IMG/VR virus record: IMGVR_UViG_3300005529_000026
Location: 1-64,000 of that record
DNA: 64,000 bases
Source of the DNA: a virus
Strand: one strand, 5' to 3'
The notes beneath the pieces were generated by a model, which made no database searches, was not told the DNA's origin, and was given only the letters and a program-made list of their open reading frames with translations. A program made the translations under genes and the position numbers. Of this stretch, positions 1 through 64,000 are shown one piece after another (the first letter of the stretch is position 1; each line of letters opens with the position of its first letter).

Positions 1-42
1 CGCAGCTGCAGAAAACCGCCTAGGGTACCCCAGACAGACCAA

Positions 43-118
<76 letters not shown>

Positions 119-264
119 ACACCAAGTGAAAGAAAAGGAAGGAGTTATGCTGCACAAACAAGAAAATTGACTGCCAAAAGTCAACTGATTCGAGCTTTCG
201 CTTTCAATTCGCCCGAAATTGTGGTTGCTGTGCGGCATGTTTCTGATTATCTCAGGCAGAGAGG

Positions 265-879
265 CTAGCTGGCAACCGCCTCGATGTACTCGATGGTCTT
301 TTTGACCGCTTTTTTGGTGCGCGATTTATCAACCCAGTCCGGCGAGACTCGCCAACGAGGATTTTCCAACGGCTGATAGACCATGTGGCAGCCGTTGCTG
401 CTGTCGAACTCAAGCCCGACAAACGAATTCTCCGGCTTGAAATTTTCAGGCAGCGGCCCAACAATCGGCCCCTCGAAAAAGATGCCATGCTGAGGCCGGT
501 GCGCTTGGTCAATGGACGCATCAATGAATATCTTTTGCTCTGGTAACGCCGCAATCAGGTGCCCTTCGTAGCCGTCCACTTTGCCGGGAACGGGAACCCC
601 AACCCCGACCGACCACGCTTTATTGCGGTCGCACCACGCATGAAAAAGTGGCCCCTCATCTAGTGGGGGATTGTCGCCGCGCAGCAGGGCGTCAACGAAT
701 CCGGGGTTGTAAATGAGAACTCGAACCGGGAGCGGGTAGGCTGTAATTCCGAAGTGCTTCAAGATGCGGATAACGGCCCGCGTCGTGGCGATGCAGGAGT
801 CAGTGCGGAAATCGCGTAGGATTTCCCGCCGTGTGACGGTTTTGATACCCTCGATAACCTTCTGAACCTGCATCGTCAT
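265..879 (-). CDS. Hypothetical protein, coupled to the repressor gene
   Basis: 204-residue protein of unrecognised family. The start is chosen at the ATG whose first base overlaps the TAA stop of the upstream repressor gene (TAATG), so translation is probably coupled. The in-frame extension further upstream only shadows the repressor gene. The protein looks soluble and globular, with no signal peptide or membrane segment. Residues such as DSCIATTR near the N terminus and several HxH or WxxD patches could be catalytic, but no family is assigned. Function unknown; possibly a partner of the HTH protein. Confidence 0.75.
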   Translation of the reverse strand: MTMQVQKVIEGIKTVTRREILRDFRTDSCIATTRAVIRILKHFGITAYPLPVRVLIYNPGFVDALLRGDNPPLDEGPLFHAWCDRNKAWSVGVGVPVPGKVDGYEGHLIAALPEQKIFIDASIDQAHRPQHGIFFEGPIVGPLPENFKPENSFVGLEFDSSNGCHMVYQPLENPRWRVSPDWVDKSRTKKAVKKTIEYIEAVAS

Positions 880-1277
880 TACGCACGCCGCGCCTCCGCA
901 CGATTGCGCTTTGCCCGCGACTCGGCAAGCACGTAAAGGTCTTCCTTGTCGCTGGCGTTCAGGTGAGGCCAAGCACGTTCGATGCGCTCAATCTCCGGGT
1001 TCTTGCCCGCTAACTCAAGCGGCACAGTACCGAATTTCATTCGGATGCGGTCGGCTTGGCTGAGGCGTTCCATTTCTTTGATGGGAAGCCCCAGAGTTTC
1101 GCTGAGTGTTCGCAGCATGAACCGAGACGGCACGGCCTCACCGCGAACAATCATGCGGATGTGCTCGTATGTTGCGCCTGTTTCCTTGGCAATGTCGCGG
1201 ATGGATTTTCCCTGCTCCTCCATCGCAGCGACAATACGCTCGGAAATCATGGTTGGAACTTTGTTGTTGTCGGCCAT
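879..1277 (-). CDS. XRE-family HTH transcriptional repressor-like protein
   Basis: 132-residue DNA-binding protein. Residues about 10-65 form a Cro/CI-type helix-turn-helix: SIRDIAKETGATYEHIRMI (recognition region), then VPSRFMLRTLSETLGL. The Lys/Arg-rich C terminus (ESRAKRNRAEARRA) has no obvious cleavage domain. The ATG at 1277 is chosen because a GGAG ribosome site precedes it; longer starts run into the promoter. It is transcribed from a near-consensus minus promoter at 1321-1349, divergent from the promoter for the 1423 gene. This is the layout of a phage regulatory switch, so it may repress one or both. The target is inferred. Confidence 0.85.
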   Translation of the reverse strand: MADNNKVPTMISERIVAAMEEQGKSIRDIAKETGATYEHIRMIVRGEAVPSRFMLRTLSETLGLPIKEMERLSQADRIRMKFGTVPLELAGKNPEIERIERAWPHLNASDKEDLYVLAESRAKRNRAEARRA

Positions 1278-1320
1278 AGCCGTATCTCCGTTTTCTAGGG
1301 CAATGCCCTTATCGTCCCAG

Positions 1321-1349
1321 ATAATACGTCTACGACTTTTGGATGTCAA
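1321..1349 (-). promoter_or_regulatory. Sigma70-type promoter for the repressor operon
   Basis: On the minus strand TTGACA (1349-1344), a 17-bp spacer and TATTAT (1326-1321). The -35 lies inside CTTGACATCCAAAAG, resembling the CTTGACATnCAAG sequences at two other promoters in this window. A GTAGAC sequence sits just upstream of the -10. The predicted RNA start is about 40 bases before the repressor ATG. Confidence 0.8.
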
Positions 1350-1366
1350 GCCGGATAGTTGCAGGT

Positions 1367-1396
1367 TTGACAAACAGTGCGATTATCCCGTATACC
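1367..1396 (+). promoter_or_regulatory. Sigma70-type promoter, divergent from the repressor promoter
   Basis: TTGACA (1367-1372), then an 18-bp spacer to TATACC (1391-1396), or 17 bp to GTATAC. It is back to back with the repressor promoter; the two -35 boxes are only about 17 bp apart, so one bound repressor could affect both. It drives the secreted protein gene at 1423. Confidence 0.65.
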
Positions 1397-1422
1397 TAGC
1401 AACCCTAGGAGGTGTTAAGCAA

Positions 1423-1800
1423 ATGAGAAAAGCAGTAATCGTTCTGGTGCTTTGCACAACAGCCTTAGCGTATGAAGCGCCCAAACCCGACAAATGTCCG
1501 GTGTTCATCGCCAGCTATTACGACGCGACCAATCGCTACGCTCCGCTTCGAGTGACGCTTATCAACAACGCCAGCCAAGAAGTGAGAGCCATCAAGTTCG
1601 GCGTTTACCGGCATTTCACAACCGGCGACAACCAGCGCACCGACGAAGTGTTCTCCGACACGTTCAACCTGAAGCCGGGCAAGAAAAAAGTGTTCGGCTA
1701 TCAGCGTGGGCTGTGGACAACACCCGACTCTCGTGCCTGTATCTTAAAAATTTCGTTCAAGGACGGCTCGACATGGGAAACAGATAAGTGCGGGGAATGA
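1423..1800 (+). CDS. Small secreted protein, hypothetical
   Basis: 125-residue protein with a clear N-terminal signal peptide (MRKAVIVLVLCTTALAYEAP), probable cleavage after ALA. The mature part has Cys pairs (PDKCPVF, RACILK, TDKCGE) and alternating beta-strand character, suggesting a small disulfide-stabilised domain in the periplasm or outside the cell. The ATG is fixed by a perfect AGGAGGTG ribosome site at 1407-1414. A divergent, singly transcribed secreted gene beside the repressor suggests a lysogeny- or exclusion-type accessory gene, but that is inference. No family recognised. Confidence 0.75.
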   Translation: MRKAVIVLVLCTTALAYEAPKPDKCPVFIASYYDATNRYAPLRVTLINNASQEVRAIKFGVYRHFTTGDNQRTDEVFSDTFNLKPGKKKVFGYQRGLWTTPDSRACILKISFKDGSTWETDKCGE

Positions 1801-1814
1801 GCATGTCATCAAAC

Positions 1815-1860
1815 AAAAAAAAAGGGGCTAGGCAGCGCAACGCTACCTAGCCCGATTTGT
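1815..1860. terminator. Bidirectional intrinsic terminator
   Basis: Hairpin GGGCTAGG-c-AGCG-caa-CGCT-a-CCTAGCCC. On the minus strand it is followed by nine T (forward A-run at 1815-1823), ideal for ending the MazG transcript. On the plus strand GATTTGTTT follows, ending the secreted-protein transcript. Confidence 0.85.
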
Positions 1861-2241
1861 TTACTCGCTTAACTTTTCTAGAACACCCTTAATGTCGGCT
1901 GGCGAGTAGGTAGGTGGCTTCAAAACCTTCCCATCCTCCCTACGATGCACCGTTCCATCGGGCCACAGCTTTGTCATGTTCGAGCGATGAACTTCAGCGA
2001 AAACCGCCTCAGAGTCAATGCCCATAGCGACCGCAGCGCCTAGTACCACATAGAGGAGGTCTCCGATGGCGTCTGCCATTCCAACCAAATCCCTAGCCGC
2101 TGCCGCATCTCTGAATTCCGTTGCTTCCTCGTCAATCAACTTAACGCGAAGCTCTAACAATTTATCGTCCACAAGCGTGGGCTTGGTGTTGAACACCATG
2201 CCAAACTTCTTGTGAAACTCAAGCACTCGGTTTTGCAAATT
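1861..2241 (-). CDS. MazG-like nucleoside triphosphate pyrophosphohydrolase
   Basis: About 126 residues with the all-alpha MazG/HisE-type fold. Key signature: a helix with EEATEFRDA, then DLVGMADAIGDLLYVVLGAA, supplying the EExxE and ExxD-like acidic ligands for Mg2+. The family hydrolyses (d)NTPs or phosphoribosyl-ATP to the monophosphate and PPi; phage copies are thought to act on nucleotide pools or alarmones. It follows DNA polymerase with a slight gap. The start is uncertain: a GGAGGA site just after the polymerase stop supports the TTG at 2241, while a TTG at 2274 has no ribosome site. It ends against a bidirectional terminator. Confidence 0.85.
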   Translation of the reverse strand, partial: NLQNRVLEFHKKFGMVFNTKPTLVDDKLLELRVKLIDEEATEFRDAAAARDLVGMADAIGDLLYVVLGAAVAMGIDSEAVFAEVHRSNMTKLWPDGTVHRREDGKVLKPPTYSPADIKGVLEKLSE

Positions 2242-2258
2242 CTGCTTACTGCATCCTC

Positions 2259-4508
2259 CTACTTCTTCCAGCAATCGGCAATTTTGCCGTCATACGTCAT
2301 CTTGATTTTCTTCACCATCTCACCGCCTGCGCGGGACATGGCATCTCCGGCAGTCTTGAAGCACTGCTCAGCAACCGCATCCGGCGACTCAATCACAAAC
2401 TCGTCGTGGACGAAATTCTCTAGCAGCGCGTTAAACTGCGGCTCAAGTGTGTGCCACATATATGGCTTGCCATCCGGGTCGAAACCGCAACCCATAGCGA
2501 GCTTCGCAATGTAGGCATTAGTTCCCTGAATGCGGCTGTTCTTGCCCTCACGCTCGATGCTGCCATGCATCGCCTTGTAAACCCGGTTGATGTCGTAGTC
2601 GCTGAGGGAAGAAACATCCTTACCATCTTTGACTAAGCGCTGCATGGCGATACGCCGCGCCTCATCCCAACTCGGTTTGTGCCAGCGACGACGACTCCCG
2701 CATATTGTGCGGGCTTCGAGCGTCATCACCGACTCTTTGCCCGCGTTGTCGAGATAGTTGCTGACGGTCGGGAACGCCGTCTTGTACTCGTGGATGAGCT
2801 TCTCAGCATCCTTCAGCGAGATAGACAACTGCTCGGCAAGCCCTTTAGCCGCCAGCCCGTAAGCCAGCCCAAAGTTGATTGCTTTTACGTTGTCGCGGAG
2901 CTTTTTGTGTTCTTTGCAACCACACTTCTCATGCTTCGCGTAATACGCACAGCCTTCTTCAGCCGCATCTTCCCAGCGCTTCTTGTAAAGAATCTCAGCA
3001 CCGACCGAATGAACGTCCCAGCCGTTGTTGAACGCATCAATCCAGACTTTTTCGCCCGACAGTTCTGCGAGGATGCGAAGCTCGCACCCCTCGTAGTCCA
3101 TCGTGAGCATCTTGTAGCCGGGGCGGGCTACAAAGCACGCTCGATACCGCTTGTCTCGCGGTAGATTTTGAACGTTTGGCTTCGAGGAACTGGTGCGCCC
3201 AGTTTCGGCACCCATCTGATGAATCTCAGAGTGGATACGACCAGTTTCCTTGTCTACGTATTTGTTAAGGAACTCCTCGCCGTACGTGGTGATGAGCTTA
3301 TCTGTTTCGCGGTAGAGGCGAATCAGGTCAATGACGCCGCACTCGTCCAGCAGTTCCCAATTCTCACTGCCGAAAACTTTGTCGCCATCCCACAGCGGGT
3401 GCTCGGCTACGAGCTTGAGACTCTTATCATTCGTGTTCGGCAGTTTGCGCTCACCGAAGCCCATCTTCCGAAGCGCGGCTAGAAGCTGAGCATTTGAGCC
3501 GTAGTTGATTGCGGCATTGCCTTGAAACGTGTCGTAATTCTTTCTCGCCTTGTTGACTGCTTTGCGAGCCTGCATGTACGCATCGCGCAGAAACGCACGC
3601 GCAGCCTTATCCGTCTCGGCCTTCCAAGCTGCTTCTAGCGCAACAAGGTCGTGAGCGGGAACGTCTTTTGTCCCGACTACCGGGACGAACACTTTGTCGA
3701 GAGCAGCGATGACTGCCGACTTCTTAAAACGCTGCTCCTCAAGCAGCGTGAGCCATTTGTCTGCGGAGAGCAGCAGCCCATTGATATGCATATCCCCGAA
3801 CGCAGGGATTGCGTCATTCTCGATTTTCGCGGCCCAATCCAGCTTGTCTTTGGAAAGTGTGACCAACTGTCCGGCTCTGACAGCCAGCGGCAGTCGCGTG
3901 TCGAGTCCGGCATAAGTCACTTGCGCCGGGGTGAGGGGTGTTTCTAAATCGAACGACTGCTGATGGGACTTATCAATCCGCAGCTTGGCGTAACGCGCAA
4001 CAAGGTCTTCTAGACCCCAAAAACCTGTTTCAAAGAAGTCCACCAGCCCGGCGTAGATAACCTTCTCCACGATTTGCACATCGTGCAGATGCCACATGCG
4101 AATGCCTAGGCACCACTTCACAACCTCGTAATCAAATTGGAGATTTGCCCCCACCTTGAGCCAGAGCATTGATTCAAGATGCGGGCGCAGCACGTCCACC
4201 ACGGCCTGAAGACCGGGGTTTTGCTGCACACGGACGCCGTTGTGTCCTTGAAAATAAACCAGATTGGCCGTCGAGCCAGCAAAGGCCAGAAGGTCAATCA
4301 CGTACTGCTCGTTCTTATCGCCTACCTGAATCGTGCGAATGCGACGATTGACGAAAGTAGGAGTGATGTTGGTTTCAGTATCTATGCCAAACGCTGAAGC
4401 TCTTGAAAGGAAATCCTTTACCTTTGCAAGTCCCTCGAAATCAGTTACTAGAACCGTGTTCAGGGGTGGATTCAGCTTCTCCGGCATCAAACTCGGAGCT
4501 TCCACCAT
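2259..4508 (-). CDS. Family A DNA polymerase with 3'-5' exonuclease
   Basis: 749 residues. The N-terminal DEDD exonuclease domain starts with FGIDTETN (about residues 40-47). Polymerase motif A is LTMDYEGCELRILAEL (about 465-480), motif B KAINFGLAYG (about 540-550), motif C VHDEFVIE (about 700), so all catalytic acids are present. A Cys/His insertion (HEKCGCKEHKK) lies between motifs A and B, possibly metal-binding. There is no 5' nuclease domain, as usual in phage enzymes. It is expected to be the replicative polymerase working with the primase-helicase at 55250-57163. The ATG at 4508 sits almost exactly at the predicted RNA start; MPEKL at 4487 is an alternative. Confidence 0.97.
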   Translation of the reverse strand: MVEAPSLMPEKLNPPLNTVLVTDFEGLAKVKDFLSRASAFGIDTETNITPTFVNRRIRTIQVGDKNEQYVIDLLAFAGSTANLVYFQGHNGVRVQQNPGLQAVVDVLRPHLESMLWLKVGANLQFDYEVVKWCLGIRMWHLHDVQIVEKVIYAGLVDFFETGFWGLEDLVARYAKLRIDKSHQQSFDLETPLTPAQVTYAGLDTRLPLAVRAGQLVTLSKDKLDWAAKIENDAIPAFGDMHINGLLLSADKWLTLLEEQRFKKSAVIAALDKVFVPVVGTKDVPAHDLVALEAAWKAETDKAARAFLRDAYMQARKAVNKARKNYDTFQGNAAINYGSNAQLLAALRKMGFGERKLPNTNDKSLKLVAEHPLWDGDKVFGSENWELLDECGVIDLIRLYRETDKLITTYGEEFLNKYVDKETGRIHSEIHQMGAETGRTSSSKPNVQNLPRDKRYRACFVARPGYKMLTMDYEGCELRILAELSGEKVWIDAFNNGWDVHSVGAEILYKKRWEDAAEEGCAYYAKHEKCGCKEHKKLRDNVKAINFGLAYGLAAKGLAEQLSISLKDAEKLIHEYKTAFPTVSNYLDNAGKESVMTLEARTICGSRRRWHKPSWDEARRIAMQRLVKDGKDVSSLSDYDINRVYKAMHGSIEREGKNSRIQGTNAYIAKLAMGCGFDPDGKPYMWHTLEPQFNALLENFVHDEFVIESPDAVAEQCFKTAGDAMSRAGGEMVKKIKMTYDGKIADCWKK

Positions 4509-4515
4509 GAAGGGC

Positions 4516-4544
4516 AGTATGCCACAGTTTTACTTGCATGTCAA
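4516..4544 (-). promoter_or_regulatory. Promoter for the DNA polymerase operon
   Basis: Minus strand TTGACA (4544-4539), 17-bp spacer, CATACT (4521-4516). The -35 is inside the imperfect palindrome CTTGACATGCAAG, nearly identical to CTTGACATACAAG at the 36315 promoter. The predicted start point, about seven bases past the -10, falls at about 4509, next to the ATG. Confidence 0.75.
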
Positions 4545-4589
4545 GTGTTTTGCTTGTTTGCTTAGCCTTGTTGGTTGAGGACTAAATGC

Positions 4590-4597
4590 GTAGACAA
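4590..4597 (+). repeat. GTAGACAA element upstream of a promoter
   Basis: GTAGACAA preceded by TAA and four bases. It lies ten bases before the -35 of the 4607 promoter, in the arrangement GCGTAGACA-N8-GCTTGACAA. The same arrangement occurs upstream of the minus promoter at 55200-55228. Confidence 0.5.
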
Positions 4598-4606
4598 AAA
4601 TAATGC

Positions 4607-4635
4607 TTGACAACCCTAGAAATTCGTGCTAAACT
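4607..4635 (+). promoter_or_regulatory. Extended -10 sigma70-type promoter
   Basis: TTGACA (4607-4612), 17-bp spacer, TAAACT (4630-4635) preceded by TGC, an extended -10. It is divergent from the polymerase promoter and gives a leader of about 105 nt before the HTH gene at 4746. Confidence 0.7.
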
Positions 4636-4745
4636 AAAAACACTTCGGCAGCTTGGAAACATACACTTTCTTTTGGTAAATTTTTACACATCGCTATTGG
4701 TGGATGTAATATGTTGACAGCTTCTGTAGTTGTATAGGACAATTG

Positions 4746-5030
4746 ATGACTGAAATGAGAGACTTCAACAACATCAAGCAGTGGCTGCAACCCCTGCTGA
4801 CCGAAAGAAATCTGTCGGTCGAAAAGTTTGCAGAGGCTTGTGGGCTAGCACGGCCAACGATTTATCACTTCTTCACCGACCGCAGCCGACCCAGCGAACA
4901 GGTCATGGTGAAGATGTGTCAGGTGCTAGGGGTTCCCCTCGAAGAAGGCATGCGCCAGTACACCCCGCGCAGGCGTGGCCGTCCCAAAGGCAGCGGCGGG
5001 CTGGCAGAGCTACCCGTCCGGCAGCGATAA
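4746..5030 (+). CDS. XRE-family HTH protein with AT-hook-like tail
   Basis: 94-residue DNA-binding protein. A Cro/CI helix-turn-helix covers residues about 15-65 (LSVEKFAEACGLARPTIYHF, then SEQVMVKMCQVLGVPLEE). The tail PRRRGRPKGSGG is an AT-hook-like minor-groove motif. The ATG is fixed by AGGA eight bases upstream. With its own extended -10 promoter divergent from the polymerase promoter, it may control the replication and/or virion blocks. It differs from the repressor at 879-1277, so the phage has at least two XRE regulators. Confidence 0.85.
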   Translation: MTEMRDFNNIKQWLQPLLTERNLSVEKFAEACGLARPTIYHFFTDRSRPSEQVMVKMCQVLGVPLEEGMRQYTPRRRGRPKGSGGLAELPVRQR

Positions 5031-5180
5031 CCCGCGTAGAGGCACCAAACGGTCTAGCGTCCGCTCCATCCCGCAGGCGCACATAGGCGTGCAGAAGTCG
5101 CACGTCTCAGTCAAGCATCTGCGGCAGAGGGTTAGGTCGTCCTCCGGCAGCCGTCGCCTGCAACTGAAGCATTCGCTCAC
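5010..5180 (-). CDS. Small Cys-rich zinc-ribbon-like protein (candidate)
   Basis: A 56-codon reading frame starting GTG at 5180, convergent with and overlapping the HTH gene end by 21 bp. It contains eight Cys in ordered pairs: ECFSC (Cys4, Cys7), LCRRC (19, 22), TCDFC (27, 30), MCACG (34, 36). Such spacing is what two structural zinc sites need and is hard to obtain by chance. An AGGA lies 11 bases before the GTG. It lies antisense to sequence just downstream of the HTH gene, with no recognised family. No clear promoter was found, so expression is unproven. Confidence 0.5.
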   Translation of the reverse strand: MSECFSCRRRLPEDDLTLCRRCLTETCDFCTPMCACGMERTLDRLVPLRGLSLPDG

Positions 5181-5357
5181 GTTGGACGCTATCCTTTTGA
5201 AACGTAAGTAGATGCTGAAAGGTATTACGGTCTACCCCAGAGAACAATAGGAGCAAGACCTTAGATTCTTGAGGCTTGGAACAAAATTAGCGGTTATGAA
5301 TCGAGGTTAAGTCCTTGCCTATGTGTCACTTCTGCGAAACTAGTAGACAGTCAACTA

Positions 5358-5385
5358 TTGACAAATGGAAAACAAGTGGTATAAT
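5358..5385 (+). promoter_or_regulatory. Consensus sigma70 promoter
   Basis: TTGACA (5358-5363) and TATAAT (5380-5385), both perfect, 16-bp spacer. It is the strongest promoter visible in the window. GTAGACAG lies eight bases upstream of the -35. The transcript would run straight into the hairpin series at 5422-5580 and possibly on into the virion block. Confidence 0.85.
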
Positions 5386-5421
5386 TGATGTGTAAGATAG
5401 AAAAAGACATCCTCCATTGTC

Positions 5422-5453
5422 GGCCCGTCCAACGGCGGGCCTCCGTTTTCTTT
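5422..5453 (+). terminator. Promoter-proximal terminator-like hairpin
   Basis: GGCCCG-tccaacgg-CGGGCC (6-bp stem) followed by TCCGTTTTCTTT. It lies only about 30 nt after the predicted start of the 5358 promoter, so it would yield a short RNA of about 60 nt unless polymerase reads through. Confidence 0.55.
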
Positions 5454-5460
5454 CCTCCTG

Positions 5461-5580
5461 CTGCACACCATGCAGTCCGGCGTGTGCAGTTCTAGGCTCC
5501 TTGTCCTCTACCACAGGAGCCGGTGTGTCCCTGAGACATGAGCGCAGGCGGGGTCGGTACTCCTCTCCGACCCCTCTGCG
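5461..5580 (+). ncRNA. Candidate structured RNA: three strong hairpins
   Basis: Downstream of the terminator-like hairpin come CTGCACAC (5461-5468) with GTGTGCAG (5482-5489); GGCTCC (5495-5500) with GGAGCC (5516-5521); and a long stem CGCAG..GGGGTCGG (5543-5557) with CCGACCCC..CTGCG (5567-5580), 13 bp with a small internal loop. No convincing coding frame spans it. It could be a leader RNA, a small RNA or a DNA-level structure. No known RNA family recognised. Confidence 0.45.
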
Positions 5581-5592
5581 AATTACTAAGTC

Positions 5593-5601
5593 GTAGACAA
5601 G
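5593..5601 (+). repeat. Intergenic GTAGACAAG element, copy 1
   Basis: TAA (5587-5589), three bases (gtc), then GTAGACAAG. It lies after the hairpin series and about 30 bases before the start of the 5630 gene. Same TAA-N3-GTAGACAAG layout as at 9992, 18649 and 37584. Confidence 0.6.
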
Positions 5602-5629
5602 ACATCACGTTGTAGAGGTTCGAGAGAGT

Positions 5630-6388
5630 TTGAAGAAGCTTTTTGCTGTTTTGGTTCTAGCCGCCTGCCTTCTGGGTTGGGGCGGATGCAGTGGGCCTCT
5701 TGAGGTTCATCCGAACGGTTCGCCGCTGACTGCACGTAAGGTCGCTCCTCCGACACTGGGTGTTCAGGTGACGTACAGCGACGATGTGCGCCCTTGCACG
5801 TTCAGCATCACCACGACGCCGCAGGGCTGGTTTTACAAGAAAGACGGAGTGCCGTGCTACTGGGCACCCGGAGAGAACCTAGACCTGATGTTCAGGGTAG
5901 AGTTCGACAGCGCCGACAATATGTATGCCCCCGGTTGGTCGGTCATTGACCGCAGCAGCGGGGCGGTTGTGCAAGTTTTTACCACGTCAACCGTCCATAA
6001 ACCCGGCGACAGCAACATTCCTAATTACACGCTGCTTCCTGCCACGCTGCACGCGGGAGACACCTACATCATTCACAAAGGCGACGAAGACCCCGGACAC
6101 GCATGGGGCTTTGTCGTGACAGAGGAAACGATACACACACCTCTCTACACAGGGCCAGCGATTTGCGCTCAGTGGTGGGAAGGCGTTGACCCTTTTCCGG
6201 GTACATGGCCGCAGTTCCCAGAGATTCCGATTTATCAAGGTGACTCTGAGAAATACTGCTGGCGCGAAAAAGACCCGATTCCACTGCCTATGACGATTGA
6301 AGTGATTCACTTCGCGGCTGGCGGACACGATTACAACGGCGTGTTTGAGCCGAAGATGCTCTACCACGCAACTGCAATCGGTAGATAA
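5630..6388 (+). CDS. Putative secreted or lipoprotein-like hypothetical protein
   Basis: 252 residues from a TTG start. The N terminus MKKLFAVLVLAACLLGWGGC is a signal sequence ending in Cys, but the -3 residue is Trp rather than Leu, so lipidation is uncertain. The body is rich in Trp, Pro, Tyr and beta-strand pattern with paired Cys (RPCTF, VPCYW, AICAQWW, KYCW), suggesting an extracytoplasmic beta domain. It is the first gene after the strong promoter and hairpin region. No family assigned; possibly an accessory surface or exclusion protein. The start is supported only by a GAGAG upstream. Confidence 0.65.
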   Translation: MKKLFAVLVLAACLLGWGGCSGPLEVHPNGSPLTARKVAPPTLGVQVTYSDDVRPCTFSITTTPQGWFYKKDGVPCYWAPGENLDLMFRVEFDSADNMYAPGWSVIDRSSGAVVQVFTTSTVHKPGDSNIPNYTLLPATLHAGDTYIIHKGDEDPGHAWGFVVTEETIHTPLYTGPAICAQWWEGVDPFPGTWPQFPEIPIYQGDSEKYCWREKDPIPLPMTIEVIHFAAGGHDYNGVFEPKMLYHATAIGR

Positions 6389-6488
6389 AACGTTTTAGCT
6401 CGCCTGCCAAGTGTGCAGAGCTTGAGCACTGCCCGGTGAGAGTCCGGGCGACACATTACAACAAACAGAAAGGGCCAAAGGAGAAAAC

Positions 6489-6962
6489 ATGCCTCTCACA
6501 ATCACTGTCTCCGACGCGCTGCTGAACGGCAACGTCAGCGCCGACACACTCAAAGGTCTAGCTGCTGGCGGCGTAACGATTGACACAGGCAAACCCATTC
6601 CGCCTCAACCGACGGATGCAAGCCTCAGCCCGATTCCTGACGAGACGAAGTATTTCTTCAAAGGCTACCGAGAAGCGGGGTTGGCTGCCATCGGCAACGA
6701 TGCGGCTTTGAATGCTGACCAGCGTGCTTATCTTCTGAGTCTCGCCGCCAACTACCCGTTGAAAGCCGACTTTGAAGCGCAGATTGCGTCCAGCAATCCC
6801 CAGCCCGTCACGTTTCTGCGCGCCAACGGCTTTGCGATTACGCAGGCCAACGTGGATGAGTTCATCTGGCAGCACCGGGAATATCAGAGCGATTTCTGGC
6901 GTGCCCTTCAGAAGCAGAACTTCGAGCGCACCGGCCCCAGCGGTATTTTCGAGCTTGCCTAA
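6489..6962 (+). CDS. Hypothetical protein
   Basis: 157-residue soluble protein starting at ATG after an AAAGGAG ribosome site. The N-terminal part is beta/loop and Pro-rich; the C-terminal part is mostly helical (ADQRAYLLSLAANYPLKAD). A 6-bp hairpin GCCCGG/CCGGGC (6431-6449) precedes it in the leader. It lies in the run of small genes before the terminase genes. No family or function recognised. Confidence 0.7.
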   Translation: MPLTITVSDALLNGNVSADTLKGLAAGGVTIDTGKPIPPQPTDASLSPIPDETKYFFKGYREAGLAAIGNDAALNADQRAYLLSLAANYPLKADFEAQIASSNPQPVTFLRANGFAITQANVDEFIWQHREYQSDFWRALQKQNFERTGPSGIFELA

Positions 6963-6992
6963 ACAATTTTGATGTACTGCCCGTTCAGGGCG

Positions 6993-7036
6993 AAGGAGGT
7001 ACGCCAATGACTAGCCTGTAAGGAGGTTAGCCAATG
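6993..7036 (+). promoter_or_regulatory. Duplicated ribosome-binding region with 4-codon mini-ORF
   Basis: AAGGAGGTACGCCAATG opens a mini-ORF, ATG ACT AGC CTG TAA (7007-7021), whose stop overlaps a second AAGGAGGTTAGCCAATG that starts the next gene. The two initiation regions are near-perfect direct repeats (AAGGAGGTnnGCCAATG), so ribosomes ending on the minigene are placed on the second site. Confidence 0.7.
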
Positions 7037-7213
7037 CGTACAGAGGAACAGAAGCTGGCTACTAAACTGCGCAAAGCGGCAGAGCGTCAGGCTCACCGCG
7101 AGCGGGTGTTCAAAAAGCATCCCCCGGCAGTTCGTTACGCCAAAGCCAAGTTCAAGAAGGGCAAGAAGCGCCAGAAGCGTGTTCGTGTCCTTACACTCGT
7201 CAACAAGAAATAG
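7034..7213 (+). CDS. Small highly basic protein
   Basis: 59 residues, very rich in Lys and Arg (AKFKKGKKRQKRVRVLTL near the C terminus), probably nucleic-acid-binding. Start fixed by AAGGAGG at 7020-7026, which is itself overlapped by the stop of a 4-codon minigene. Not matched to a family. Small basic proteins near packaging genes can bind DNA or act inside the head, but here the role is unknown. Confidence 0.7.
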   Translation: MRTEEQKLATKLRKAAERQAHRERVFKKHPPAVRYAKAKFKKGKKRQKRVRVLTLVNKK

Positions 7214-7407
7214 TCCCCGCAAGCGTAACTGCGGACATCAGCAAAATTGGTACATAGAGCGTGGTGGAAATCCGTTCGCGGGTGCGCACCCTAATCTGCC
7301 ATGCTCGTCTAATACGCGGTGTAGGTCGCAAGCCGAAGCCGCCAGTGAACGATAGAACGGACGCAACGCGGAGTGTTTCGTTCACTGCCATACATGAACA
7401 CAATGTG
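7214..7407. other. Noncoding interval with inverted repeats
   Basis: No supported gene in about 190 bp. It holds CCGCA/TGCGG (7217-7234), the 12-bp palindrome GGGTGCGCACCC (7280-7291) and a 10-bp perfect inverted repeat CAGTGAACGA/TCGTTCACTG (7343-7352 and 7378-7387). It lies about 0.6 kb before the small terminase gene, so a packaging-site or structured-RNA role is possible but unproven. Confidence 0.4.
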
Positions 7408-7446
7408 AACCCGGCTGAGTCGCATGAAGCGGCTTAGCCGGGTTTT
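7408..7446 (+). terminator. Strong intrinsic terminator
   Basis: A 16-bp stem from AACCCGGCTGAGTCGC to GCGGCTTAGCCGGGTT (two G-T pairs) with a five-base loop ATGAA, followed by TTTTCGTATCTTTC. It ends the early plus-strand transcript just before the terminase-proximal genes. Confidence 0.85.
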
Positions 7447-7473
7447 CGTATCTTTCGTATCTTTGGAGACATC

Positions 7474-7743
7474 ATGGCAAACGTTAGCTACAGCGAGCAG
7501 ATTTACTCGGCAGTCAGCGTGGTGGACGGTCTGGTGCGTGCATTCCCGGCGTCGAACGCTGATGGCAGCGCCAATCCCACTGCCCAGCTAAACGCTTTCA
7601 ATGCGTTCATTGATAGCGCAGTAGAGCAGGGCTTTTTTGTTCTTCCTGCTCCGTTCACGGTGACCGCACTCAAAGCGATTGCGCCGTCACTGCTCAAGAT
7701 TATCTCGGATTACAAGGTCGCAACTCAACGCCCTTCTCTGTAA
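7474..7743 (+). CDS. Hypothetical small protein upstream of terminase
   Basis: 89 residues, mainly helical, mildly hydrophobic in the C-terminal half (PFTVTALKAIAPSLLKIISD). ATG start with GGAG seven bases upstream, right after the 7408-7446 terminator. No signal peptide. Its position before the terminase genes suggests a packaging or head-associated role, but no family is recognised. Confidence 0.65.
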   Translation: MANVSYSEQIYSAVSVVDGLVRAFPASNADGSANPTAQLNAFNAFIDSAVEQGFFVLPAPFTVTALKAIAPSLLKIISDYKVATQRPSL

Positions 7744-7822
7744 GTCGCTGGGCGAAGTTTGCTCTCGACTTATCTCTGGGAATACCAGCGTCAACATACC
7801 GCGTGCTCAGGACACTTTGACA

Positions 7823-8029
7823 ATGGCTGCACATCGCAAAAATATTCACGAAAAAGTCCAGTTCCATCTCAAGGAAGGCGCTCTGCACAAAGAGATGCAC
7901 GTTGCGGGCGACAAGAAAATCCCCCTAAGTGCCCTTGAGCACGAAAAAGCAGTAGCGAAGCGCACGCATAACAAGAAGCTGATGGAGCGCGTTCAGTTCG
8001 CCATCAATGCGAGGAAGTTCAAGCACTAA
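7823..8029 (+). CDS. Small basic helical protein
   Basis: 68 residues, rich in His and Lys (AAHRKNIHEKVQFHLKEG, HNKKLMERVQFAINARKFKH). The ATG at 7823 is preferred to a longer frame that overlaps the previous gene, because AGGA lies 11 bases before it. It is followed after five bases by the putative small terminase gene. Function unknown; nucleic-acid binding is possible from composition. Confidence 0.6.
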   Translation: MAAHRKNIHEKVQFHLKEGALHKEMHVAGDKKIPLSALEHEKAVAKRTHNKKLMERVQFAINARKFKH

Positions 8030-8034
8030 GACTC

Positions 8035-8724
8035 ATGGCCGTCGCACACGCACAGAAGTTGCTCATAAAAGCACAGGGCGGCGAGAAGCTGACCAGTGGC
8101 GAGCGTCGGCACGTCGTTGAATGGTTGCAGGCAACACAGCCCGGCCTGACAAACGACACGATGGCTGATTGGTTTCAGGTCAGCGACCGCACCATTCGGC
8201 TGGACAAGAAGGCCATTCGTCTGAAGAAGGCGAAGATTCTCAAAGAAGATGACCCCGGCCTAATCATCGCAGACATTTCAATGGCCTTTGACCAGCAGAT
8301 GCAGGAACTGGAAAAAGGTCTATCAAAGACACGCCTCGGCTCCAAGGAACATCTCGCCTACAGCATCGCCATTATGGACATGCACTTCAAGAAATTGAAG
8401 GCGTTCCAAGACGCGGGCTACACGCCTAAGAATCTAGGCAACATGACGGTTGAGAAGTTCGAGTACACGGCAATCGTACACAAAGATGGCAGCGTGGAAA
8501 CACGCAAGGCCGATATGTTCAAGGAAAAACCTGAACCGGATTTCATCGAGGCCGAAGTAGTACCTGCGCCGCAGCTTCCTGCACCGAGTAAAGAGACAAA
8601 TGAGCAGAACGGCGAAGGTCAACCCGAATTACAAGCAGTCGCCATCACTTGCGAGTCAGGTGAGGGTGAAGCCGGTAGTGCTGACGTTGCCTCCGGCACA
8701 TCCGAAGCAGTACGAACTGATTAA
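8035..8724 (+). CDS. Putative terminase small subunit
   Basis: 229 residues. The N-terminal region has a helix-turn-helix (DTMADWFQVSDRTIRLDKKA, about residues 42-61) followed by a helical oligomerisation-type region and a low-complexity acidic Pro/Glu tail that could contact the large subunit. The assignment rests on the HTH plus position: its 3' end overlaps the large terminase gene by 125 bp in another frame. Small subunits recognise the packaging site and regulate the ATPase. Confidence 0.75.
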   Translation: MAVAHAQKLLIKAQGGEKLTSGERRHVVEWLQATQPGLTNDTMADWFQVSDRTIRLDKKAIRLKKAKILKEDDPGLIIADISMAFDQQMQELEKGLSKTRLGSKEHLAYSIAIMDMHFKKLKAFQDAGYTPKNLGNMTVEKFEYTAIVHKDGSVETRKADMFKEKPEPDFIEAEVVPAPQLPAPSKETNEQNGEGQPELQAVAITCESGEGEAGSADVASGTSEAVRTD

Positions 8725-9988
8725 CGCTTTTGAGCTATACAAAGACCAAGGTGTTCGTTTCGTCGCTGGCGCGTGCGGTACAAAATTCGGCAAGACATAC
8801 GGCTGCACTATCCGCCTCGTGTTCGAGGCGTGGAACAATCGAGACCCGTACAAAAATGTACCGCTGAGCGGGCCGGGGATGTACTGGTGGGTTGCGCCTT
8901 CTTACGCACAGTCGAAGATGGCGTACAACCTCATCAAGCGCCTGTTGCCCCCGGATTCGTTCCAAGAATACAAGGCCGACCTGCAACTGTGCCTGTTGAA
9001 CCCGGACGGTTCAGAGCGCTCGTGGATTCACTTCAAGTCGGGTGACAACCCCGACACGCTCCGTGGTTACGCCGTCAACTTCTTCATCATTGATGAGGCG
9101 GCGCGTATCCCGTACGAGTCTTTCGTCTCGGTAATGACAACCGTGACGCAGACTCGTGGTCGCGGCATCGTTATCAGCACTCCGAAAGGACGTGGCTGGT
9201 TCGCTGACGTTTACCATCGCGGCGAAAAGTCCAACTACGACGGCACCCCGCGCTTCGACGCTGAGCATCCCGACCCTTTCCCTGAGTGGACGGCTATTCG
9301 GATGCCGACGTGGACAAATCCTCACGTCTCCGTAGAGTCCATCGAGGAGATGAAGCGCAACCTGCCCTCGGACGTGTTCCAGCAGGAAGTCGCTGCCGAA
9401 TTCCTAGACGATTCTGCGGGCGTATTCCGTGGCGTCAAGGACTGCATCCGTGGCTCCTTTGAGGAGTACAAGCCCGGACACAACTACGTCATCGGCGTTG
9501 ACCTTGCTAAGCACCGCGACTACACCGTGCTTGTCTGTATGGACATGAACACGAAGCAAGTCGTGGCATTTGACCGCTTCAACAAGATTGACTGGAATTT
9601 GCAACAGGTACGCATAGTAGACATGGCGCGTGCCTACCGCGCAACCGTTTGGGTTGACTCCACAGGCGTTGGAGACGCTATCTACGAGAACTTGTCGTAT
9701 AGCGGCATTCGCGTTGAGCCGTACAAGATTGGCGGCACCACCGCGAAACAGCAGCTAATCGAAAAGCTGCGCATCAACATCGAGAAAGCGCGTATCTCGT
9801 TCCCCGGCATTTATCAGCTTGTGGATGAGCTTCGCAACTATGAGTACAAGATTACTGACACAGGCGTGGTTCGCTACTCTGCACCTAGCGGTCAGCATGA
9901 CGACTGCGTTGTGGCACTGGCTCTCGCTAACTGGGGCGCTGACCGTCAACCCTTCGTCTATCGCTATCGCAATGTGCGCGGCGTTTAA
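8600..9988 (+). CDS. terL: Terminase large subunit (packaging ATPase-nuclease)
   Basis: 462 residues. The ATPase domain has a Walker A-like CGTKFGKTYG (about residues 59-68) and Walker B FFIIDEAAR (about 161-169). The nuclease domain (RNase H fold) carries acidic residues in VIGVDLAKHRDYTVLVCMD (about 297-315), WVDSTGVGDA (about 350) and the C-terminal HDDCVVALALA (about 433). It docks at the portal, drives DNA into the prohead and cuts the concatemer. The ATG overlaps the small subunit gene; a TAA-N3-GTAGACAAG element follows the stop. Confidence 0.97.
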   Translation: MSRTAKVNPNYKQSPSLASQVRVKPVVLTLPPAHPKQYELINAFELYKDQGVRFVAGACGTKFGKTYGCTIRLVFEAWNNRDPYKNVPLSGPGMYWWVAPSYAQSKMAYNLIKRLLPPDSFQEYKADLQLCLLNPDGSERSWIHFKSGDNPDTLRGYAVNFFIIDEAARIPYESFVSVMTTVTQTRGRGIVISTPKGRGWFADVYHRGEKSNYDGTPRFDAEHPDPFPEWTAIRMPTWTNPHVSVESIEEMKRNLPSDVFQQEVAAEFLDDSAGVFRGVKDCIRGSFEEYKPGHNYVIGVDLAKHRDYTVLVCMDMNTKQVVAFDRFNKIDWNLQQVRIVDMARAYRATVWVDSTGVGDAIYENLSYSGIRVEPYKIGGTTAKQQLIEKLRINIEKARISFPGIYQLVDELRNYEYKITDTGVVRYSAPSGQHDDCVVALALANWGADRQPFVYRYRNVRGV

Positions 9989-9991
9989 CAA

Positions 9992-10000
9992 GTAGACAAG
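9992..10000 (+). repeat. Intergenic GTAGACAAG element, copy 2
   Basis: Three bases (caa) after the terL stop TAA (9986-9988). Same layout and orientation relative to transcription as the other copies. Confidence 0.6.
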
Positions 10001-10008
10001 TCTTCTCA

Positions 10009-10428
10009 TTGGGGCAGGACGTGCTCGTTCTGGTTGACAAGGGACAGCTTTCGTATTTCAGGCGCAAAGCTAGACAAAGCCGCAACGAAATCATGGCTCT
10101 GCTGGTAGGAAAGCAAGAGTCTTCAAATCTCATACTCGTTTATAGATTTGAATACCCAGAACTCGTTGTCTCCACTCCTATCGAAGTCAAGTCGGACACG
10201 CAGTCTACGTCCGACATAGAACAAAGAGCCAAAGACGAAGGGTTATCTGTAGTTGGCTCCATTCACAGTCATCCGAACGCGCCGATTTATATGTCGCAGC
10301 AAGACCTGCGCAGTCATCGCGTCCACCGCGACAAGATTTCTGGCATCTGCGAAGTGACACCTAAGCGCACGTTCATTGCATTTTGGCAGGACAAGAACCC
10401 AGTACCGTGCGACTGGGACTACTTCTAA
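10009..10428 (+). CDS. JAMM/MPN-family metalloprotease
   Basis: About 139 residues. The full JAMM zinc motif is visible: Glu27 in NEIMALLVG, then HSHPNAPIYMSQQD giving His86, His88, Ser96 and Asp99 (HxH-x7-SxxD). The family cuts isopeptide or peptide bonds; in phages MPN domains occur in tail-tip assembly proteins fused to NlpC/P60, while here it is a stand-alone domain between terminase and virion genes. It could process a virion protein. Start uncertain: TTG at 10009, or GTG at 10021 with a GGGG upstream. Confidence 0.85.
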   Translation: MGQDVLVLVDKGQLSYFRRKARQSRNEIMALLVGKQESSNLILVYRFEYPELVVSTPIEVKSDTQSTSDIEQRAKDEGLSVVGSIHSHPNAPIYMSQQDLRSHRVHRDKISGICEVTPKRTFIAFWQDKNPVPCDWDYF

Positions 10429-10440
10429 AAGGATTCATAC

Positions 10441-11052
10441 ATGACGTTTCAAGAAAAAATGAAGGCGCTTCTAGCCACTCTGCGCGGCGTGTCCCTCGAC
10501 GCTACTGTTACCGCCAAGGCCGCTGCAACTCTAGTCGCTAACAGCGTATCGAACATCGGCAATATTAAGTTCCGCAACGTGTATCGCTTCGAGTGCTTCG
10601 ACGCGAACGGCAACCTGAAGTGGGTTGAGGAAGTGCCCAATCAGGTGATGACGGCTGGCGTCAATGACCTGCTCACTCAGTATTTCAAGGGCAGTGCCTA
10701 CACAGCCACGTTTTACGTCGGTCTGGTGGACAACGCTAGCTTCTCGGCCTATGCCGCTGCCGACACAATGGCGTCCCACGCGGGCTGGCTTGAGAGCACT
10801 GCGTACTCTAACGCCAACCGTCCGACGCTGACGCTGGGCACTCCGGCTAGCGGCTCGGTTGATAACTCTGCGTCCAAAGCGGTCTTCAACATTAACGCCA
10901 CGGCGACCATTCTTGGCGCGTTCGTGGTGACGAACAACACCAAGGGCGGCACCAGCGGCACTCTGTTTGGCGCTGCGTCATTCTCTGGCGGCTCTCGTGC
11001 TGTGCAGAACGGCGACACCCTGAACGTGACCATCACTCTAAGCGCGTCGTAA
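10441..11052 (+). CDS. Putative virion structural protein
   Basis: 203 residues. A short helical N terminus is followed by a beta-rich domain (VYRFECFDANGNLKWVEEVP, then YVGLVDNASFSAY, then repeated small-residue strands). This pattern is typical of phage head-fibre, decoration or tail-associated proteins encoded near the head genes. ATG with AAAGGA seven bases upstream. Exact role not assigned. Confidence 0.65.
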   Translation: MTFQEKMKALLATLRGVSLDATVTAKAAATLVANSVSNIGNIKFRNVYRFECFDANGNLKWVEEVPNQVMTAGVNDLLTQYFKGSAYTATFYVGLVDNASFSAYAAADTMASHAGWLESTAYSNANRPTLTLGTPASGSVDNSASKAVFNINATATILGAFVVTNNTKGGTSGTLFGAASFSGGSRAVQNGDTLNVTITLSAS

Positions 11053-11055
11053 TCC

Positions 11056-11265
11056 ATGACCGAACATTGGTCACATCTAGATTTGGTATGTTGGGCGGTA
11101 ATTCTTATTGCCGCCCTCATCCTAGAAATCGTAGGTCTAGCTAGACCAAGCGAGGCGACGTTCACAGAACTTGTTCGTCGCTGGGTGCCGATGTTCCTGC
11201 GTGCCATGATTTTAGGCTGGCTGAACTGGCATTTCTTAATTGACCCCGTTAATTGGATGAAGTGA
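11056..11265 (+). CDS. Small membrane protein, holin-like candidate
   Basis: 69 residues with two hydrophobic segments: LVCWAVILIAALILEIVGLA (about 10-29) and a second around FLRAMILGWLNWHFLI. They are separated by a short polar linker (RPSEATFTELVRR). Two close membrane spans in a very small protein fit holins, but the position inside the virion cluster and lack of a neighbouring endolysin leave this open. Confidence 0.6.
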   Translation: MTEHWSHLDLVCWAVILIAALILEIVGLARPSEATFTELVRRWVPMFLRAMILGWLNWHFLIDPVNWMK

Positions 11266-11272
11266 GGCATCA

Positions 11273-11947
11273 ATGGCGAAGAAAATTATTCTGCTGTCTA
11301 AGGAACTAGGGGCCAATGGCGACGACCTAAACATTCGTTACGCTTTCTGGCTTACTCCTACCGTAGCCGGTTCAGTTCGCATGCCGGGCGCGACAAGCGC
11401 TTTCGCCGGGGCCACTGCGGGAGAGGTTCAAGCAATTCAGAGCGGACAGGTTATAGAGCAGGTTGCGGCTACTCAGTACCCTTCCAGCTACGCTCTGTCT
11501 GACATTCAATCCGACCTTGAAGCCCGCTACCACGAAGCGCAGCAGGCGCTGGCCTCTGCTGTGAAGCAGAATGAATGGTATGGAACTAATTTTGACGGCA
11601 CAGCATGGAACCAGCAAGCGCTTGCTCCGTCAGTGCCGGTAAGAAAAACAGTCAAACCTGTGAATGTCGCTCTCGCGGTTGGCGATAACACCATTTTGCC
11701 CGCAGTTCCGGGCATGGCGTGGTTCATTGACCGCGCCCACTTGTCGTTCGACAACGCGGCACTTGCTACCGTTGTTTTCAAAGACGGCACTACCGAGGTT
11801 GGACGCGCCTTCGTGAGCGCGTCGAAAGATTTGATTTTTACAGAAGAAGGCGAGCCGTGGATTCAAACGAGTCCCGGTAATGCGCTCATCGTTAACGCAA
11901 GCGCACCGCTCAATGCAGCCGGTCGCATGTGGTTCAGGCAGGTGTAA
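11273..11947 (+). CDS. Putative virion protein, hypothetical
   Basis: 224 residues starting at ATG. The N-terminal half has small-residue loops and a helical stretch (SDLEARYHEAQQALASAVKQ); the C-terminal half is beta-rich (NVALAVGDNTILPAVPGMAW). It sits directly before another small beta-rich gene with only a three-base gap. It likely forms part of the particle with its neighbours; no specific family recognised. Confidence 0.6.
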   Translation: MAKKIILLSKELGANGDDLNIRYAFWLTPTVAGSVRMPGATSAFAGATAGEVQAIQSGQVIEQVAATQYPSSYALSDIQSDLEARYHEAQQALASAVKQNEWYGTNFDGTAWNQQALAPSVPVRKTVKPVNVALAVGDNTILPAVPGMAWFIDRAHLSFDNAALATVVFKDGTTEVGRAFVSASKDLIFTEEGEPWIQTSPGNALIVNASAPLNAAGRMWFRQV

Positions 11948-11950
11948 TCA

Positions 11951-12427
11951 ATGGCGACAATCAAAGAGCTTTTTGGAACAAGCAACCAAGCCATCACCTG
12001 CACAATCACGTCGCTTGCTAACAACGGACAGCGGCAGTCCACTGCCGTTGACAACAGCACAAACCTGTACCTAGACGCACTTGTCGTGGTGAAGGTGAAG
12101 ACCAATGCTGCCGGAACATCTGCAAGCGGCGTCGTCAACGTGTACGCATACGGCACCGCCGATGGAGGAACGAACTACGGAGACGGCGTTACTGGTACTG
12201 ACGGCAGCGTTACGCTGACCAACCCTCCGAACCTGAGACTAATCGGTTCGATAAACGCCGTGGCAAACGCCACCACGTATGTGAGCGTCCCCATGTCGGT
12301 GGCCGCAGTATTTGGCGGAACGCTGCCAGAGAAGTGGGGCATCGTCGTGGAAAACAAAACAGGTGGTGCGCTGGATGCTTCCGTCGGCAACTCGTTCTAT
12401 CAGGGAGTGCTCGCACAGTCGGTGTAA
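11951..12427 (+). CDS. Putative beta-rich virion decoration-type protein
   Basis: 158 residues, nearly all beta-strand pattern: ALVVVKVKTNAAGTSASGVV, then VNVYAYGTADGGTNYGDGVT, then LIGSINAVANATTYVSVPMS. It resembles small jelly-roll or immunoglobulin-like particle proteins. A related fold may be present at 34072-34533 (both have a VKV-type strand set and an acidic loop). No function beyond a structural role is claimed. Confidence 0.6.
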   Translation: MATIKELFGTSNQAITCTITSLANNGQRQSTAVDNSTNLYLDALVVVKVKTNAAGTSASGVVNVYAYGTADGGTNYGDGVTGTDGSVTLTNPPNLRLIGSINAVANATTYVSVPMSVAAVFGGTLPEKWGIVVENKTGGALDASVGNSFYQGVLAQSV

Positions 12428-12449
12428 TTAACATGAGGGTCAAGCAATC

Positions 12450-14267
12450 ATGCCAGTAGCATTTGATGCCGTTGGGCCAAATTCGAGCGGGCAGTCAAAC
12501 GTCGGTGCTACTGGTCTTTCGTGGTTTCACACTTGCTCTGGCCTCAATCGGTTAGTGATTGTTGCTCTAGCTGTAGGAAAGAGTCCTGATACATCTGTCG
12601 TTCCTAGCGCCAACTACGACGGCGTAGCGATGACAAGGCTGGCCACGGTTCACGCCAACAATGGCACGAGCGGGCTTATTTCAGTTTTTTACATGGTCAA
12701 CCCTCCTATCGGCTCGAAGCAAGTTACGGTAGGATGCGGTGTTACCGCTGATGTGATTGGTGGGTCTGCTAGCTATACCGGAGTAAACCAATCAACACCG
12801 ATTCGCAACCTCGCAACTGGTTTTGGCGTTGTGAACAACGCTCCATTCTCAGTCAAACTGCCTGTGTCAATAGGCAACATGGCGGGCTTCGCGGCTTGTG
12901 GTGGAAATTCTCTGTCACTTGTCACAAGGCAGCAGCGTTGGATAAACAACCTAAATTCCAATACCGGCGCGGCTAATGCTGCCTACTCGGATACAGCAGG
13001 CTCGCCTTTTGTCTCTGGCGGCTGGTCTATTTCAGCCAGTGACAGCTACGGCATCATTGGATTCGAGATTGTATCCGACGACAACATACCACTGAGGGCT
13101 GGACGTAAGACGCCTGTGTGGGAGCGCATCGTTGGCACCCCTCCGGGCGCTGGGGGGTCTACGTACAATAGCTCTCTAGCCTTGGCAATTGCCACGTCTA
13201 TCAGTGATGCGGCTAATCTGTCGGCAGTAGGTGCTTCGTCATTTTCAGTGGCGTTGTCGCTGAGCGATTCAGCAAGCATGATTGCGAACGCAACATCCGC
13301 AATCTCTGCTGTGTGCGCGCTGACAAGCCAAGGCACACTGAACATCAATTCCTCTGCTGCGCTGGCGGCTACAACGTCTCTAGGCACAGTCAGTGGGACG
13401 AATATTAGTGCTGCGGCAAGCATCGTCACCGCTTTAGCCATGACGAGCGCCGCGTCTGTGGGCGTGTCTGTGTCTGCCGCTATTTCGGCGGCGCTGTCAA
13501 TGACCGACGCAGGCGGTTTGTCTCTTAACTCGGCAGCGACGATTAGCACGGTTCTTTCTGAGGTAGCGTCGGCAGCGTTAAGTATTCCTGTGAGCGCCGC
13601 TATTGCGGCCAATCTAGGGTTCCAAGCTGTCAAGACTCTGGGCATCAACGCGGCTGCATCATTGGGTGTAACCGCCAACATTTCTGCCGCCAACAACCTA
13701 ATTGCGCAAGCAGCGGCTTCTCTTGGGCTAAGCACCAGTCTAGCGGCTGGGTTTGGCAATACCGTCGCGGCCAGCATTTCGCTTGCCATCTCAAACGGTT
13801 TCACATCCAGCGCCTCGCTTAACGCGGCTGCTCTCGTAGCATTTGGCGTGCTGGCCGGGTATTCCCTGTCGGCGCAGCAGTCGGCCCTAGCAACGGCTAG
13901 CATCTCGGCTAATACGTCGGTTTCGTCTAGCGCGCAGGCCAACATGATTGCTCAAGGAGCACTCTCTGTTGCCTTGCAAGAGACGGCTGTTTCAACAGCA
14001 GTGATGGACTCTTTAGCGTCCATCGGAATCACATCGGCGCTTGCATCAAGTGCAACCGCCATCTTCACCAAAGCACTCTCGCTGGGAGCAACACTCTCCA
14101 TACATAGCGACAGTTCTTTGGGTCAGATTGGCGCGTTGATACTCGCTGCGGCGTCAGTGATTCAGGCGTTGCAGTTGAATTCTGCCGCTACGATTGAGTC
14201 GTTGCAATTGGATTCTGCTTCTACGGACGAAAGCCTGCGGCTCGACGGCGCGCAGACTATTCAGTAA
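12450..14267 (+). CDS. Large Ala/Ser-repeat virion protein, possible fibre
   Basis: 605 residues. Residues 1 to about 215 form a beta-rich domain with paired aromatic strands (GLSWFHTC, ANYDGVAMTRLAT, YGIIGFEIV). Residues about 235-575 are extremely Ala/Ser/Leu-rich with a loose repeat of about 20 residues built on ALSLSDSAS or AAISAALSMTDAG units. The C terminus has three short repeats (LQLNSAATIES, LQLDSASTDES, LRLDGAQTIQ). The long repeat suggests an extended filament or solenoid, for example a fibre or decoration arm. It ends just before a strong terminator. Confidence 0.7.
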   Translation: MPVAFDAVGPNSSGQSNVGATGLSWFHTCSGLNRLVIVALAVGKSPDTSVVPSANYDGVAMTRLATVHANNGTSGLISVFYMVNPPIGSKQVTVGCGVTADVIGGSASYTGVNQSTPIRNLATGFGVVNNAPFSVKLPVSIGNMAGFAACGGNSLSLVTRQQRWINNLNSNTGAANAAYSDTAGSPFVSGGWSISASDSYGIIGFEIVSDDNIPLRAGRKTPVWERIVGTPPGAGGSTYNSSLALAIATSISDAANLSAVGASSFSVALSLSDSASMIANATSAISAVCALTSQGTLNINSSAALAATTSLGTVSGTNISAAASIVTALAMTSAASVGVSVSAAISAALSMTDAGGLSLNSAATISTVLSEVASAALSIPVSAAIAANLGFQAVKTLGINAAASLGVTANISAANNLIAQAAASLGLSTSLAAGFGNTVAASISLAISNGFTSSASLNAAALVAFGVLAGYSLSAQQSALATASISANTSVSSSAQANMIAQGALSVALQETAVSTAVMDSLASIGITSALASSATAIFTKALSLGATLSIHSDSSLGQIGALILAAASVIQALQLNSAATIESLQLDSASTDESLRLDGAQTIQ

Positions 14268-14276
14268 ACAATTCTA

Positions 14277-14323
14277 AAGGCCGGGAACACCCTGCACTTC
14301 GGTGCATGTGCCCGGCCTTTTGC
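14277..14323 (+). terminator. Intrinsic terminator inside the virion block
   Basis: AAAGGCCGGG pairs with CCCGGCCTTT, with an inner GCAC-TTCG-GTGC hairpin, followed by TTTTGCATTT. An ATG at 14302 lies inside the stem and is not a credible start. Confidence 0.85.
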
Positions 14324-14337
14324 ATTTGAGGTCAAGC

Positions 14338-14661
14338 GTGGCGATACCCAGCAAACTGATTCTCACACAAAAGAACGACCAAATAATTGAGATTGACGGT
14401 CTTCAGGACGCCTTGACGCTGGCCTACGTTAACAACGCGGTCGCAACGGCCACGCTGAAGGACAGCACAGGAGCCTCTGTTACGGGACTCACTGGTGTCA
14501 CCTTGTCCTATGTTTCTGGCTCCAACGGCAAATATCGCGGACAGGTTGAGGAAACATTCAGCCCCGCTCTAGGCAACTACGTTCTTCACGTTGATGCTAA
14601 TTCTGGTGGGGTCGTTCTGCATATTGAAATCAAAACCTCGGTTAAGGTGCGAAAGTCGTAA
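14338..14661 (+). CDS. Hypothetical virion-cluster protein
   Basis: 107 residues from GTG at 14338, chosen because TGAGG lies six bases upstream and the longer frame would begin inside the terminator hairpin. Beta-rich domain (AIPSKLILTQKNDQIIEIDG, then GVTLSYVSGSNGKYRGQVEE), a form often seen in small baseplate- or fibre-associated proteins. The stop TAA is directly followed by the GTG of the glycosyltransferase gene, so they are coupled. Confidence 0.65.
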   Translation: MAIPSKLILTQKNDQIIEIDGLQDALTLAYVNNAVATATLKDSTGASVTGLTGVTLSYVSGSNGKYRGQVEETFSPALGNYVLHVDANSGGVVLHIEIKTSVKVRKS

Positions 14662-15591
14662 GTGACGGATTTCACGATTGTCATTGCTCATCGCGGCAAT
14701 CCGATGGGCCTCTGGGCCACGATTCAAAGCTGCGAAATAGACCTAGAACGAACAGACTACAAATACAACTACTGCATAGCGTGCAATGGCGATAGGACGT
14801 TTGATGTCGAAATCAGCCGCACGCTCCACTACCTAGACAAGCTAGGAAAATTGAAGCAGTCGTTGTGGCACCCGGAGCCTTGGGCACCGCCAACAGCCCG
14901 CCAGTTTGCGACGACGTTCGCTGACGGCAAGTACCTGTTCTTCTTCGACAATCACTGCCTCGTGTCTCCGCAATATTTCACGCGGGCGCTTCTAGATTTT
15001 AAGACGTACCCAGTGGATGTGTTGCACAGCAGCTTCCGGTATTACTCCGGTGAGGGCACCCACTACCACTACAAGCTGAGCCTAGAAAAAGACTTCTGGG
15101 CGAAAGCGGTTTTGCACCCCACGGACGCGGCTAAGCCCTACCCCATAGCGGTAAGCGGTCACGGCGGTTTCGTCGTTAAACGCGACGTGTGGGATGAGAT
15201 TGGCGGCTACTGGACTGGCTTTCAGGGATACGGCGGTGAGGAGACGTATTTCGACCTCAAGGCGTGGATGATGGGTAAGCAGGTGTGGGTTGACCCGCGC
15301 CTTGTTCATTACCACTACGCCGGTCGCAGAACGTATTCACGCCACTATACCGACGATTACTACCGCAACATGATGATGGCAGCAAACATCATCGGCGGGG
15401 AGCGTTGGGCCTACAAGGTTTACGGCAACTTCGAGAAAAGCGTGAAGTTGCAAAGCCAGCAATCCATGTACGACTTGCTCCAAGAGGCGCTTTCTCGTAG
15501 CGCTGAGCACGCAGTAGAACTCGCGTCCAAGCGCACGAAATCGCTAGACGAGCTACTGCCTTGGTTTGAACACAACAACATTAGTTTTTAG
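14662..15591 (+). CDS. Family 2-like (GT-A) glycosyltransferase
   Basis: 309 residues. N-terminal FTIVIAHRGNP is the first strand of a GT-A fold. YLFFFDNHCLV carries the metal/nucleotide-sugar acidic site (about residue 94-104). YGGEETYFDLKAWMMGKQVW (about 193-212) matches the GGE-type acceptor motif of GalNAc-transferase-like enzymes. It would transfer a sugar from a nucleotide donor. Its place between virion genes and the portal gene suggests that it modifies a particle protein or the host surface; the substrate is unknown. Confidence 0.85.
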   Translation: MTDFTIVIAHRGNPMGLWATIQSCEIDLERTDYKYNYCIACNGDRTFDVEISRTLHYLDKLGKLKQSLWHPEPWAPPTARQFATTFADGKYLFFFDNHCLVSPQYFTRALLDFKTYPVDVLHSSFRYYSGEGTHYHYKLSLEKDFWAKAVLHPTDAAKPYPIAVSGHGGFVVKRDVWDEIGGYWTGFQGYGGEETYFDLKAWMMGKQVWVDPRLVHYHYAGRRTYSRHYTDDYYRNMMMAANIIGGERWAYKVYGNFEKSVKLQSQQSMYDLLQEALSRSAEHAVELASKRTKSLDELLPWFEHNNISF

Positions 15592-15600
15592 AGGAACTCA

Positions 15601-17208
15601 ATGGGCCTTGCTGAGTCGGCTTCCAATAATCAAGCTCTGACCGCAGAAATGAAGTCAGAGATAGACCGCCTGAGAAAGACGCATGAACTGTGGCGCGTCT
15701 ATGCCCCTGAGTGGGATTTGTACCTCGCGGCATACGAGGGCGGGCCTGAGTTCGCCACACAGGGCAACCTGTTCAAGCACGCACGCGAGAATCAGGAAGA
15801 TTTTGCAGACCGTGTTGCTCGCGTCCACTACATCAATTACTGCGAGCAGATTGTAGACTTTTTCACCAACTTCATCTTTGCGGAAACGATTCAGCGCGAC
15901 GGTGGAGACCTGCAAGATTGGTATGTCAACTTCTTGAAGGACGTAAACAAGAAGGGTGACGACATCGAGACATACATGCGAGCGGTTAGCGACGACATGC
16001 AGATTTTCGGCATGTCCTACACGCTCGTGGACACCCCCTACGTACAACTTCCTGAAGGCGAAACGCTTACAAAGGCGGACGAAGAAGCTCAAGGAATTAG
16101 GCCGTATTGGTGCCTGCTTCGCCCGGACGAAATCACCGACTGGGTTGTAGACGACTTTGACACCTTCACTTACATCAAGCGCAAGCAGATGGTGAATGAG
16201 GTTGTCGGCACAGAGATTAAAGTTGTAGAGAAATACACCGAATGGTTCCAGTCACAAATCATCATTTCTAGGATTGATGTCACTGACTCAGCGAAGCCCA
16301 TTATGATGGGCAAGCAGATAGTGACAAATACCCTAGGAGAGATTCCGATTGTGGTTGTGCGCTACAAGCGCTCGAAGCGAAATCCCTTCATGGGGAACAG
16401 CTTCCTACGCGATTTTGCGAAGAACAACCGCGAAATAATGAATCTCACAAGCCTGCTGCAAGAATTCCTGTACCGGCAGTGCTTTAACCTTCTGGCAAAA
16501 GAGGTTGAGGGAACGATTCCTCTGAAAGACCAAGAGGACGGCGTTCAGGGAACGGCCAATGTGTTGGAGGTTCCCAAAGGTGCTCAGATGCCTGAGTACA
16601 TCTCTCCTCCCTCAGACCCGGCTCGATTCATTCAGGAAGAACGCGACCGCATCAAGCAGGAGATGTTCCGGCGTGCAGCGCAGGACACTTTGAACGAACT
16701 GTTCAATGGTGAGAAATCTAGCGGATTTAGCCAAGCGCAGTCGTTCTCTAAGACTGTGCCCTTCATCGCGTCTCGTGCGGATTCACTTGAACGTGCAGAG
16801 CAGAAATTGATGGCGCTCACTGCTCGCCTTGCGGGTAAAGATTGGCAAGGCAAAATCAAGTACAAAGACCGTTATGAACTGACTAATCTTACCGACGCGA
16901 TGACGCAGTTGCAGATTCTAGGTCGTGACCTAGGCATTGATTCTGAGACGTTCTTTAAAAATGAGTTCAAACGCCTAGTGCATGAGTATGACGGAAAACT
17001 TCCTGCCGACCTTCTAGCGAAGGTTGAAAGGGAAATCGAAGGAATGAATTGGGACAAATGGCGTGAGCTTCAAAAGGAAGCCCTCGTCGGAGCACCCAAA
17101 TCACCCGGTGACCAACAGAAGCCGAAATCGAGCGGAACGATGGCAGAGGCAGCCGCCGAAGCCAAGACACCCGGAGCGAAAGCGGCTAAGAAGGTGAAGG
17201 GGCAGTAA
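15601..17208 (+). CDS. Portal protein
   Basis: 535 residues, the usual portal length. The N-terminal helical region (HELWRVYAPEWDLYLAAYEG), central wing (QIVDFFTNFIF, then PYWCLLRPDEITDWVVDDFD), and a stem/crown helical region (FIQEERDRIKQEMFRRAAQD) with an Ala/Lys-rich tail match siphovirus portals. Twelve copies form the ring through which terminase pumps DNA and to which the connector binds. It is followed by small genes, scaffold and capsid as in typical head modules. Confidence 0.9.
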   Translation: MGLAESASNNQALTAEMKSEIDRLRKTHELWRVYAPEWDLYLAAYEGGPEFATQGNLFKHARENQEDFADRVARVHYINYCEQIVDFFTNFIFAETIQRDGGDLQDWYVNFLKDVNKKGDDIETYMRAVSDDMQIFGMSYTLVDTPYVQLPEGETLTKADEEAQGIRPYWCLLRPDEITDWVVDDFDTFTYIKRKQMVNEVVGTEIKVVEKYTEWFQSQIIISRIDVTDSAKPIMMGKQIVTNTLGEIPIVVVRYKRSKRNPFMGNSFLRDFAKNNREIMNLTSLLQEFLYRQCFNLLAKEVEGTIPLKDQEDGVQGTANVLEVPKGAQMPEYISPPSDPARFIQEERDRIKQEMFRRAAQDTLNELFNGEKSSGFSQAQSFSKTVPFIASRADSLERAEQKLMALTARLAGKDWQGKIKYKDRYELTNLTDAMTQLQILGRDLGIDSETFFKNEFKRLVHEYDGKLPADLLAKVEREIEGMNWDKWRELQKEALVGAPKSPGDQQKPKSSGTMAEAAAEAKTPGAKAAKKVKGQ

Positions 17209-17289
17209 CGTCACGACTGCGACATTCGCCGCCCATTTTCTATCCGGCACGAGACTCCGTATCGCGCTGGCATTTTCTAGGGGCAGGCG

Positions 17290-17339
17290 CGGGGGAATCT
17301 AGGGACACCCTCTGACGAGGCCAAGTGACCCGTCCCCCG
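17290..17339 (+). other. Structured leader hairpin before small head genes
   Basis: CGGGGGA (17290-17296) pairs with TCCCCCG (17333-17339), enclosing AGGG-aca-CCCT (17301-17311) and a second small stem. The 145-bp gap after the portal gene has no coding frame. The hairpin ends 14 bases before the ATG at 17354. Confidence 0.4.
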
Positions 17340-17353
17340 AAAGGAACGCTGTA

Positions 17354-17566
17354 ATGGCTGACAACGTAGAGCAGCGCATCATTCCTGCAAGAACCGGACT
17401 GATGCATCGCAAAGTTACGTTTCCGTTCAAAGCACCGCCGTTTCATAACGACATGCTGCGGCAGGTCTCGCGGCGAGGCAAGCCAGAACCAAGCCCGGTC
17501 GCAGTGCGTGTACGAAAGAAGCGCACTGTTCCGATAGGCGTATACAACACTTTTGCACGAGGTTAA
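17354..17566 (+). CDS. Small basic head-module protein, hypothetical
   Basis: 70 residues, basic (VRVRKKRTVPIGVYNTFARG at the C terminus), no membrane segment. ATG after AAAGGAA. Lies between portal and scaffold, where phages often encode small head proteins. No family recognised. Confidence 0.6.
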   Translation: MADNVEQRIIPARTGLMHRKVTFPFKAPPFHNDMLRQVSRRGKPEPSPVAVRVRKKRTVPIGVYNTFARG

Positions 17567-17569
17567 TAA

Positions 17570-17737
17570 ATGGCAACTGACACTGGAAAGCTAGTCCGAG
17601 TCAAGGCCAACAGCAAGGGCACCGGCAATCGCCGCACGCCTACCGCTATGGCTCTGAAAGCTAAGGGCAAGGCAATGCCTGCTGCTGGTAACCCGGACGG
17701 CAATCGCAATCGCCCCGGCCAGAACAAGGCGCGATAA
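17570..17737 (+). CDS. Very small basic Gly/Lys-rich protein
   Basis: 55 residues, unstructured-looking, rich in Lys, Asn, Gly and Pro (ANSKGTGNRRTPTAMALKAK). ATG three bases after the previous stop, with GAGG upstream in the end of that gene. Its composition suggests an intrinsically disordered nucleic-acid- or capsid-associated peptide. Followed by a hairpin and T-run. Confidence 0.55.
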   Translation: MATDTGKLVRVKANSKGTGNRRTPTAMALKAKGKAMPAAGNPDGNRNRPGQNKAR

Positions 17738-17766
17738 GCAGTTCAACAGATTTAGATTTAAACCGC

Positions 17767-17806
17767 GCTAGCTGCCACTCACGGCTAGAGCGTTAATTTT
17801 TTGAGG
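17767..17806 (+). terminator. Weak intrinsic terminator
   Basis: CGCTAGC and GGCTAGAGCG form a bulged 7-bp stem, followed by TTAATTTTTTG. It sits between the small head genes and the scaffold gene; the bulge makes partial read-through likely. Confidence 0.5.
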
Positions 17807-17823
17807 CAAAGGAAATAACGAAA

Positions 17824-18645
17824 ATGGCTACTGACGCCAACAACGGTCAGGCGAACAACCCCGGCGATGGTTCGGGGGCGGAACAGAAACCGAAAGTCGA
17901 GTTCACGGACGAACAGCAGAAGGCAATTGACAGCTTCATCAACAAGGCAGTTGGTCGCGCTACGGCCCCTCTAAAAGAGGAGCTTAACGCAAAGGCGGCA
18001 ACACTGAGCCAGCTACAGGCTGACCTTCAGTCTGCCAAGGATGCCCTAGCTGCGGCTAAGAGCCGTGGTGAATCGGGTAAAGAAGAAAAGGCCGATGTAG
18101 AGGAACTGAAGCGCCAGCTTGACGAATTCAAGCGTATTGGTGAGTCCTCGAAGACTGCGATTGAGCAGGCAAAGCAGGAAGCTGCACAACATCGGAAAGA
18201 AGCTGAGCAAGCCAAGCTGGAACTTCTGAATACTCGGAAGCAGGTCACCATCACATCGGAAGCGGTGAAGCATAACTTCATCAACACCGAGCAGGTTCTG
18301 AAGCTAACCTCAGACAACATCAAGTGGGACGATGCACAGCAGCGTTTCATTGTGTACGGCGAAGATGGGCGCGAGCGCTACAACTCGCAGTACGAACCAA
18401 TGACTGTCGGAGAATTCCTCGCGGAATTCGCTCAGAACAATAAACATCTCGTGCGTGGCGATGTTCGCCCCGGAGCAGGCTCTAGCGAGTCTGCACGCAG
18501 CGGACTGAACGGACAGCGCTACGAGCTAAAGCAGATTTTCGGTAAGGAATCAAATTCCGCACTGGCCTCCAAGCTGATGAAAGAAGACCCGAAGATGTAT
18601 CGGGCTATGAAAGAGCAGGCGCGGGCGCAGGGATTGATTGCCTAA
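17824..18645 (+). CDS. Capsid scaffolding protein
   Basis: 273 residues. The N terminus is acidic and disordered; residues about 35-145 are a long coiled coil (FTDEQQKAIDSFINKAVGRA, then repeated EELK/AKQE heptads). The C-terminal part is compact with a basic end. This coiled-coil, Glu/Lys/Gln-rich layout, directly before the major capsid gene, is typical of scaffolds that shape the prohead and leave or are degraded before packaging. No protease motif is visible in it. Confidence 0.85.
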   Translation: MATDANNGQANNPGDGSGAEQKPKVEFTDEQQKAIDSFINKAVGRATAPLKEELNAKAATLSQLQADLQSAKDALAAAKSRGESGKEEKADVEELKRQLDEFKRIGESSKTAIEQAKQEAAQHRKEAEQAKLELLNTRKQVTITSEAVKHNFINTEQVLKLTSDNIKWDDAQQRFIVYGEDGRERYNSQYEPMTVGEFLAEFAQNNKHLVRGDVRPGAGSSESARSGLNGQRYELKQIFGKESNSALASKLMKEDPKMYRAMKEQARAQGLIA

Positions 18646-18648
18646 AAC

Positions 18649-18657
18649 GTAGACAAG
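18649..18657 (+). repeat. Intergenic GTAGACAAG element, copy 3
   Basis: Three bases (aac) after the scaffold stop TAA (18643-18645), in the leader of the capsid gene. Same spacing and orientation as the other copies. Confidence 0.6.
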
Positions 18658-18691
18658 CAACATTTACTGCACTCATAGGGAGTCATTCTAA

Positions 18692-19600
18692 ATGGCATTC
18701 ACTGCTATCACTGACATTGTTAACCCGGAGGTTCTGGCCGACCAGATTTCGGCCAAGTTCCCCGACATGCTAGTGCTTGGCAACAGCGGACTTGTGGAAG
18801 TTGATTCCACATTCCCGCTTGGTTCGCCGGGCACAAAATTCAAAATCCCCTTCTGGAAGCGCATTGGCACCTTCGCTGACCTAGCTGAAGGTACGCCGAT
18901 GACGCCGGGCAAAATCACGACTGGCGCTGAGTTCGCTACGGTTCTCCGTGGCGGTATGGCGCTGGAAGTGCTCGACACTGCTGAACTGGTGTCGAAGGCC
19001 GACCCGGTTGGCGAGATTGCAGACCAGCTTGCACGGCGTGCGGCTGAGTACATTGACGCGAAGCTGGTTACGGAGGTTGAGCACACGCCCAACACCTATA
19101 ATCAGGCGACGACCAACCTAGGCAGTAACGGCGGGTTGCTCGACCAGAACGTTGTCATCACCGCTTTGGTGAACACGTTGGGCGACAACTACGCTAAGGT
19201 TGTCAAGGGTGGCGTCATCGTCATGCACTCCAAGGTGTATGGCGACCTAGTGAAGACCGGCGCTATCCAGAACCAGTATCAGTCTGGTATGGACGTGATT
19301 CGCACCGGCGTGGTTCCCACCATCATGGGCCTGCCCATTCTGGTGAGCGACCTCGTGACTGTGGCTTCGGTCTCTAGCGTCAACCAGTACAACACTTACA
19401 TCATCGGCCCCGGCGCTCTGGCTCTGTTCTACCAGCGTCAGGTCATGGTGGAGTTCGACCGCGACATCCTGCTGCTGGCGGACATCATCTCCTCGAACGT
19501 GCATTTTGCTCCGCACCTGTTCGGTTGGGATTCCAACACCAGCGCTGTTGTGGCTGAGCAGAACAAGTCTATTCACGCTGTGGTTATCACCAGCAAGTAA
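18692..19600 (+). CDS. Major capsid protein
   Basis: 302 residues, HK97-fold size. The N terminus (AFTAITDIVNPEVLADQISA) and the strand set (GTKFKIPFWKRIGTFADLAE, then GVIVMHSKVYGDLVKTGAIQ, then PILVSDLVTV) fit the N4-gp56/P22-like group of tailed-phage coat proteins. Near-absence of Cys and high Gly/Val support a shell protein. The gene is followed at once by a perfect terminator, consistent with high separate expression. It forms hexamers and pentamers around the scaffold. Confidence 0.93.
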   Translation: MAFTAITDIVNPEVLADQISAKFPDMLVLGNSGLVEVDSTFPLGSPGTKFKIPFWKRIGTFADLAEGTPMTPGKITTGAEFATVLRGGMALEVLDTAELVSKADPVGEIADQLARRAAEYIDAKLVTEVEHTPNTYNQATTNLGSNGGLLDQNVVITALVNTLGDNYAKVVKGGVIVMHSKVYGDLVKTGAIQNQYQSGMDVIRTGVVPTIMGLPILVSDLVTVASVSSVNQYNTYIIGPGALALFYQRQVMVEFDRDILLLADIISSNVHFAPHLFGWDSNTSAVVAEQNKSIHAVVITSK

Positions 19601-19619
19601 TAGGCTCAAGCTAGGAATT

Positions 19620-19644
19620 GGGGAGGCTTCGGCCTCCCCTTTTC
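19620..19644 (+). terminator. Intrinsic terminator after the capsid gene
   Basis: GGGGAGGC-TTCG-GCCTCCCC, an 8-bp perfect stem with a stable UUCG tetraloop, followed by TTTTCATTT. The clearest terminator of the virion block. Confidence 0.93.
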
Positions 19645-19661
19645 ATTTACCGGAGAGTCAC

Positions 19662-19817
19662 ATGGGAATTGGCACACTGCGGCGTTACCACGACCGCCAC
19701 AACACAGAAACACATGATGTAACCCCTGCCCCGGCTGCACCGGAAACACCTGCTCCAACGCAGATGGAACCCGCTGCCCCAACCCCGGTTGAACGAGCAG
19801 ACGAAGACAACGACTAA
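19662..19817 (+). CDS. Small Pro/Ala-rich protein after capsid gene
   Basis: 51 residues: basic N terminus (GIGTLRRYHDRHNTE) then a Pro/Ala/Thr/Glu-rich disordered tail (PAPAAPETPAPTQMEPAAPT). ATG with CGGAGAG upstream. Small genes of this kind often sit between the capsid gene and the first connector gene in siphoviruses; function unknown. Confidence 0.65.
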   Translation: MGIGTLRRYHDRHNTETHDVTPAPAAPETPAPTQMEPAAPTPVERADEDND

Positions 19818-19837
19818 GGACTTAAACGAGGAACCGC

Positions 19838-20419
19838 ATGGCCGTTACATTGGATAGCAGCATCGGCAAAAGCACGTCCAACTCCTACGTTGATACGGAC
19901 TATGCGAGTGATTACTGGGAGAACCACTTTAGTGCCGCGAAAGCTGCACAGTGGGCAGCGCTAGGGGATGACCAGCAGGCTCAACTTCTGGTGCAGGCGT
20001 GCCGTGTCATTGAAACAGCACGTTACACACATTTCGTTTCAGTTTCTGAGTATACATTGCATTACGACAGCGCGTCTGGGCAGGTTATTGACCTAGCGCT
20101 CACGGCTGAGCCGGTCAAGTATTACTACAATCAGAAGCTGCAATTCCCTAGAAATCTAGACGTAGACGACGCTGGAAAGCTCTACATCCCTGAGCCGGTC
20201 AAGATGGCACAATGCGAGCAGGCGATTTACTTGCTTAATTTTGACGAGACCGCTATGGCTAATCGCCTTCAGGGAGTAGTTAGCGATTCTGTCTCTGTTG
20301 GACGAGGGCAAATCCACCTGAACCAACAGTATGTATCGGAAGGCAGTTCCTTTGCGCCTATGGCTTTGGAGTTTGTGCGCCCGTTCTTTGTCAAGGGTGC
20401 CCGAATGCGGAGGGCTTAA
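19838..20419 (+). CDS. Head-tail connector (adaptor) protein
   Basis: 193 residues. The N terminus GKSTSNSYVDTDYASDYWEN and the helical block QWAALGDDQQAQLLVQACRV match the phage head-tail adaptor family that binds the portal (often labelled DnaT-like by similarity, though it is a structural protein here). First of three connector-type genes between capsid and tail tube. Its stop overlaps the ATG of the next gene by one base (TAATG). Confidence 0.8.
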   Translation: MAVTLDSSIGKSTSNSYVDTDYASDYWENHFSAAKAAQWAALGDDQQAQLLVQACRVIETARYTHFVSVSEYTLHYDSASGQVIDLALTAEPVKYYYNQKLQFPRNLDVDDAGKLYIPEPVKMAQCEQAIYLLNFDETAMANRLQGVVSDSVSVGRGQIHLNQQYVSEGSSFAPMALEFVRPFFVKGARMRRA

Positions 20420-20868
20420 TGAGCCGAGCACAGGGCATCTTGAACCGAGTTAACGGAGCGCTAAGGCGGACTTTTCCGCAAGACAGAACCGTTTATAAGC
20501 GCGTTGTTACGCGCAGCGGCGGTGATGACCTTATCGGTCGCGGCGTTGCGGTAAGCACAGTGGACACTTTGCTTGACCCTCAGCCTACATACCAGCGCTT
20601 AGGGCGAAACATAGTGGGTGACCACGTTGACGCCGAATCAGTGCTAGGTGCCGCCGGTTCCAAGGTTGAAGTAGCAGACGATTATTCCTGTTTGTTCTCC
20701 TCCACAGCGTTGCCGCTAGCAGACCTGAACAACAAGAACGTCACAATTGTTTTTAAGGACAGCGCCGGAAACGAAGAAATTTTTCGCATAACAGATTACA
20801 CGCCGGTCAGTTTCCAAGGAACGGCCTTGATTTACATGGCGTTCCTGCGCAGCACGAAGCGGCCCTAG
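20419..20868 (+). CDS. Head closure/neck protein
   Basis: 149 residues, beta-rich after a basic N terminus (NGALRRTFPQDRTVYKRV). Contains SKVEVADDYSCLFSSTALPL and KNVTIVFKDSAGNEEIFRI, consistent with the small beta-barrel stopper proteins that close the filled head. Assignment is from position (second gene after the adaptor) and size. Translation is coupled to the upstream gene. Confidence 0.65.
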   Translation: MSRAQGILNRVNGALRRTFPQDRTVYKRVVTRSGGDDLIGRGVAVSTVDTLLDPQPTYQRLGRNIVGDHVDAESVLGAAGSKVEVADDYSCLFSSTALPLADLNNKNVTIVFKDSAGNEEIFRITDYTPVSFQGTALIYMAFLRSTKRP

Positions 20869-20880
20869 AGGAGGATTTGA

Positions 20881-21294
20881 ATGCGTAATACACGAGATTC
20901 ATTCCTTCATTTTCTAGCCGACAATTTAGATGGTATCCCTGTCCATAACATTCGGCGTGACCCGAATAAACCCGACGCGGACAAGATACAAGTAAACGCC
21001 GTCAATGTTCACTTCTTGGACGTTGCCCCAGATACGCAAGTGGGCAACACCACAGTTGTTATTGATGTTATCAACGATGACGAATTGACTGCGCTTAGCT
21101 GGGTAAATCAGGTGTGGACGCTTCTCAGTTCAGCGTTTTTCACGCCTAAATTGGATTACTCCAACCCGGAATCGCCAGTTTCTACCGGAACGAACATCAT
21201 GTGGGATAGGCATAAGGTCAGATTTAGAGTCATTGTGTCCGACTTTTACTACCATCATTCCTGCGTGCTGACGCTCCAACACACAGTTTCATAA
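20881..21294 (+). CDS. Tail completion (tail terminator-like) protein
   Basis: 137 residues. N-terminal helix TRDSFLHFLADNLDGIPVHN followed by alternating strands (NTTVVIDVINDDELTALSWV). The alpha/beta layout and position directly before the major tail protein fit the tail terminator that caps the tail tube. AGGAGG lies seven bases before the ATG. Exact role inferred from order. Confidence 0.7.
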   Translation: MRNTRDSFLHFLADNLDGIPVHNIRRDPNKPDADKIQVNAVNVHFLDVAPDTQVGNTTVVIDVINDDELTALSWVNQVWTLLSSAFFTPKLDYSNPESPVSTGTNIMWDRHKVRFRVIVSDFYYHHSCVLTLQHTVS

Positions 21295-21323
21295 TTTCTC
21301 CGCACTCATAGGAGTTCTTCTTC

Positions 21324-21947
21324 ATGCCTCTAGTAACAAACGACGCAACAACACAGAAACCGATGTCGGCTGCGGGCGTTACAGGCGCACAGTCTATCAA
21401 ACTGATTCAGGCTCCCCGTATTTTTATGAAGTCAACGCCTGACAGCACGACTGGTGCTACTGTCCCGAATACTAAGTATGCGGGCAACGCCGCCAACCTT
21501 GTTGGTTGGACTGACCTCGGTAGCGTGGCCGGTAACGCGAAAATCGGTTACGAAAAGAAAATTAAGGAAGTCAAAACTGGTATTGACAACTATCTTCGCG
21601 CTGCATACAGCAACGAAAAGACCGGAAACATTGAGTTTAGCCTTAATCAGCTAGACGATGTTGTGATGAGCAAGATTCCGGGCCTGTCCGCTTCTGTGCA
21701 GACTGCTGGCTCGATTTACACGTTCCATCTTGGGCAGGAAGACCTTGTTCAGATGGCGCTGCTTGTCGTGGCCGTCAACAAGCTGGATGGTAAGGAACAT
21801 CAGTTCTACAGCCCCAGTGTCTACATGAACTTCACGTTTGCTGAAGATGCCGATGCGATGGTGCTCAAGTGCTCCGCGATTCTGCCCTTCTTCACCGTGA
21901 CGGGTCAAACCAGCGAAGACATTCTCGCGCATACGATTTTCAAATAA
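21324..21947 (+). CDS. Major tail (tube) protein
   Basis: 207 residues with a long beta-sandwich (GWTDLGSVAGNAKIGYEKKI, then KTGNIEFSLNQLDDVVMSKI, then SPSVYMNFTFAEDADAMVLK) typical of tail-tube subunits that stack as hexamers. Located between the terminator protein and the chaperone pair, the canonical siphovirus order. Strong AGGAG ribosome site. Followed by a hairpin with an AGCCCC/GGGGCT stem. Confidence 0.9.
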   Translation: MPLVTNDATTQKPMSAAGVTGAQSIKLIQAPRIFMKSTPDSTTGATVPNTKYAGNAANLVGWTDLGSVAGNAKIGYEKKIKEVKTGIDNYLRAAYSNEKTGNIEFSLNQLDDVVMSKIPGLSASVQTAGSIYTFHLGQEDLVQMALLVVAVNKLDGKEHQFYSPSVYMNFTFAEDADAMVLKCSAILPFFTVTGQTSEDILAHTIFK

Positions 21948-21974
21948 TCGTATACAGACAACTCATTTTGGTGT

Positions 21975-21998
21975 GGGGCTGGCTTTTTGGCTAGCCCC
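21975..21998 (+). terminator. Hairpin after the tail tube gene
   Basis: GGGGCT (21975-21980) pairs with AGCCCC (21993-21998), loop with five T. No T-run follows (TCATCACAC), so it may be an RNA-stability hairpin rather than an efficient terminator. Confidence 0.45.
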
Positions 21999-22043
21999 TC
22001 ATCACACAACAGCGCCCCTCTAGGCGTTTCTAGAAGAAGGATT

Positions 22044-22580
22044 ATGGCCGACGAACAGATTGTTCCCACCCCTGAATCTACTCCTGAAGTAGCCCCCGCT
22101 CCTGAGCAGTCTTCTGCTCCCTCAACCCTGACCGAACACCAGATTATCCAAGCCGCTACCAACGACCCGCAGCTAGCAGAGGACGAGTTCCGTCTAGGTG
22201 ACCGCATCTTCAAAATCATTGACCTTGAATACGACGCTTATCTGAAGTTCGTACTTCTACTGAAGCCGTTCATCACCGCTGTTTTCGGTTTGATTTCCCA
22301 GAAAAGCAAAGTCGGAATTCCCGGCATCGAGCTATCCAACACATCATTCTCGGAAGATGCTTTGCTTGAGTATTGCGGAGTTAACCTGCCCGAAATGGCA
22401 CGTATAGTGTGCGCTTCCACTGACCCGGACATCACTGTTGATGACGTGAAGAAGCTGGGTAAAACACCTTTCAATCTCGCTAAGGTCGTGATGGCGCAAG
22501 TGCAGAGAAACAACATCATCAAGGACTTCACGGATTTTTTCGTACAGGCTCTCCCGATGCTAGGGATGACGGGCAAGTAG
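22044..22580 (+). CDS. Tail assembly chaperone, short form (gpG-like)
   Basis: 178 residues from ATG 22044 (AGAAGG upstream). Acidic, Pro-rich N terminus (PTPESTPEVAPAPEQSSAP), then a helical domain (FRLGDRIFKIIDLEYDAYLK) and a C-terminal Gln/Asn/Phe helix. Lies between tail tube and tape measure genes, where the G/GT chaperone pair binds the tape measure during tail assembly. A slippery heptamer T TTT TTC lies in frame at 22535-22541 near its end, allowing -1 frameshifting into the next frame. Confidence 0.87.
   Translation: MADEQIVPTPESTPEVAPAPEQSSAPSTLTEHQIIQAATNDPQLAEDEFRLGDRIFKIIDLEYDAYLKFVLLLKPFITAVFGLISQKSKVGIPGIELSNTSFSEDALLEYCGVNLPEMARIVCASTDPDITVDDVKKLGKTPFNLAKVVMAQVQRNNIIKDFTDFFVQALPMLGMTGK
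22535..22541 (+). promoter_or_regulatory. Programmed -1 frameshift slippery site (T TTT TTC)
   Basis: In the zero frame the codons are GAT TTT TTC GTA. The heptamer T TTT TTC fits the X XXY YYZ rule. The -1 frame is open from here through the short-form stop at 22578-22580 to the stop at 22882, as in lambda G-GT-type arrangements. Confidence 0.75.
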
Positions 22581-22882
22581 AAGACGACCGCGTAGAAGAT
22601 AGGGGGAATCCCTTCTTGATGGTTGATTCCCTCTGCCAAACCTATCACTGGCCTCTCCACGAAGTGATGTCTCTCACCGTTCCGCAAATCATAATGCTGA
22701 ATCATGCGGCTTGGGTGAACCAAGAAAGAGTGAAGAAGCGTGTAGCCAACGAGCCGACTGCTGCCGATATGCGTAAACAGCAGGAAGACGAACTGATGAA
22801 TGGTGACCCGATTGTTTGGAACGGCAAACGACTATCAGAACTGAATTCGGACGAAATGGCTATCTACATGAATAGTTGGTAG
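22541..22882 (+). CDS. Tail assembly chaperone, T extension (via -1 frameshift)
   Basis: About 113 codons in the -1 frame; the fusion with residues 1-166 of the short form would be about 279 residues. Contains WPLHEVMSLTVPQIIMLNHA and MRKQQEDELMNGDPIVWNGK, a small helical domain typical of the T extension. There is no good independent start: the first in-frame ATG (22619) lies after the short-form stop without a ribosome site, supporting frameshift expression. It ends nine bases before the AGGAGG-led next gene. Confidence 0.8.
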   Translation, partial: RTGSPDARDDGQVEDDRVEDRGNPFLMVDSLCQTYHWPLHEVMSLTVPQIIMLNHAAWVNQERVKKRVANEPTAADMRKQQEDELMNGDPIVWNGKRLSELNSDEMAIYMNSW

Positions 22883-22890
22883 GAGGCAAC

Positions 22891-23451
22891 GTGGATTTCA
22901 AAGCCAAATTCAACCGCAATCGCGGCACCTTCGCCAAAGAAATGAGAAAACGGGCGCAGGACTTCCACGGAAAGAAACTCTCTGCACGCATATCCATGCC
23001 GGAGGGAGAGCAGTTCCGTTGGTGGTATTGGAATGAGTTTGGCACCGCGTTGCGCGGAGACGCCGGACGAGCAAGCGGTAAGGCATATTCCATTGACCCA
23101 CAATACGTAGCAATGCTGCGTTGGCCTACTGCTCTAGGTGAATACCACTACGCTTTACACGTCAATCATCCCGGCATTCATCCCCGCCGAATGATAACGA
23201 AGGCTCTAGACGAGGTTAGGAAAGTAGCCTCTTTCGCCGCCTACAAAATCATTATTCAAGACGACTTCCGGTTTGAGACATTCCGCCAAGTGCTGCTCGA
23301 CAACATCATGCCAGATGTAAAGAACGTGATTGTTCAGAGCATAAGCAATGAACTGACTCAGACAAGAACAGACCCGCACTCAAAGCTGCATGGAGAAGAA
23401 CCGGGCGCTGCATTTGCCCGCGATTCATTTATCCGTAATACAGGCAGCTAG
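22891..23451 (+). CDS. Tail-module protein, minor tail or connector type
   Basis: 186 residues from GTG 22891, fixed by AGGAGG seven bases upstream. Basic N-terminal helix (NRNRGTFAKEMRKRAQDF), a beta-hairpin with aromatic residues (EQFRWWYWNEFGTA), then HVNHPGIHPRRMI, reminiscent of HK97 gp10-like tail completion proteins, and a helical tail. It lies between the chaperone pair and the tape measure, so a tail-assembly role is likely; exact function not assigned. Confidence 0.7.
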   Translation: MDFKAKFNRNRGTFAKEMRKRAQDFHGKKLSARISMPEGEQFRWWYWNEFGTALRGDAGRASGKAYSIDPQYVAMLRWPTALGEYHYALHVNHPGIHPRRMITKALDEVRKVASFAAYKIIIQDDFRFETFRQVLLDNIMPDVKNVIVQSISNELTQTRTDPHSKLHGEEPGAAFARDSFIRNTGS

Positions 23452-23468
23452 ACTCCCAAGGACTACCG

Positions 23469-26400
23469 ATGGCCCAGACTGATGCAGTCTTTACAGAAGT
23501 ATTAGAGATACAGGTAGACGTTCCCAAGTTTGAACGCAGCTTGGAAGAACTTGTCGCCGCCTACAATCGGTTTCAGGACAAGGTTGAAAACACCGGCCTC
23601 GGTAACGCTATCAACGTCGGGGTTTTTGCCCGCGTTAATGAGCAGCTAACAGAGCTTCAGCAGCATTTTCAGCAGTTTGACCGCGACATGACTACGCAGT
23701 GGGACGAGGCAATGTCCCAAATGACTGCGGGTATGCAGCGAATGGCGCAGACCAGCGAAGTCCTCCTTCGCCGCGACGCGCAGGCAGCCAAGGAAGCGGC
23801 CCAGGCCCGCGTTGACGGGTACGAGCGCTCCGACCGGGCCGCAACCGGATTCTTCGGCAAGCTGACATCCAATCTCGGCAGCACTGCCGGGAACATGCTG
23901 AAGCACCTGATTATCTGGGAAACGTATATCGGTCTTCTCAGACTCGCAGGGGAATTAGCACATCTTCCGTTCAAAGCAATTGAGGAAGGCATTCACTATC
24001 TGCGAGAGACGCAGGCTCACCAAGACGAATTAACGGGTGTGCTTTCTGCTAACGTCCAGTTTTCTAAAGACTTCGCAGAAAATCTGAAGCTGTCAGCAGT
24101 CGCGTCCGGCGAGGTTGTGCGGGCATTGCAGGATGTTGCTGCAAAGACCGGACTCAAGTTTTCTAACCTCTTTGAATCATTTAAAACGCTCACTGAATCT
24201 GGCGGCGTCAGCGCCGTTACAAGTGTTCAGGAGCTAGTGCGCCTCACCGAGTTGTTCAACTTGGCGATGCGTGCTTCGGGCGTGTCGGCCCAAACCACAC
24301 GCCGCCTCGTGTCCGAAATTCCTAGGGCAATGGACGGGACTCTAACCCCGACCAGCAAATTCCTAGAAGTTCTGCACATGACGCGAGATGAGTGGAACAA
24401 GATACGCGATTTGGGCATGGAGCACCATGACCTGTTGCAGCGTCTTGAACCTCGCCTCAAGCCGTATCTAGACGCAGTTTCACAGGCCCAGCTACACCAA
24501 GCGGTGCTAGTCGAGCAAGTCGAACTGCTGCGCAAGCGCTTTGAAGCGCTTGTAGCTGAGCCGGTCTTCAACACGATTACTGAAACTGCTCTGAAGATTG
24601 TTAATTACTTCAAAGAGCATCAGAAGGATGTCGAAGATTTTGGCAGAACGCTAGCTGATGTTGTTCAACACCTAATCAACATTGGCAAGGAAATGCTTGA
24701 ACTTGGCGGCGGGCCTATCCGCATGGTCGCCAATGTGACTAAAGGTTTTCTTGCGCTAGAATCTGTTGTAGACAACATCGTGACTGGGTTGCGCCAGATT
24801 GTTGCGGTTGCGCAGCACATGGAGTTCAACAAGGGTAGTTTGCTGACTCTTACGCCCCTGTCTGATGGTAAGACGCTACAGGAGTTAAACGCTATTCAGT
24901 TAGCGTTTGACCGCCGTGAGCAGGCTAGAACCGCGCTGGGGTTTGAGCTTAATGACGCAATTGCCGGGCGGCGTGTGCATCGTGAAACGCCGACTGGGTT
25001 AGCAGGCTTCGATTCTCTCCCTGAAGGCGTCAAGGCGTTCTTCGACCAAAATGGAGGAATTCTAAATGCCCCCATTTCTCCCCAGCCTGATAGCGGTCAC
25101 AAGAAAGAGTTCGATGAGAAGGCGGCGCGTAATTCCCTAGCCGAAATTTCTAGGGAGGCTCAGCTTGAGTTAGCTCAGGTAAACAAGTACAGCGATGCTG
25201 TCGTAAACCTGTTCAAGGAAAACGTCGCCAACCAGTTTGCTACGGTCATCGAGAGCGAAAAGAACATCGTTGACCATCTGACTGGAATCAAGGCGGTTAT
25301 TGACGCTGTTTTTGCCGAAGCCGAAGACAAGGCGCAAGCAATTGGCGGCAAGAATGTTGACAAAACGGTTGAGACGCTGGAGGGTCAGCGGCTCAATGCA
25401 GTTCGCCGCGTTGAAAACGAGATTGCGTCTCACCAGCGCACCATTGCACAACAGACTGTCCGAGAGAAGCAGGCCGAAATCACCCAGAAGGTTCAGCTAG
25501 AAACTGAGTTGAGCCGCAAGCAGATTGAGCTTGCTAAAGAGACTGGGGCCACGCAGGAAGCCATTGCGCGGCAGACGGCTGACATCGAGGAAAAGCTGTT
25601 ACGAGCCAAGATTGACTCGCTACGTGAGGAGCAGACGTTATTCGTTGAAGGCTCCCAGCAACGCAAGGCAGTAGATGCCCAGCTAGCAAATGCTATTGAA
25701 ATCGAGGGGCTTCAGAAGGTCATTGATGCCCGTAGAATTGCCAATGCTCAGGTTGAGGATTCTATCCGTGCCACGCGGATGCAAACTCAGGCCGCTCTCG
25801 AACAGTTAAGAGCGAATGAGCAACTTGTTCAGATAAACGAGCGAGCGGGCGTATCGGCAACGATTCTCGTCAAGGCAAACAAAGAACTTCATCAGCAGTA
25901 TCTAGCAATCATAGACGCTGCTATTCGCAATATACAGAACCAGCTACGAGAAGCGGAGGCGACCGGCAAGCATGCTGATGCCGTACTTCGTCTGCGTCGT
26001 GAGTTGGGGCAGCTTCGTAACGAACGCAATTCGGCGGAATTGCAGAACATCGCCAACCGCCCAGTGGCCGGGCCAATCAGTGACCGGAATAGGCAGGGCG
26101 ACCTTCTCAAGAAGGAACAGGAGCAGGCACAGCAGCGCTTACAAGACGCCGTTCGTAACTTGGCGCAGGCCATTATCAACGGCAATCCTCATCTGAAGGA
26201 ATACTTCGAGGAGGTTAACCAAGCGCAAGCTAGCCTTGCCATCGCCAACCAAAACCTAGACCAGTTCAACAACAAACTTGCGTTTATTGGTGGACAAGCT
26301 CTTGATGCGGTTTTTGGGCCGGGCTTTAAGGCAGCGTGGGATGCAGCTAACACGAATGTAGAAAAGTTCGGTGTTATTGCAGACCGTGCAGGACAAGCGT

Positions 26401-27545
26401 TAGGTAACATCCAGCAAATCGTTGGCGGATTCCAGTCTGCGTTCAAGCAAGGCGGAACGATTGGAGCTATCGGGCACGGCATGCAGTTTGCCGCACAGTT
26501 TGACCCGGAGCCAATCAGTCGAGGAATTCTGCAAATCGGCGGCGCTATTTTTGGTGCCATCGGCAGTTTCTTCACCGCCCAAGCACGGCATATAGCTGAG
26601 GAAATAAAGAAGCAATTCAATCAGACGATGCGTGATTATCAGAACGGCAATGCCGACCTGATAGACACGATAAATCACGTCGAGCAGGAACGAGCAGACG
26701 CCATTCGCCGGTTGTCCGGTAAGAAGGGTGGCAAAGACCTGCTCAACGAATTGCTACCGCAGTTTGATGACGCGCTAGCGCAGCTAAGGAAAGCTCAGAA
26801 ATCCATCCTAGATAATATGGATAAGCAGTTGCAGGTTCTGCGACTGCAATCCAGCGAGCTAGGCGGGTTCGTTCAGAAATGGACAGACCTGAACAAAACG
26901 GTTGAGGAGTATATCAAAGCTGGCGGTGACGCGGCGAAGGCGCAGGAGTTCCTAAGTCGAAGCCTTGAACAGATTCGTGAAGATGCTGAGGAAGGTTTCC
27001 TTGAGGGCGAGCGTCAGGCAATTCAGGATGCCATCGCTCTCAACGATTTGATTCAGCAACGCATTGACCTGAAGAAAGAGGAAGCGGAGGCAGAATTTGC
27101 AATTCTGTCGCGTGACGCCATCGAGCGCCGCGCTTCAGGAGCGCTGATTGCAGCCAATGACCTACGCAAGTTGCGTGAGCAGTACCAGAAGAACCTAGAC
27201 AATCTTAATTCACAGATTGACTTGGAGACCCAAAAGGTCAACAAGGAGCAGCAGTTATTCGGGTTCGCTCAGGACATTCTGAGTCTGCACAAGCTAGATG
27301 CAGAGCTTCAGCTAGCCGCGATTGACAAGCAAATCAAGAAATGGACAGACCTGAAAGCAATCATGGACGGAATCGTTCAGGATTCTTCAGGAGTGTTCGG
27401 CTTGACTGGCGGCTTCTCTCAGCAGATTGGTGCAGTCAGCATCACCGTGCCGATAACAATTATCGGAGCCGGAGATGTTGACCCGCAGAAGCTGGGTGGC
27501 GATATAGCGACCATTATTGACCGCGAACTTAGGTTCGGGAAATAA
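23469..27545 (+). CDS. Tape measure protein
   Basis: 1358 residues, the largest helical protein of the tail module. Long coiled-coil stretches (for example about 620-900, full of Gln/Glu/Arg heptads) surround a hydrophobic Gly-rich segment at about 985-1035 (GTIGAIGHGMQFAAQF, then GAIFGAIGSFF). It ends in a short beta segment (VSITVPITIIGAGDV). It sets tail length and is expelled during DNA entry. At about 1.5 Angstrom per residue, the length predicts a tail of roughly 200 nm. The order after the chaperones is diagnostic. Confidence 0.95.
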   Translation: MAQTDAVFTEVLEIQVDVPKFERSLEELVAAYNRFQDKVENTGLGNAINVGVFARVNEQLTELQQHFQQFDRDMTTQWDEAMSQMTAGMQRMAQTSEVLLRRDAQAAKEAAQARVDGYERSDRAATGFFGKLTSNLGSTAGNMLKHLIIWETYIGLLRLAGELAHLPFKAIEEGIHYLRETQAHQDELTGVLSANVQFSKDFAENLKLSAVASGEVVRALQDVAAKTGLKFSNLFESFKTLTESGGVSAVTSVQELVRLTELFNLAMRASGVSAQTTRRLVSEIPRAMDGTLTPTSKFLEVLHMTRDEWNKIRDLGMEHHDLLQRLEPRLKPYLDAVSQAQLHQAVLVEQVELLRKRFEALVAEPVFNTITETALKIVNYFKEHQKDVEDFGRTLADVVQHLINIGKEMLELGGGPIRMVANVTKGFLALESVVDNIVTGLRQIVAVAQHMEFNKGSLLTLTPLSDGKTLQELNAIQLAFDRREQARTALGFELNDAIAGRRVHRETPTGLAGFDSLPEGVKAFFDQNGGILNAPISPQPDSGHKKEFDEKAARNSLAEISREAQLELAQVNKYSDAVVNLFKENVANQFATVIESEKNIVDHLTGIKAVIDAVFAEAEDKAQAIGGKNVDKTVETLEGQRLNAVRRVENEIASHQRTIAQQTVREKQAEITQKVQLETELSRKQIELAKETGATQEAIARQTADIEEKLLRAKIDSLREEQTLFVEGSQQRKAVDAQLANAIEIEGLQKVIDARRIANAQVEDSIRATRMQTQAALEQLRANEQLVQINERAGVSATILVKANKELHQQYLAIIDAAIRNIQNQLREAEATGKHADAVLRLRRELGQLRNERNSAELQNIANRPVAGPISDRNRQGDLLKKEQEQAQQRLQDAVRNLAQAIINGNPHLKEYFEEVNQAQASLAIANQNLDQFNNKLAFIGGQALDAVFGPGFKAAWDAANTNVEKFGVIADRAGQALGNIQQIVGGFQSAFKQGGTIGAIGHGMQFAAQFDPEPISRGILQIGGAIFGAIGSFFTAQARHIAEEIKKQFNQTMRDYQNGNADLIDTINHVEQERADAIRRLSGKKGGKDLLNELLPQFDDALAQLRKAQKSILDNMDKQLQVLRLQSSELGGFVQKWTDLNKTVEEYIKAGGDAAKAQEFLSRSLEQIREDAEEGFLEGERQAIQDAIALNDLIQQRIDLKKEEAEAEFAILSRDAIERRASGALIAANDLRKLREQYQKNLDNLNSQIDLETQKVNKEQQLFGFAQDILSLHKLDAELQLAAIDKQIKKWTDLKAIMDGIVQDSSGVFGLTGGFSQQIGAVSITVPITIIGAGDVDPQKLGGDIATIIDRELRFGK

Positions 27546-27566
27546 GCAGGAAAGAAGACAACGGGG

Positions 27567-27588
27567 CGGCTACGTTTTTGCGTAGCCG
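27567..27588 (+). terminator. Hairpin after the tape measure gene
   Basis: CGGCTACG-TTTTTG-CGTAGCCG, an 8-bp perfect stem. The tail TCTCGTCACATTTTG is only weakly T-rich, so termination may be partial. Confidence 0.5.
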
Positions 27589-27604
27589 TCTCGTCACATT
27601 TTGT

Positions 27605-28009
27605 ATGCCTTACGATGACAATGGAAATCTGACCCTGCGCAAGTGGAACGCCACACACATTGATGAGCACATTCCACTGCTTACGGGCTACCACGAGAAC
27701 GAGCTTTTTTATAACTGCACAATTGACAGCATGCGTGGGGGAGTATTTGTGCATTGCTGTTTTACTGAGTGCAAGTTCAATTTTCAATCTATCGAGGACA
27801 TGCAGGATGTAGTGGGCGGGTTCGACTGCGCCATGTTCTCGAACGTCGAATTATCCGACAAGGCTTTCGACTATTTTGCGCTATTGCTCCTTCGCACAAA
27901 AGGAAATACAAAGAAGCGCATCAAGATTATAGAAGCGCTAGGCGGAAAAGAGCAGGTAGACAAGCTCTTAAATGCTGCATACCCCGGCAATAATTGGTGG
28001 GAGAGATAA
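27605..28009 (+). CDS. Hypothetical protein before the acyl carrier gene
   Basis: 134 residues (ATG 27605; no clear ribosome site). Contains FYNCTIDSMRGGVFVHCCFT, a pattern like one or two pentapeptide-type beta turns, then a helical C terminus (TKKRIKIIEALGGKEQVDKL). Its stop TAA overlaps the ATG of the acyl carrier protein gene (TAATG), so they are coupled. That link may mean functional linkage, but no family was recognised. Confidence 0.6.
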   Translation: MPYDDNGNLTLRKWNATHIDEHIPLLTGYHENELFYNCTIDSMRGGVFVHCCFTECKFNFQSIEDMQDVVGGFDCAMFSNVELSDKAFDYFALLLLRTKGNTKKRIKIIEALGGKEQVDKLLNAAYPGNNWWER

Positions 28010-28239
28010 TGCACAGTGTGCAACACAAAGTCCTAGACATTTTAGGTCACTACACCGGCTCTGGGGAGGCGCTCACCCCACACACTCGCCTTCGTTCTGT
28101 TGGGGTTGATTCCCTCAGCCTCATTCAAGTAGGACTTGAATTAGAGGAGGAGTTCGGTTCCAAAGCCTACATGGGTTCTAGCGACCTAGGGCGCATTCAC
28201 ACAATTCAAGACTTGATTGATTTCATCCAAAGACCGTAA
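28009..28239 (+). CDS. Acyl carrier protein (phage-encoded)
   Basis: 76 residues, the standard ACP size. The prosthetic-group site is clear: RSVGVDSLSLIQVGLELEEE, with Asp34-Ser35-Leu36 (Ser36 in E. coli ACP) followed by the acidic recognition helix II. Helices I and IV are present (VQHKVLDILGHYTGSG; TIQDLIDFIQRP). It would carry acyl groups on 4'-phosphopantetheine attached by a host transferase. It lies between the tape measure and tail-tip genes, coupled to the 27605 gene, which is unusual; acylation of a tail protein or modification of host lipid metabolism are both possible. Confidence 0.9.
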   Translation: MHSVQHKVLDILGHYTGSGEALTPHTRLRSVGVDSLSLIQVGLELEEEFGSKAYMGSSDLGRIHTIQDLIDFIQRP

Positions 28240-28251
28240 ACCGGAGCACCA

Positions 28252-31200
28252 ATGCTGACGTTCAATATCACACAGGGCGGCGTAACTCGTGATTACCGCA
28301 AGTACATCTACGGGCAGCCCGTCAAGATGGACTCTAAGAATGACCCCAAGCTGCTTGACTTTCAGCTTGTACCGCTCGATGGCAGCTTCGTAAAACCCAC
28401 TCGCGGTGCTTACGTGTCCATCACCACGGACACCTACGGTCTCTGGTACACCGGCTACATCACGAACGACCCAGAGCTTATCTATCTGGGCAGCAAGAAC
28501 AACGCGCCTGTTTGGGGTTACGTCCTGAAGGCGACCAGCGATGAATACGCTCTCAACCAGCAGCCGTTAGGCATAATGCCGCCGTTCATCAACACAACAC
28601 AAGGAGAAATTCTTCGCAAGTTGGTGCAGCGTCTAGACCCGAATGGCCTGTTCAATCCGGCTAGCATTTGGGATGGTCAGAAGGTTGCTCGTTACAAGGT
28701 TGACCCCGCGAAGAAGTTTTCTGATGTAGTGAAGGAGTTTTCTGACTCCTCGAATTACACATTCTGGGCTAAGAACCACGTTCTTTTCTTTCAGCAGATT
28801 GACGCCTTGTCGTCGCCTCTTACCCTCAATGGGAACAGCAAACACTTCACTCCGTCTAATCTGCGTATCGCTCCATCTGATGACCGCATCATCAACGATG
28901 CCATCGTTTTAGGAGACATAGAACCGCAGAGCCTTGTACGCGAGTACCATGTAAGCGACGGGTTCACTGGGCGTTTTCCTTTATCGTTCGCACCGTACGG
29001 CGTGGACAGCACGCTGTTACTGGATGATGATTTCAGCAACTCAGCGATTGACACACAGAAGTGGACGGTCAACGACCTTCCGAATAACTATCTACAGGTC
29101 TCTAATGGATACCTGAACGCACTCGGTGGGCCTAATGACGGCACTTATTCCGTTCATCTTGATTCGGCCAGCCTGATTCCTCTAGAGGGATATCTGCGCT
29201 TAACGCATGGCGAGTACGACTTCGTGTCGGCCTCGGATGGCGTCATCGCAAGTATTTGGAGTCAGAGCGTAAATCCGGCGCTCACCGGGTGCGTGTACGG
29301 TATTAAGGTCAACAAGAGCGGCGCTAATACCGTGCTGAACCCCATTGCTGGTGGGTCGGTTGACGGCGGCAGCAGCCTCACTGTTAACTACGCACATCGC
29401 TACATCTTTCGCACGATTATCACGTCTGTGAAGGAGCAGCGACTTCTGAACGATTATGCCTACCGCAATGCGGACGGTACGATTGGGCGTTTCTCTGACG
29501 GCGGTTCTTCGGCGGCGGTTGATGTTCAAACCATCATTACCGAGATTGACCCGTCAACAGCAGATATTATCGGGACGACGACTTGGAATCACACGGTATC
29601 TTTGTCGTCCGCTCAGATGTATGCATACTACGTTCCGGTTGTCACTAACGACCTGCATCTTTCGCTGACCGGCATTACCGTCAGCACACCGACGCAGGCG
29701 CAGCTTTCGCTCCTAGCTAAAGCAGCTAATTCGCCGTTCTACACAGGGGCGTATCAGGCTAAGGTTGTCGGCCCGAACGAGATTGATTCCTTCGACGGAC
29801 AAGCTCCCGTTGCGACCATCACAGACTCAAATAACGGAGCCGTGACGCGCAGCAGCCAGCTAGGTACGCCGCAGTGGAATCCCGGCGCAGCCGCGTTGAC
29901 GTTCTTCAAGAATAGCATCAATCAAACGACGGATATTCCTCCTACCGGCACCATTATTAGACTGGTGTATCGTCGCGCTGGCGCGTCTGTGGCGCGTGTT
30001 CAGGCCGCAGCAAGCATCAACGCTGAAGCAGCGGCATGGGGGGATTCCGGCATTCGCTCGGTCACGCGCAATGATTTGACACCCCGGCCTCGCAATTCAC
30101 GCGAGTGTGAAATGGCAGCGGGCGCTATCGTCAATGACCGCAGCTACCAGCATTACACCGGCACTTACACGCAGCACTCTGGCTACGAATTCAGCACTGA
30201 GCCGACATCCGGCACACTGCTGAAGTTCCTCAATATGCCAGCCAGTTTCCCTAGCGTGCAGGCAGAGGAAATCTCATCGGTGCGTTCTACTCTCTTGCTG
30301 GCAAAGAAAGAGCTTATCCAGCATGAGCTAACGTTCAACGCCCCTGACCGTGTGCGTCAGTTGCTGACGGAGTTTGCCAAGCCTACGGATGTTTTCACGC
30401 CGCAGGATACCGCTGAGGTTCCGCAGTACATTGAGCCGACTGGCGTTCTGGGCGCTGCCCCGGATGATGTTCAGGCTCTAGAACTGGCTAGCTGGACTTC
30501 CACGCAACTTTCTTTCAACACCAACGTGGCTGCTCCATCTGGCGGCGGCTTCGAGGTTCGTTGGACGGACGAATCGTGGGGCGCAGACGATGCTAAGAAT
30601 CTGATTACGCGCACGTCTTCACAGACGTTCAACGTTCCGCGTGTCAGCCGTAATTCCATTATCTTCGTCAAGGCTTATGACGTTCGCAATAATCTGCTGT
30701 GGTCAGAAGACCTGACACAGGCAGCGTGGACAAAGACCCAATGCAACGTCACGAAGACAACTGAAACAAACCCGGATGGCGATAAAGGCATAATCAGCAC
30801 AGTTAACTTCAACGGCGGTAACGTTGTTGCGGTTGTGCAGCAGGCTACATCGGTTGCGGCGAGCGGCAAGCAGTTTGCCTTCTCCGTAAGCATGAAAGGC
30901 GCTGCGGGCACATCTGTGACTGTCCGCGTTAGCAATGGAACGACGAACGTTGTGAACACCAGCGTCCCGATGACGGGTAACTGGATGCGCAAAACGTTTA
31001 GCGGCACATTCGGCGCGGTGTCGGGCAACATCACGGTACATCTTCAGTACCAAGGAAGCCCGGCCTACAGCCTAAAAGTGACTAGGGCTTCCCTAGAGCT
31101 ACGGCTAACCGAAACGGTTTACTGCAAAACCAATTCTGCGGTTTACGGCGCTAACTCTCGTTTCGCAGCCGTCAGTCGCGTGCAGTTTCCGTTGCTTGCT

Positions 31201-33720
31201 CCCGTCGTCACTAGCGCGAGTGGCAAGATTCAGTCGCCCACGCAGGCGCTGTTTTCGTTCACAATTCCCAGCACGGATTACCAAGACATTTATCGTCTCG
31301 TAATTCGTCGCCTAGACAACACCGGCACGAACGCGGTTGAAACCGTGTACGACCAGTTGTGGGATGGCTTTACGTTCAAGCAGGTGAATCTGGTTGGCGT
31401 TCCGGGCGACCCGAACGGTAACCCGTTCACACAAAATGAGTGGTTTGACATCTCTACGGTGAACTTGCTGGGAGAGTTTGACACTCCGGTAAAGTTGCAC
31501 TTGACTGTTGCAGCGCCGGTCGTAACGGCGATTGCGATTGACCAAGACAACAACCTGATTGAATGGGATTGGACGGGACAAGCTGACTCGTTTGATTTAC
31601 AGATTGACTCAACCGGCACTGGCACTTTTACGACAAATGAGATTGACCTGACTGGGGCTAAAGGTCTGCTTGACCATACGCTCACGCTAGGTTCTAGACT
31701 TATTCGAGATGCGTTCGACATCCGCATTCGCGGAGTAAACGGCTTCGGAGTCGGTAACTGGCTCTCGCTTCACAGCGATGGCGTAGTGCCACAAAATGTT
31801 CTGAGCGCTCAGGTATCACAAGAAGGTCTAAACGTAGACGGTCACTGGTACAGTGTTCTGAATTTTGTCTGGACTGTTCCAACGTCGGACACACAGTTTG
31901 CAGGTATCAACATCTACGTCCGGCAGACTGCGCCCGGCCCGAACGGTGCTGGACAGTTCACAAGTCAATGGAAGTCGTTCTTGACCAAGCGTAAGGACGT
32001 TACGCAGTGGCGTGAGCGCCTAGAAAAAACCGGAGAGACGGTTCAGTTCGCTTTCGTCAGCTATGACAATGAAGGCTTTGAAAAGCGTATTGCGGTATCG
32101 CCGCAAGTTGGTGGAATCGTTCTAGATGCTCTAGATACGCCCCCCGCTATTCCTGTGGCCCTGAACGGTCGCGGCGAGGCCAAGCGGCACTTCATTCAGT
32201 GGAACGAGAATACCGAGACTGACATCGCCGGTTATGAGTTGTGGTCAGCGCCTGAAACTGAGGCGGCATTACCGCCCGGAGGCTCATGGACGCTCATCTA
32301 CACAACGCAAGCTGCGCCTAAGACGACTTCAGGGTTGCAAACGTACATCAACTCTGCAAAGCCTGACGAAGGGAAAAAGTACGCTGTTCGTGCGTTCGAT
32401 AAAGGGCAGAACTACTCCGGCTTTACGTCACCACTACTGATTCGAGCGCTGCTCGACATCTCTGATGGCGACAACCTGCTAGCAAACGGTAATTTTCAGC
32501 AATGGGATAGAACAGATGGTTCTGTTTCCGTGGCGACGTTTTATACGTTTACCGGAACCGGCACTGCTTCATTCCAAAGCAATGCTCACACTGGCGGCAA
32601 GTACGCACAGCAAATCGTCGCTGCGCCGGGGCAGACAGCGCGTATCACTTCATCTCTAGGAAAGATTAGCGCCGGGCAGATTTATATTGCTGGGCAGCTA
32701 ATCTGGGACAGCATCGTTGACGTTACAGCCGTTTCAGAGTTTGGGTGGAACTTCTATGATTACGCGGGAAACCTCGTAGCTACGTGTTCCACTGGCTTGA
32801 AGGGCACAGGATTCAACGGGCAAGCGCTCGGAGAGTATTACGTCTGGTTCATTGCGCCGCAAGCGAGTGATTCGGTTCTCAGCACGGCTACCGGTCAGTT
32901 CTCGATAAGCTGGTTGAGCGCCGTAACTCCTGTGTTCTGTTCGCTATATTCCGGCCTGAATAACGGCTCTGGAAGCACGTACACGCGGCAATATGGCAGG
33001 CTAGCTTTAGGGCAGGCTAAGAACGCAGCAACAAATGCTCCGTTCGGCACTCCTATCTCATCCACGGTTATTTTCACTCCCAGCACAACCTCGGTTAGTT
33101 GGAGCAGTGGAACTGTGGTAATGGGAGGCTCTCAATCGAGCTTGCAGACATACAGCGTCAACTCTGGCTCGTTTAGCCCGCTGACACAAGCGACAACGTA
33201 CATCGCGTATCTAGACTTCAAGACGTTACCAACGCCTACTGTGAAGTTCACCAGCAGCCTCAGCGGGCTGCAAGGCGATGCGAACGTTTTCCTAGGCGCG
33301 TTTACAACTGCTTTGACAACTCCTTCGGCCCCGACGTTGAACACGACGGCGCAAACCAGCGCTCCGAGTGCAACGTATTCGGTGAAGGTGCAGACGTGCT
33401 ATGCATTGACCCGCGATGCGGGTAGCGCATTGTCGGCTGCTGCCAGCGTTAACTGCTCTGCCGGGCAGACATTCATTGTGTCTCCTCCTTCCACAGGTGA
33501 TGCTCTTTACACGCACTACGACGTGTATGTGGGTGGATTGCTGGTAACGCCTTCTCCGATTCCGAAATCAATGGCGTACACGCACAACGCTTTGCTCAGT
33601 TCGTCCAATGACGGGACAGTGGTAGCCCCGGTTGGCTCGGTTGGCGGCGGCGGCAGTACAGGGCTAGGAGACGGTACGACAAAGCAGACGGTGTTTAGAG
33701 CGCCGTCCGGTGGCATGTAA
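28252..33720 (+). CDS. Tail-tip/central fibre protein with fibronectin-like domains
   Basis: 1822 residues. Residues 1 to about 250 (LTFNITQGGVTRDYRKYIYG, then a Tyr/Trp beta domain with FSDVVKEFSDSSNYTFWAKN) resemble the hub domain of tail-tip proteins. The middle has lectin- or sandwich-like beta domains. Several stretches fit fibronectin type III-like modules (for example VQALELASWTSTQLSFNTNV, then HFIQWNENTETDIAGYELWS). The C terminus ends in a Gly-rich segment (GGGGSTGLGDGTTKQTVFRA) suited to trimerisation. Likely host-recognition and tail-opening protein. A strong terminator follows. Confidence 0.85.
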   Translation: MLTFNITQGGVTRDYRKYIYGQPVKMDSKNDPKLLDFQLVPLDGSFVKPTRGAYVSITTDTYGLWYTGYITNDPELIYLGSKNNAPVWGYVLKATSDEYALNQQPLGIMPPFINTTQGEILRKLVQRLDPNGLFNPASIWDGQKVARYKVDPAKKFSDVVKEFSDSSNYTFWAKNHVLFFQQIDALSSPLTLNGNSKHFTPSNLRIAPSDDRIINDAIVLGDIEPQSLVREYHVSDGFTGRFPLSFAPYGVDSTLLLDDDFSNSAIDTQKWTVNDLPNNYLQVSNGYLNALGGPNDGTYSVHLDSASLIPLEGYLRLTHGEYDFVSASDGVIASIWSQSVNPALTGCVYGIKVNKSGANTVLNPIAGGSVDGGSSLTVNYAHRYIFRTIITSVKEQRLLNDYAYRNADGTIGRFSDGGSSAAVDVQTIITEIDPSTADIIGTTTWNHTVSLSSAQMYAYYVPVVTNDLHLSLTGITVSTPTQAQLSLLAKAANSPFYTGAYQAKVVGPNEIDSFDGQAPVATITDSNNGAVTRSSQLGTPQWNPGAAALTFFKNSINQTTDIPPTGTIIRLVYRRAGASVARVQAAASINAEAAAWGDSGIRSVTRNDLTPRPRNSRECEMAAGAIVNDRSYQHYTGTYTQHSGYEFSTEPTSGTLLKFLNMPASFPSVQAEEISSVRSTLLLAKKELIQHELTFNAPDRVRQLLTEFAKPTDVFTPQDTAEVPQYIEPTGVLGAAPDDVQALELASWTSTQLSFNTNVAAPSGGGFEVRWTDESWGADDAKNLITRTSSQTFNVPRVSRNSIIFVKAYDVRNNLLWSEDLTQAAWTKTQCNVTKTTETNPDGDKGIISTVNFNGGNVVAVVQQATSVAASGKQFAFSVSMKGAAGTSVTVRVSNGTTNVVNTSVPMTGNWMRKTFSGTFGAVSGNITVHLQYQGSPAYSLKVTRASLELRLTETVYCKTNSAVYGANSRFAAVSRVQFPLLAPVVTSASGKIQSPTQALFSFTIPSTDYQDIYRLVIRRLDNTGTNAVETVYDQLWDGFTFKQVNLVGVPGDPNGNPFTQNEWFDISTVNLLGEFDTPVKLHLTVAAPVVTAIAIDQDNNLIEWDWTGQADSFDLQIDSTGTGTFTTNEIDLTGAKGLLDHTLTLGSRLIRDAFDIRIRGVNGFGVGNWLSLHSDGVVPQNVLSAQVSQEGLNVDGHWYSVLNFVWTVPTSDTQFAGINIYVRQTAPGPNGAGQFTSQWKSFLTKRKDVTQWRERLEKTGETVQFAFVSYDNEGFEKRIAVSPQVGGIVLDALDTPPAIPVALNGRGEAKRHFIQWNENTETDIAGYELWSAPETEAALPPGGSWTLIYTTQAAPKTTSGLQTYINSAKPDEGKKYAVRAFDKGQNYSGFTSPLLIRALLDISDGDNLLANGNFQQWDRTDGSVSVATFYTFTGTGTASFQSNAHTGGKYAQQIVAAPGQTARITSSLGKISAGQIYIAGQLIWDSIVDVTAVSEFGWNFYDYAGNLVATCSTGLKGTGFNGQALGEYYVWFIAPQASDSVLSTATGQFSISWLSAVTPVFCSLYSGLNNGSGSTYTRQYGRLALGQAKNAATNAPFGTPISSTVIFTPSTTSVSWSSGTVVMGGSQSSLQTYSVNSGSFSPLTQATTYIAYLDFKTLPTPTVKFTSSLSGLQGDANVFLGAFTTALTTPSAPTLNTTAQTSAPSATYSVKVQTCYALTRDAGSALSAAASVNCSAGQTFIVSPPSTGDALYTHYDVYVGGLLVTPSPIPKSMAYTHNALLSSSNDGTVVAPVGSVGGGGSTGLGDGTTKQTVFRAPSGGM

Positions 33721-33741
33721 GAGATTCTTAGAAAGGGAGAG

Positions 33742-33775
33742 AGGGCGCTTAACAATAGCGCCCTTTTTCTTTTTG
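33742..33775 (+). terminator. Intrinsic terminator after the tail-tip gene
   Basis: AGGGCGC-ttaacaata-GCGCCCT followed by TTTTCTTTTT. A 7-bp stem with a long T-rich tail; the next gene starts at its end. Confidence 0.9.
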
Positions 33776-33779
33776 GCCT

Positions 33780-34070
33780 ATGGCATACGAACTCGAACTG
33801 ATTCAGCACACAATAGACGAAAAGACACATCATCATCACTTAATTGTGCAGCTTGTCGAGCTTGATGTGAACGGGAACGAAATAGGCCGTGGTGAGGTTT
33901 ACCAGCGCAGTTTCAATCTCCCTAACGCCGAAGACGGCTTTGATTTTGACGGCGAATTCACGGCTCTCAAGGCGCTCCTAGCTGAGCGCTACGGACGTGT
34001 CAAAAAGCATACCGACACCCTGCACAAGGCTTTCAAGAAACATTTCCGAAATAAGAAGGACAAGAATTAA
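33780..34070 (+). CDS. Hypothetical small protein
   Basis: 96 residues. N-terminal strand set (AYELELIQHTIDEKTHHHHL), an acidic middle (NAEDGFDFDGEF) and a strongly basic C terminus (KHTDTLHKAFKKHFRNKKDK). ATG at the end of the terminator; no clear ribosome site. Located among distal tail genes; no function recognised. Confidence 0.6.
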   Translation: MAYELELIQHTIDEKTHHHHLIVQLVELDVNGNEIGRGEVYQRSFNLPNAEDGFDFDGEFTALKALLAERYGRVKKHTDTLHKAFKKHFRNKKDKN

Positions 34071-34071
34071 C

Positions 34072-34533
34072 ATGGCAAGGCTACCTTTCGTTGTAACTAC
34101 CACTTCAGAAATCGCTACCGGCTCCGGCGCGGATAAGACTGTTCTACAGATTAACGCCCCGACAAATCAGCGTGTGGCGGTGAAGTCGGTTGAGATTACG
34201 TTCAAGGGCACCGACCCTAGCGCTACTCCCATTCTCGTCAAGCTCTGCCAACAGACCGCCGCGACCGGCTCAGGTTCGTCTGCGTCGAATACCCCGGCCA
34301 AAGAAGACCCCGGCATTAGCACGAGCATCCAGACGACCGGAAAGCAGGGCTACACTTCAGAACCTACCGGCACGGTCATCGTGCGCCAATGGGAAGTTCA
34401 CCCGCAGGCGGGTCTACTGTACTCGTTTCCTTTGGGAGATGAAGTTGTGGTTCCCGGCGGCGGTGCTCTGGGTATTGTTGTAAACGCTGCTGCATCAGTC
34501 AGTTGCGCTCCCTTATTCCGCTGCGAGGAGTAA
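34072..34533 (+). CDS. Beta-rich virion protein, hypothetical
   Basis: 153 residues from ATG 34072 (AAGAAGGAC upstream). Repeated strands (RLPFVVTTTSEIATGSGADK, then NQRVAVKSVEITFKGTDPSA, then EVVVPGGGALGIVVNAAASV). The ending with a Gly-rich turn and short hydrophobic strand resembles small particle or tail accessory proteins. Followed closely by two further beta-rich genes, probably a distal-tail set. Confidence 0.6.
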   Translation: MARLPFVVTTTSEIATGSGADKTVLQINAPTNQRVAVKSVEITFKGTDPSATPILVKLCQQTAATGSGSSASNTPAKEDPGISTSIQTTGKQGYTSEPTGTVIVRQWEVHPQAGLLYSFPLGDEVVVPGGGALGIVVNAAASVSCAPLFRCEE

Positions 34534-34540
34534 TTTCTAG

Positions 34541-35455
34541 ATGGCTAGCAGTACAAAGACGGCCTCAACAGTATCGCAAACAAATCCGTCACCGTCATTT
34601 TCATTTGTGTCGTGGACTAACCTCACGAATGGGCGCGTCATCGGGGACAGTCAATACGCCACAGCCGCTTTGAATTCTGCTGGTGGATTAGGGCCGAATC
34701 AATCCTATTATTACAACTGGGAGTCATTCGGTTTTTCTATTCCTTCCAACGCCACTATCCAAGGTATAGAAGCCACAATAGTAGCCAAGAGAACCGCTGG
34801 ATGTACTGGTTTTTACGGCAACGTGTGGCTAGAGACCTCTCCGTTGACGGGTACACCTAAAGGCATTTTGCTTAGTGGCGGGAACATCACGACAACTGAT
34901 ACGACTTCGGTATTTGGTGGTTCGGCATATCTGTGGAGCACAACATGGACGCCGGGTGAAATCGGGGTGATTGCACTTCGATGCTCGGTCAATTGCGACA
35001 CCGGCTCCGGCACGTTCTCCCTAGATGGTGCTAGCCTCACAGTTTATTACACACTGCCTCGCCCCGGACAACCGCCAAAGATTTTCAAGCAGACGCGGTA
35101 CGCGGGAGACATGCGCAGTGGCGCTAGGGTAATTCGCGCCCAGTATTTAACTACAACCGGCATTGACCAGAACAGAACTCGCACGGCGACTCGCGGGCCG
35201 CAATTCCCGCGTCTTGTGAAAGCGATTGGTGGAACGGTACAGAACTTCTTCAAGCTGAATGCGGTATTTACAGCGCCTACGAAGCAAATCTATTTGAAGT
35301 CCGTGGGCATTCTTACCGGCGGTACAACGCAGGTTTATTTCAAGAAGTTTGTAGCGGGCATGACGCAAATCTTTTACCGTACGTTAGGCGCTTCGACGGC
35401 TTACACTAGCCAGAGTTTCAGGCAAGTAAGGAAGCGCGTGTACGGCGGGCGCTAA
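34541..35455 (+). CDS. Putative distal tail or fibre protein
   Basis: 304 residues. Residues about 1-175 form a jelly-roll or lectin-like domain (YYYNWESFGFSIPSNATIQG, then SLDGASLTVYYTLPRPGQPP). The remainder is basic, with repeated short strands (TKQIYLKSVGILTGGTTQVY, then GMTQIFYRTLGASTAYTSQS). It could bind a polysaccharide receptor. Assignment is from fold impression and position only. Confidence 0.6.
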   Translation: MASSTKTASTVSQTNPSPSFSFVSWTNLTNGRVIGDSQYATAALNSAGGLGPNQSYYYNWESFGFSIPSNATIQGIEATIVAKRTAGCTGFYGNVWLETSPLTGTPKGILLSGGNITTTDTTSVFGGSAYLWSTTWTPGEIGVIALRCSVNCDTGSGTFSLDGASLTVYYTLPRPGQPPKIFKQTRYAGDMRSGARVIRAQYLTTTGIDQNRTRTATRGPQFPRLVKAIGGTVQNFFKLNAVFTAPTKQIYLKSVGILTGGTTQVYFKKFVAGMTQIFYRTLGASTAYTSQSFRQVRKRVYGGR

Positions 35456-35468
35456 CAAGGATTAACAC

Positions 35469-35930
35469 ATGGCACAATTTGGCTTTTATCAGGACACATC
35501 GAGTGCGCCTGATTTCACAAAACCGATTAACGTTGGCACGCCGCTCACGCAGTCTATTGACATTGACGCTGGCGGCGTGGTCACCCAGCGCATCTGGTTC
35601 GGCAGCGACCAGTCGAGCCAGCAGGTGCAAGACAATGCTAGCCCCGGTGTGGCACAAATCACGGTTTCTATCGTGGACGCCACAGCCGGAAACACCAACC
35701 CTACAACGCGCTTCAAGCTGTTTAAGGGCAACAGCCCGCCCGCTGATTGGAATACGGTCACGGCAGGCGCGTCAATCAATCTCGGCACATCGGTAGTAGG
35801 TGGTGCCGGGAACGCTGTATCCATTTGGGTGCAGTACACTGGGCCTGCCAATGAAAATAGCGGCAGTCCCATTACCTACACCGACTTGTCGTTCCAAACC
35901 AATACTCTGCGGCAGGTAGCTTTCCCGTAA
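35469..35930 (+). CDS. Small beta-sandwich virion protein
   Basis: 153 residues: strand-rich, Gly/Asp/Asn turns (SIDIDAGGVVTQRIWFGSDQ, then PGVAQITVSIVDATAGNTNP, then ITYTDLSFQTNTLRQVAF). It looks like a single immunoglobulin-like or carbohydrate-binding domain. ATG after AAGGA. Last virion-type gene before the membrane gene at 35950. Confidence 0.6.
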   Translation: MAQFGFYQDTSSAPDFTKPINVGTPLTQSIDIDAGGVVTQRIWFGSDQSSQQVQDNASPGVAQITVSIVDATAGNTNPTTRFKLFKGNSPPADWNTVTAGASINLGTSVVGGAGNAVSIWVQYTGPANENSGSPITYTDLSFQTNTLRQVAFP

Positions 35931-35949
35931 TATTTTGAAGTGAGGCAGC

Positions 35950-36279
35950 TTGCAAGTGGCTGACGCAACACCTTTTCTAGATAAAGTGACGAAGATAGGG
36001 TCGTTCGGTTCGTTCGTTCTGGCAGCCGCCCTCATGGTCAGTAGCTTCGTGGGCAAGAATGCCGTGAACGCGCAGACTGTGCAGACGAACACCCAAACGA
36101 TTCAGGAATTAAGGCACCAACTTGACGTGCTGCAACAGCAAGTTTCTCAGCAGCAAGTCATTGCAAACGAGGTTAGAAACGTGAAAGAGCAGGTCGTGCA
36201 GACCAACAGCGGCTTGAACCGATTGTCTGACGAACTGCATGCGTGGCAGCGCGAGGAGCGCCGCCTGCATTCGCACTAA
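35950..36279 (+). CDS. Membrane-anchored coiled-coil protein, spanin-like
   Basis: About 109 residues (TTG 35950 or GTG 35956; GAGG upstream). One N-terminal membrane span (GSFGSFVLAAALMVSSFVG, about 17-36) followed by a Gln-rich coiled coil (QTIQELRHQLDVLQQQVSQQ). This is the layout of inner-membrane spanins or of small tail/lysis accessory proteins. A similar, larger protein lies at 39480. Its role in lysis is inferred. Confidence 0.55.
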   Translation: MQVADATPFLDKVTKIGSFGSFVLAAALMVSSFVGKNAVNAQTVQTNTQTIQELRHQLDVLQQQVSQQQVIANEVRNVKEQVVQTNSGLNRLSDELHAWQREERRLHSH

Positions 36280-36280
36280 T

Positions 36281-36300
36281 ATCCTAGACATTCCTAGGAT
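36281..36300. repeat. Inverted repeat after the membrane gene
   Basis: ATCCTAG (36281-36287) and CTAGGAT (36294-36300) separated by six bases. It sits just upstream of the 36315 promoter; it could be an operator or a weak terminator (no T-run). Confidence 0.4.
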
Positions 36301-36314
36301 GCCAAGAATTGTGC

Positions 36315-36343
36315 TTGACATACAAGTAAGTTCGCGGTATACT
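36315..36343 (+). promoter_or_regulatory. Sigma70-type promoter for the 36.4-41 kb genes
   Basis: TTGACA (36315-36320), 17-bp spacer, TATACT (36338-36343). The -35 is within CTTGACATACAAG, matching the polymerase promoter's CTTGACATGCAAG. It marks the start of a separate plus-strand transcription unit. Confidence 0.85.
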
Positions 36344-36374
36344 AATCTCATAATCGAATAACGATTTGCCCTTC

Positions 36375-36418
36375 AGGGGCGTAGCCGACGTGTATATCGC
36401 TGCGCCCCTATTGTTTTC
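36375..36418 (+). promoter_or_regulatory. Leader hairpin, attenuator-like
   Basis: AGGGGCG (36375-36381) pairs with CGCCCCT (36403-36409), with an inner AGC/GCT step, followed by ATTGTTTTC. It begins about 25 nt into the predicted transcript and ends just before the ribosome site of the 36429 gene, so it can act as terminator or RNA-stability element. Confidence 0.55.
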
Positions 36419-36428
36419 GGGAGACCCT

Positions 36429-37580
36429 TTGACCAAGCGCCTTTCGCAAGAAGAAAAGACCAACCGGCTTATTGAACGCCTGAAGCTGGATAATGAACAG
36501 CTTCGTGCTCTCAATAAGAAGCTCAGTCGCAACCGTGGGATGGCATTTGAACAGGTCGTTGACCAGTTTAAGGAAGTCCTTTCGGGAGACGGGTTTAAGA
36601 ACTTCACGGTTAGGCCAGTTTACCTCCCCAAGCACAAGCCTCTTTCCAAGTCGGTGTTTGACGCCGACCACTCGGAAATTGCAACGCTCCTTTTGAGCGA
36701 CCTGCATTTCGGTGAGGACATCCGGCCTGAAGAATCAAACGGCATCAACAAATACAACTCTATCATCGGGGCAAACCGCCTCTGGCACGTTATAAGCAAA
36801 TTCAAGCGTATCGTTCGTGGGCACCAGTCAATGTACCGCGTCGAGAAGATTTGGGTTCCTATCCTAGGTGACCTAATTAGCGGTTCACATATTCCTGAAC
36901 TAGCGCTTACGAATGACTTGCTTGACGCTCCCAGCGCAGTGCTGGCTGCTCGTCTCCTCATCATCGCCATCATTGAGCTAAAGACATTAGGACTGCCCAT
37001 CGAGATTGACTGCATTGTGGGCAACCACGGTCGCATGCTTCTGAAGATGCCTGCCAAGCGGCAGGCAGAGCAGAGCTTCGATTGGATGGTGTACTGCATG
37101 CTTGAGCAAGAGTTTGCGAACGATTCACAAGTGAAAGTCCGAATCCACACCGGCCAGTTTGGAGTCGTGGAGCAATTCGGTCATCGCATTGTCATCGAGC
37201 ACGGCATCGCAGTAGCAAGCGGAAAAGAGCGCGAGCTTGAAAGCGCCATTCGAGACATCTTCGATAGCCCGATATATCGCAAGGCAACGAAGATGGAAGG
37301 AACATCCGTTGATTACGTCATCATTGGCAACATGCACCAAGCCAAGGATGGCGAGCGGTATATGGTCAATGGTTGTCTGCCCGGCTCGAACGAGTACGGC
37401 CTGTCCCTTCGACTAGACCCTATCGGCGCAATCCAGCAGATGTTCGGCATTAGCCGTAAGCGAATTCCTAGCTGGCATTACCCGCTCGATGTTTCGGATG
37501 TTCTTGACGGGGACGATGAAAACTCGATGGTGGAATTTGCAAAGCAGTTTATGGCGGTTCACGGTAGAGGCCGCCTCTAA
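36429..37580 (+). CDS. Metallophosphoesterase
   Basis: About 383 residues from TTG 36429, chosen because CGGGAG lies six bases upstream and the longer frame begins in the leader hairpin. After an N-terminal coiled coil (KTNRLIERLKLDNEQLRALN) comes the calcineurin-like metal site: LLLSDLHFGE, ILGDLISG, VGNHGR, EHGIA and GNMHQA, in the usual order. Such enzymes cut phosphodiesters or phosphomonoesters with two metal ions; substrates range from DNA ends to nucleotides. A role in DNA end processing or nucleotide turnover is plausible but unproven. Confidence 0.9.
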   Translation: MTKRLSQEEKTNRLIERLKLDNEQLRALNKKLSRNRGMAFEQVVDQFKEVLSGDGFKNFTVRPVYLPKHKPLSKSVFDADHSEIATLLLSDLHFGEDIRPEESNGINKYNSIIGANRLWHVISKFKRIVRGHQSMYRVEKIWVPILGDLISGSHIPELALTNDLLDAPSAVLAARLLIIAIIELKTLGLPIEIDCIVGNHGRMLLKMPAKRQAEQSFDWMVYCMLEQEFANDSQVKVRIHTGQFGVVEQFGHRIVIEHGIAVASGKERELESAIRDIFDSPIYRKATKMEGTSVDYVIIGNMHQAKDGERYMVNGCLPGSNEYGLSLRLDPIGAIQQMFGISRKRIPSWHYPLDVSDVLDGDDENSMVEFAKQFMAVHGRGRL

Positions 37581-37583
37581 GTC

Positions 37584-37592
37584 GTAGACAAG
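37584..37592 (+). repeat. Intergenic GTAGACAAG element, copy 4
   Basis: Three bases (gtc) after the metallophosphoesterase stop TAA (37578-37580), and about 12 bases before the next ATG. The flank TAAgtcGTAGACAAG is identical to copy 1. Confidence 0.6.
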
Positions 37593-37604
37593 CAATGGAG
37601 TGGC

Positions 37605-38279
37605 ATGAGTAATTTAGACCAGACAATCATCGTTGGCTTTGGCTACAAGGCACGGCGTGGCAAGGACACAGCTACGCAGGCGATTGTGGAGCGATTCAAA
37701 GGTGAATACGACGTTCGCCGGTACGCCTTCGCAGATGAGCTAAAGCGAGAAGTCAACCAAGCGGCGGAAGCAGCCGGGGGTATGTGGCAACTGTACTGGA
37801 AGATGCGCGAAAGCGGTCAGCTTCCTAGCAGCGTTGCGTTTGATACCAATCCCGACATGACCGACCCGCTCTGCCCGTTGGGAAAGCAGAGACAGCTTTT
37901 GCAGTGGTGGGGAACGGAGTATCGCCGCGCCCAGTACAAGGACTACTGGGTATACCGCCTAGAACAGCGCCTAGAACTGGAACAGCCCAAGTTTGCCCTA
38001 ATTTCGGACTTGCGCTTTCCTAACGAGTGGGCGTGGATAAAGAAAAACCTAGGTAAAACCGTTCGCCTCGACCGCGTTGGTTTCGATGACGCCGCGCACG
38101 GAACGAATGCAGGCCACATCTCTGAACACGCACTGGATGGCTTTGAGTTTGACTACGCCCTCGCTGTGCCGGATGGAGATGTTGAAGAACTGAAGCGCCG
38201 TGCAATTACCACGTTTGAGGAAATTGTGGCGTGTTACCAGATGCCAACTTTCGAGTTGGAATTTGAAGTACAGGGCTAA
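37605..38279 (+). CDS. Deoxynucleoside monophosphate kinase-like P-loop protein
   Basis: 224 residues. P-loop IIVGFGYKARRGKDTATQAI (about residues 8-27) with the GxxxxGKD form of phage dNMP kinases (T4/T5 type). FALISDLRFPNEWAWIKKNL is the second signature (catalytic Asp/Arg). It would phosphorylate dNMPs to dNDPs with ATP, complementing ThyX and RNR. Located in the plus-strand accessory block. Confidence 0.85.
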   Translation: MSNLDQTIIVGFGYKARRGKDTATQAIVERFKGEYDVRRYAFADELKREVNQAAEAAGGMWQLYWKMRESGQLPSSVAFDTNPDMTDPLCPLGKQRQLLQWWGTEYRRAQYKDYWVYRLEQRLELEQPKFALISDLRFPNEWAWIKKNLGKTVRLDRVGFDDAAHGTNAGHISEHALDGFEFDYALAVPDGDVEELKRRAITTFEEIVACYQMPTFELEFEVQG

Positions 38280-38285
38280 AGCAAC

Positions 38286-38468
38286 ATGGCAAAGCAGAAA
38301 CCTCTTGCGGTTTATCACAGCGGCTCTTTTAAGCAGGACATGCGGGCATACGGATGCGACCGCATGAGCCGCGACCCAATTTATCGGGATGCAGTTCACC
38401 AAGCAATCAACGAGCGCCGGGCGGCTGAGCGAGCGGCAAGGGAGGCTGCGAAAGTTGCAGACCAGTAA
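38286..38468 (+). CDS. Hypothetical small basic protein
   Basis: 60 residues. N-terminal AKQKPLAVYHSGSFKQDMRA, then an Arg/Ala-rich helix (NERRAAERAAREAAKVADQ). ATG six bases after the kinase stop. The next gene starts directly at its stop. No family recognised. Confidence 0.6.
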   Translation: MAKQKPLAVYHSGSFKQDMRAYGCDRMSRDPIYRDAVHQAINERRAAERAAREAAKVADQ

Positions 38469-39095
38469 ATGCTACGCAGTCTGGGCCTCTTAGTAAGTCT
38501 TGCATTTTTAGCATCGGTGTTGCTGGTAGCGGCCACTAAGCCGTTACCAGCATTCATCAAGGCAACACACAAATTAACTTTTCAAGATGGAGGAGTCTGC
38601 TCTGGCACGGCTGTAGGGCCACACGCAATTCTTACAGCCACTCACTGCGAGGTTAGTACAGGACAATCGCTGCTAATCGGCTCGACACGAGTGCAGATTG
38701 TTGGCGTCATGCGCGACGGTAGCGACCATACGCTCCTTCTTATCAAAGGAGCTAGCCTAACGGACGTAGTGACCGTTGAGCAAAGAACTCTGGCTGTTGG
38801 AGAGTCTATTCGCATGGTGGGAAACCCCGGAGGATTGGAACAGATGTTCCGCAGAGGGTACATCATGGGCGGGACAACCGACAGCGAGGGCGAGCGCTTG
38901 ATAGTGCTAGACATTAACGGTTTCCCCGGCGACTCAGGCGCGGGCCTTATTGACGCGGCTGGGCATGTGGTGGGAGTCATAAGTCTAATTCACACTGAAT
39001 GGCGAGATGACCCCTGCTCCTGCATGATGAAGACAATGGCAGCGTTCCCGCTAGCATTCAGCCAGCAGCAGATTCAGAAGGCGAGAGTATTTTGA
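38469..39095 (+). CDS. Secreted trypsin-like (S1) serine protease
   Basis: 208 residues. Signal sequence LGLLVSLAFLASVLLVAA, then a chym trypsin-type domain with the full triad: His59 in AILTATHC, Asp86 in RDGSDHTLLLIK and Ser156 in GFPGDSGAGLID; Cys44-Cys60 flank the His as in the family. It would act in the periplasm or outside the cell. A cellular-type exported protease in a phage genome is unusual; it might cut a host surface protein, modify lysis or exclude other phages. Translation of the next gene overlaps its stop. Confidence 0.88.
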   Translation: MLRSLGLLVSLAFLASVLLVAATKPLPAFIKATHKLTFQDGGVCSGTAVGPHAILTATHCEVSTGQSLLIGSTRVQIVGVMRDGSDHTLLLIKGASLTDVVTVEQRTLAVGESIRMVGNPGGLEQMFRRGYIMGGTTDSEGERLIVLDINGFPGDSGAGLIDAAGHVVGVISLIHTEWRDDPCSCMMKTMAAFPLAFSQQQIQKARVF

Positions 39096-39490
39096 GCAGC
39101 GTACCAAAAGTGGTATGTGTAGATTTTGACGGCACTCTTTGCGAGTTTGCTTACCCCGGTATCGGAGACCCGAAGCCCGGAGCTAAAGAAGCTCTACAGG
39201 CGTTCAGGGATATGGGATATCACGTCATCATCTACTCGTGCCGCACATGCAAGTGGTATCCAGAATTGTTTGCCGCCCCCGGCGAAGTGCTGGATATGAA
39301 CCGGAAATGCATAACGGACATGATTGCGTGGCTGAAGAAGCACGATATTCCTTATGACGAGATTGATGATGGCAGCAAAGGAAAGCCTATGGGAGACTAT
39401 TACATAGACGACAAAGGCGTTCGCTTTGACAACAATTGGCCGGACATCCAGCGGTTTGTAGAAGAACGGAATAGACTTTATGGACGCTAG
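39092..39490 (+). CDS. HAD-superfamily phosphatase
   Basis: 132 residues from TTG 39092, whose bases overlap the protease TGA. Motif I VCVDFDGTLCEF (Asp11, Asp13), motif II around IIYSCRTCK (Ser), Lys near SKGKPMGDYY, and a final acidic motif YYIDDKGVRFDN. The size and short cap resemble phage 5'-nucleotidase or PNK-phosphatase-like HAD domains. It removes a phosphate from nucleotides or nucleic-acid ends; substrate not determined. Overlaps the following membrane gene by 11 bp. Confidence 0.85.
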   Translation: MSSVPKVVCVDFDGTLCEFAYPGIGDPKPGAKEALQAFRDMGYHVIIYSCRTCKWYPELFAAPGEVLDMNRKCITDMIAWLKKHDIPYDEIDDGSKGKPMGDYYIDDKGVRFDNNWPDIQRFVEERNRLYGR

Positions 39491-40196
39491 CGACATCAAG
39501 AAAGACATCTCTGACGCGCTATCTGAAGGGCTTAGCAAGGCCCGCACGCAGACAGTGACGGTCAATTACCTGACCATTTTCGTGCTGTTCATTGCTATGG
39601 CGGCATCAATGGCCCTTACGCTGCACACTATGCACCGTATGGATGCCGCTGTAGCAAGGCAGCAGGCGCAGTTCGAGAAGTACAGCAGCGACCTGAAACA
39701 GATGCAAGAGCAGTGGCTTGCCCATGAGAAAGAGCGTGACGCCCTCTCTGCACAGCAAGCAGCCAAGGTTGAAATCATACACGTACGTGACAAGCAAACA
39801 GACAGCAAGATTGCTCAGGTCACCAGCCCTGACCGGCCCAGCCAGCAGGTCGTAGCTGATTTGAAAGAAGCGTACGGTTTTGACCCGCAAACGGTGGATG
39901 CTGCGGGGGCCACTTTTGCGTTCCCTCAGTTGCAAACATTCACTGCAACGAAGATTGACCGCGACAGGTTGTGGGCTGATTTAAGAAACACACAAGATGT
40001 ACTAACACTTGAGACTCAGAAGGAGACTTCTTGCGAACAAGACCTAGCCGATTCTAAGAAGAAGCTAGAAGAAGGAAAAAAGGTCATGTCTGACCAGCAG
40101 AAGCTCTTGAAGAAATCTCGTTGGAAGAAGTTTGGGGAAGGCGCTTTAAAGGTGGGAATCTTTGTCGGCGGGGTTTTAGTCGGTAGAGGACTATGA
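39480..40196 (+). CDS. Membrane protein with long coiled coil
   Basis: 238 residues. Membrane span YLTIFVLFIAMAASMALTLH (about 30-49), a long coiled coil (KYSSDLKQMQEQWLAHEKER), and a hydrophobic Gly-rich C terminus (GALKVGIFVGGVLVGRGL). A single Cys lies in the second helical region. The topology suits an inner-membrane spanin-like or envelope protein. Start ATG 39480 overlaps the HAD gene; stop overlaps the next ATG (ATGA). Confidence 0.65.
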   Translation: MDASDIKKDISDALSEGLSKARTQTVTVNYLTIFVLFIAMAASMALTLHTMHRMDAAVARQQAQFEKYSSDLKQMQEQWLAHEKERDALSAQQAAKVEIIHVRDKQTDSKIAQVTSPDRPSQQVVADLKEAYGFDPQTVDAAGATFAFPQLQTFTATKIDRDRLWADLRNTQDVLTLETQKETSCEQDLADSKKKLEEGKKVMSDQQKLLKKSRWKKFGEGALKVGIFVGGVLVGRGL

Positions 40197-40405
40197 TGGG
40201 GCGTCTGTACTCCCGGCTGCGAAATGCTCGTAGTTCTGCACGTTTAGCGAGAGAGTTGGGTAGAGGACGGCTATTCTCGCTCTACGTTTTCGGCAGGTTT
40301 GCTTTTAGTGGGCGCTCCGGGCGTTTCAGGATTTTCAACTACCTTGGGAGGACGAGTGAAGCAACATGTAAAACGGTTCCTTCGCTACCTGCTAGAAACG
40401 CCTGA
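40193..40405 (+). CDS. Hypothetical basic protein (uncertain)
   Basis: 70 residues, Arg-rich (RLRNARSSARLARELGRGR). The ATG overlaps the preceding stop (ATGA), with AGAGGA upstream. It is the only frame that spans the 40197-40355 gap, but its 3' end overlaps the next gene by 50 bp in another frame and its composition is unusual. It may be real or only a spacer. Confidence 0.4.
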   Translation: MMGRLYSRLRNARSSARLARELGRGRLFSLYVFGRFAFSGRSGRFRIFNYLGRTSEATCKTVPSLPARNA

Positions 40406-40682
40406 CGTAAATTCCCGGTTCGTGTTCCTGATGCACAGCGCGGCGTTGTGCCTTTGCACAATCGCGCTGTGCATTGCTTTTATTGCGGCTAAGAACAAAG
40501 AACCGTATCCTACAATGGTGCTCGCGCTTAGCGGCGGCGGCACAGCGGCGGCTGCTCTGGGGCGCGGTATTACCAAAGCAGGCAACTGGATGAGCACGAA
40601 TTCACAACCAGAGCCGCCCGTTGTAGATGCTCCCCCTGTTGATGGCGGTGTCACTAGCGAAGCGAAAGACAAGAAGATATAA
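40356..40682 (+). CDS. Small two-span membrane protein, holin-like
   Basis: 108 residues from GTG 40356, fixed by GGGAGG five bases upstream. First span LMHSAALCLCTIALCIAFIA (about 24-43); second, weaker span MVLALSGGGTAAAALGRGI. Polar Pro-rich C terminus (QPEPPVVDAPPVDGG). Two spans with a short loop fit class II holins. It directly follows the membrane coiled-coil protein and ends at a bidirectional terminator. Confidence 0.6.
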   Translation: MKQHVKRFLRYLLETPDVNSRFVFLMHSAALCLCTIALCIAFIAAKNKEPYPTMVLALSGGGTAAAALGRGITKAGNWMSTNSQPEPPVVDAPPVDGGVTSEAKDKKI

Positions 40683-40700
40683 TCACGCGCTTGAAAAAAC

Positions 40701-40737
40701 GAGGCCGGGCATTGAGAACAGCACCGGCCTCAGCTTT
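40701..40737. terminator. Bidirectional terminator
   Basis: GAGGCCGG (40701-40708) pairs with CCGGCCTC (40724-40731). Plus strand: AGCTTTTGC follows. Minus strand: GTTTTTTC follows. It separates the plus-strand holin-like gene from the convergent minus-strand gene at 40758. Confidence 0.88.
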
Positions 40738-40757
40738 TGCTCGGAGCAGAGCAAAAA

Positions 40758-40985
40758 TCAATTAGAGACGTAAATGTTCAGTAAGCGACCGGCAAGGCGC
40801 ACGGCCTGCGGCTGAACATCAATTGCTTTGCTGACTTTACGTGCGTCCGGCCCGTATTCCTGAATGGCAGCCCGGAGGTAAGCGAGTCGGCATTTTTCAA
40901 GAAAGTTGCCCGCGCTTATGCTCATACGGGCGTGCGAACGGGCGCTAGCTTCGAGCCAATCTGTCGGTGCCGTCGTTGGAGCCAT
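40758..40985 (-). CDS. Hypothetical protein, divergent from the GbsR-like gene
   Basis: 75 residues from ATG 40985: APTTAPTDWLEASARSHARM then a helical region with RLAYLRAAIQEYGPDARKVS and VQPQAVRLAGRLLNIYVS, possibly a small HTH-like helical bundle. The frame stays open upstream to 41171, but that part would cover the region shared with the divergent gene's promoter, so the shorter form is preferred; its ribosome site (GAGGA, 13 bases away) is weak. No family recognised. Confidence 0.5.
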   Translation of the reverse strand: MAPTTAPTDWLEASARSHARMSISAGNFLEKCRLAYLRAAIQEYGPDARKVSKAIDVQPQAVRLAGRLLNIYVSN

Positions 40986-41153
40986 GATGTTTTCGATGTC
41001 CTCGATATTGACGAAGTTGCCGATACTTTCGGCACAAACAGAATACGCCTTCTCTGGATTTGCGAGTCGTAAAGGGAACACCTGATTTTCACCGAGATTT
41101 TTACTTAGTACGAAATTTGATAGAGAACGACGCTGGTATATTGACGACCCTTT

Positions 41154-41696
41154 ATGTCTCTTTCCTCGCAAGCTGCGCAGAGATACTTGGCTGTTTGGGG
41201 TGAAATGTTCACCCGCCTAGCGTTCAGCAAGAACGCTGGTAAAATTTACGCCCTGCTTTATTTGCATGGCAAACCGATGTCAGCCGACGATATCGTTAAA
41301 AATCTTCAAATAGCTCGCTCAACTTTTTCCATAGCCATTAAAGAGTTGGACGGGGCTGGCTTCCTGAAAAAGACAAGCGAGTTAGGCGTACGGCATGACC
41401 TGTTTCATGTTCCTAACGACCCTTGGGAGTTTATTCGCAGCGTTCTGATTCTGAGGAAACGACGGGATATTGACCCCTTTATCCTAGAGGCTAGGGAAAT
41501 CCTAGACGATTGCGGTGACAAAGCGTTGCTTGAGAAAATAACAGGGATGTTGGAGGTTCAGGAGAGCATCAGCGATTTTTATGCGGAGATTCTCAAGCTC
41601 AGCAAAGACCGGGGTAAACACCTTTCCAAGCTGTCCGTCGAGGAACTTGAGCACTCGATAGACCGGCACCTTAAGCGAAATTCTAAAACCAAATAA
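41154..41696 (+). CDS. GbsR/MarR-like winged-helix regulator
   Basis: 180 residues. Winged helix at about 25-90: AGKIYALLYLHGKPMSADDI, then VKNLQIARSTFSIAIKELDG (recognition helix), then wing GFLKKTSELGVRHDLFHVPN; a helical C-terminal dimer region follows. This is the GbsR subgroup pattern. Divergent from the 40758-40985 gene over 168 bp. In a phage it may regulate late genes or host envelope-stress genes; the ligand is unknown. It ends at a bidirectional terminator. Confidence 0.85.
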   Translation: MSLSSQAAQRYLAVWGEMFTRLAFSKNAGKIYALLYLHGKPMSADDIVKNLQIARSTFSIAIKELDGAGFLKKTSELGVRHDLFHVPNDPWEFIRSVLILRKRRDIDPFILEAREILDDCGDKALLEKITGMLEVQESISDFYAEILKLSKDRGKHLSKLSVEELEHSIDRHLKRNSKTK

Positions 41697-41699
41697 AAA

Positions 41700-41735
41700 A
41701 GCCGGAGCCAGCTTTCGCTGACCCCGGCTCCTGTT
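41700..41735. terminator. Bidirectional terminator
   Basis: AGCCGG (41700-41705) pairs with CCGGCT (41724-41729); inner CAGC/GCTG. On the minus strand TTTTTTATTTGG follows; on the plus strand CCTGTTTCC. It lies between convergent genes at 41696 and 41746. Confidence 0.85.
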
Positions 41736-41745
41736 TCCCTGTCCC

Positions 41746-42000
41746 TTAAGCTGCCGTTTGACGGTCGGACGACCCGCCAGCAGACTTCCGGCGCTTCCAC
41801 GCCTCTTTCATTGCCTGAGAACGGCGCTTACGCTCCGCTGCGCTGAGCGGTTTGCGTTTTCCTGCCGGTCTCCCTACTCTACGCGGCCCAGAAGGAGGAG
41901 TATTGAGTGGCAAGCCTTCCACAGCGTCCATCGCGTTAAGAATGCGATTGATGCGGTCACGCTCGGCAATCAACTCCGATTTCATGCGTGCAATGTCCAT
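41746..42000 (-). CDS. AT-hook-like DNA-binding protein
   Basis: 84 residues. N-terminal coiled coil (ARMKSELIAERDRINRILNA) followed by PRRVGRPAGKRKPLSAAERK, an AT-hook-like minor-groove motif, and a basic helix (RRSQAMKEAWKRRKSAGG). AAAGGAG lies nine bases before the ATG. Last gene of the long minus-strand block; its own leader contains a perfect inverted repeat that could be an operator. A nucleoid-like or regulatory role is inferred. Confidence 0.75.
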   Translation of the reverse strand: MDIARMKSELIAERDRINRILNAMDAVEGLPLNTPPSGPRRVGRPAGKRKPLSAAERKRRSQAMKEAWKRRKSAGGSSDRQTAA

Positions 42001-42031
42001 CGCTACAAACTCCTTTCCGATAACGCTACGA

Positions 42032-42054
42032 CGAACACCTTAACAGAGTGTTCG
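42032..42054. promoter_or_regulatory. Operator-like inverted repeat
   Basis: CGAACAC (42032-42038) and GTGTTCG (42048-42054), perfect, nine bases apart, upstream of the AT-hook gene. It resembles a dimeric repressor site, though its spacing is too wide for a GAAC-N4-GTTC LexA box. Confidence 0.5.
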
Positions 42055-42072
42055 CATAGTGTGCAAGGATTT

Positions 42073-42276
42073 TTAGTAACGACCTACAAAATTCCTTCCC
42101 TTTAGAGGCTCGATGTTCTCGCTAGGAGCGTCGTAGCACCAGCAAATCCCGTTCACATAATGCTTCCACCAGCACCATCCGCCCTCGGTATGAAACCCCC
42201 AGCTACGCTTTTTGCGGCTAGTAAACACTAGCGTCCAAGCCGTTTTTCCTACAGGAAGACGAAGTTTATGGGCCAC
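42073..42276 (-). CDS. Cupin-like protein, C-terminal part (split by frameshift)
   Basis: 67-residue frame containing PVGKTAWTLVFTSRKKRSWG and EGGWCWWKHYV, the C-terminal strands typical of the small phage/bacterial cupin family whose N-terminal half is the neighbouring frame 42249-42590. The missing link (FETWHGPGTIIRNRDARV) is readable in this frame upstream of the ATG. One extra G in the four-base C run at 42346-42349 (forward strand) would join both into one protein. It is probably not expressed alone. Confidence 0.55.
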   Translation of the reverse strand: MAHKLRLPVGKTAWTLVFTSRKKRSWGFHTEGGWCWWKHYVNGICWCYDAPSENIEPLKGRNFVGRY

Positions 42277-42590
42277 TCGTGCGTCTCTATTACGGATGAT
42301 AGTGCCCGGCCCATGCCACGTTTCAAACTGAGAATTGATGCTCTGCCCCTAGTCTCGAAGTACCCGCCCTTCAATATGATAGACGAGTAGTCCCAAGGAT
42401 GGTCGTGCAAATGCCTGTCCTTGTCTGAGCGCAGAATGTGATGCAGGTAGATGCGCGGTTTGTATTCTCCCGGCGTCAGTTTTCCATTCCAAAGAAAGAA
42501 CCGGCGAAGATAGACCTCTCCGGTCTCGTCATCCGTAATCTCTTGATACGGAATGACTTTCATTAAGAATCTTTCAAACAAGCCAATCAA
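42249..42590 (-). CDS. Cupin-like protein, N-terminal part (split by frameshift)
   Basis: 113-residue frame from TTG 42590 (GAGG five bases upstream; overlaps the preceding stop). FLWNGKLTPGEYKPRIYLHH then ILRSDKDRHLHDHPWDYSSI carries the cupin metal-binding HxHDHP pattern. After GGYFETRGR the frame drifts into unrelated sequence, whereas the expected FETWHGPG continues in the -1 frame. So the native protein should be about 170 residues. Either a real single-base deletion or a homopolymer sequencing error. Confidence 0.65.
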   Translation of the reverse strand: MIGLFERFLMKVIPYQEITDDETGEVYLRRFFLWNGKLTPGEYKPRIYLHHILRSDKDRHLHDHPWDYSSIILKGGYFETRGRASILSLKRGMGRALSSVIETHEWPINFVFL

Positions 42591-42958
42591 AACCTCATCC
42601 TCCCACGCTTAGCAGCGACTAGAGCCTGAGCGCAGCGCTCGATAAACAACTCCAACGCTATGTGCTCCGGCGAGTCTTCTTTCTGCTTGAAGCCACTGTC
42701 AAAGCCGCTGGCTGGCAGATGAAGAAGCTCGTGAACGAGAGTCACTTCTAAGTCGGTCACTCCCAGCCAGTTAGAGGGAATGTCATCTGAATTGCGCAGC
42801 AAAATGCGGGCTACTCGATTACTGCTGCTAGCTGAAATGTCTGCAAAGCCCTCAACCTTATCGGTCATTCGTGCAAAACGAGCGGACACGTCCCAATCCT
42901 CTAGACGAAGACGCTGCTGCCATTCCCGGCACAAATCCTGAAGCTCTTGGTCGTTCAT
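42587..42958 (-). CDS. Zinc metallopeptidase-like protein (HExxH)
   Basis: 123 residues. Zinc site VTLVHELLHLP (His-Glu-x-x-His, about residues 74-84) on a helix, with a preceding alpha/beta part (NDQELQDLCREWQQRLRLED). The size fits small SprT/metallopeptidase-like phage proteins. Overlaps the ThyX gene by four bases upstream and the cupin gene downstream, so it is part of one coupled operon. Substrate unknown. Confidence 0.75.
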   Translation of the reverse strand: MNDQELQDLCREWQQRLRLEDWDVSARFARMTDKVEGFADISASSSNRVARILLRNSDDIPSNWLGVTDLEVTLVHELLHLPASGFDSGFKQKEDSPEHIALELFIERCAQALVAAKRGRMRF

Positions 42959-43830
42959 CGCCCTAGTTTCTCCATCAGCTTGTCAAAATTGGGCCGTTCA
43001 GCGTCATTCACGTCAATGTCACAGGTTTTGAGAAAATTTAGCAGCCACATGGCTTCGCTGTTGCTCAGCTTTTTGGCCTTCAGAATGTGCTCCTCGAATG
43101 CGCCCCAGACCTTCGGGTAGCATCGCTGCACAATTTCCCCGATGATGTTTGCGTACTCACGAATCTCCCACTGAGCGTTAGGAGCCATACGTAGACGCAT
43201 GAAGTGCATGAGGTTGTGCAAGTCCATTTGCCACACCATCTTTGAGTAGGTGCTTAGCGGCAGGTCAATCCGTGCGACTTCTTTTGCGATACCGTTGTCA
43301 AGAGAGCGCTGGTATTCCTCAAACACGCCGTTGACGTTGCACTCGTGCATGTGAAGAAAAATGTCCTTGTGAAGCTCAGCCACTTCCCCAGAACTGCCCT
43401 GCTTGTTAACCTTATCCTGCCCCTTAATGCGCTCTCGTGTGGGCGTGTAGACCTCATTCGGAAGCTGTGTGTAGCGTCCTGACATCTCGTTCAGCTTGGC
43501 TGTACGGTGCCGGTGCCACTCACGGAACACGAAGATGGGAGCCTTGACCTCAAACACCAGCGCAATCTGCTCGAAAGGTGATGTGTGCCCGTTTTCCATT
43601 AAGAAATTGATGAGCCGCTCATTACGCTCTGGCTCATCGAACGCAAAGCCCTTGTCGAAACTAGTCCGGGCCGCAGCTACAACCGTTTCATCAACGCCCA
43701 TGTAATCCACGAGCGCTACGAAACCCTTATCTAGAACGGGCTGCTCTACTCCTAGGAGGCGTTCTGCTCCTTTGTTCACGATTCTGTTGGTGAATCGGAA
43801 TCTGTTGGTGCTGCGAGTTTTCAATACCAT
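42955..43830 (-). CDS. thyX: Flavin-dependent thymidylate synthase
   Basis: 291 residues. The ThyX signature RHRTAKLNEMSGRY (RHRx7S class, about residues 104-117) is intact, preceded by MENGHTSPFEQIALVFEVKA, which holds the FAD-binding His and Glu. It makes dTMP from dUMP using methylene-tetrahydrofolate and FADH2. Together with RNR, MazG and dNMP kinase it forms the phage dNTP supply. ATG 43830; the ribosome site is weak (AAAGAA). Confidence 0.96.
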   Translation of the reverse strand: MVLKTRSTNRFRFTNRIVNKGAERLLGVEQPVLDKGFVALVDYMGVDETVVAAARTSFDKGFAFDEPERNERLINFLMENGHTSPFEQIALVFEVKAPIFVFREWHRHRTAKLNEMSGRYTQLPNEVYTPTRERIKGQDKVNKQGSSGEVAELHKDIFLHMHECNVNGVFEEYQRSLDNGIAKEVARIDLPLSTYSKMVWQMDLHNLMHFMRLRMAPNAQWEIREYANIIGEIVQRCYPKVWGAFEEHILKAKKLSNSEAMWLLNFLKTCDIDVNDAERPNFDKLMEKLGR

Positions 43831-43834
43831 TTCT

Positions 43835-44218
43835 TTACATAATCCTCGGCGGGGTCTGTTCCTCTGCGCTCACTGTCATCAGCAGTGTTCCATCCATCTC
43901 TTGACGTATATTGAACTGCCGACGAACGGAGTACGCCTCCGCAAGTGCGTTCGGGTAAATCGCAAGCTGCCCTCCGCAATGGATGGTCACGGCAATCAAC
44001 GCGACCAGCAGCCTGTCCAGCAAAGATTCGGGTGTGTCCAGTTTTGGTGTGGGGTTAGTTGGTGATTTTTCCGGTGCCGCCGCACTTCCAGCAGTCGGTG
44101 TAGACGGGGAAGCATCCGGGGTTTTTCTTTGTGCCGTTGAGTTGTGTGCGGCCTGAGCCTTCGCACACCCAGCAGGAGCGTTCTTCTTGCGTCGTGACTT
44201 CTTTGGTTTCTGTGTCAT
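43835..44218 (-). CDS. Hypothetical protein with low-complexity N terminus
   Basis: 127 residues. Residues 1 to about 60 are basic and Pro/Ala/Thr-rich (KPKKSRRKKNAPAGCAKAQA); about 63-90 contain a hydrophobic segment (LLDRLLVALIAVTIHCGGQL); the end is polar. Four-base overlap with the upstream RlpA-like gene. Unknown function; possibly membrane-associated. Confidence 0.6.
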   Translation of the reverse strand: MTQKPKKSRRKKNAPAGCAKAQAAHNSTAQRKTPDASPSTPTAGSAAAPEKSPTNPTPKLDTPESLLDRLLVALIAVTIHCGGQLAIYPNALAEAYSVRRQFNIRQEMDGTLLMTVSAEEQTPPRIM

Positions 44219-44571
44219 TCATTTTTTGGTGTTACTTCTACCCATCCCCAACCCAAGCGTTTCGTTATGCCAATGGCCCTTGCAGCGCCTTCGCTAAGGT
44301 CTAGCTGAAACTTGTCGTTCCACGGCCCACGGTCGTTGATGAGCACGATTACCGACTTCCCGGTACGGAGACACTTCACCAGCAGCCGCGTGCCTAGGGG
44401 ATACTTGCGGCTTGCTGCCGTCATTTTTTCGGGGTCGAAAATCGAGCCGTCAGCCGTTCGTCGGCCTGCGAATTTGCTGCCGTAGAAACTTGCCCGAACT
44501 CGCTCTGCTGCTGCATGTAGAGGGGCTGCAACGAGCAGAGCGAGAAGGAGCAGGATTCTAGCCAACCGCAC
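44215..44571 (-). CDS. Exported RlpA-like double-psi beta-barrel protein
   Basis: 118 residues from GTG 44571, chosen because AAGG lies eight bases upstream and this start gives a proper signal peptide (RLARILLLLALLVAAPLHAA). The mature domain RASFYGSKFAGRRTADGSIF then LGTRLLVKCLRTGKSVIVLI and NDRGPW matches the RlpA/DPBB fold, including the catalytic Asp of NDRGP. RlpA enzymes are lytic transglycosylases on denuded glycan strands. Likely a phage lysis or wall-remodelling enzyme complementing the glucosaminidase at 47841. Confidence 0.85.
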   Translation of the reverse strand: MRLARILLLLALLVAAPLHAAAERVRASFYGSKFAGRRTADGSIFDPEKMTAASRKYPLGTRLLVKCLRTGKSVIVLINDRGPWNDKFQLDLSEGAARAIGITKRLGWGWVEVTPKNE

Positions 44572-44818
44572 TCGAATTGCCTTCGAGTTGAGAGACGAGC
44601 TTGGTGCTATAACGCTTGGTTGGGCTGGGTTTGTAATAGCCTTCGGGATTGCCGTACAGATGAGCCGGGCACGGAGTTGAGAACTCCTGATACGCGGCCT
44701 GTTCCCCGCACTGCTCACACGTCACAGGCTGCTCTCGTTCTTCCTCAGCCTGCCGGAACGTTGGGAAAAATCGCTCCGTGATGTGCCCCTTGAGGCATTT
44801 GTATTCGTGGATTGGCAC
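44558..44818 (-). CDS. FmdB-type zinc-ribbon protein
   Basis: 86 residues. PIHEYKCLKGHITERFFPTF followed by PVTCEQCGEQA gives the four-ligand zinc ribbon (Cys/His plus CxxC) of FmdB-family regulatory proteins, and the C-terminal half is Lys/Tyr-rich. Its stop lies inside the RlpA-like gene start (14-bp overlap). Function in phages unknown; possibly a small regulator or scaffold. Confidence 0.75.
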   Translation of the reverse strand: MPIHEYKCLKGHITERFFPTFRQAEEEREQPVTCEQCGEQAAYQEFSTPCPAHLYGNPEGYYKPSPTKRYSTKLVSQLEGNSSAVG

Positions 44819-44821
44819 GGT

Positions 44822-45130
44822 TTAAGCTCCGTCGTGCTCGTGGTCGTTGTTGTCTTGCGGCCCCGGCTCTGGGGGAGCAGGCGGTACAGCAGCCTGCTGG
44901 TTGCCGCTGGGAGGATGGGGTGCGGGAACAAATGCGCCGCCATCCGGGGTGAAAACGAAATCTCGGTCGGTAGGCAGCCCAACGTCCCTCTTAACGTACT
45001 GAAGAAAATCGTGGAATGCAGCGTTGGCTCGCTGAAACTCAGCAAAGGCAGCGTTGTTAGCGTCTGCTAGCTCTTTTAGTTTCTCCCGCGCTGCGGGCCT
45101 TATTTCGTATCGTTCTGTGGTGTTATCCAT
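44822..45130 (-). CDS. Hypothetical protein with Pro-rich tail
   Basis: 102 residues from ATG 45130 (a longer frame overlaps the upstream glycosyltransferase). N-terminal helix (RPAAREKLKELADANNAAFA), then a short domain with FLQYVKRDVGLPTDRDFVFT and a disordered Pro/Ala/Gly/Asp tail. It overlaps the end of the glycosyltransferase gene by 31 bp. No family recognised. Confidence 0.6.
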   Translation of the reverse strand: MDNTTERYEIRPAAREKLKELADANNAAFAEFQRANAAFHDFLQYVKRDVGLPTDRDFVFTPDGGAFVPAPHPPSGNQQAAVPPAPPEPGPQDNNDHEHDGA

Positions 45131-45840
45131 ATCTGGTCGCTTCTCTCGTTGCTGATTTTTAATGACTGCTGTCGTCGCCTTTCTTCCTCGGCAATCCAAG
45201 ATGAACTTGTGTTTGTACCGTGGATGACGTAGCAACAGGTGGGCTTGCAGCCATAGCGCTTCACCCGGAACTTACGCATCGTTTCGGCCATCACTTCGTC
45301 ATCAGGCCAACCCGTTGCAGCAGCCTTCATGTCCTTGATGTACTGTTCGGCAAACACGCGGTTGAACAGGATGGCGTCGGACATCGCTAGCGTCGGGTTC
45401 TGATTCATCTCCGTCATTCGAGCTTGATATTGAGCATCTTGCGGGATAATCAGAGCCTCGAAATATTTCTGCGCTACAACGTCAACATCGTCCGTCATCT
45501 CCTTCTCCAAGGACTCGATGTGTTCCTCGTAGAAGAAATCGTCGTGGTCGAACTTGGTGAACAGTTCACACCCCTGCTCGAACAGGATTTCTAGCGGGGG
45601 CAGGTGGAAGTCTGGGTGTTGAATCGGGCCGGGCGACAGTTTGCCAATCACGACCGTGCCCCGCTCGCGCAACTTAGGGATGATGTCTCTCACAGCCCAT
45701 GTGCTGCTGTTCGGCTGGTTGTTCATGTGAATTGCTAAAACATCCGGTTTCCGGGTCTGGTTCGCTATCTGAAGCAAACACATGCGCAAAAACATTGGAT
45801 TGTTGTGATTAGCAACGTACACGCCTAGCTTCTTCATCAT
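45100..45840 (-). CDS. GT-A glycosyltransferase-like protein 1
   Basis: 246 residues. KLGVYVANHNNPMFLRMCLL is a GT-A first strand; LFTKFDHDDFFYEEHIESLE holds the Asp-x-Asp metal/nucleotide-sugar site (FDHDD). The middle and C-terminal parts carry Trp/Asp motifs seen in such enzymes. Second of a pair with the next gene and directly linked to the epimerase, so together they probably build a short sugar on a phage or host surface component. Confidence 0.75.
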   Translation of the reverse strand: MMKKLGVYVANHNNPMFLRMCLLQIANQTRKPDVLAIHMNNQPNSSTWAVRDIIPKLRERGTVVIGKLSPGPIQHPDFHLPPLEILFEQGCELFTKFDHDDFFYEEHIESLEKEMTDDVDVVAQKYFEALIIPQDAQYQARMTEMNQNPTLAMSDAILFNRVFAEQYIKDMKAAATGWPDDEVMAETMRKFRVKRYGCKPTCCYVIHGTNTSSSWIAEEERRRQQSLKISNERSDQIWITPQNDTK

Positions 45841-46553
45841 CTTCCTGCTTCACGGCTGCGCAACACGCGCAGCGCCTTGGCTGTGAACTCGTCTCTCATA
45901 CCTAAGTAATTCGGGATGGAGCCGAACATTGAAACGCCGTTCTCCTTCAAATCAATCGGCAGTTCTTCCCCGCGTAATGGATAAATGATGGGGTGGTTGC
46001 ACAGCCCAATCAGGATGTCCTCGCCGTCGTAGATATACTTCTTGTCGTCTAGACGAACTGCCGGTTCGACCGCCAGCATGTTGACGATGCTTTGGAATGA
46101 CAGAAACTGCATGCGCCCTATGAACGCATCAACAGGGGTAGGGCGTTCGACAACGTGCGGCCACACATCCGTGCCGCGAGAGAATGAATCTTCCCGCAGG
46201 TTAACCCCACGAAAAGCGGTACACATGCTAGGTGTGGCGTATCGTTCTAAGGCTTCCAATGTTTTCGGCCCCACGGTGATATCGTCATCGCAGAGCAGGT
46301 AATAATCAGCAGGCTCTAGCATGGCCGCGCCATATTTTGCACGCGACGTGAAATTGGTGTTGCTGTCCACCACGGACACATCTGGGTAATCTCTTAACAT
46401 CCCGACCGTGAGAACGGCAGGGTTGTTGTTGAAGACGATAATCTTGTCCGGCTTGCGGCTCCCTGCCAGCAGGTCACTGACGATGCGACGAACGTTACCA
46501 GAACGCTCCGGGTAGTAGTGGATAACGACCGCAACAATCTTATTTCCCTGCAT
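45837..46553 (-). CDS. GT-A glycosyltransferase-like protein 2
   Basis: 238 residues from ATG 46553 (14-bp overlap with the epimerase end). VAVVIHYYPERSGNVRRIVS starts a GT-A fold; PADYYLLCDDDITVGPKTLE is the DxD site (about residue 93-95). KYIYDGEDILIGLCNHPIIY is a second conserved block. Together with the adjacent epimerase and glycosyltransferase it forms a three-gene sugar cassette. The acceptor is unknown. Confidence 0.8.
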   Translation of the reverse strand: MQGNKIVAVVIHYYPERSGNVRRIVSDLLAGSRKPDKIIVFNNNPAVLTVGMLRDYPDVSVVDSNTNFTSRAKYGAAMLEPADYYLLCDDDITVGPKTLEALERYATPSMCTAFRGVNLREDSFSRGTDVWPHVVERPTPVDAFIGRMQFLSFQSIVNMLAVEPAVRLDDKKYIYDGEDILIGLCNHPIIYPLRGEELPIDLKENGVSMFGSIPNYLGMRDEFTAKALRVLRSREAGR

Positions 46554-47382
46554 AGTATGCAATCGTCTCCGCGATGCCTTTTTCCAGCGGAATAAACTTG
46601 AACTCGCCCAGCGGTGCCAGTGTTCTAGGGTCACCTAGGACTGTGGATTTAGGAGGCTCTCCTTGGCGCATCGGAACGTGCTTGATGCGGCCTTTGCCAA
46701 CCTGACGGATAACTTCTTCGGCAATCTGCTGCACGGTAGTGACGCGCCCGGTGCCAGCCTCGAACACGCGGTGATAAATGCCGTGCTCTGTTAGCAGCGC
46801 ACGAGTCAAAACCTCAGCAACATCACGGACGTGAATCATGTCCATAACCTGTGAACCATCTCCGTAGATGGTGATTTCTTCGTTGCGCAGAGCCGGAAGA
46901 ATGAGATTCGGCATAATCTTGCGAACCGGCTCTGACTTCTGCCCCGGCCCGTAGGCGTTCAGCGCACGCACGACAGCAATTTTGGTGCCGCGCTCGCGGT
47001 TGAACATGAACGCGAACCGCTCAGCCGTGGTCTTGGTAATGCTGTAGGTATTGTTCATCCAATGGTTGCCCACTGCGATGTATACGGCTTTCTTGCCGTA
47101 ATGCTCAACCGCCTTGAAAACATTCAGCCCACCAAGAATGTTTGTCTCGACAGCAGGCTGCGGCTCCTTGATGGTCTCGGAGGTTCCTAGAACCCCGGCT
47201 AGATGAATCACGCCTTCCGTGATGGCGACCGCTTCAGAAACTGCCGTGTAGTCCCGCGTGTCGCCTAGAAAGTCTGTGGGCATCCGATGGTCGAACGAAA
47301 TCGGAATGTGGCCCTGTTGCCGGAGGTTTGCCATGACGTGCTGACCAATAAAGCCAGCGCCGCCCGTTACTAAAATTCTCAT
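46540..47382 (-). CDS. NAD-dependent nucleotide-sugar epimerase/dehydratase
   Basis: 280 residues, extended short-chain dehydrogenase fold. Rossmann motif RILVTGGAGFIGQHV (residues 2-16), catalytic YSITK (Tyr-x-x-x-Lys, about residue 112-116), and RALNAYGPGQ as the substrate-binding region. Related to UDP-glucose 4-epimerases and dTDP-glucose dehydratases. It would prepare an activated sugar for the two glycosyltransferases encoded next to it. Overlaps both neighbours, indicating one operon. Confidence 0.9.
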   Translation of the reverse strand: MRILVTGGAGFIGQHVMANLRQQGHIPISFDHRMPTDFLGDTRDYTAVSEAVAITEGVIHLAGVLGTSETIKEPQPAVETNILGGLNVFKAVEHYGKKAVYIAVGNHWMNNTYSITKTTAERFAFMFNRERGTKIAVVRALNAYGPGQKSEPVRKIMPNLILPALRNEEITIYGDGSQVMDMIHVRDVAEVLTRALLTEHGIYHRVFEAGTGRVTTVQQIAEEVIRQVGKGRIKHVPMRQGEPPKSTVLGDPRTLAPLGEFKFIPLEKGIAETIAYYAGK

Positions 47383-47666
47383 TCAGTAGTTTCCTGTTGC
47401 TCGGCTAACTCTTGCTCGTAGAAATCGAGATTGACTAGCTCTCTTGCGCTGTAAGACGTTTTCAAGGCTTCGAGAGCACTCTTTAACAAACCTGCCGCAT
47501 ACCAGTTACGGGTTTTTGTGGCTAGCGTTAAAGAGCGCTCCCAACCGTTCATTAGTTCCATGAAGAACTCAGCGCGAGTAAGTCTTTCTTGCGGGTCGTG
47601 CAGTTGAAACAGCGGCTCACGGTTAGCCTCTCGCTCGGCTTTCGCAATGCGTTCTTCGTTGGTCAT
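47379..47666 (-). CDS. Hypothetical helical protein
   Basis: 95 residues, all helical, charged (EERIAKAEREANREPLFQLH, then SARELVNLDFYEQELAEQQE). Overlaps both neighbours by four bases. No domain recognised; could be an adaptor or small regulator within the operon. Confidence 0.6.
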   Translation of the reverse strand: MTNEERIAKAEREANREPLFQLHDPQERLTRAEFFMELMNGWERSLTLATKTRNWYAAGLLKSALEALKTSYSARELVNLDFYEQELAEQQETTE

Positions 47667-47866
47667 TGCACCTTCATAACGGCGTTGACCTTTGCGACTG
47701 CCACGGCCTTGGGGTTGTCTTTCAGGTGCATGCGAACAAAGCGCGTGCCGACCGCCATTACGATGTAAAGCAGGCCATCATCTAGACACTTAACTGTGTC
47801 TCCCGGCGCTGGCTTCAGTGCATGACGGTCTGCGTTTTGCTCAATAACTCTGACTCGAAAAGACAT
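47663..47866 (-). CDS. Small KOW/SH3-like protein
   Basis: 67 residues from ATG 47866 (CAGGG upstream). KPAPGDTVKCLDDGLLYIVM is the kind of beta-barrel start seen in KOW or SH3-like domains (GDxVxxxDDGxxYxV), followed by strands FVRMHLKDNPKAVAVAKVNA. Begins within the end of the glucosaminidase gene. Function unknown. Confidence 0.55.
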   Translation of the reverse strand: MSFRVRVIEQNADRHALKPAPGDTVKCLDDGLLYIVMAVGTRFVRMHLKDNPKAVAVAKVNAVMKVQ

Positions 47867-48308
47867 TGCCGTGTGCCCTGTAAATTTGCAGTACCTTCTC
47901 GGCTCGCTGCGGGTCTGTTGACCAATGCTTCGAGACTTCACGCACGAATTCCTCGCCCGATGTGGCGACGAGGGCTTCACCGTAGATGCTCGGAAGACGA
48001 TTGAGCGTGTTCATGCGCTCACGAAAAGCTGTAAGCCAGTCGGGGTACTTCGGCCACAGCGCGTTCTGCGTCACCCACTGACCATGCAGATATTCCTTGG
48101 TTGGCATGTTGATGAGCGGATACGGATTAGGCCCGCGTGTTGCCGCTTTCAACCCGAACAGGTTGTTGCAAAGAACGGCTAGCTTGGACGTTCCCCACGC
48201 CGATTCGAGGGCGGCTTCGCACGCCGCGTGAGCAGGGAAGATGTGCCCCGATGCTTGCGCTGCGGAAAAGGCTTTATTCAGAAAAGCATCTAGCTCTTGT
48301 CTGCTCAT
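47841..48308 (-). CDS. Glucosaminidase-type endolysin
   Basis: 155 residues from ATG 48308 (overlaps preceding TAA). The FlgJ/LytG-type glucosaminidase domain is evident: PAHAACEAALESAWGTSKLA with the catalytic Glu, then CNNLFGLKAATRG, NMPTKEYLHGQW and PDWLTAFRERM. It cuts the glycan strand of peptidoglycan. No signal peptide, so release would need a holin (candidates at 40356 or 11056). The only clear endolysin in the window besides the RlpA-like protein. Confidence 0.9.
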   Translation of the reverse strand: MSRQELDAFLNKAFSAAQASGHIFPAHAACEAALESAWGTSKLAVLCNNLFGLKAATRGPNPYPLINMPTKEYLHGQWVTQNALWPKYPDWLTAFRERMNTLNRLPSIYGEALVATSGEEFVREVSKHWSTDPQRAEKVLQIYRAHGNVFSSQSY

Positions 48309-48574
48309 TAGAAGTTGTAGGCTTCCCCGTTTTTGCCCTTCCACTCAAGGTGGTTCCAGCCAGCCGGAATGTAGTGACTGACGCCGTTCGCATCAATGAT
48401 GCGGTGCGAATCTCCGTTAAGTTTGCGTTTTACGTTCAGCTTTAAGGGGTCGTAAATCGTGACCGCGCTACCGTCGGGGAAGTGATAAGTGCGGTAAGAT
48501 TCGTTGGAGATGTCGGCAAACTCCAACGCGATTGGATTGCCTTTATTGGTGGAAACTTCTTTAGTTACGTCCAT
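48308..48574 (-). CDS. Hypothetical protein upstream of endolysin
   Basis: 88 residues, beta-rich (YRTYHFPDGSAVTIYDPLKL, then SHRIIDANGVSHYIPAGWNH). Coupled to the endolysin (TAATG). ATG 48574 with AAGGAA upstream. The HFPDGS and IPAGW motifs are frequent in small phage proteins of unknown role. Confidence 0.65.
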   Translation of the reverse strand: MDVTKEVSTNKGNPIALEFADISNESYRTYHFPDGSAVTIYDPLKLNVKRKLNGDSHRIIDANGVSHYIPAGWNHLEWKGKNGEAYNF

Positions 48575-48583
48575 GTTCCTTCC

Positions 48584-48952
48584 TTACTTTTTCTGATTTT
48601 CTCTGTCCCTGCACACTGTGCAGAGATAACGCCGGTACAGAGGGTCAGGTTCAAACGTCTCAATGTGTTCAGCAGCACGAGTGCATTTCCAATCGCACCC
48701 GGACTGGCACAGCAGTGATTCCCCAGCGCTGCTTAGCTTCGTTTTGTCCTCACCAGACAAAGGCTCAATCACGAACTCTGCTTTTCGTGCCTTGATGCTC
48801 AGGAGCCGAACTTGAAACGCCAGCAGGCGTTCGTGCAGCGTGAGTCGGCGCTTCCTTAGCTCTGGCGTCTTCGTCTCGGCCACAGGCTGCGCAGCGGCTA
48901 GGTCTGTGGGCATAGAGTTGAGTGTTTCGTTGACGGCTGAAGTGATGTCCAT
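48584..48952 (-). CDS. Hypothetical protein with Cys cluster
   Basis: 122 residues. A helical N-terminal half (LTLHERLLAFQVRLLSIKAR) is followed by LLCQSGCDWKCTRAAEH and RRYLCTVCRDRENQK, which could bind one or two zinc ions. ATG 48952 overlaps the stop of the upstream membrane gene. No family recognised. Confidence 0.65.
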   Translation of the reverse strand: MDITSAVNETLNSMPTDLAAAQPVAETKTPELRKRRLTLHERLLAFQVRLLSIKARKAEFVIEPLSGEDKTKLSSAGESLLCQSGCDWKCTRAAEHIETFEPDPLYRRYLCTVCRDRENQKK

Positions 48953-49197
48953 TAAATCCTCATGCCCTGCCCCGGCATCGGGGGTGGCATTTCTCTGAGG
49001 TTGATTTTCGGCAGGTCTACAGGCCGATATCGCATGGTCTGAAGTTGTTCAGATGTTGCCCCGCCTAGAAGCTCGTCATCGCCGTAGGGAGATGGGGCAC
49101 TCAGCGAGTACCCCATTTCCTCAAACGTAGGACGCTGCCCTAGATACCGCGCAGCGAAAGCGATGACAGCGGCGAGTAGCAGTACCGCTATCAGCAT
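48952..49197 (-). CDS. Small membrane-anchored protein
   Basis: 81 residues with one N-terminal hydrophobic segment (LIAVLLLAAVIAFAARYLGQ) and a Pro/Met-rich soluble tail (PPPMPGQGMRI). Could be a membrane anchor or signal-anchor protein. AAGGAG lies seven bases before the ATG. Confidence 0.65.
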   Translation of the reverse strand: MLIAVLLLAAVIAFAARYLGQRPTFEEMGYSLSAPSPYGDDELLGGATSEQLQTMRYRPVDLPKINLREMPPPMPGQGMRI

Positions 49198-49206
49198 TTG
49201 TTCTCC

Positions 49207-49362
49207 TTAGCGGCCAGCCAGCGCGAGGAACACGAGCATCAGCACTGCTCCGATGGCGAGGCCGATGTACGTCCACTTGCTGCTTTTCTTGCCGCTGAAA
49301 CGAACCGTGGGTTCGCTCTTTTCCTGTTCGCCCGTTACGGGCGGATTAGTATTCACTTCCAT
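49207..49362 (-). CDS. Very small tail-anchored membrane protein
   Basis: 51 residues from ATG 49362 (AGGAG upstream). Polar N terminus (EVNTNPPVTGEQEKSEPTVR) and a C-terminal membrane span (TYIGLAIGAVLMLVFLALAG). Begins 24 bases after the RNR stop. Unknown role. Confidence 0.6.
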   Translation of the reverse strand: MEVNTNPPVTGEQEKSEPTVRFSGKKSSKWTYIGLAIGAVLMLVFLALAGR

Positions 49363-49385
49363 ACAATTTGTTCTCCTGTCTACAG

Positions 49386-51251
49386 CTATCGAATCGGGCA
49401 GACGCCGCCAGCGCACTCAGTGTCTTCTAGCATTTCGCCGTCACCGATTTCGTCCATGTTGATGGGTTTGACCTTGGCCGACAATTTTTCGTATTGCTCG
49501 GCTGTGATGGCTTCTTTCGGAGCCTGCTTGAAACCGTGCTCGCTATGACACAAGAAGCTAATCGTCTTGATGTGCTGAAGATTATCCTCAAGCCACTCTT
49601 TCAGCTTGGCGATGTCTTCTTTCTTGTAGTACACCGTGACGCTCACGGACTGGTCTGCCCAATATCGCTGCGCCATTTTCAAAACGTCTAGCTGCTTCCA
49701 AGTGTCCCAATCTTCATCCGCGACCGGATAACCTTCAGGAGCCTTCACGTAGAAATCAACGACAAGCGTTTGCGGGTCAATTGAGCCGTCGAATTTCAGA
49801 ACCGGCTCGATGTGATGTCCGGCAGCCTTCAACAAAGGAATGAGCGGGTCGTTTGATGCGAACCGCACACGCTGGATGAAGTGGCGGCTGTACGCGGCAT
49901 GAATGCCCTCGTACCCGTCGCAGTCCAGCACCTTCGACATCGTGCCTGAAGGCTTCACGACCGTAGTGCGAACGCTCCTAGGAACGCCTAGCTCTTTCGA
50001 GTACCTCTCATCCTCGTCCTGAATTGCTGCATACGCCTTGTCGAGCGACACAGGATTGAAAAGGGGAGACGCTAGACAGCCTGTGATTCCCACACCAACA
50101 CGCCGGTTGCGCTTAATGACCTCATCACTGACCTCGTGGTGATATTTCTCCATCGTCACACGCTTGCCATAACGAAACCATAGACGCGAGGATTCAATGA
50201 ATTCAGCCTCGCTCTCCATGTTGCACAGAGCTTGTTCGAGAAGGTTGCACGGCTCGCCGTTTTCTAGTGTTGCCTCGGCACAAGGGTTCACACCGATGGC
50301 CGTATCCTTCTTGATTTCTCCCATGCGCCCGAACTTCTGGATGTTTGTGAGATTGACGATGCCGAACGGCTCGCCCTGCTCGTACGTTTTCCAGAACAGC
50401 GGATGCAGGTCTTCCACGTCATCGCAGACGACGCTGTAATTAGCGCAGCTACGATGTGTCGGGATTGTGTCCAAATCCCAGCGCTTAGCTTTCAGGTATT
50501 CCTTGTCCCAGCAGTCACCAATGATGATGATGGCGCTGCGGCGGACGTTTCCAGCCACAACCATTTCTCCTGTGGCTGTCAGAATGTCGGCTGCGTCAAT
50601 CGGGCGTAATTGCTTTCCCGCTCGTGCTCCTAGAATTTTGCTAAGGTTCTCGATGAACCGGATGAGCGGCAGCGGCCCTGAAGCCACACCGCCGAATCCC
50701 TTGATTGGCTCGCCGTAACCGCGCAAGCAAATCGTTGAGTAGCTGAAAGATTTGCCAGTGACAAAATAAGATTCCAACACTCGGCGGGTAAGTTCGCACC
50801 AACCCTCACGACTGTCAGGAACGATGAAGTCGGCATCCTTGGTCGCTTTGTGAACGACCGTAACACCCTTCTTTACTCGCGGCAGTTGTCTGACGAACTC
50901 ATGCTGCACACTCAAGCCAACGCCGCCGCCCAGCATCAGCAAATCCTGTGCAATTACGAAGTGCTCCCACTCGGCAGCAGTCAAAAACCAACAGTTGCAC
51001 AGAGCAGCGCCTCCGATTCGCTCATGCGCTGGTGCCCCGCTGAACCAGAAACCACGCCCAGCCGGGCCGGATTTGCGCTCTTTGGCGAACTTTAGAAGCG
51101 CCTTGACTTCTGCTTCGGGTACACTGTGGCCGCGCACGTTACCCCTCACGGCCCGTTCGACGGTAGCGTTCCAGTCTTCTAGAGCGCCTGTGTCTTTCCT
51201 TGCGTATGTTCGTCTGTGAATAATTGCAGCCAGATTAGACCAAGGTTTCAC
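49386..51251 (-). CDS. Adenosylcobalamin-dependent ribonucleotide reductase (class II)
   Basis: 621 residues. Radical site and substrate-site elements are present: GGAALCNCWFL (N-terminal active-site Cys, about 85), INPCAEATL-type motif GVNPCAEATLENGE (about 320; NxCxE), VVKPSGTMSKVLDCDGYEGI and the C-terminal redox pair ECAGGVCPIR. Length and layout resemble the monomeric RTPR type. It reduces ribonucleotides to deoxyribonucleotides and needs coenzyme B12 from the host. Core of the phage dNTP pathway. Confidence 0.93.
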   Translation of the reverse strand: MKPWSNLAAIIHRRTYARKDTGALEDWNATVERAVRGNVRGHSVPEAEVKALLKFAKERKSGPAGRGFWFSGAPAHERIGGAALCNCWFLTAAEWEHFVIAQDLLMLGGGVGLSVQHEFVRQLPRVKKGVTVVHKATKDADFIVPDSREGWCELTRRVLESYFVTGKSFSYSTICLRGYGEPIKGFGGVASGPLPLIRFIENLSKILGARAGKQLRPIDAADILTATGEMVVAGNVRRSAIIIIGDCWDKEYLKAKRWDLDTIPTHRSCANYSVVCDDVEDLHPLFWKTYEQGEPFGIVNLTNIQKFGRMGEIKKDTAIGVNPCAEATLENGEPCNLLEQALCNMESEAEFIESSRLWFRYGKRVTMEKYHHEVSDEVIKRNRRVGVGITGCLASPLFNPVSLDKAYAAIQDEDERYSKELGVPRSVRTTVVKPSGTMSKVLDCDGYEGIHAAYSRHFIQRVRFASNDPLIPLLKAAGHHIEPVLKFDGSIDPQTLVVDFYVKAPEGYPVADEDWDTWKQLDVLKMAQRYWADQSVSVTVYYKKEDIAKLKEWLEDNLQHIKTISFLCHSEHGFKQAPKEAITAEQYEKLSAKVKPINMDEIGDGEMLEDTECAGGVCPIR

Positions 51252-51445
51252 TAGAATCTAACCGGCTCCGGCTTATGGACTTTCTTGATGTTCTTCATTT
51301 CTGTGACTAGGCCGCAACCGGGGTCGGGAAGGATAAGTGTCATGTCCTTCGTTTTCCTGCTCACGATGCCATAGCCTGTGTTGCCTTTTTGGTCGGTGAA
51401 CGAAACGCGGTCACCTTCCTTCAAAACTTCTAGCTGCTCAGCCAC
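51251..51445 (-). CDS. Small Tudor/KOW-like protein
   Basis: 64 residues: [20 protein letters not shown] then [20 protein letters not shown], a five-strand small barrel with the GDxVxF start of KOW or Tudor-like domains. Overlaps both neighbours (RecA upstream). Could bind RNA or proline-rich peptides; unproven. Confidence 0.6.
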
Positions 51446-52448
51446 GCTTTGCCAGTACCTCTTTCAGAATTTTCTGATAGAGAGCGGCATCCTCCAATGC
51501 TGCTGCTGCGTTAAGCCTGCCCTGCCCTAGGCGTTCGCCTTTGTAGCTGAACCAAGCGCCCGACTTCTCGACAATCTCATACTTCACTGCGTTGTCAATC
51601 AAGTCAGCCTTCGGCTCGAAGCCAAGACCAAACATCAGGTCAATCTCTGCTTCTTGAAACGGTGGGGAGACTTTGTTCTTCGCGCCCTTAACCTTCACGC
51701 GATTGCCCACAATCAGGTCGCCTTCCTTGACCTGCGCGATGCGGCGCACATCTAGACGTACGCTGGAATAGAACCGCAGCGCTCGTCCCCCTGTGGTGGT
51801 TTCAGGGCTGCCAAACATTACGCCGATTTTTTCTCGAATCTGGTTGATGAAGATGAGACAGGTGTTGCTTTTCGCCACTACACCAGTCAGCTTGCGCATG
51901 GCCTGCGACATCAAGCGGGCTTGCAAGCCCACGTTGCTGTCGCCCATCTCACCCTCTAGCTCTGCTCTAGGCACCAGTGCGGCCACGGAGTCCACTACCA
52001 GCAACCCCACTGAACCGGAGCGCACGAGGATTTCAGCAATTTCAAGCGCCTGCTCGCCGCAGTCGGGCTGCGACACGAGGAGCTTGTTCATGTCTACGCC
52101 CAGTTTTGTGGCGTAGTTCGGGTCTAGCGCATGCTCCGCGTCAATGAACGCGGCCTGCTCGCCCGCAGACTGTGCAGAGGCGATGGTTTGTAGCGCCATC
52201 GTCGTCTTGCCGCCTGCCTCCGGCCCGTAGATTTCGTTGATGCGCCCCTTCGGAAAGCCGCCGATGCCCAGCACGTCATAATCAACGCTAAACACGCCGG
52301 TAGGGATGTGTGGCATCTGCACGCCGACACGCTTTCCCATGTTGAAGATGGCACCCTTGCCAAAGTCCTTGTCAATCTGCGCTAGGGCCATATCTAGCGC
52401 TTTTTCCTTGTCCTTCGGAAACGAAGGCGCTTCCTGCTCAATTGCCAT
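51438..52448 (-). CDS. recA: RecA recombinase
   Basis: 336 residues, bacterial-type RecA. Walker [16 protein letters not shown] (about 73-87), Walker [21 protein letters not shown] (about 147-166), loop L1 [20 protein letters not shown] and L2 [21 protein letters not shown] shorter acidic C terminus than E. coli RecA. It pairs homologous DNA using ATP; with EndoVII and SF2 helicase it forms the recombination set. Overlaps the small genes on both sides. Confidence 0.95.
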
Positions 52449-52692
52449 TTACTTGTTCGTAGGTCTGCTCGAAAATGTCGGGCTTGCAGGGATAGAAATG
52501 CTTTCCGTCCGGCTCACCGATTACCCAATCTCCATCTGCTAGATAAGACCTCTGCTCGTGGATTGTGGTGACATACGGCCTCTCCGCCTCATCAAAGCGA
52601 ATAGCGTACAGAAGCCACGGCGAACAGAAGCCATTCACGCGATATTGCTCAGCCGTTACGACAACCGGCTTCTTGCGGAACTGCCTAGCCAT
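52438..52692 (-). CDS. PGDYG-type phage protein
   Basis: 84 residues from ATG 52692. [20 protein letters not shown], then [20 protein letters not shown] and IFEQTYE, the recognisable pattern of a very common small phage protein (PGDYG domain) of unknown function. Overlaps RecA by 11 bp. Confidence 0.8.
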
Positions 52693-52936
52693 TCTGAGCC
52701 TGCTCAACGGGCGTCAGGTCAATGTAGAAGAACTGGCCCTTCTTCAGCGTCTCAATGACGGCGGGGTTATCCACGAACATCTTGAACTCGCCGCTCGGAG
52801 TGAACTGCGCGAAGCGCTGGTCTTCTGGAATGTTGGTGTCGTACATCGGACGGAGCACGATGGTGCGCCCGGTCGGGTGCCAGCTATGCTCGGTGATTTC
52901 CTGAACCTGAAACTTTGCTCGTACCGTGTTAACCAC
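52685..52936 (-). CDS. Hypothetical beta-rich protein
   Basis: 83 residues from GTG 52936 (AGGGAG eight bases upstream; preferred to a TTG at 52960). A compact beta domain (NTVRAKFQVQEITEHSWHPT, then GRTIVLRPMYDTNIPEDQRF, then GEFKMFVDNPAVIETLKKGQ). This pattern occurs in small phage proteins of unknown function. Overlaps both neighbours by eight bases. Confidence 0.7.
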   Translation of the reverse strand: MVNTVRAKFQVQEITEHSWHPTGRTIVLRPMYDTNIPEDQRFAQFTPSGEFKMFVDNPAVIETLKKGQFFYIDLTPVEQAQNG

Positions 52937-53360
52937 GAAGTGCTCCCTCGTTGTCTGCAATCATCATTGCGTAGTTGCCTGCGTCTGCGCACAGGTCGCG
53001 GATTAGCTCGGCTGACATACCGGCCTCTAGCGCGTTGACAATCATTGCTGCCTTCTGCGTCAGCTTGCCAGCCAGAAAGAACTTGCCATCATGCTTCCAG
53101 CCATTCTTTCCGGGCTGTCCGTCTACCTCATCGAGCCTCGATTGCATTTCTAGCGCAAAAGCGAACACCGACTCATCAACTTCTTCGCTTTTATCTGCCT
53201 GTTCGTCGTTAACATTCACGTTGATATCCACCTGAACGCGCTGAGGCTGCGGCGGAAATATTGTGAAGCTATTAGCGAATCCACCCACCACATTCGTATT
53301 GGGGTCTGAGATTGGCGGCAAAGGAGGAATCAAGCCACTTTGGGTGTTGCTGTCTGACAT
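52929..53360 (-). CDS. Hypothetical protein, related to common phage NYAMMIADN family
   Basis: 143 residues. N-terminal Pro-rich part, then DESVFAFALEMQSRLDEVDG with WKHDGKFFLAGKLTQKAAMI and DAGNYAMMIADNEGA. The latter helix recurs in phage proteins linked to nucleotide metabolism, but no enzyme family is claimed. ATG 53360; overlaps the downstream gene. Confidence 0.65.
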   Translation of the reverse strand: MSDSNTQSGLIPPLPPISDPNTNVVGGFANSFTIFPPQPQRVQVDINVNVNDEQADKSEEVDESVFAFALEMQSRLDEVDGQPGKNGWKHDGKFFLAGKLTQKAAMIVNALEAGMSAELIRDLCADAGNYAMMIADNEGALRG

Positions 53361-53572
53361 TCCTGCTCCTTGATGTAAAGTTCTAGAAACTTGAGGTATT
53401 TACTGCCTTGAACTTTGCTCACGACTTCTCTCCCCATCGTTTCTAGGGCCGCTCTCGCGGTCGTGTAGCGTGCAACTTGCACCGTGAAGAACTTGAACCA
53501 GCACGCTTTGCAATTGCACTTCGGAACTCTCAACGCCTGATAACGGCTATACGAACCGCACTGTTCTTGCAT
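53330..53572 (-). CDS. Small Cys-containing hypothetical protein
   Basis: 80 residues: YQALRVPKCNCKACWFKFFT (CxCxxC, possible zinc site), then a helical C terminus. The ATG overlaps the TAA of the upstream gene by one base; 31-bp overlap with the downstream gene. No family recognised. Confidence 0.6.
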   Translation of the reverse strand: MQEQCGSYSRYQALRVPKCNCKACWFKFFTVQVARYTTARAALETMGREVVSKVQGSKYLKFLELYIKEQECQTATPKVA

Positions 53573-53760
53573 TACCGATAAACTCCGGTTAACGCGAACT
53601 CCATGTCGGCTACTTCACCGACAGGTGTTACGAAATCATCAGCCGCCATGCCCTTGGCTTTCTCGTAGGCATCTTCGATGGACTTTGCCATCATCTCGAC
53701 GTAAATCGTTGCCTTTACTTCTGCTTGGATAAAGAACCTTTTCTGCTCTTGCTTTGCCAT
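53572..53760 (-). CDS. Small hypothetical protein
   Basis: 62 residues with a strand-helix pattern: KQEQKRFFIQAEVKATIYVE, then EDAYEKAKGMAADDFVTPVG. The layout (strand, helix, strand) is that of short single-domain ferredoxin-like proteins. Directly follows the 53761-54156 gene. Unknown function. Confidence 0.6.
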   Translation of the reverse strand: MAKQEQKRFFIQAEVKATIYVEMMAKSIEDAYEKAKGMAADDFVTPVGEVADMEFALTGVYR

Positions 53761-54156
53761 TTATCGCGTGTCCTTCGCTTTCATGTACCGTGCAAACGGG
53801 TAAACGTGACGCTGAATGAGCAGACGGCCCATCTTCTCTCGCACCCGGTTATACAAGTCCACGAACTTGTCGTCTTTCAGTTCCTCTTGCGTGGGGTTGC
53901 GCCCGGTTGCAATGTCTGCAAAAAACGCGAACTCCGTTCCATTCAGCGCGACTTTCGCGCACACTTCCACATCCGCAAGGAAATCAACTAAAGTGGGTTT
54001 CACCACGCCAATTGCGTGACTTCCCCCTGTTCCTTCTAGCGCCCTCTCGTAGTTGATGGCTTGGTGACTTCCCGCTGTCCAGCGAGCTTCAACATACGTT
54101 GCCATCACTTCATCGAAAACTGAGCGCCAATAGAAGCGCTTACTGCCCTTAAGCAT
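53761..54156 (-). CDS. Hypothetical alpha/beta protein
   Basis: 131 residues, mostly helical with AINYERALEGTGGSHAIGVV and TEFAFFADIATGRNPTQEEL; basic C terminus. Overlaps the EndoVII gene by eight bases. No known family; its place in the nucleotide and DNA metabolism operon suggests an intracellular role. Confidence 0.6.
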   Translation of the reverse strand: MLKGSKRFYWRSVFDEVMATYVEARWTAGSHQAINYERALEGTGGSHAIGVVKPTLVDFLADVEVCAKVALNGTEFAFFADIATGRNPTQEELKDDKFVDLYNRVREKMGRLLIQRHVYPFARYMKAKDTR

Positions 54157-54571
54157 TACGTGTTACTTTCGTTTCCCGTTTTTGAGGCTGCTTGGTGCCG
54201 TGTGGCCCATATCGCCTGTTTTTTGCTTTCCGTGTTACTCGTCCAACAACCCCGTAAACGTTCTCTCCCAAAGCCGCTGTCACCGTAGGATTTTCTAGGT
54301 AATCAGCCGCCCGTCGTAGCAACGCGGGGTTGTCTTTGAACGCTTCGAGCGCTCGGTTAATCTTCCAGTCAATGAAGCCGCGCACTAGCCCGGTCGCATG
54401 GTCATGGTCAACGACCAATCGCTTTGAGGGCTTTCCAGTTATGGCGCACACGCCTTTTTGGAACTTTAGAACTGCGTCATATTCCTCTGCTGTGATGTTG
54501 AACAGGAGCTTTAGACGCTGTGACCGCTTTCGCTCCGCTGCACTCTGCGAAGCCTTAGCCACTTTTGTCAA
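54149..54571 (-). CDS. Recombination endonuclease VII-like HNH protein
   Basis: 140 residues. KLLFNITAEEYDAVLKFQKG then KRLVVDHDHATGLVRGFIDW gives the Endonuclease VII family signature (DHDHxTG with the conserved helix KINRALEAFKDNP). The classical N-terminal CxxC is reduced to a single Cys (VCAITG). It resolves branched DNA (Holliday junctions) before packaging. Basic tail (KAKNRRYGPHGTKQPQKRET). Confidence 0.85.
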   Translation of the reverse strand: MTKVAKASQSAAERKRSQRLKLLFNITAEEYDAVLKFQKGVCAITGKPSKRLVVDHDHATGLVRGFIDWKINRALEAFKDNPALLRRAADYLENPTVTAALGENVYGVVGRVTRKAKNRRYGPHGTKQPQKRETKVTRNA

Positions 54572-54810
54572 CGATGAATGTCCACTACACGCCCTTGGTC
54601 GTCCAAGCGTAGGCCGTGCTTCGCTGCAAATTCTTCATCTGGTGCCCATCGCGCCACACTGCCGTCCGCATAAATAGTGACTAGAATGGTTTTCTTACCA
54701 GCCGTGTCCTTAGCAACGACATGAACGCCTTCTGGTGTGTGGGTGTTCCTTTCCAGATAAAGAAGAACTTCGTCAGTGTCCGGCAATACATCAACAAATC
54801 TCATGCTCAT
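54568..54810 (-). CDS. Hypothetical small beta-rich protein
   Basis: 80 residues, strand-rich (DTDEVLLYLERNTHTPEGVH, then KKTILVTIYADGSVARWAPD). Overlaps both neighbours by four bases. A short domain of unknown function, probably co-expressed with the EndoVII gene. Confidence 0.6.
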   Translation of the reverse strand: MSMRFVDVLPDTDEVLLYLERNTHTPEGVHVVAKDTAGKKTILVTIYADGSVARWAPDEEFAAKHGLRLDDQGRVVDIHR

Positions 54811-55070
54811 TCCGGTTCAACCTCTTTCAGAAAACCATCCACAACGAACACGGCGTACTTGATTACACCGCCGTGCCATACTCCGAAAAGAACCGCAGGT
54901 ACGCGCTTAGAGCGATAGTTCTTCTGCATGAACTCACGTAGCTCCTCAATGCCTTGCCGATGTTGTTCCCACACCGTTGCGCGGTTCTTCTCGCAAATTT
55001 CTACTCCGTCAATCACTTCTCCGAAGACACCTGTACGGATGCCTTGTTGGTCGGCCCATGATTTGCGCAC
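54807..55070 (-). CDS. Hypothetical protein, first gene after an internal promoter
   Basis: 87 residues from GTG 55070 (AGGG seven bases upstream; the longer TTG start has no ribosome site). RKSWADQQGIRTGVFGEVID, then EELREFMQKNYRSKRVPAVL and VWHGGVIKYAVFVVDGFLKE. First gene downstream of the promoter at 55200-55228 and its hairpin. No family recognised. Confidence 0.6.
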   Translation of the reverse strand: MRKSWADQQGIRTGVFGEVIDGVEICEKNRATVWEQHRQGIEELREFMQKNYRSKRVPAVLFGVWHGGVIKYAVFVVDGFLKEVEPE

Positions 55071-55116
55071 ACTTGTCCCTTGAAGGCCCGTCAGCAATGA
55101 GGGCGATTTGAAAGAA

Positions 55117-55143
55117 GGGGCGCTTCCGCCAAGAAAGCGCCCC
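55117..55143 (-). terminator. Promoter-proximal terminator-like hairpin (minus strand)
   Basis: GGGGCGCTT-tcttggcgg-AAGCGCCCC on the minus strand, 9-bp perfect stem, followed by TTCTTTC. It lies about 50 nt after the predicted start of the 55200-55228 promoter, so it may attenuate the downstream operon. On the plus strand only GTTTT follows. Confidence 0.65.
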
Positions 55144-55199
55144 GTTTTGGCAGGGGACTACTGATGTCCCGCACTCATAGTCAGTTCAATCGTATCTTT

Positions 55200-55228
55200 A
55201 TAATACCAAAGAACTAACTGCTTGTCAA
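55200..55228 (-). promoter_or_regulatory. Sigma70-type promoter inside the replication block
   Basis: Minus strand TTGACA (55228-55223), 17-bp spacer, TATTAT (55205-55200). Upstream is GTAGACA (55245-55239) in the arrangement GCGTAGACA-N8-GCTTGACAA, same as the 4607 promoter. The -35 lies within the palindrome GCTTGACAAGC. Drives the 55070-to-42 kb operon. Confidence 0.82.
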
Positions 55229-55249
55229 GCACCGAGTCTGTCTACGCTT

Positions 55250-57163
55250 TTATACTTCTACAGTTTCGTTGCTTATGGCTGTGGTCGGCGGAATGGCTTT
55301 CTTGAGGGAAGCCAAGTCCTCCGGTGTGATTTCTCGTACTGTGCTGATGTTACCTTCCATCAACAACGTGCAGACGCCCCCCGGCGCGTATCTAGAAAGG
55401 TCTACGCGAACGAGCATCTGAGGTTCAAACGAGATTTCCTCGTCCATGAAGCCGTCGAAGTCGTTTTCTCGAATGTGTGCTTTGCGTTTTCTGTGCAAGC
55501 ACACCATCGCATCGCAGTCTTTCTCAATCTGGCTGGCACCATCTGCATTGTGTGCATCAACAATCTCGCCGTCACGAACCCGATTGGGCTGGACGATGCG
55601 GATGATGACGATTCCTAGCTCTACAGCTAGGGCTTTGAGCTTTTTGGAAATCTGCGACAAGTGAACCGTGCGGTTGTGCTGGCTTCGCAGGGTCATGTCG
55701 GCCAAAAGCTGTAAGTTGTCGAACACTACGAACTTTACGCCGTACCGACGGACGGCCTGCCGGATGGTGTCGTAAACATCATCCGGGGTTTGAACACGAG
55801 TGAAGGCGAACAGCAGGTCAGCAGGTCGTGTGCGGGCAATTTCCTTGGCCTTGGCTACGGCTGCCTTCATCTCGGCCAGCTTGCGAACCGCTTCTTCCGG
55901 GTCTTTGGCTGGCGAGTCGTCCGTCTTGGTCACGTAACTGGCCCATTTGCGGGCTAGACGTGCCGCCGTCATTTCTAGGCAGAACACCAGTGCAGGGTCT
56001 TGGTACTTGTCTACGATGTAGTCGGCCCAATTCAGCGCTAGCGTGGTTTTGCCGATTTTGGCCTGAGCGATGATGTCAATGACATCGCCCGGCTCGGCCC
56101 CACCCAGCTTGCGGTTGAGAGCCGCCCACGGCGTGTCGTACTTTGGCTTCAACGACTCCATGCCGTTCAACTCACGCTCAACCTCATCGAGCGCAGCAGG
56201 GGCGTTCATCACACCCTTAACGTCAAACGGCTTGGCCTGAGCCTTTAGGGTCTCGAATTCTTCCCTCGTGTGACCGGCCTTGAACCACTCGTTGATGTCC
56301 TTGCCCGGCTTGCCGTCAGCCGTTGTGAATTCCGGTAACAGGATGTTGCGGGCTTTCTCGATGCCGATGCGGGAGGCCATCTCACGCGCCGCTTCCTGCC
56401 CAACCTTGTCACGGTCGTAGAGCAGGAAGATTTCTTTGGGCTGAGCGTTATCGAGCTTGTCAATCCACTCGGCTTTCTTATTGTTAGCGCCGGGGATGCC
56501 GCAGACGTTCTCGTAGCCGTAGCTAGCCAGTGTGAGGGCATCAATCTCACCCTCGGTGAAGATGATTTCATCCATGCCGGACGTGATGACCGCATCGTTG
56601 AATAGCGGCTGCTCACGCCCTGAGACGTTGCGAAATTCCTTCTTCGCTGGCGGGATGGTACGGAACTTGGCGTAGATGAGGTTCCCGGCCCGGTTGTAGT
56701 AGGGGATGACAACCCACTTCTTGCCGCCGAATTCCTCTGAACCTAGCTTGAACTTTTCAATGACAGCCATTGACAGGCCGCGCTCGGCTACTAAGTAGTC
56801 TAGCGCTTCGCCATCGTCCATCAGCCTGCGATGGCATGCGTTCACGTCAGGTAGTGGCCCCGGTTGCTGGCCGTTTCCGGCCCAGCCCTGAACCGACATC
56901 ACCGCTTCGGGCTTGTTATCGCCCAGCGCTTCCTTCAACTGCCACAGATTGCCGCTACGTCCCTGCCCCTGATTGCAGATGAAGCAATGCCACAGCCCGT
57001 CTTCTTCGCCAGCGCCAACGTTGATGTAGAACTTGCCGCGCTCATCGCCGCATAGCGGGCACTTCTTCAGTACCGCCTTGTCTTTTCCACTCGGCTGAAA
57101 TTCCCATGTCTTGAGCATGACATATTCCAGCGCTCTAGATGGCGACTGTTCTGTTTCTATCAA
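55250..57163 (-). CDS. Primase-helicase (zinc finger, Toprim, RecA-like ATPase)
   Basis: 637 residues from TTG 57163 (AAGGGAG upstream). N-terminal zinc-binding primase motif VLKKCPLCGDERGKF (Cys35, Cys38) with LWHCFICNQG (Cys60, Cys63). Toprim: IIFTEGEIDALTLASYG and IFLLYDRDKVG. Helicase: Walker A IAQAKIGKTTLAL (about 364-376) and KFVVFDNLQLLADM as Walker B. A T7 gp4-like arrangement: makes primers and unwinds DNA ahead of PolA. Its operon precedes the promoter at 55200-55228. Confidence 0.93.
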   Translation of the reverse strand: MIETEQSPSRALEYVMLKTWEFQPSGKDKAVLKKCPLCGDERGKFYINVGAGEEDGLWHCFICNQGQGRSGNLWQLKEALGDNKPEAVMSVQGWAGNGQQPGPLPDVNACHRRLMDDGEALDYLVAERGLSMAVIEKFKLGSEEFGGKKWVVIPYYNRAGNLIYAKFRTIPPAKKEFRNVSGREQPLFNDAVITSGMDEIIFTEGEIDALTLASYGYENVCGIPGANNKKAEWIDKLDNAQPKEIFLLYDRDKVGQEAAREMASRIGIEKARNILLPEFTTADGKPGKDINEWFKAGHTREEFETLKAQAKPFDVKGVMNAPAALDEVERELNGMESLKPKYDTPWAALNRKLGGAEPGDVIDIIAQAKIGKTTLALNWADYIVDKYQDPALVFCLEMTAARLARKWASYVTKTDDSPAKDPEEAVRKLAEMKAAVAKAKEIARTRPADLLFAFTRVQTPDDVYDTIRQAVRRYGVKFVVFDNLQLLADMTLRSQHNRTVHLSQISKKLKALAVELGIVIIRIVQPNRVRDGEIVDAHNADGASQIEKDCDAMVCLHRKRKAHIRENDFDGFMDEEISFEPQMLVRVDLSRYAPGGVCTLLMEGNISTVREITPEDLASLKKAIPPTTAISNETVEV

Positions 57164-57182
57164 TCAAACCACTCCCTTGCCT

Positions 57183-57353
57183 TCATCGCCCCGATACGGA
57201 ACGGACGCGAAATGTTAGTGTAGGATTAGCTCGACGCAAATTGTCGGCGTCTCTGTGTGCCTGAGCCTTGGTCATCAACTGTATCGGCTTCAGTACGACC
57301 CACTTGTTCTCGCCCTTGCGCGAGGCATAGACCGTGTAACTACGCTTGCTCAC
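57183..57353 (-). CDS. Small basic protein, hypothetical
   Basis: 56 residues from GTG 57353, with AAGGG about nine bases upstream. SKRSYTVYASRKGENKWVVL then KAQAHRDADNLRRANPTLTF, a small alpha/beta sequence. A longer frame from 57428 overlaps the Cys-containing minigene at 57359-57439, whose own start is better supported. No family recognised. Confidence 0.6.
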   Translation of the reverse strand: MSKRSYTVYASRKGENKWVVLKPIQLMTKAQAHRDADNLRRANPTLTFRVRSVSGR

Positions 57354-57358
57354 GCTTT

Positions 57359-57439
57359 TCACCCTTCTCTTTTGGGCTTGCGGCGGTCGGGTGGGCCGGT
57401 GTTTAGGTCGCGTTCGCATTCTCTGCACTCAATGCTCAT
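57359..57439 (-). CDS. Mini-protein with CxxC motif
   Basis: 26 residues (SIECRECERDLNTGPPDRRK) from an ATG four bases after the very strong ribosome site GGAGGAGG. The CRECER motif may hold half a zinc site. Such a strong site directly before a clean ATG favours a real gene; short size keeps confidence moderate. Stop precedes the next GTG by a few bases. Confidence 0.5.
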   Translation of the reverse strand: MSIECRECERDLNTGPPDRRKPKREG

Positions 57440-57457
57440 ATGGCCTCCTCCAAATTT

Positions 57458-57610
57458 TCAGCCGATGAACAAGCAGCGTTGGCACTGCTCGGTGTGGCTC
57501 CAAAACAGAGCCACGGTTTCCATTCTGTGCCCAACAAACGGGCAGACGAGTGTGCCACAAACTACTGCTGCTAGTCGCTTCCACAAAGAGACATCCACAG
57601 GTAAACTCAC
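57458..57610 (-). CDS. Small zinc-ribbon-like protein
   Basis: 50 residues from GTG 57610 (AGAGG four bases upstream, inside the end of the receiver-domain gene). VVCGTLVCPFVGHRMETVAL then HTEQCQRCLFIG, giving Cys pairs about 20 residues apart and a His, as in small phage zinc ribbons. No larger domain visible. Its stop is 18 bases before the next minigene. Confidence 0.55.
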   Translation of the reverse strand: MSLPVDVSLWKRLAAVVCGTLVCPFVGHRMETVALFWSHTEQCQRCLFIG

Positions 57611-58005
57611 GCGACCTCTGTAAGCTCAAACTGCCCGAATGGAATGGCGACGGCTCCATACAAAGCGTCCTTCATCGCTGCCGCACCATCTGCATTCCAC
57701 GAATGAATAACAACGTTTTCTCCGAGATAACGGCGTCCCGCCAAATACTTAGCCACTTGAAAACCAGTTCCTTGAGGGCACGTCCCATCAGCATGAAGAA
57801 CTCCTAGGTCGTGGTCTAGGAATACGATGTCAAACGGTTGAGGGGAACGTGCAATGACCTCAATCGCTTCGTCGGCTGTTTGAACGAGTGTGAGATTGCT
57901 GACACGCTGCTTAAACCACGCAATGCGGTTGTCGCTGTCTTCCAGCAGGAGCACACGAGCGCCGCGTGGAATTTTTATCTGCACGTTCAATTTCTTTCTC
58001 GACAT
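57607..58005 (-). CDS. Receiver-like domain protein (cyclic-phosphate processing type)
   Basis: 132 residues. RVLLLEDSDNRIAWFKQRVS then PFDIVFLDHDLGVLHADG looks like a response-regulator receiver fold, with Glu/Asp on the first strand and Asp-His-Asp after strand 3, as in the family annotated as cyclic-phosphate processing receiver domain. Such proteins may hydrolyse cyclic phosphates at RNA ends. No output domain. Confidence 0.8.
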   Translation of the reverse strand: MSRKKLNVQIKIPRGARVLLLEDSDNRIAWFKQRVSNLTLVQTADEAIEVIARSPQPFDIVFLDHDLGVLHADGTCPQGTGFQVAKYLAGRRYLGENVVIHSWNADGAAAMKDALYGAVAIPFGQFELTEVA

Positions 58006-58364
58006 TACTCCTCCATTAGTGGCTTATGATTTGCGGTCGCGTCGTCCTTCTCTTTACCGCACACTGTGCAGCGAACAAATGTTCGGTCATCAACGTTCTC
58101 TGCCCATTGCGGTTCGTGACACTCTTTGAAGTAGAGGAGGCCGCGAATGCGTAGCGCCGCTGCTTCTAGGCGTTCGGCGTCAGACAAAGTGAAGCGCTGC
58201 AAGTCATCTTCTGAAGGCTTGTACTCCTTCGCAATAACCGCTCGAACCATTCCTTCACTACCGGCCCGCACAAGCTCCGGCTGATAGAACGTTGTCATCT
58301 TCTCGATGGCTTGCAGCGCGTCGTACCAATGAATCTTTGCGTCTACGTTTGCACTGCGCGACAC
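58005..58364 (-). CDS. Hypothetical protein with CxxC motif
   Basis: 119 residues from GTG 58364, directly after the helicase TAA. Helical N-terminal half (DAKIHWYDALQAIEKMTTFY), then RTFVRCTVCGKEKDDATANH with one CxxC. Coupled to the downstream gene (ATG overlaps stop). Unknown function. Confidence 0.65.
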   Translation of the reverse strand: MSRSANVDAKIHWYDALQAIEKMTTFYQPELVRAGSEGMVRAVIAKEYKPSEDDLQRFTLSDAERLEAAALRIRGLLYFKECHEPQWAENVDDRTFVRCTVCGKEKDDATANHKPLMEE

Positions 58365-60059
58365 TTACGCTCTCCTTCGGTTTGGTTGCTGCGCGAAGAA
58401 GCGATTCAACCGCGCAGTTACGTCGCCCTTCGACGCTCCGGGCGGGACGTTAATCTTCAGCCGCTTGCACAGGTTTAGCTGCGCTCTGCTAGGCACATCG
58501 TCTCGCCACGCCGCATCTCGGTTCGTCAGGTTGGCGTAGAACTTTCCGCCTAGCTGTCTCACCATTGCATCAGCGTTCGCAAACGCACTCTCTAGGTCAT
58601 CTGCAATCAGATGAACCTGCGCACCACGCACCGTGCCGATGATGTGATACTTGTTCAGCAGGTCTTTGGTGATGACGAGTGTTTCGCCGCCGTGCATGTA
58701 GAGCACGTACCCCTCGTTATCTAGGGTAGGCACCCAACCGTTACTCGAATGCTTGACGACCTCTGGCGAGTAGGTAACCCGGAATAGGTCAATTTCCTGC
58801 GCAAAAGTCTTGAGCTTCGTGATGTCGGTGAGTTGGTTGAAATCCGCATTCGGGTGCTGTTGCTGAGCCGCTTTTATTTCTTCTAAAGCAGCAACCGCAG
58901 ACTTGCCCTTCAAGTCGAGCTTGGGGTTCATCCCCAGCAAGCCCGGCAGGGACACGAGGCTGTGCTTCATCGTGACATCCGCCACGTCGAGCACAATGCA
59001 ATCCGTCTTAGCTAGAGGAACGCCTTTCTTTCTAGCTTCAACCAGATTGTCAATGCCTTCTGGAATGCGAGTGCCGCGCCCAATCTGCTGCGCGAACATC
59101 AACGGGCTTTTCGTCGGGCGAGCGGTGACAATGCAGGCAAGCTGCCAGTCATCGTAGCCTTCAGTGAGCACGTTGCAATTGCAGAGCACACGCAGCGTCT
59201 TCGCCTTGTGTGCCTTCAGCTTTTCCTCGCGGCTTGGGTCATCGCCCCAAACCGCCTGCGACGGAATACCGGCCCGCATAAACTCATCTGCTAAGTCCTT
59301 GGCGTGCTGAACATCCACGCAGAACACGACCGTTTGCCGGTCTTGCGCGTACTTCTGCCAGCCCTCAACAATCAGCCGATTGCGAGCAGGAGTATTGACC
59401 GTGCGGCCAAGGTCACCCGTCTCGAAGTCGCCAGCGCGGGTCTTAACACTGTCTAGGCTGGTATCCGTCGTGATGCGAATACCGCGTAGGTCAGAGAGCC
59501 AGCCCTGCTTAATCGCATCTAGAATGGACATCTGGTAAACGATTTCGTCGTAAACCAGATTAAGCCCAACTCCGTCACCACGATTCGGCGTTGCCGTGAC
59601 ACCAACAAGCAACTTCTTGTTGTTGTCGGCCAGCAGACCGAAGTGGTTGAAGATGCGGATGTAGCTGTCAGCCGTAGAATGGTGCGCTTCGTCGCAGATG
59701 ATTGCGTCGAATTCTTCAGGCTTAAAGCGCTTGAGGCGCTCACTGCCCTCGCGTCCTAGAGTCGCAACGGACGCAACGATGACATTCGCGTTGGTGCTGG
59801 TCCACTGCTCGGCCTTCTCGATGTCAACATTGTAGCTTGGATTCCACTTGCGAATTTTGTCTACCGCTTGATTGACAAGCTCCTCGGTGTGAACCAGCAC
59901 CATGATGCGCCCACGGAGACCGTGGTGATTCGGTAGGTTTGCGAACACGACCGTCTTTCCAGTGCCGGTCGGGAGAACGATAAGCTGCCTAGTGACACCT
60001 AGGGCATACTTGTTGTAGCTCTCCTTCAGCGCGGCGTTCTGATACGGTCGGTTAAGCAT
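58365..60059 (-). CDS. Superfamily 2 DEAH-box helicase
   Basis: 564 residues. Motif I VLPTGTGKTVVFA (about 27-39), motif Ia LVHTEELVNQ, motif II IICDEAHHSTADSY (DEAH), motif III LLVGVTATPNR, motif VI FAQQIGRGTRIPEG (QxGRxxR). C-terminal SAP-like ending (LNLCKRLKINVPPGASKGDV). Close in layout to phage UvsW/RAD25-like helicases that unwind branched DNA; with RecA and EndoVII it suits recombination-dependent replication. Confidence 0.92.
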   Translation of the reverse strand: MLNRPYQNAALKESYNKYALGVTRQLIVLPTGTGKTVVFANLPNHHGLRGRIMVLVHTEELVNQAVDKIRKWNPSYNVDIEKAEQWTSTNANVIVASVATLGREGSERLKRFKPEEFDAIICDEAHHSTADSYIRIFNHFGLLADNNKKLLVGVTATPNRGDGVGLNLVYDEIVYQMSILDAIKQGWLSDLRGIRITTDTSLDSVKTRAGDFETGDLGRTVNTPARNRLIVEGWQKYAQDRQTVVFCVDVQHAKDLADEFMRAGIPSQAVWGDDPSREEKLKAHKAKTLRVLCNCNVLTEGYDDWQLACIVTARPTKSPLMFAQQIGRGTRIPEGIDNLVEARKKGVPLAKTDCIVLDVADVTMKHSLVSLPGLLGMNPKLDLKGKSAVAALEEIKAAQQQHPNADFNQLTDITKLKTFAQEIDLFRVTYSPEVVKHSSNGWVPTLDNEGYVLYMHGGETLVITKDLLNKYHIIGTVRGAQVHLIADDLESAFANADAMVRQLGGKFYANLTNRDAAWRDDVPSRAQLNLCKRLKINVPPGASKGDVTARLNRFFAQQPNRRRA

Positions 60060-60063
60060 TTAG

Positions 60064-60381
60064 CTATCCTTGGAAGATGTTCGAGCGCCACACGCGGATA
60101 GGGCTTCGCGTGCGTGAGCCTTGGCCCAGACCGTCGCCGGTCGTGAACGACTCGGTAGCAGTAATCAAGCCTTCGCGGGCAATGCTATTAAGCACTGGGC
60201 CTACGGCGTGGTTATTCCTTGCTGTTGGGTGTGACCCGGAATCGAATTCTTGCCACACATCAATCGCGCTGAACATATTCTTCCGACGCGCAACTCGAAG
60301 CACGGCGTCACGGAATGCCGCCTTCCATTCAGGGTCAGCCGCCGCTTCTACGGCGTTCAAAATTGCTGCGGTAGTGCTCAT
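60064..60381 (-). CDS. Hypothetical protein, helical
   Basis: 105 residues. Helical bundle with KAAFRDAVLRVARRKNMFSA, then HAVGPVLNSIAREGLITATE, which looks like a small winged-helix domain. Four-base overlap with the upstream gene. Probable DNA-binding accessory of the helicase operon; inference only. Confidence 0.65.
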   Translation of the reverse strand: MSTTAAILNAVEAAADPEWKAAFRDAVLRVARRKNMFSAIDVWQEFDSGSHPTARNNHAVGPVLNSIAREGLITATESFTTGDGLGQGSRTRSPIRVWRSNIFQG

Positions 60382-60629
60382 ACTGTCTTCCCCACGGCCC
60401 AGTAGACCGAATCCCCAGACGGCATTGAGCGGTTGAGAATGCGAACCGGGCTAGATGGGTCTAGATTGATTTCGCTCACTCGTGTTCTAAAGGCACTTCC
60501 GAATGTCGCGTGCAGATTGTTGCTTGAGAATTCCTGCCCGATGTGCTCCTTGAACAATTCAAGGATTCGAGCTTTCTTCGTGAGCCTTACTGCCGTCTGT
60601 TGGGAAACCAGCCGTTGACAAATTCCCAT
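60378..60629 (-). CDS. Small winged-helix-like protein
   Basis: 83 residues from ATG 60629, fixed by GAGGGAG four bases upstream. KKARILELFKEHIGQEFSSN, then LHATFGSAFRTRVSEINLDP, a helix-turn-helix pattern with a wing (SSPVRILNRSMPSGDSVYWA). The start lies 43 bp inside the end of the HNH gene. Likely DNA-binding. Confidence 0.65.
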   Translation of the reverse strand: MGICQRLVSQQTAVRLTKKARILELFKEHIGQEFSSNNLHATFGSAFRTRVSEINLDPSSPVRILNRSMPSGDSVYWAVGKTV

Positions 60630-60910
60630 TTCACTCCCTCGTCGGCGTTGATTTCTTGCCCGTCTCGTAACGGGCGAATGATGATGTAGCGGTCGTGCAG
60701 CGCTTGATGGCAGCGCTTGCACATCGTTATCATGTTGTAGCTGGCGTCATCCCCGCCTTGTGAGCGGAAGGTGATGTGATGAGCATTAAGCTGTTCGCGG
60801 GCTTTGCACCACGGCACTTTGCAGCGCCACCCATCCCGTTGATGAACCCTGTCACACAGCTTCTTGTATTCTTTTTTCGGCAGCACTAAGCGGCTGCGCT
60901 TGGCCCTCAC
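60587..60910 (-). CDS. HNH endonuclease
   Basis: 107 residues. RDGWRCKVPWCKAREQLNAH then HITFRSQGGDDASYNMITMC and KRCHQALH is a full zinc-supported HNH motif (two CxxC-type pairs, His-His-Asn-His). Such small nucleases nick or cut DNA; in phages they often act near packaging or as mobile elements. Here it is inside the operon in normal overlap with its neighbours, so a resident function is more likely. Confidence 0.88.
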   Translation of the reverse strand: MRAKRSRLVLPKKEYKKLCDRVHQRDGWRCKVPWCKAREQLNAHHITFRSQGGDDASYNMITMCKRCHQALHDRYIIIRPLRDGQEINADEGVKWEFVNGWFPNRRQ

Positions 60911-60912
60911 TG

Positions 60913-61578
60913 CTACTCCTTACCCTGATTCTCCGGGTAGTTGTTCGGGTCTTGCAGGTAAGCCACGCAGATTAGCTCGATGCACTTCGCATCGTTGATA
61001 TCCATTAACTCTCCGGTCTCAGCATCGCGGGTGTTGCCGTACATGCGCCGGACTAGCTCAAACGCCGGGTCAACGGTTTCATCCTTTACTGAGCGCGGAA
61101 TGCGCAAGTTCAGATACGTGAACGGCTCCATGCCGTCCTGCGCTCTAACTTCCTGCACCTTGTTTTTAATGGTTTCTAGAGAATCACCTTGAATGGCCCC
61201 GGCGACTAACTGCTTCATCTGTTCGCCATGCTGTTCAGGGTTGAGCGTGAAGATTTCCTTCAGTTTGGAAATCTTTGTACCTTTCAAGTCGCCGCGTGAC
61301 AGACCGAGCGTCCTAGCCTTCTTAGCAATGTTCGCTAGGTAGTAAGCCTGTCGAGCGCTCATGTCCAAGCCGCTCTGTTCTTCAACCCACGCGCCAAAGT
61401 CATAGCCCCAATTGCGGGCGTAGTCTTTCTCCTGCACTTCAAGAAGCAGGTCGCACAAGTCGAAGAAGTTGTCTTCTAGCTGGCCCTTGATTTGGGTGAT
61501 GCGTTCTTTTACGAACTGCGCTCGCGCCGCGACTTCAGGCGTGAACGATGTGACTTTCACTTCGATTTCAGTTGTCAT
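60913..61578 (-). CDS. Hypothetical helical DNA-metabolism protein
   Basis: 221 residues. FVKERITQIKGQLEDNFFDL, then YDFGAWVEEQSGLDMSARQA and YYLANIAKKARTLGLSRGDL: a helical N-terminal domain with a helix-turn-helix pattern (a common phage family that appears beside nucleases). C terminus carries FTYLNLRIPRSVKDETVDPA with an ordered acidic region. Binding to DNA is inferred. Upstream of tRNA genes. Confidence 0.7.
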   Translation of the reverse strand: MTTEIEVKVTSFTPEVAARAQFVKERITQIKGQLEDNFFDLCDLLLEVQEKDYARNWGYDFGAWVEEQSGLDMSARQAYYLANIAKKARTLGLSRGDLKGTKISKLKEIFTLNPEQHGEQMKQLVAGAIQGDSLETIKNKVQEVRAQDGMEPFTYLNLRIPRSVKDETVDPAFELVRRMYGNTRDAETGELMDINDAKCIELICVAYLQDPNNYPENQGKE

Positions 61579-61590
61579 CTAGGATTTTCT

Positions 61591-61657
61591 TGGGGTGACG
61601 GATGGGACTCGAACCCACTACTGGCTGAAGCCAAGTGTCTTCCATACTTCCGTCACC
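61591..61657 (-). tRNA. Shortened tRNA-like element (anticodon uncertain)
   Basis: Minus strand: acceptor GTGACGG/CCGTCAC (or eight pairs with GG..CC), a T arm GTGGG-TTCGAGT-CCCAT, and CCCA at the 3' end. Only about 63 nt without CCA. The D arm is reduced (AGT..ACT) and the anticodon arm is a short TGGC-TTCA-GCCA hairpin; no standard seven-base loop with U33 forms. If GCTTCAG is the loop the anticodon would be TTC (Glu) with one mismatched pair. It may be a degraded tRNA or a dedicated tRNA-like RNA. Confidence 0.45.
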
Positions 61658-61662
61658 GTACT

Positions 61663-61752
61663 TGGTGGGGGCGGGAGGAATCGAACCTCCATTCCCCGTA
61701 GGGGAGGCGGTTTTACAGACCGCTGGACTTAGCCAGTTCGTCCATCACCCCC
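61663..61752 (-). tRNA. tRNA-Tyr (GTA anticodon)
   Basis: Minus strand: acceptor GGGGGTG/CGCCCCC, anticodon arm CGGTC-TGTAAAA-CCG with GTA, long variable arm (CTCCCCTACGGGGAATGG) as in bacterial tRNA-Tyr, T arm with TTCGATT, discriminator A and encoded CCA (61665-61663). Reads UAC/UAU codons. Confidence 0.95.
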
Positions 61753-61761
61753 GGAAGGCAA

Positions 61762-62055
61762 TTACTCCGCGACCGGAGCTTCTTCTTGGTTGGCAGTTGC
61801 CTCTTTGAAGGCGTCGTAAAGCGTCTTCAAGAAGTTGTCGGCAGCCGCGAGCATGGGCTTGAATTGCTCAGCCGACATCGTGCTCACCGCGATGGCGACA
61901 AAGTTGATAGCGATGAGTTCGCGCATCTCACCAGACGAATACTGGTCAAGCACTTTCGTCAGTGCTTCGCTGTTCTGATTGCGCACATCTTCCGGCTGAA
62001 TACCCAAGCCGGTAATTTCTTTTTCCAAGCCTTTTAAAGCGGTTTCAAATGACAC
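61762..62055 (-). CDS. Hypothetical helical protein
   Basis: 97 residues from GTG 62055 (GAGG ten bases upstream). SFETALKGLEKEITGLGIQP, then MRELIAINFVAIAVSTMSAE and LKTLYDAFKEATANQEEAPV, an all-helical small protein. A longer frame upstream overlaps the Cys-containing gene and is not supported. Directly upstream of the tRNA genes. Unknown function. Confidence 0.65.
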   Translation of the reverse strand: MSFETALKGLEKEITGLGIQPEDVRNQNSEALTKVLDQYSSGEMRELIAINFVAIAVSTMSAEQFKPMLAAADNFLKTLYDAFKEATANQEEAPVAE

Positions 62056-62057
62056 AA

Positions 62058-62257
62058 TTATTTTCCTCTCTGAGAATTGTCCGTGACTTTCTTGCGAATG
62101 ACCTTTACCGCTCGCTTGCACACTGTGCAGCGCCAGCCTCCTAGACCGCCAAATTCGGTGACCTGTGCTGTCTTCCAATCTTTACGCGCTTCTAGCGGTT
62201 TCTTTTTGCAGGCCCGCCGCAATCGGCGCAGTGATACGTAAACTTCGGTGACGCCAT
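62058..62257 (-). pseudogene. Zinc-ribbon gene split by a one-base frame break
   Basis: Starting ATG 62257 (GGAG 12 bases upstream) the frame reads ASPKFTYHCADCGGPAKRNR then stops. The -1 frame continues as EARKDWKTAQVTEFGGLGGW then RCTVCKRAVKVIRKKV, stopping at 62058. Inserting one base in the five-base T run at 62203-62207 (forward strand) yields a single 66-residue protein with CxxC at both ends, a normal zinc ribbon. So either a real frameshift, or a homopolymer error in the assembly. Confidence 0.6.
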
Positions 62258-62265
62258 TTCTTGCT

Positions 62266-62655
62266 TCACTCCAAGTAGCACGCGGACATGCCGTGCTCGT
62301 TTAGAAGAACTCCTCGTGCGCCCTTGACCGGCTCGCCGTCTAGAGTCCTAAATGTGCTCCCCTCGTAAGGGTTGTATTTGAGCTTCACTGGGAAGCCCTT
62401 CTTGTCGTTGTGGTCGGTGCCGAACGCACCTTTGCTTCCGGCTAGAAAACCTACGGCGAAAGCGTGTACGTTCTTACGCCGCTCGCGTAGAACTCGTTGC
62501 CGACCGGCCTCTCTAACGATGAACTGCACACCTGTCAGCAAGACGCGATGACGCCGGGCCATGACCCGTCCGTTGCGCATGATTGAGTACAGCGGGCGGG
62601 CTTTCTTGCCATGCTTGAGATTGCGGTAGACCCACACTCGCTTCGGTCTTGACAT
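62266..62655 (-). CDS. Hypothetical basic phage protein
   Basis: 129 residues. RPKRVWVYRNLKHGKKARPL, then VMARRHRVLLTGVQFIVREA and VGFLAGSKGAFGTDHNDKKG, basic throughout, with a beta-strand N-terminal part. This form is found in a number of phage genomes near nucleases but has no assigned function. ATG 62655. Confidence 0.65.
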   Translation of the reverse strand: MSRPKRVWVYRNLKHGKKARPLYSIMRNGRVMARRHRVLLTGVQFIVREAGRQRVLRERRKNVHAFAVGFLAGSKGAFGTDHNDKKGFPVKLKYNPYEGSTFRTLDGEPVKGARGVLLNEHGMSACYLE

Positions 62656-62662
62656 CGCCGCT

Positions 62663-62800
62663 CTACCAAAACTTGCGAATGAAATGCACAGCCGTGTAAA
62701 TCACCCCGGCCCAGAATGTCAGCCAGAGAAGAACCGGCGTCAGCATCACGCCTAGTGCGAACAAGCCGCCTATAATGCTTCCTCGATTGTTGTTGCGCAT
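62663..62800 (-). CDS. Small two-span membrane protein
   Basis: 45 residues from ATG 62800, fixed by GGAGGAG four bases upstream. RNNNRGSIIGGLFALGVMLT then PVLLWLTFWAGVIYTAVHFI, one long or two short membrane spans, basic C terminus (RKFW). Too short for most gene finders. Starts 31 bp inside the end of the HNH gene. Confidence 0.6.
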   Translation of the reverse strand: MRNNNRGSIIGGLFALGVMLTPVLLWLTFWAGVIYTAVHFIRKFW

Positions 62801-63249
62801 AACTCCTCCATTGATTTGATGTACTGATACTTGCGCTTGTTAAACTGCTTTTGTGTTCGTCGTTCGTGACAGTTTGCGCAGCGTACTTCACATTTTGCTA
62901 TCTCTGCTGTTATTGCCTCTAAGCCGCAAGCAGTCATGCCTGTAACATCGCGCTTCTTCTCGCCAGTAACGTGGTCGAACTCAAGCACCAACGGGTCAGC
63001 TTCGTCACAATCCACACATGGGTGTGTGGTCAGGTATTCCATCATGTAGGCGAATGCGCGGGAGCGGCGTTCTACGCTTTTAGCGCTGCGGTATTTCTTG
63101 CGGTCAATTTCCGGGTCTGCCTTTTTCCTAGAGGCGTGAATACCTTTGAAGCACTGCCTGCACTTTGACTGACGCCGCCCTTTCTCCCTGTTCTGGAAGG
63201 CAAAGTCATCATCAGGCTTGTTATGATTACAGCCGTTGCAGATTTTCAA
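62770..63249 (-). CDS. HNH endonuclease-like protein
   Basis: About 159 residues (TTG 63249 assumed; the 63282 start would lie in a hairpin). First zinc knuckle KICNGCNHNKPDDDFAF, then SKCRQCFKG; HNH part PCVDCDEADPLVLEFDHVTG, with EFDH and RCANCHERRT, the His-Asn-His catalytic set of the zinc-supported family. Common in phages. The start codon is not supported by a ribosome site; the gene follows the tmRNA terminator directly. Confidence 0.75.
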   Translation of the reverse strand: MKICNGCNHNKPDDDFAFQNREKGRRQSKCRQCFKGIHASRKKADPEIDRKKYRSAKSVERRSRAFAYMMEYLTTHPCVDCDEADPLVLEFDHVTGEKKRDVTGMTACGLEAITAEIAKCEVRCANCHERRTQKQFNKRKYQYIKSMEELCATTIEEAL

Positions 63250-63282
63250 AGAAATAGTTTGGCGGGCATTGCACCCCGCCAA
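63247..63282 (-). terminator. Hairpin and T-rich tail after the tmRNA
   Basis: TTGGCGGG-gtgcaatg-CCCGCCAA (minus strand, 8-bp stem) followed by ACTATTTCTTT. Probably ends the tmRNA transcript; it also precedes the HNH gene. Confidence 0.6.
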
Positions 63283-63289
63283 GGGCGTT

Positions 63290-63612
63290 GAGGAACTGAG
63301 TCGCCGTCACTCAGTGCGTTAGCTGCTGATTAAGCAGCCGCCGCAGCCATAGCCAAAGGCTTGGCAGTTGTTTTTGTCCGCTGATTACGTCAGTCGGCTC
63401 ACGGATTCGTCCATAGCACCTTCAACCAACCCGTCGAAACTTGGCACGCCCATCAAAGCCGCTCAGCCCATCTATCGCATGATGGCAGTCCCTAGAAGCA
63501 CAGGTGCGCTTAACTGTCCGGGTCTGTTGTTCTGAGCGGCTATGGTGGACGTGGCGGGCATCGCAGCCCGCGTCCGAATCGGTAAAGCACTACTTCATAC
63601 GAATCAATCTTG
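63290..63612 (-). ncRNA. ssrA: tmRNA, circularly permuted (two-piece) form
   Basis: Minus strand. First the acceptor piece: GATTCGT helix, GGACGCGGGC T-arm, CACGTCC, then ACCA (63546-63543). Next an internal spacer (63542-63452) closed by GCCGCTCAG/CTGAGCGGC. Then the coding piece: GGGCGTG (63451-63445) pairing with CACGTCC, the tmRNA signature GTTTCGACGGG, ACGAATC pairing with GATTCGT of the first piece, a tag frame ending in Ala codons (AMAAAAA) and TAA inside a GCTGCT/AGCAGC hairpin. It rescues stalled ribosomes with host SmpB. Exact mature ends are not known. Confidence 0.85.
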
Positions 63613-63618
63613 GTTGGT

Positions 63619-63810
63619 CTAGGTGTTGGCGTACATGATACCGCCGACGACCAACGTGATGACCGTGAACACGACAAGCCCAAAAACTCCGTCTGCATGC
63701 GGTCTCCAAGTACGTTTGAACGTCGCTAGGAGAGTAGCAATGAGAATGTTCACGACACCTACGACACCGAAAAACAGAAATGAATCCGCTAACATTCGCG
63801 GAATTGACAT
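63619..63810 (-). CDS. Small two-span membrane protein before tmRNA
   Basis: 63 residues from ATG 63810 (GGAGGA six bases upstream). Spans: FLFFGVVGVVNILIATLLAT and FGLVVFTVITLVVGGIMYA, linked by FKRTWRPHADG. Could be a holin-like or envelope protein. Its TAG is immediately followed by the tmRNA acceptor piece, so both may share one transcript. Confidence 0.7.
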   Translation of the reverse strand: MSIPRMLADSFLFFGVVGVVNILIATLLATFKRTWRPHADGVFGLVVFTVITLVVGGIMYANT

Positions 63811-63827
63811 AAGACTTCCTCCGACTA

Positions 63828-63893
63828 AAAAGGCGCGGCTTGGCTCAACCGAGACTTGCTATCGCTCTTTCGAGAACCAAGCCGTACTGCGCC
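63828..63893 (-). terminator. Long structured hairpin ending in a T-run
   Basis: Minus strand: AGGCGC..GGCTTGG pairs with CCAAGCC..GCGCCT, enclosing a CTC-GAAA-GAG hairpin, and is followed by TTTTTAG. It works as a terminator for the upstream tRNA-type transcript and may itself be a structured RNA. Confidence 0.55.
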
Positions 63894-63950
63894 TAGATTG
63901 GCTCTCGGCCCTGCACCTTCCGCGCTGTGATTTGCAGTGAACCCTCTAAG

Positions 63951-64000
63951 CGGTCACTCAGGGAATCGAACCCTGTTCCACGTTTTCCGTGAAGTGTGTC
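63951..64000 (-). tRNA. Class II tRNA, partial (probably tRNA-Ser)
   Basis: The 3' half is visible on the minus strand: part of the anticodon-side sequence, long variable arm CACG-GAAAA-CGTG, T arm CAGGG-TTCGATT-CCCTG, 3' acceptor strand AGTGACC, then G as discriminator (no CCA encoded). The long variable arm means Ser or Leu; G73 favours Ser. The 5' half lies beyond the window. Confidence 0.75.

Follow-up and report, generated by a model that had tools for sequence, protein, structure and literature searches.

Does the minus strand near the end of this viral stretch encode a tmRNA made of two pieces, and what would such an RNA do in the presumed host of the virus? The stretch analyzed here, called the window below, comprises 64,000 nucleotides and is part of a 94,356-base IMG/VR record. 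The locus probably represents a phage-borne gene for a beta-like, circularly permuted two-piece tmRNA, whose role would be trans-translation with the SmpB and alanyl-tRNA synthetase (AlaRS) of the host. By itself, the window provides one more phage permuted tmRNA; more worthy of attention is the discrepancy between its form and the one apparently used in the presumed host phylum.

An initial annotation, made from the letters of the window, had proposed a phage-encoded, circularly permuted tmRNA, and covariance-model searches support this proposal. The Rfam model of permuted tmRNA (RF04321, curated cut-off 47 bits) matches positions 63605-63330 of the minus strand along the entire model and scores 83.4 bits (E 1.8e-14 in the 64-kb window). 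The order of the segments, acceptor piece, spacer and mRNA-like piece, is the permuted one. The beta_tmRNA model, RF01850, matches 63634-63289 end to end with 53.5 bits (E 3e-15 over the 1.2 kb searched), a score below its curated cut-off of 84, and the locus is therefore described as beta-like and not filed as a beta_tmRNA member. The one-piece tmRNA model RF00023 gives no match overlapping the locus. ARAGORN, a tmRNA finder of the kind also suggested as a check, makes no call at 63605-63330 in the window, possibly because of the unusual T-arm discussed below. Folded without guidance, 63612-63289 reaches −140 kcal/mol; shuffled sequences average −109.6 (z −5.3), and none of 100 was as low. 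This fold reproduces the acceptor stem, the T-arm, the inter-piece helices, the spacer stem and the stop hairpin.

All features of the gene lie on the minus strand. The RF04321 match (63330..63605) runs from the acceptor piece, where it includes the inter-piece helix, to the stop codon of the tag; the below-cut-off beta_tmRNA alignment (53.5 bits) gives a model-based outer extent of 63289..63634. The acceptor piece (63543..63605), which is first in the gene and forms the mature 3′ piece, contains the 3′ strands of the inter-piece helices, including GAUUCGU (63605-63599), the T-arm GCGGGC-UGCGAU-GCCCGC (63554..63571), and the acceptor 3′ strand CACGUCC with an encoded ACCA (63543..63553). The 91-nt spacer (63452..63542), presumably cut out, is closed by the stem AGCCGCUCAG/CUGAGCGGCU, for which 9 bp had been claimed and 10 bp are found. 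The mRNA-like piece (63322..63451), second in the gene and the mature 5′ piece, contains the acceptor 5′ strand GGGCGUG (63451-63445), the D-loop GUUUCGACGGG with GUUUCGAC (63440-63430), the 5′ strand of the inter-piece helix with ACGAAUC (63410-63404), a hairpin/pseudoknot region, the tag reading frame (63330..63365, its resume codon placed by alignment to the beta consensus), and the stop hairpin GCUGCU-UAAUC-AGCAGC (63338-63322), which holds UAA in its loop. A further hairpin, ACUGAGUGACGGCGACUCAGU (63295..63315), lies downstream of the stop hairpin, and the next gene downstream encodes an HNH endonuclease (phrog_2255; 62770..63282, minus strand).

The pairings named in the initial annotation are present: all 7 acceptor pairs between GGGCGUG and CACGUCC, and both strands of the GAUUCGU/ACGAAUC helix, which adds to an inter-piece helix of about 19 bp. 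The acceptor stem has G3:U70 and A73 and is followed by ACCA, so the alanine identity set is present; G3:U70 is the alanine identity pair. The 49 phage permuted tmRNAs compared have 14 distinct acceptor stems, all fully paired; the extraction searched for paired stems, yet every locus found by pattern passed it. Pairs 4-69, 5-68 and 6-67 co-vary in this set, whereas re-dealt pairings are on average 79% paired. The locus resembles RF04321 and RF01850 in its segment order, G3:U70 acceptor stem, ACCA, D-loop GUUUCGAC, inter-piece helix, GCC-AA tag start and stop codon in a hairpin loop. It differs from RF01850 in its 91-nt spacer and its T-arm of 6 bp and 6 nt. All constrained elements are conserved except the T-arm geometry.

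The T-arm combines a 6-bp stem with the 6-nt loop UGCGAU, and is thus not of the canonical type with a 5-bp stem and a UUCRAYY loop, although the overall RF04321 score is still well above the cut-off. All 44 phage tmRNAs that we found by pattern have GGG-TTCGAYT-CCC or nearly so, unlike the window, a comparison biased by the TTCGA that the pattern requires. The T-arm is also canonical in the tmRNAs of three cultured phages (Tunturi_3, 4 and 5) and of three IMG/VR relatives, all found without the TTCGA pattern. The extra C and the extra G of the window T-arm pair with each other, which argues that the arm evolved and is not a sequencing error. In the loop, U54, C56, G57 and A58 appear to be assignable and U55 does not. 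The loss of U55, together with the longer T stem, could weaken the elbow.

The tag frame, GCC AAG CCU UUG GCU AUG GCU GCG GCG GCU GCU UAA, encodes the 11 residues AKPLAMAAAAA, and it ends, as the initial annotation had described, with alanine codons and a stop codon in the loop of the 63338-63322 hairpin. The frame is open and aligns to the beta tag up to the last position of the model. Compared with the beta_tmRNA tag, it is without two middle codons and is extended by the Ala-rich end; the usual LAA end is absent. Alanine tails are said to signal proteolysis, in work attributed to Lytvynenko et al. in 2019. The alanine run of the predicted tag recalls the alanine tails added during bacterial ribosome quality control (PMC8373112). 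Some viral permuted tmRNAs, including that of the relative G409 described below, have predicted tags ending in GR, GV or FAV and not in AA, with frames assigned by a simple rule. Such ends could change or abolish the proteolysis of tagged proteins.

The record that carries the gene is viral, in agreement with the initial claim of a phage-encoded RNA: its genes include terminase, portal, tape measure, RecA/UvsX, ribonucleotide reductase, primase/helicase and DNA polymerase, and a putative tyrosine integrase (L003 15121-16038) was recognized by reading. Its closest cultured relative, Tunturiibacter phage Tunturi_4, is a phage of soil bacteria and infects Acidobacteriota (PMC11924767). Tunturi_4 shares collinear genes with the window virus in the same order, with identities of 50% for terminase, 49-53% for portal, 49% for RecA/UvsX, 47% for primase, 40% for helicase and 38% for polymerase; the next portal after that of Tunturi_4 is only 24% identical. 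From this relationship, at about 50% terminase identity, we infer that the host of the window virus probably belongs to the Acidobacteriota. A portal profile searched against 396 Acidobacteriota genomes gave two distant matches only and no close prophage, and GTDB genomes scanned with the terminase yielded no prophage. Searching IMG/VR with one protein at a time (terminase, HNH or primase) returned few or no relatives; those considered below were obtained through a helicase alignment. The record also contains tRNA genes for Lys, Tyr, Ile, Leu, Met and Thr (window 43-118 and 61663-61752; L002 4034-5173; L003 14069-14143), and the tmRNA sits between the Tyr and Ile genes on the same strand. On the minus strand at record positions 65281-65404 (L002 5281-5404), a tRNA-like match of 39.4 bits, missed by ARAGORN, spans 124 nt and is perhaps a tRNA with an insertion.

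The presumed hosts have a different form of tmRNA. Each of ten named Acidobacteriota genomes, among them Edaphobacter lichenicola M8UP30, has a one-piece tmRNA of about 350 nt, and at E <= 1e-25 the one-piece model RF00023 matches in 343 of the 396 genomes. The other 53 have no tmRNA at this threshold, some of them surely owing to incompleteness. A genuine permuted tmRNA was found in none of the 396 genomes sampled. The presumed host phylum thus appears to use only one-piece tmRNA, and three of its five cultured phages carry the two-piece form. Our literature search, which covered few subscription journals or preprints, found no earlier report of a tmRNA in an Acidobacteriota phage, and this mismatch is apparently unreported. 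One Acidobacteriota genome has two one-piece matches in tandem (G157:C13 201907-202671; 155 and 110 bits).

Three of the five cultured Acidobacteriota phages, Tunturi_3, 4 and 5, carry a permuted tmRNA, with RF04321 scores of 63.3, 79.2 and 86.4 bits, respectively; the same search found none in Tunturi_1 and Tunturi_2. In Tunturi_4 the gene lies at 43941-43532, where ARAGORN agrees, and its place, upstream of the HNH/helicase genes, corresponds to that in the window. The GenBank record has no tmRNA annotated there, and the word tmRNA is absent from the paper on the isolates (PMC11924767). According to that paper, Tunturi_3 and Tunturi_5 are unrelated to Tunturi_4 and to one another. Among the helicase relatives from IMG/VR, three (G406, G409 and G410) carry permuted tmRNAs, and two of 95-100 kb (G405 and G412) have no permuted tmRNA match. 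G3:U70 is retained in the tmRNAs of all six carriers. The Tunturi_4 and Tunturi_5 tags are about 33 amino acids long, compared with 11 residues in the window, and the cores of the Tunturi_3-5 tmRNAs group with one-piece tmRNAs, whereas the window core groups with the beta-like permuted RNAs. BLAST of the window tmRNA region against phage records, near and distant, gave no match.

A real permuted tmRNA gene, inherited or captured, could be decaying and have lost its function. The odd T-arm and the below-cut-off beta score are compatible with decay, and the absence of a permuted tmRNA match from G405 and G412, relatives of similar size, would mean that the gene is dispensable. However, the T-arm change is compensated, with the added C pairing with the added G. 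Decay would also be expected to break the acceptor stem, G3:U70, ACCA, the D-loop, the 19-bp inter-piece helix, the resume codon, the tag frame and the stop hairpin, all of which are intact, and we regard a functionless gene as unlikely. The RNA might instead act as a decoy: by binding SmpB or AlaRS, it would block trans-translation in the host, or redirect it, without rescuing ribosomes. The RNA of phage DS6A, which has little beyond a tRNA-like domain, is reported to inhibit tmRNA (PMC11915505, PMC4131195), and the missing LAA end of the window tag would suit such a role. Yet the DS6A RNA has no tag frame, whereas the window keeps a full mRNA-like piece, an open tag and a stop hairpin, none of which a decoy needs; this makes a decoy distinctly unlikely.

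Integrases often target ssrA or tRNA genes, and the putative tyrosine integrase of this virus raises the question of whether the locus is an att site left behind when a virus integrated at a tmRNA gene. The gene is complete, however, and lies about 30 kb from the integrase within the lytic-gene region. Moreover, the tmRNA of the presumed hosts is one-piece, so that the host target would not be permuted, and this origin is very improbable. Least credible of all, with almost no chance of being right, is an artefact, either a chance match or an upstream tRNA and a one-piece tmRNA taken together for a permuted gene. Upstream sequence joined to a one-piece tmRNA is a known type of RF04321 false positive: the 13 RF04321 matches in Acidobacteriota genomes were rejected as permuted tmRNAs, as 13 of 13 overlap one-piece tmRNAs. 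For the window this type is excluded because no RF00023 match overlaps the locus. The perfect CACGUCC/GGGCGUG pairing and the alignment of the beta model over the whole length also argue against it.

For a functional permuted tmRNA, the reading that we prefer, we propose the following mechanism. A single precursor containing the acceptor piece, the spacer and the mRNA-like piece would be transcribed, and host tRNA-processing enzymes would remove the spacer, by analogy with permuted tmRNAs that have been studied. By the same analogy, the two RNAs would stay together through pairing in the 7-bp acceptor stem and in the long helix between the pieces. G3:U70 would allow charging by the host alanyl-tRNA synthetase. 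With host SmpB, the tmRNA would enter stalled ribosomes, append AKPLAMAAAAA and release the ribosome at UAA. Searches for a virus-coded SmpB were negative for the window virus and for 12 further phage records, related or taken for comparison. The benefit to the phage may be that ribosomes are kept available and unfinished proteins are tagged while it degrades or rewires host mRNA.

The initial annotation had implied that a two-piece tmRNA in a phage is a novelty, and this point is weakened by the existing record. In public phage genomes, 53 have been predicted, for example, in Methylophilales phage Melnitz, and 50 of these 53 are marine or aquatic (PMC9004378). One pattern scan of IMG/VR adds 44 contigs with a permuted tmRNA; a scan with the T-loop pattern TGCGANNCCC...TCCACCA gave at least 120 stretches, most of which would be expected to arise by chance. 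The window tmRNA is one further member of this published class, and the new part is its setting. The Melnitz tmRNA has an alphaproteobacterial affinity and is linked to a glutamine riboswitch, whereas that of the window is beta-like, and no riboswitch in the window reaches the cut-off of its covariance model.

To place the window RNA, a maximum-likelihood tree was built from the tRNA-like and early mRNA-like core (67 rows, 159 columns). It separates, with support of 98/99, a proteobacterial-type permuted group from the one-piece tmRNAs together with the Tunturi-type permuted RNAs. The former group holds the beta consensus, a Pandoraea plasmid tmRNA, the Stenotrophomonas/Xanthomonas phages and the window. 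Neither a single clade uniting every permuted row (61/93) nor a move of the window to the one-piece side (p-AU 0.41) is rejected. On this comparison the window RNA likely has a beta-like affinity, and an independent permutation of the Tunturi type is suggested by the tree, not established. The latter may have arisen in phages and represent a further origin of the two-piece form. We advance only tentatively, and with considerable doubt, the wider proposal that Acidobacteriota phages systematically carry a two-piece tmRNA absent from their hosts, acquired at least twice: as a beta-like type (window, G409) and as a second type, seen in Tunturi_3-5 and in soil viral contigs, with a core that clusters among one-piece tmRNAs. 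On this tentative view, the two-piece form might itself benefit the phage, for example through escape from host control or an anti-ssrA defence, or through a separate tag.

The permuted tmRNAs of the Stenotrophomonas/Xanthomonas phages (DLP_6, Menderavirus, QDWS359, X1, Rb1) score 77-137 bits with RF04321 and fall on the same beta-like side of the tree. These phages are unrelated to the window virus and have ANDD-type tags and, where inspected, a canonical T-arm. Their Xanthomonadales hosts have one-piece tmRNA, and a mismatch of tmRNA form may therefore recur outside the Acidobacteriota phages. In Xanthomonas phages X1 and Rb1 and Stenotrophomonas phages QDWS359 and DLP_6, the permuted tmRNA is not annotated as such.

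The form of tmRNA is usually taken as a marker of bacterial lineage, and here three mutually unrelated cultured phages carry the form opposite to that of their hosts' phylum. The existing plaque system allows a direct test of whether the phage needs its own tmRNA. It can also be asked how a two-piece tmRNA works with an SmpB and a ribosome that evolved alongside the one-piece form, what role the tag plays, and whether permuted tmRNA has further origins outside bacterial chromosomes.

A small protein with an RF-1 domain and GGQ motif (PF00472), which may be a further factor for ribosome rescue, directly adjoins the permuted tmRNA of Tunturi_4 (ORF53, L180 43946-44293) and is absent from the window virus. 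That it replaces the tmRNA at the same locus was rejected, since both are present side by side. Tunturi_3 ORF125 (L330 2989-3327) is 74% identical to it, though the phages are unrelated, and G412, which has no tmRNA match, encodes another at 29640-29879. Tunturi_4 also contains four type-P5 twister ribozymes (RF02684, 48-62 bits) at 58.3-63.2 kb (L181 11349-16149), each in a gap that immediately precedes a coding sequence.
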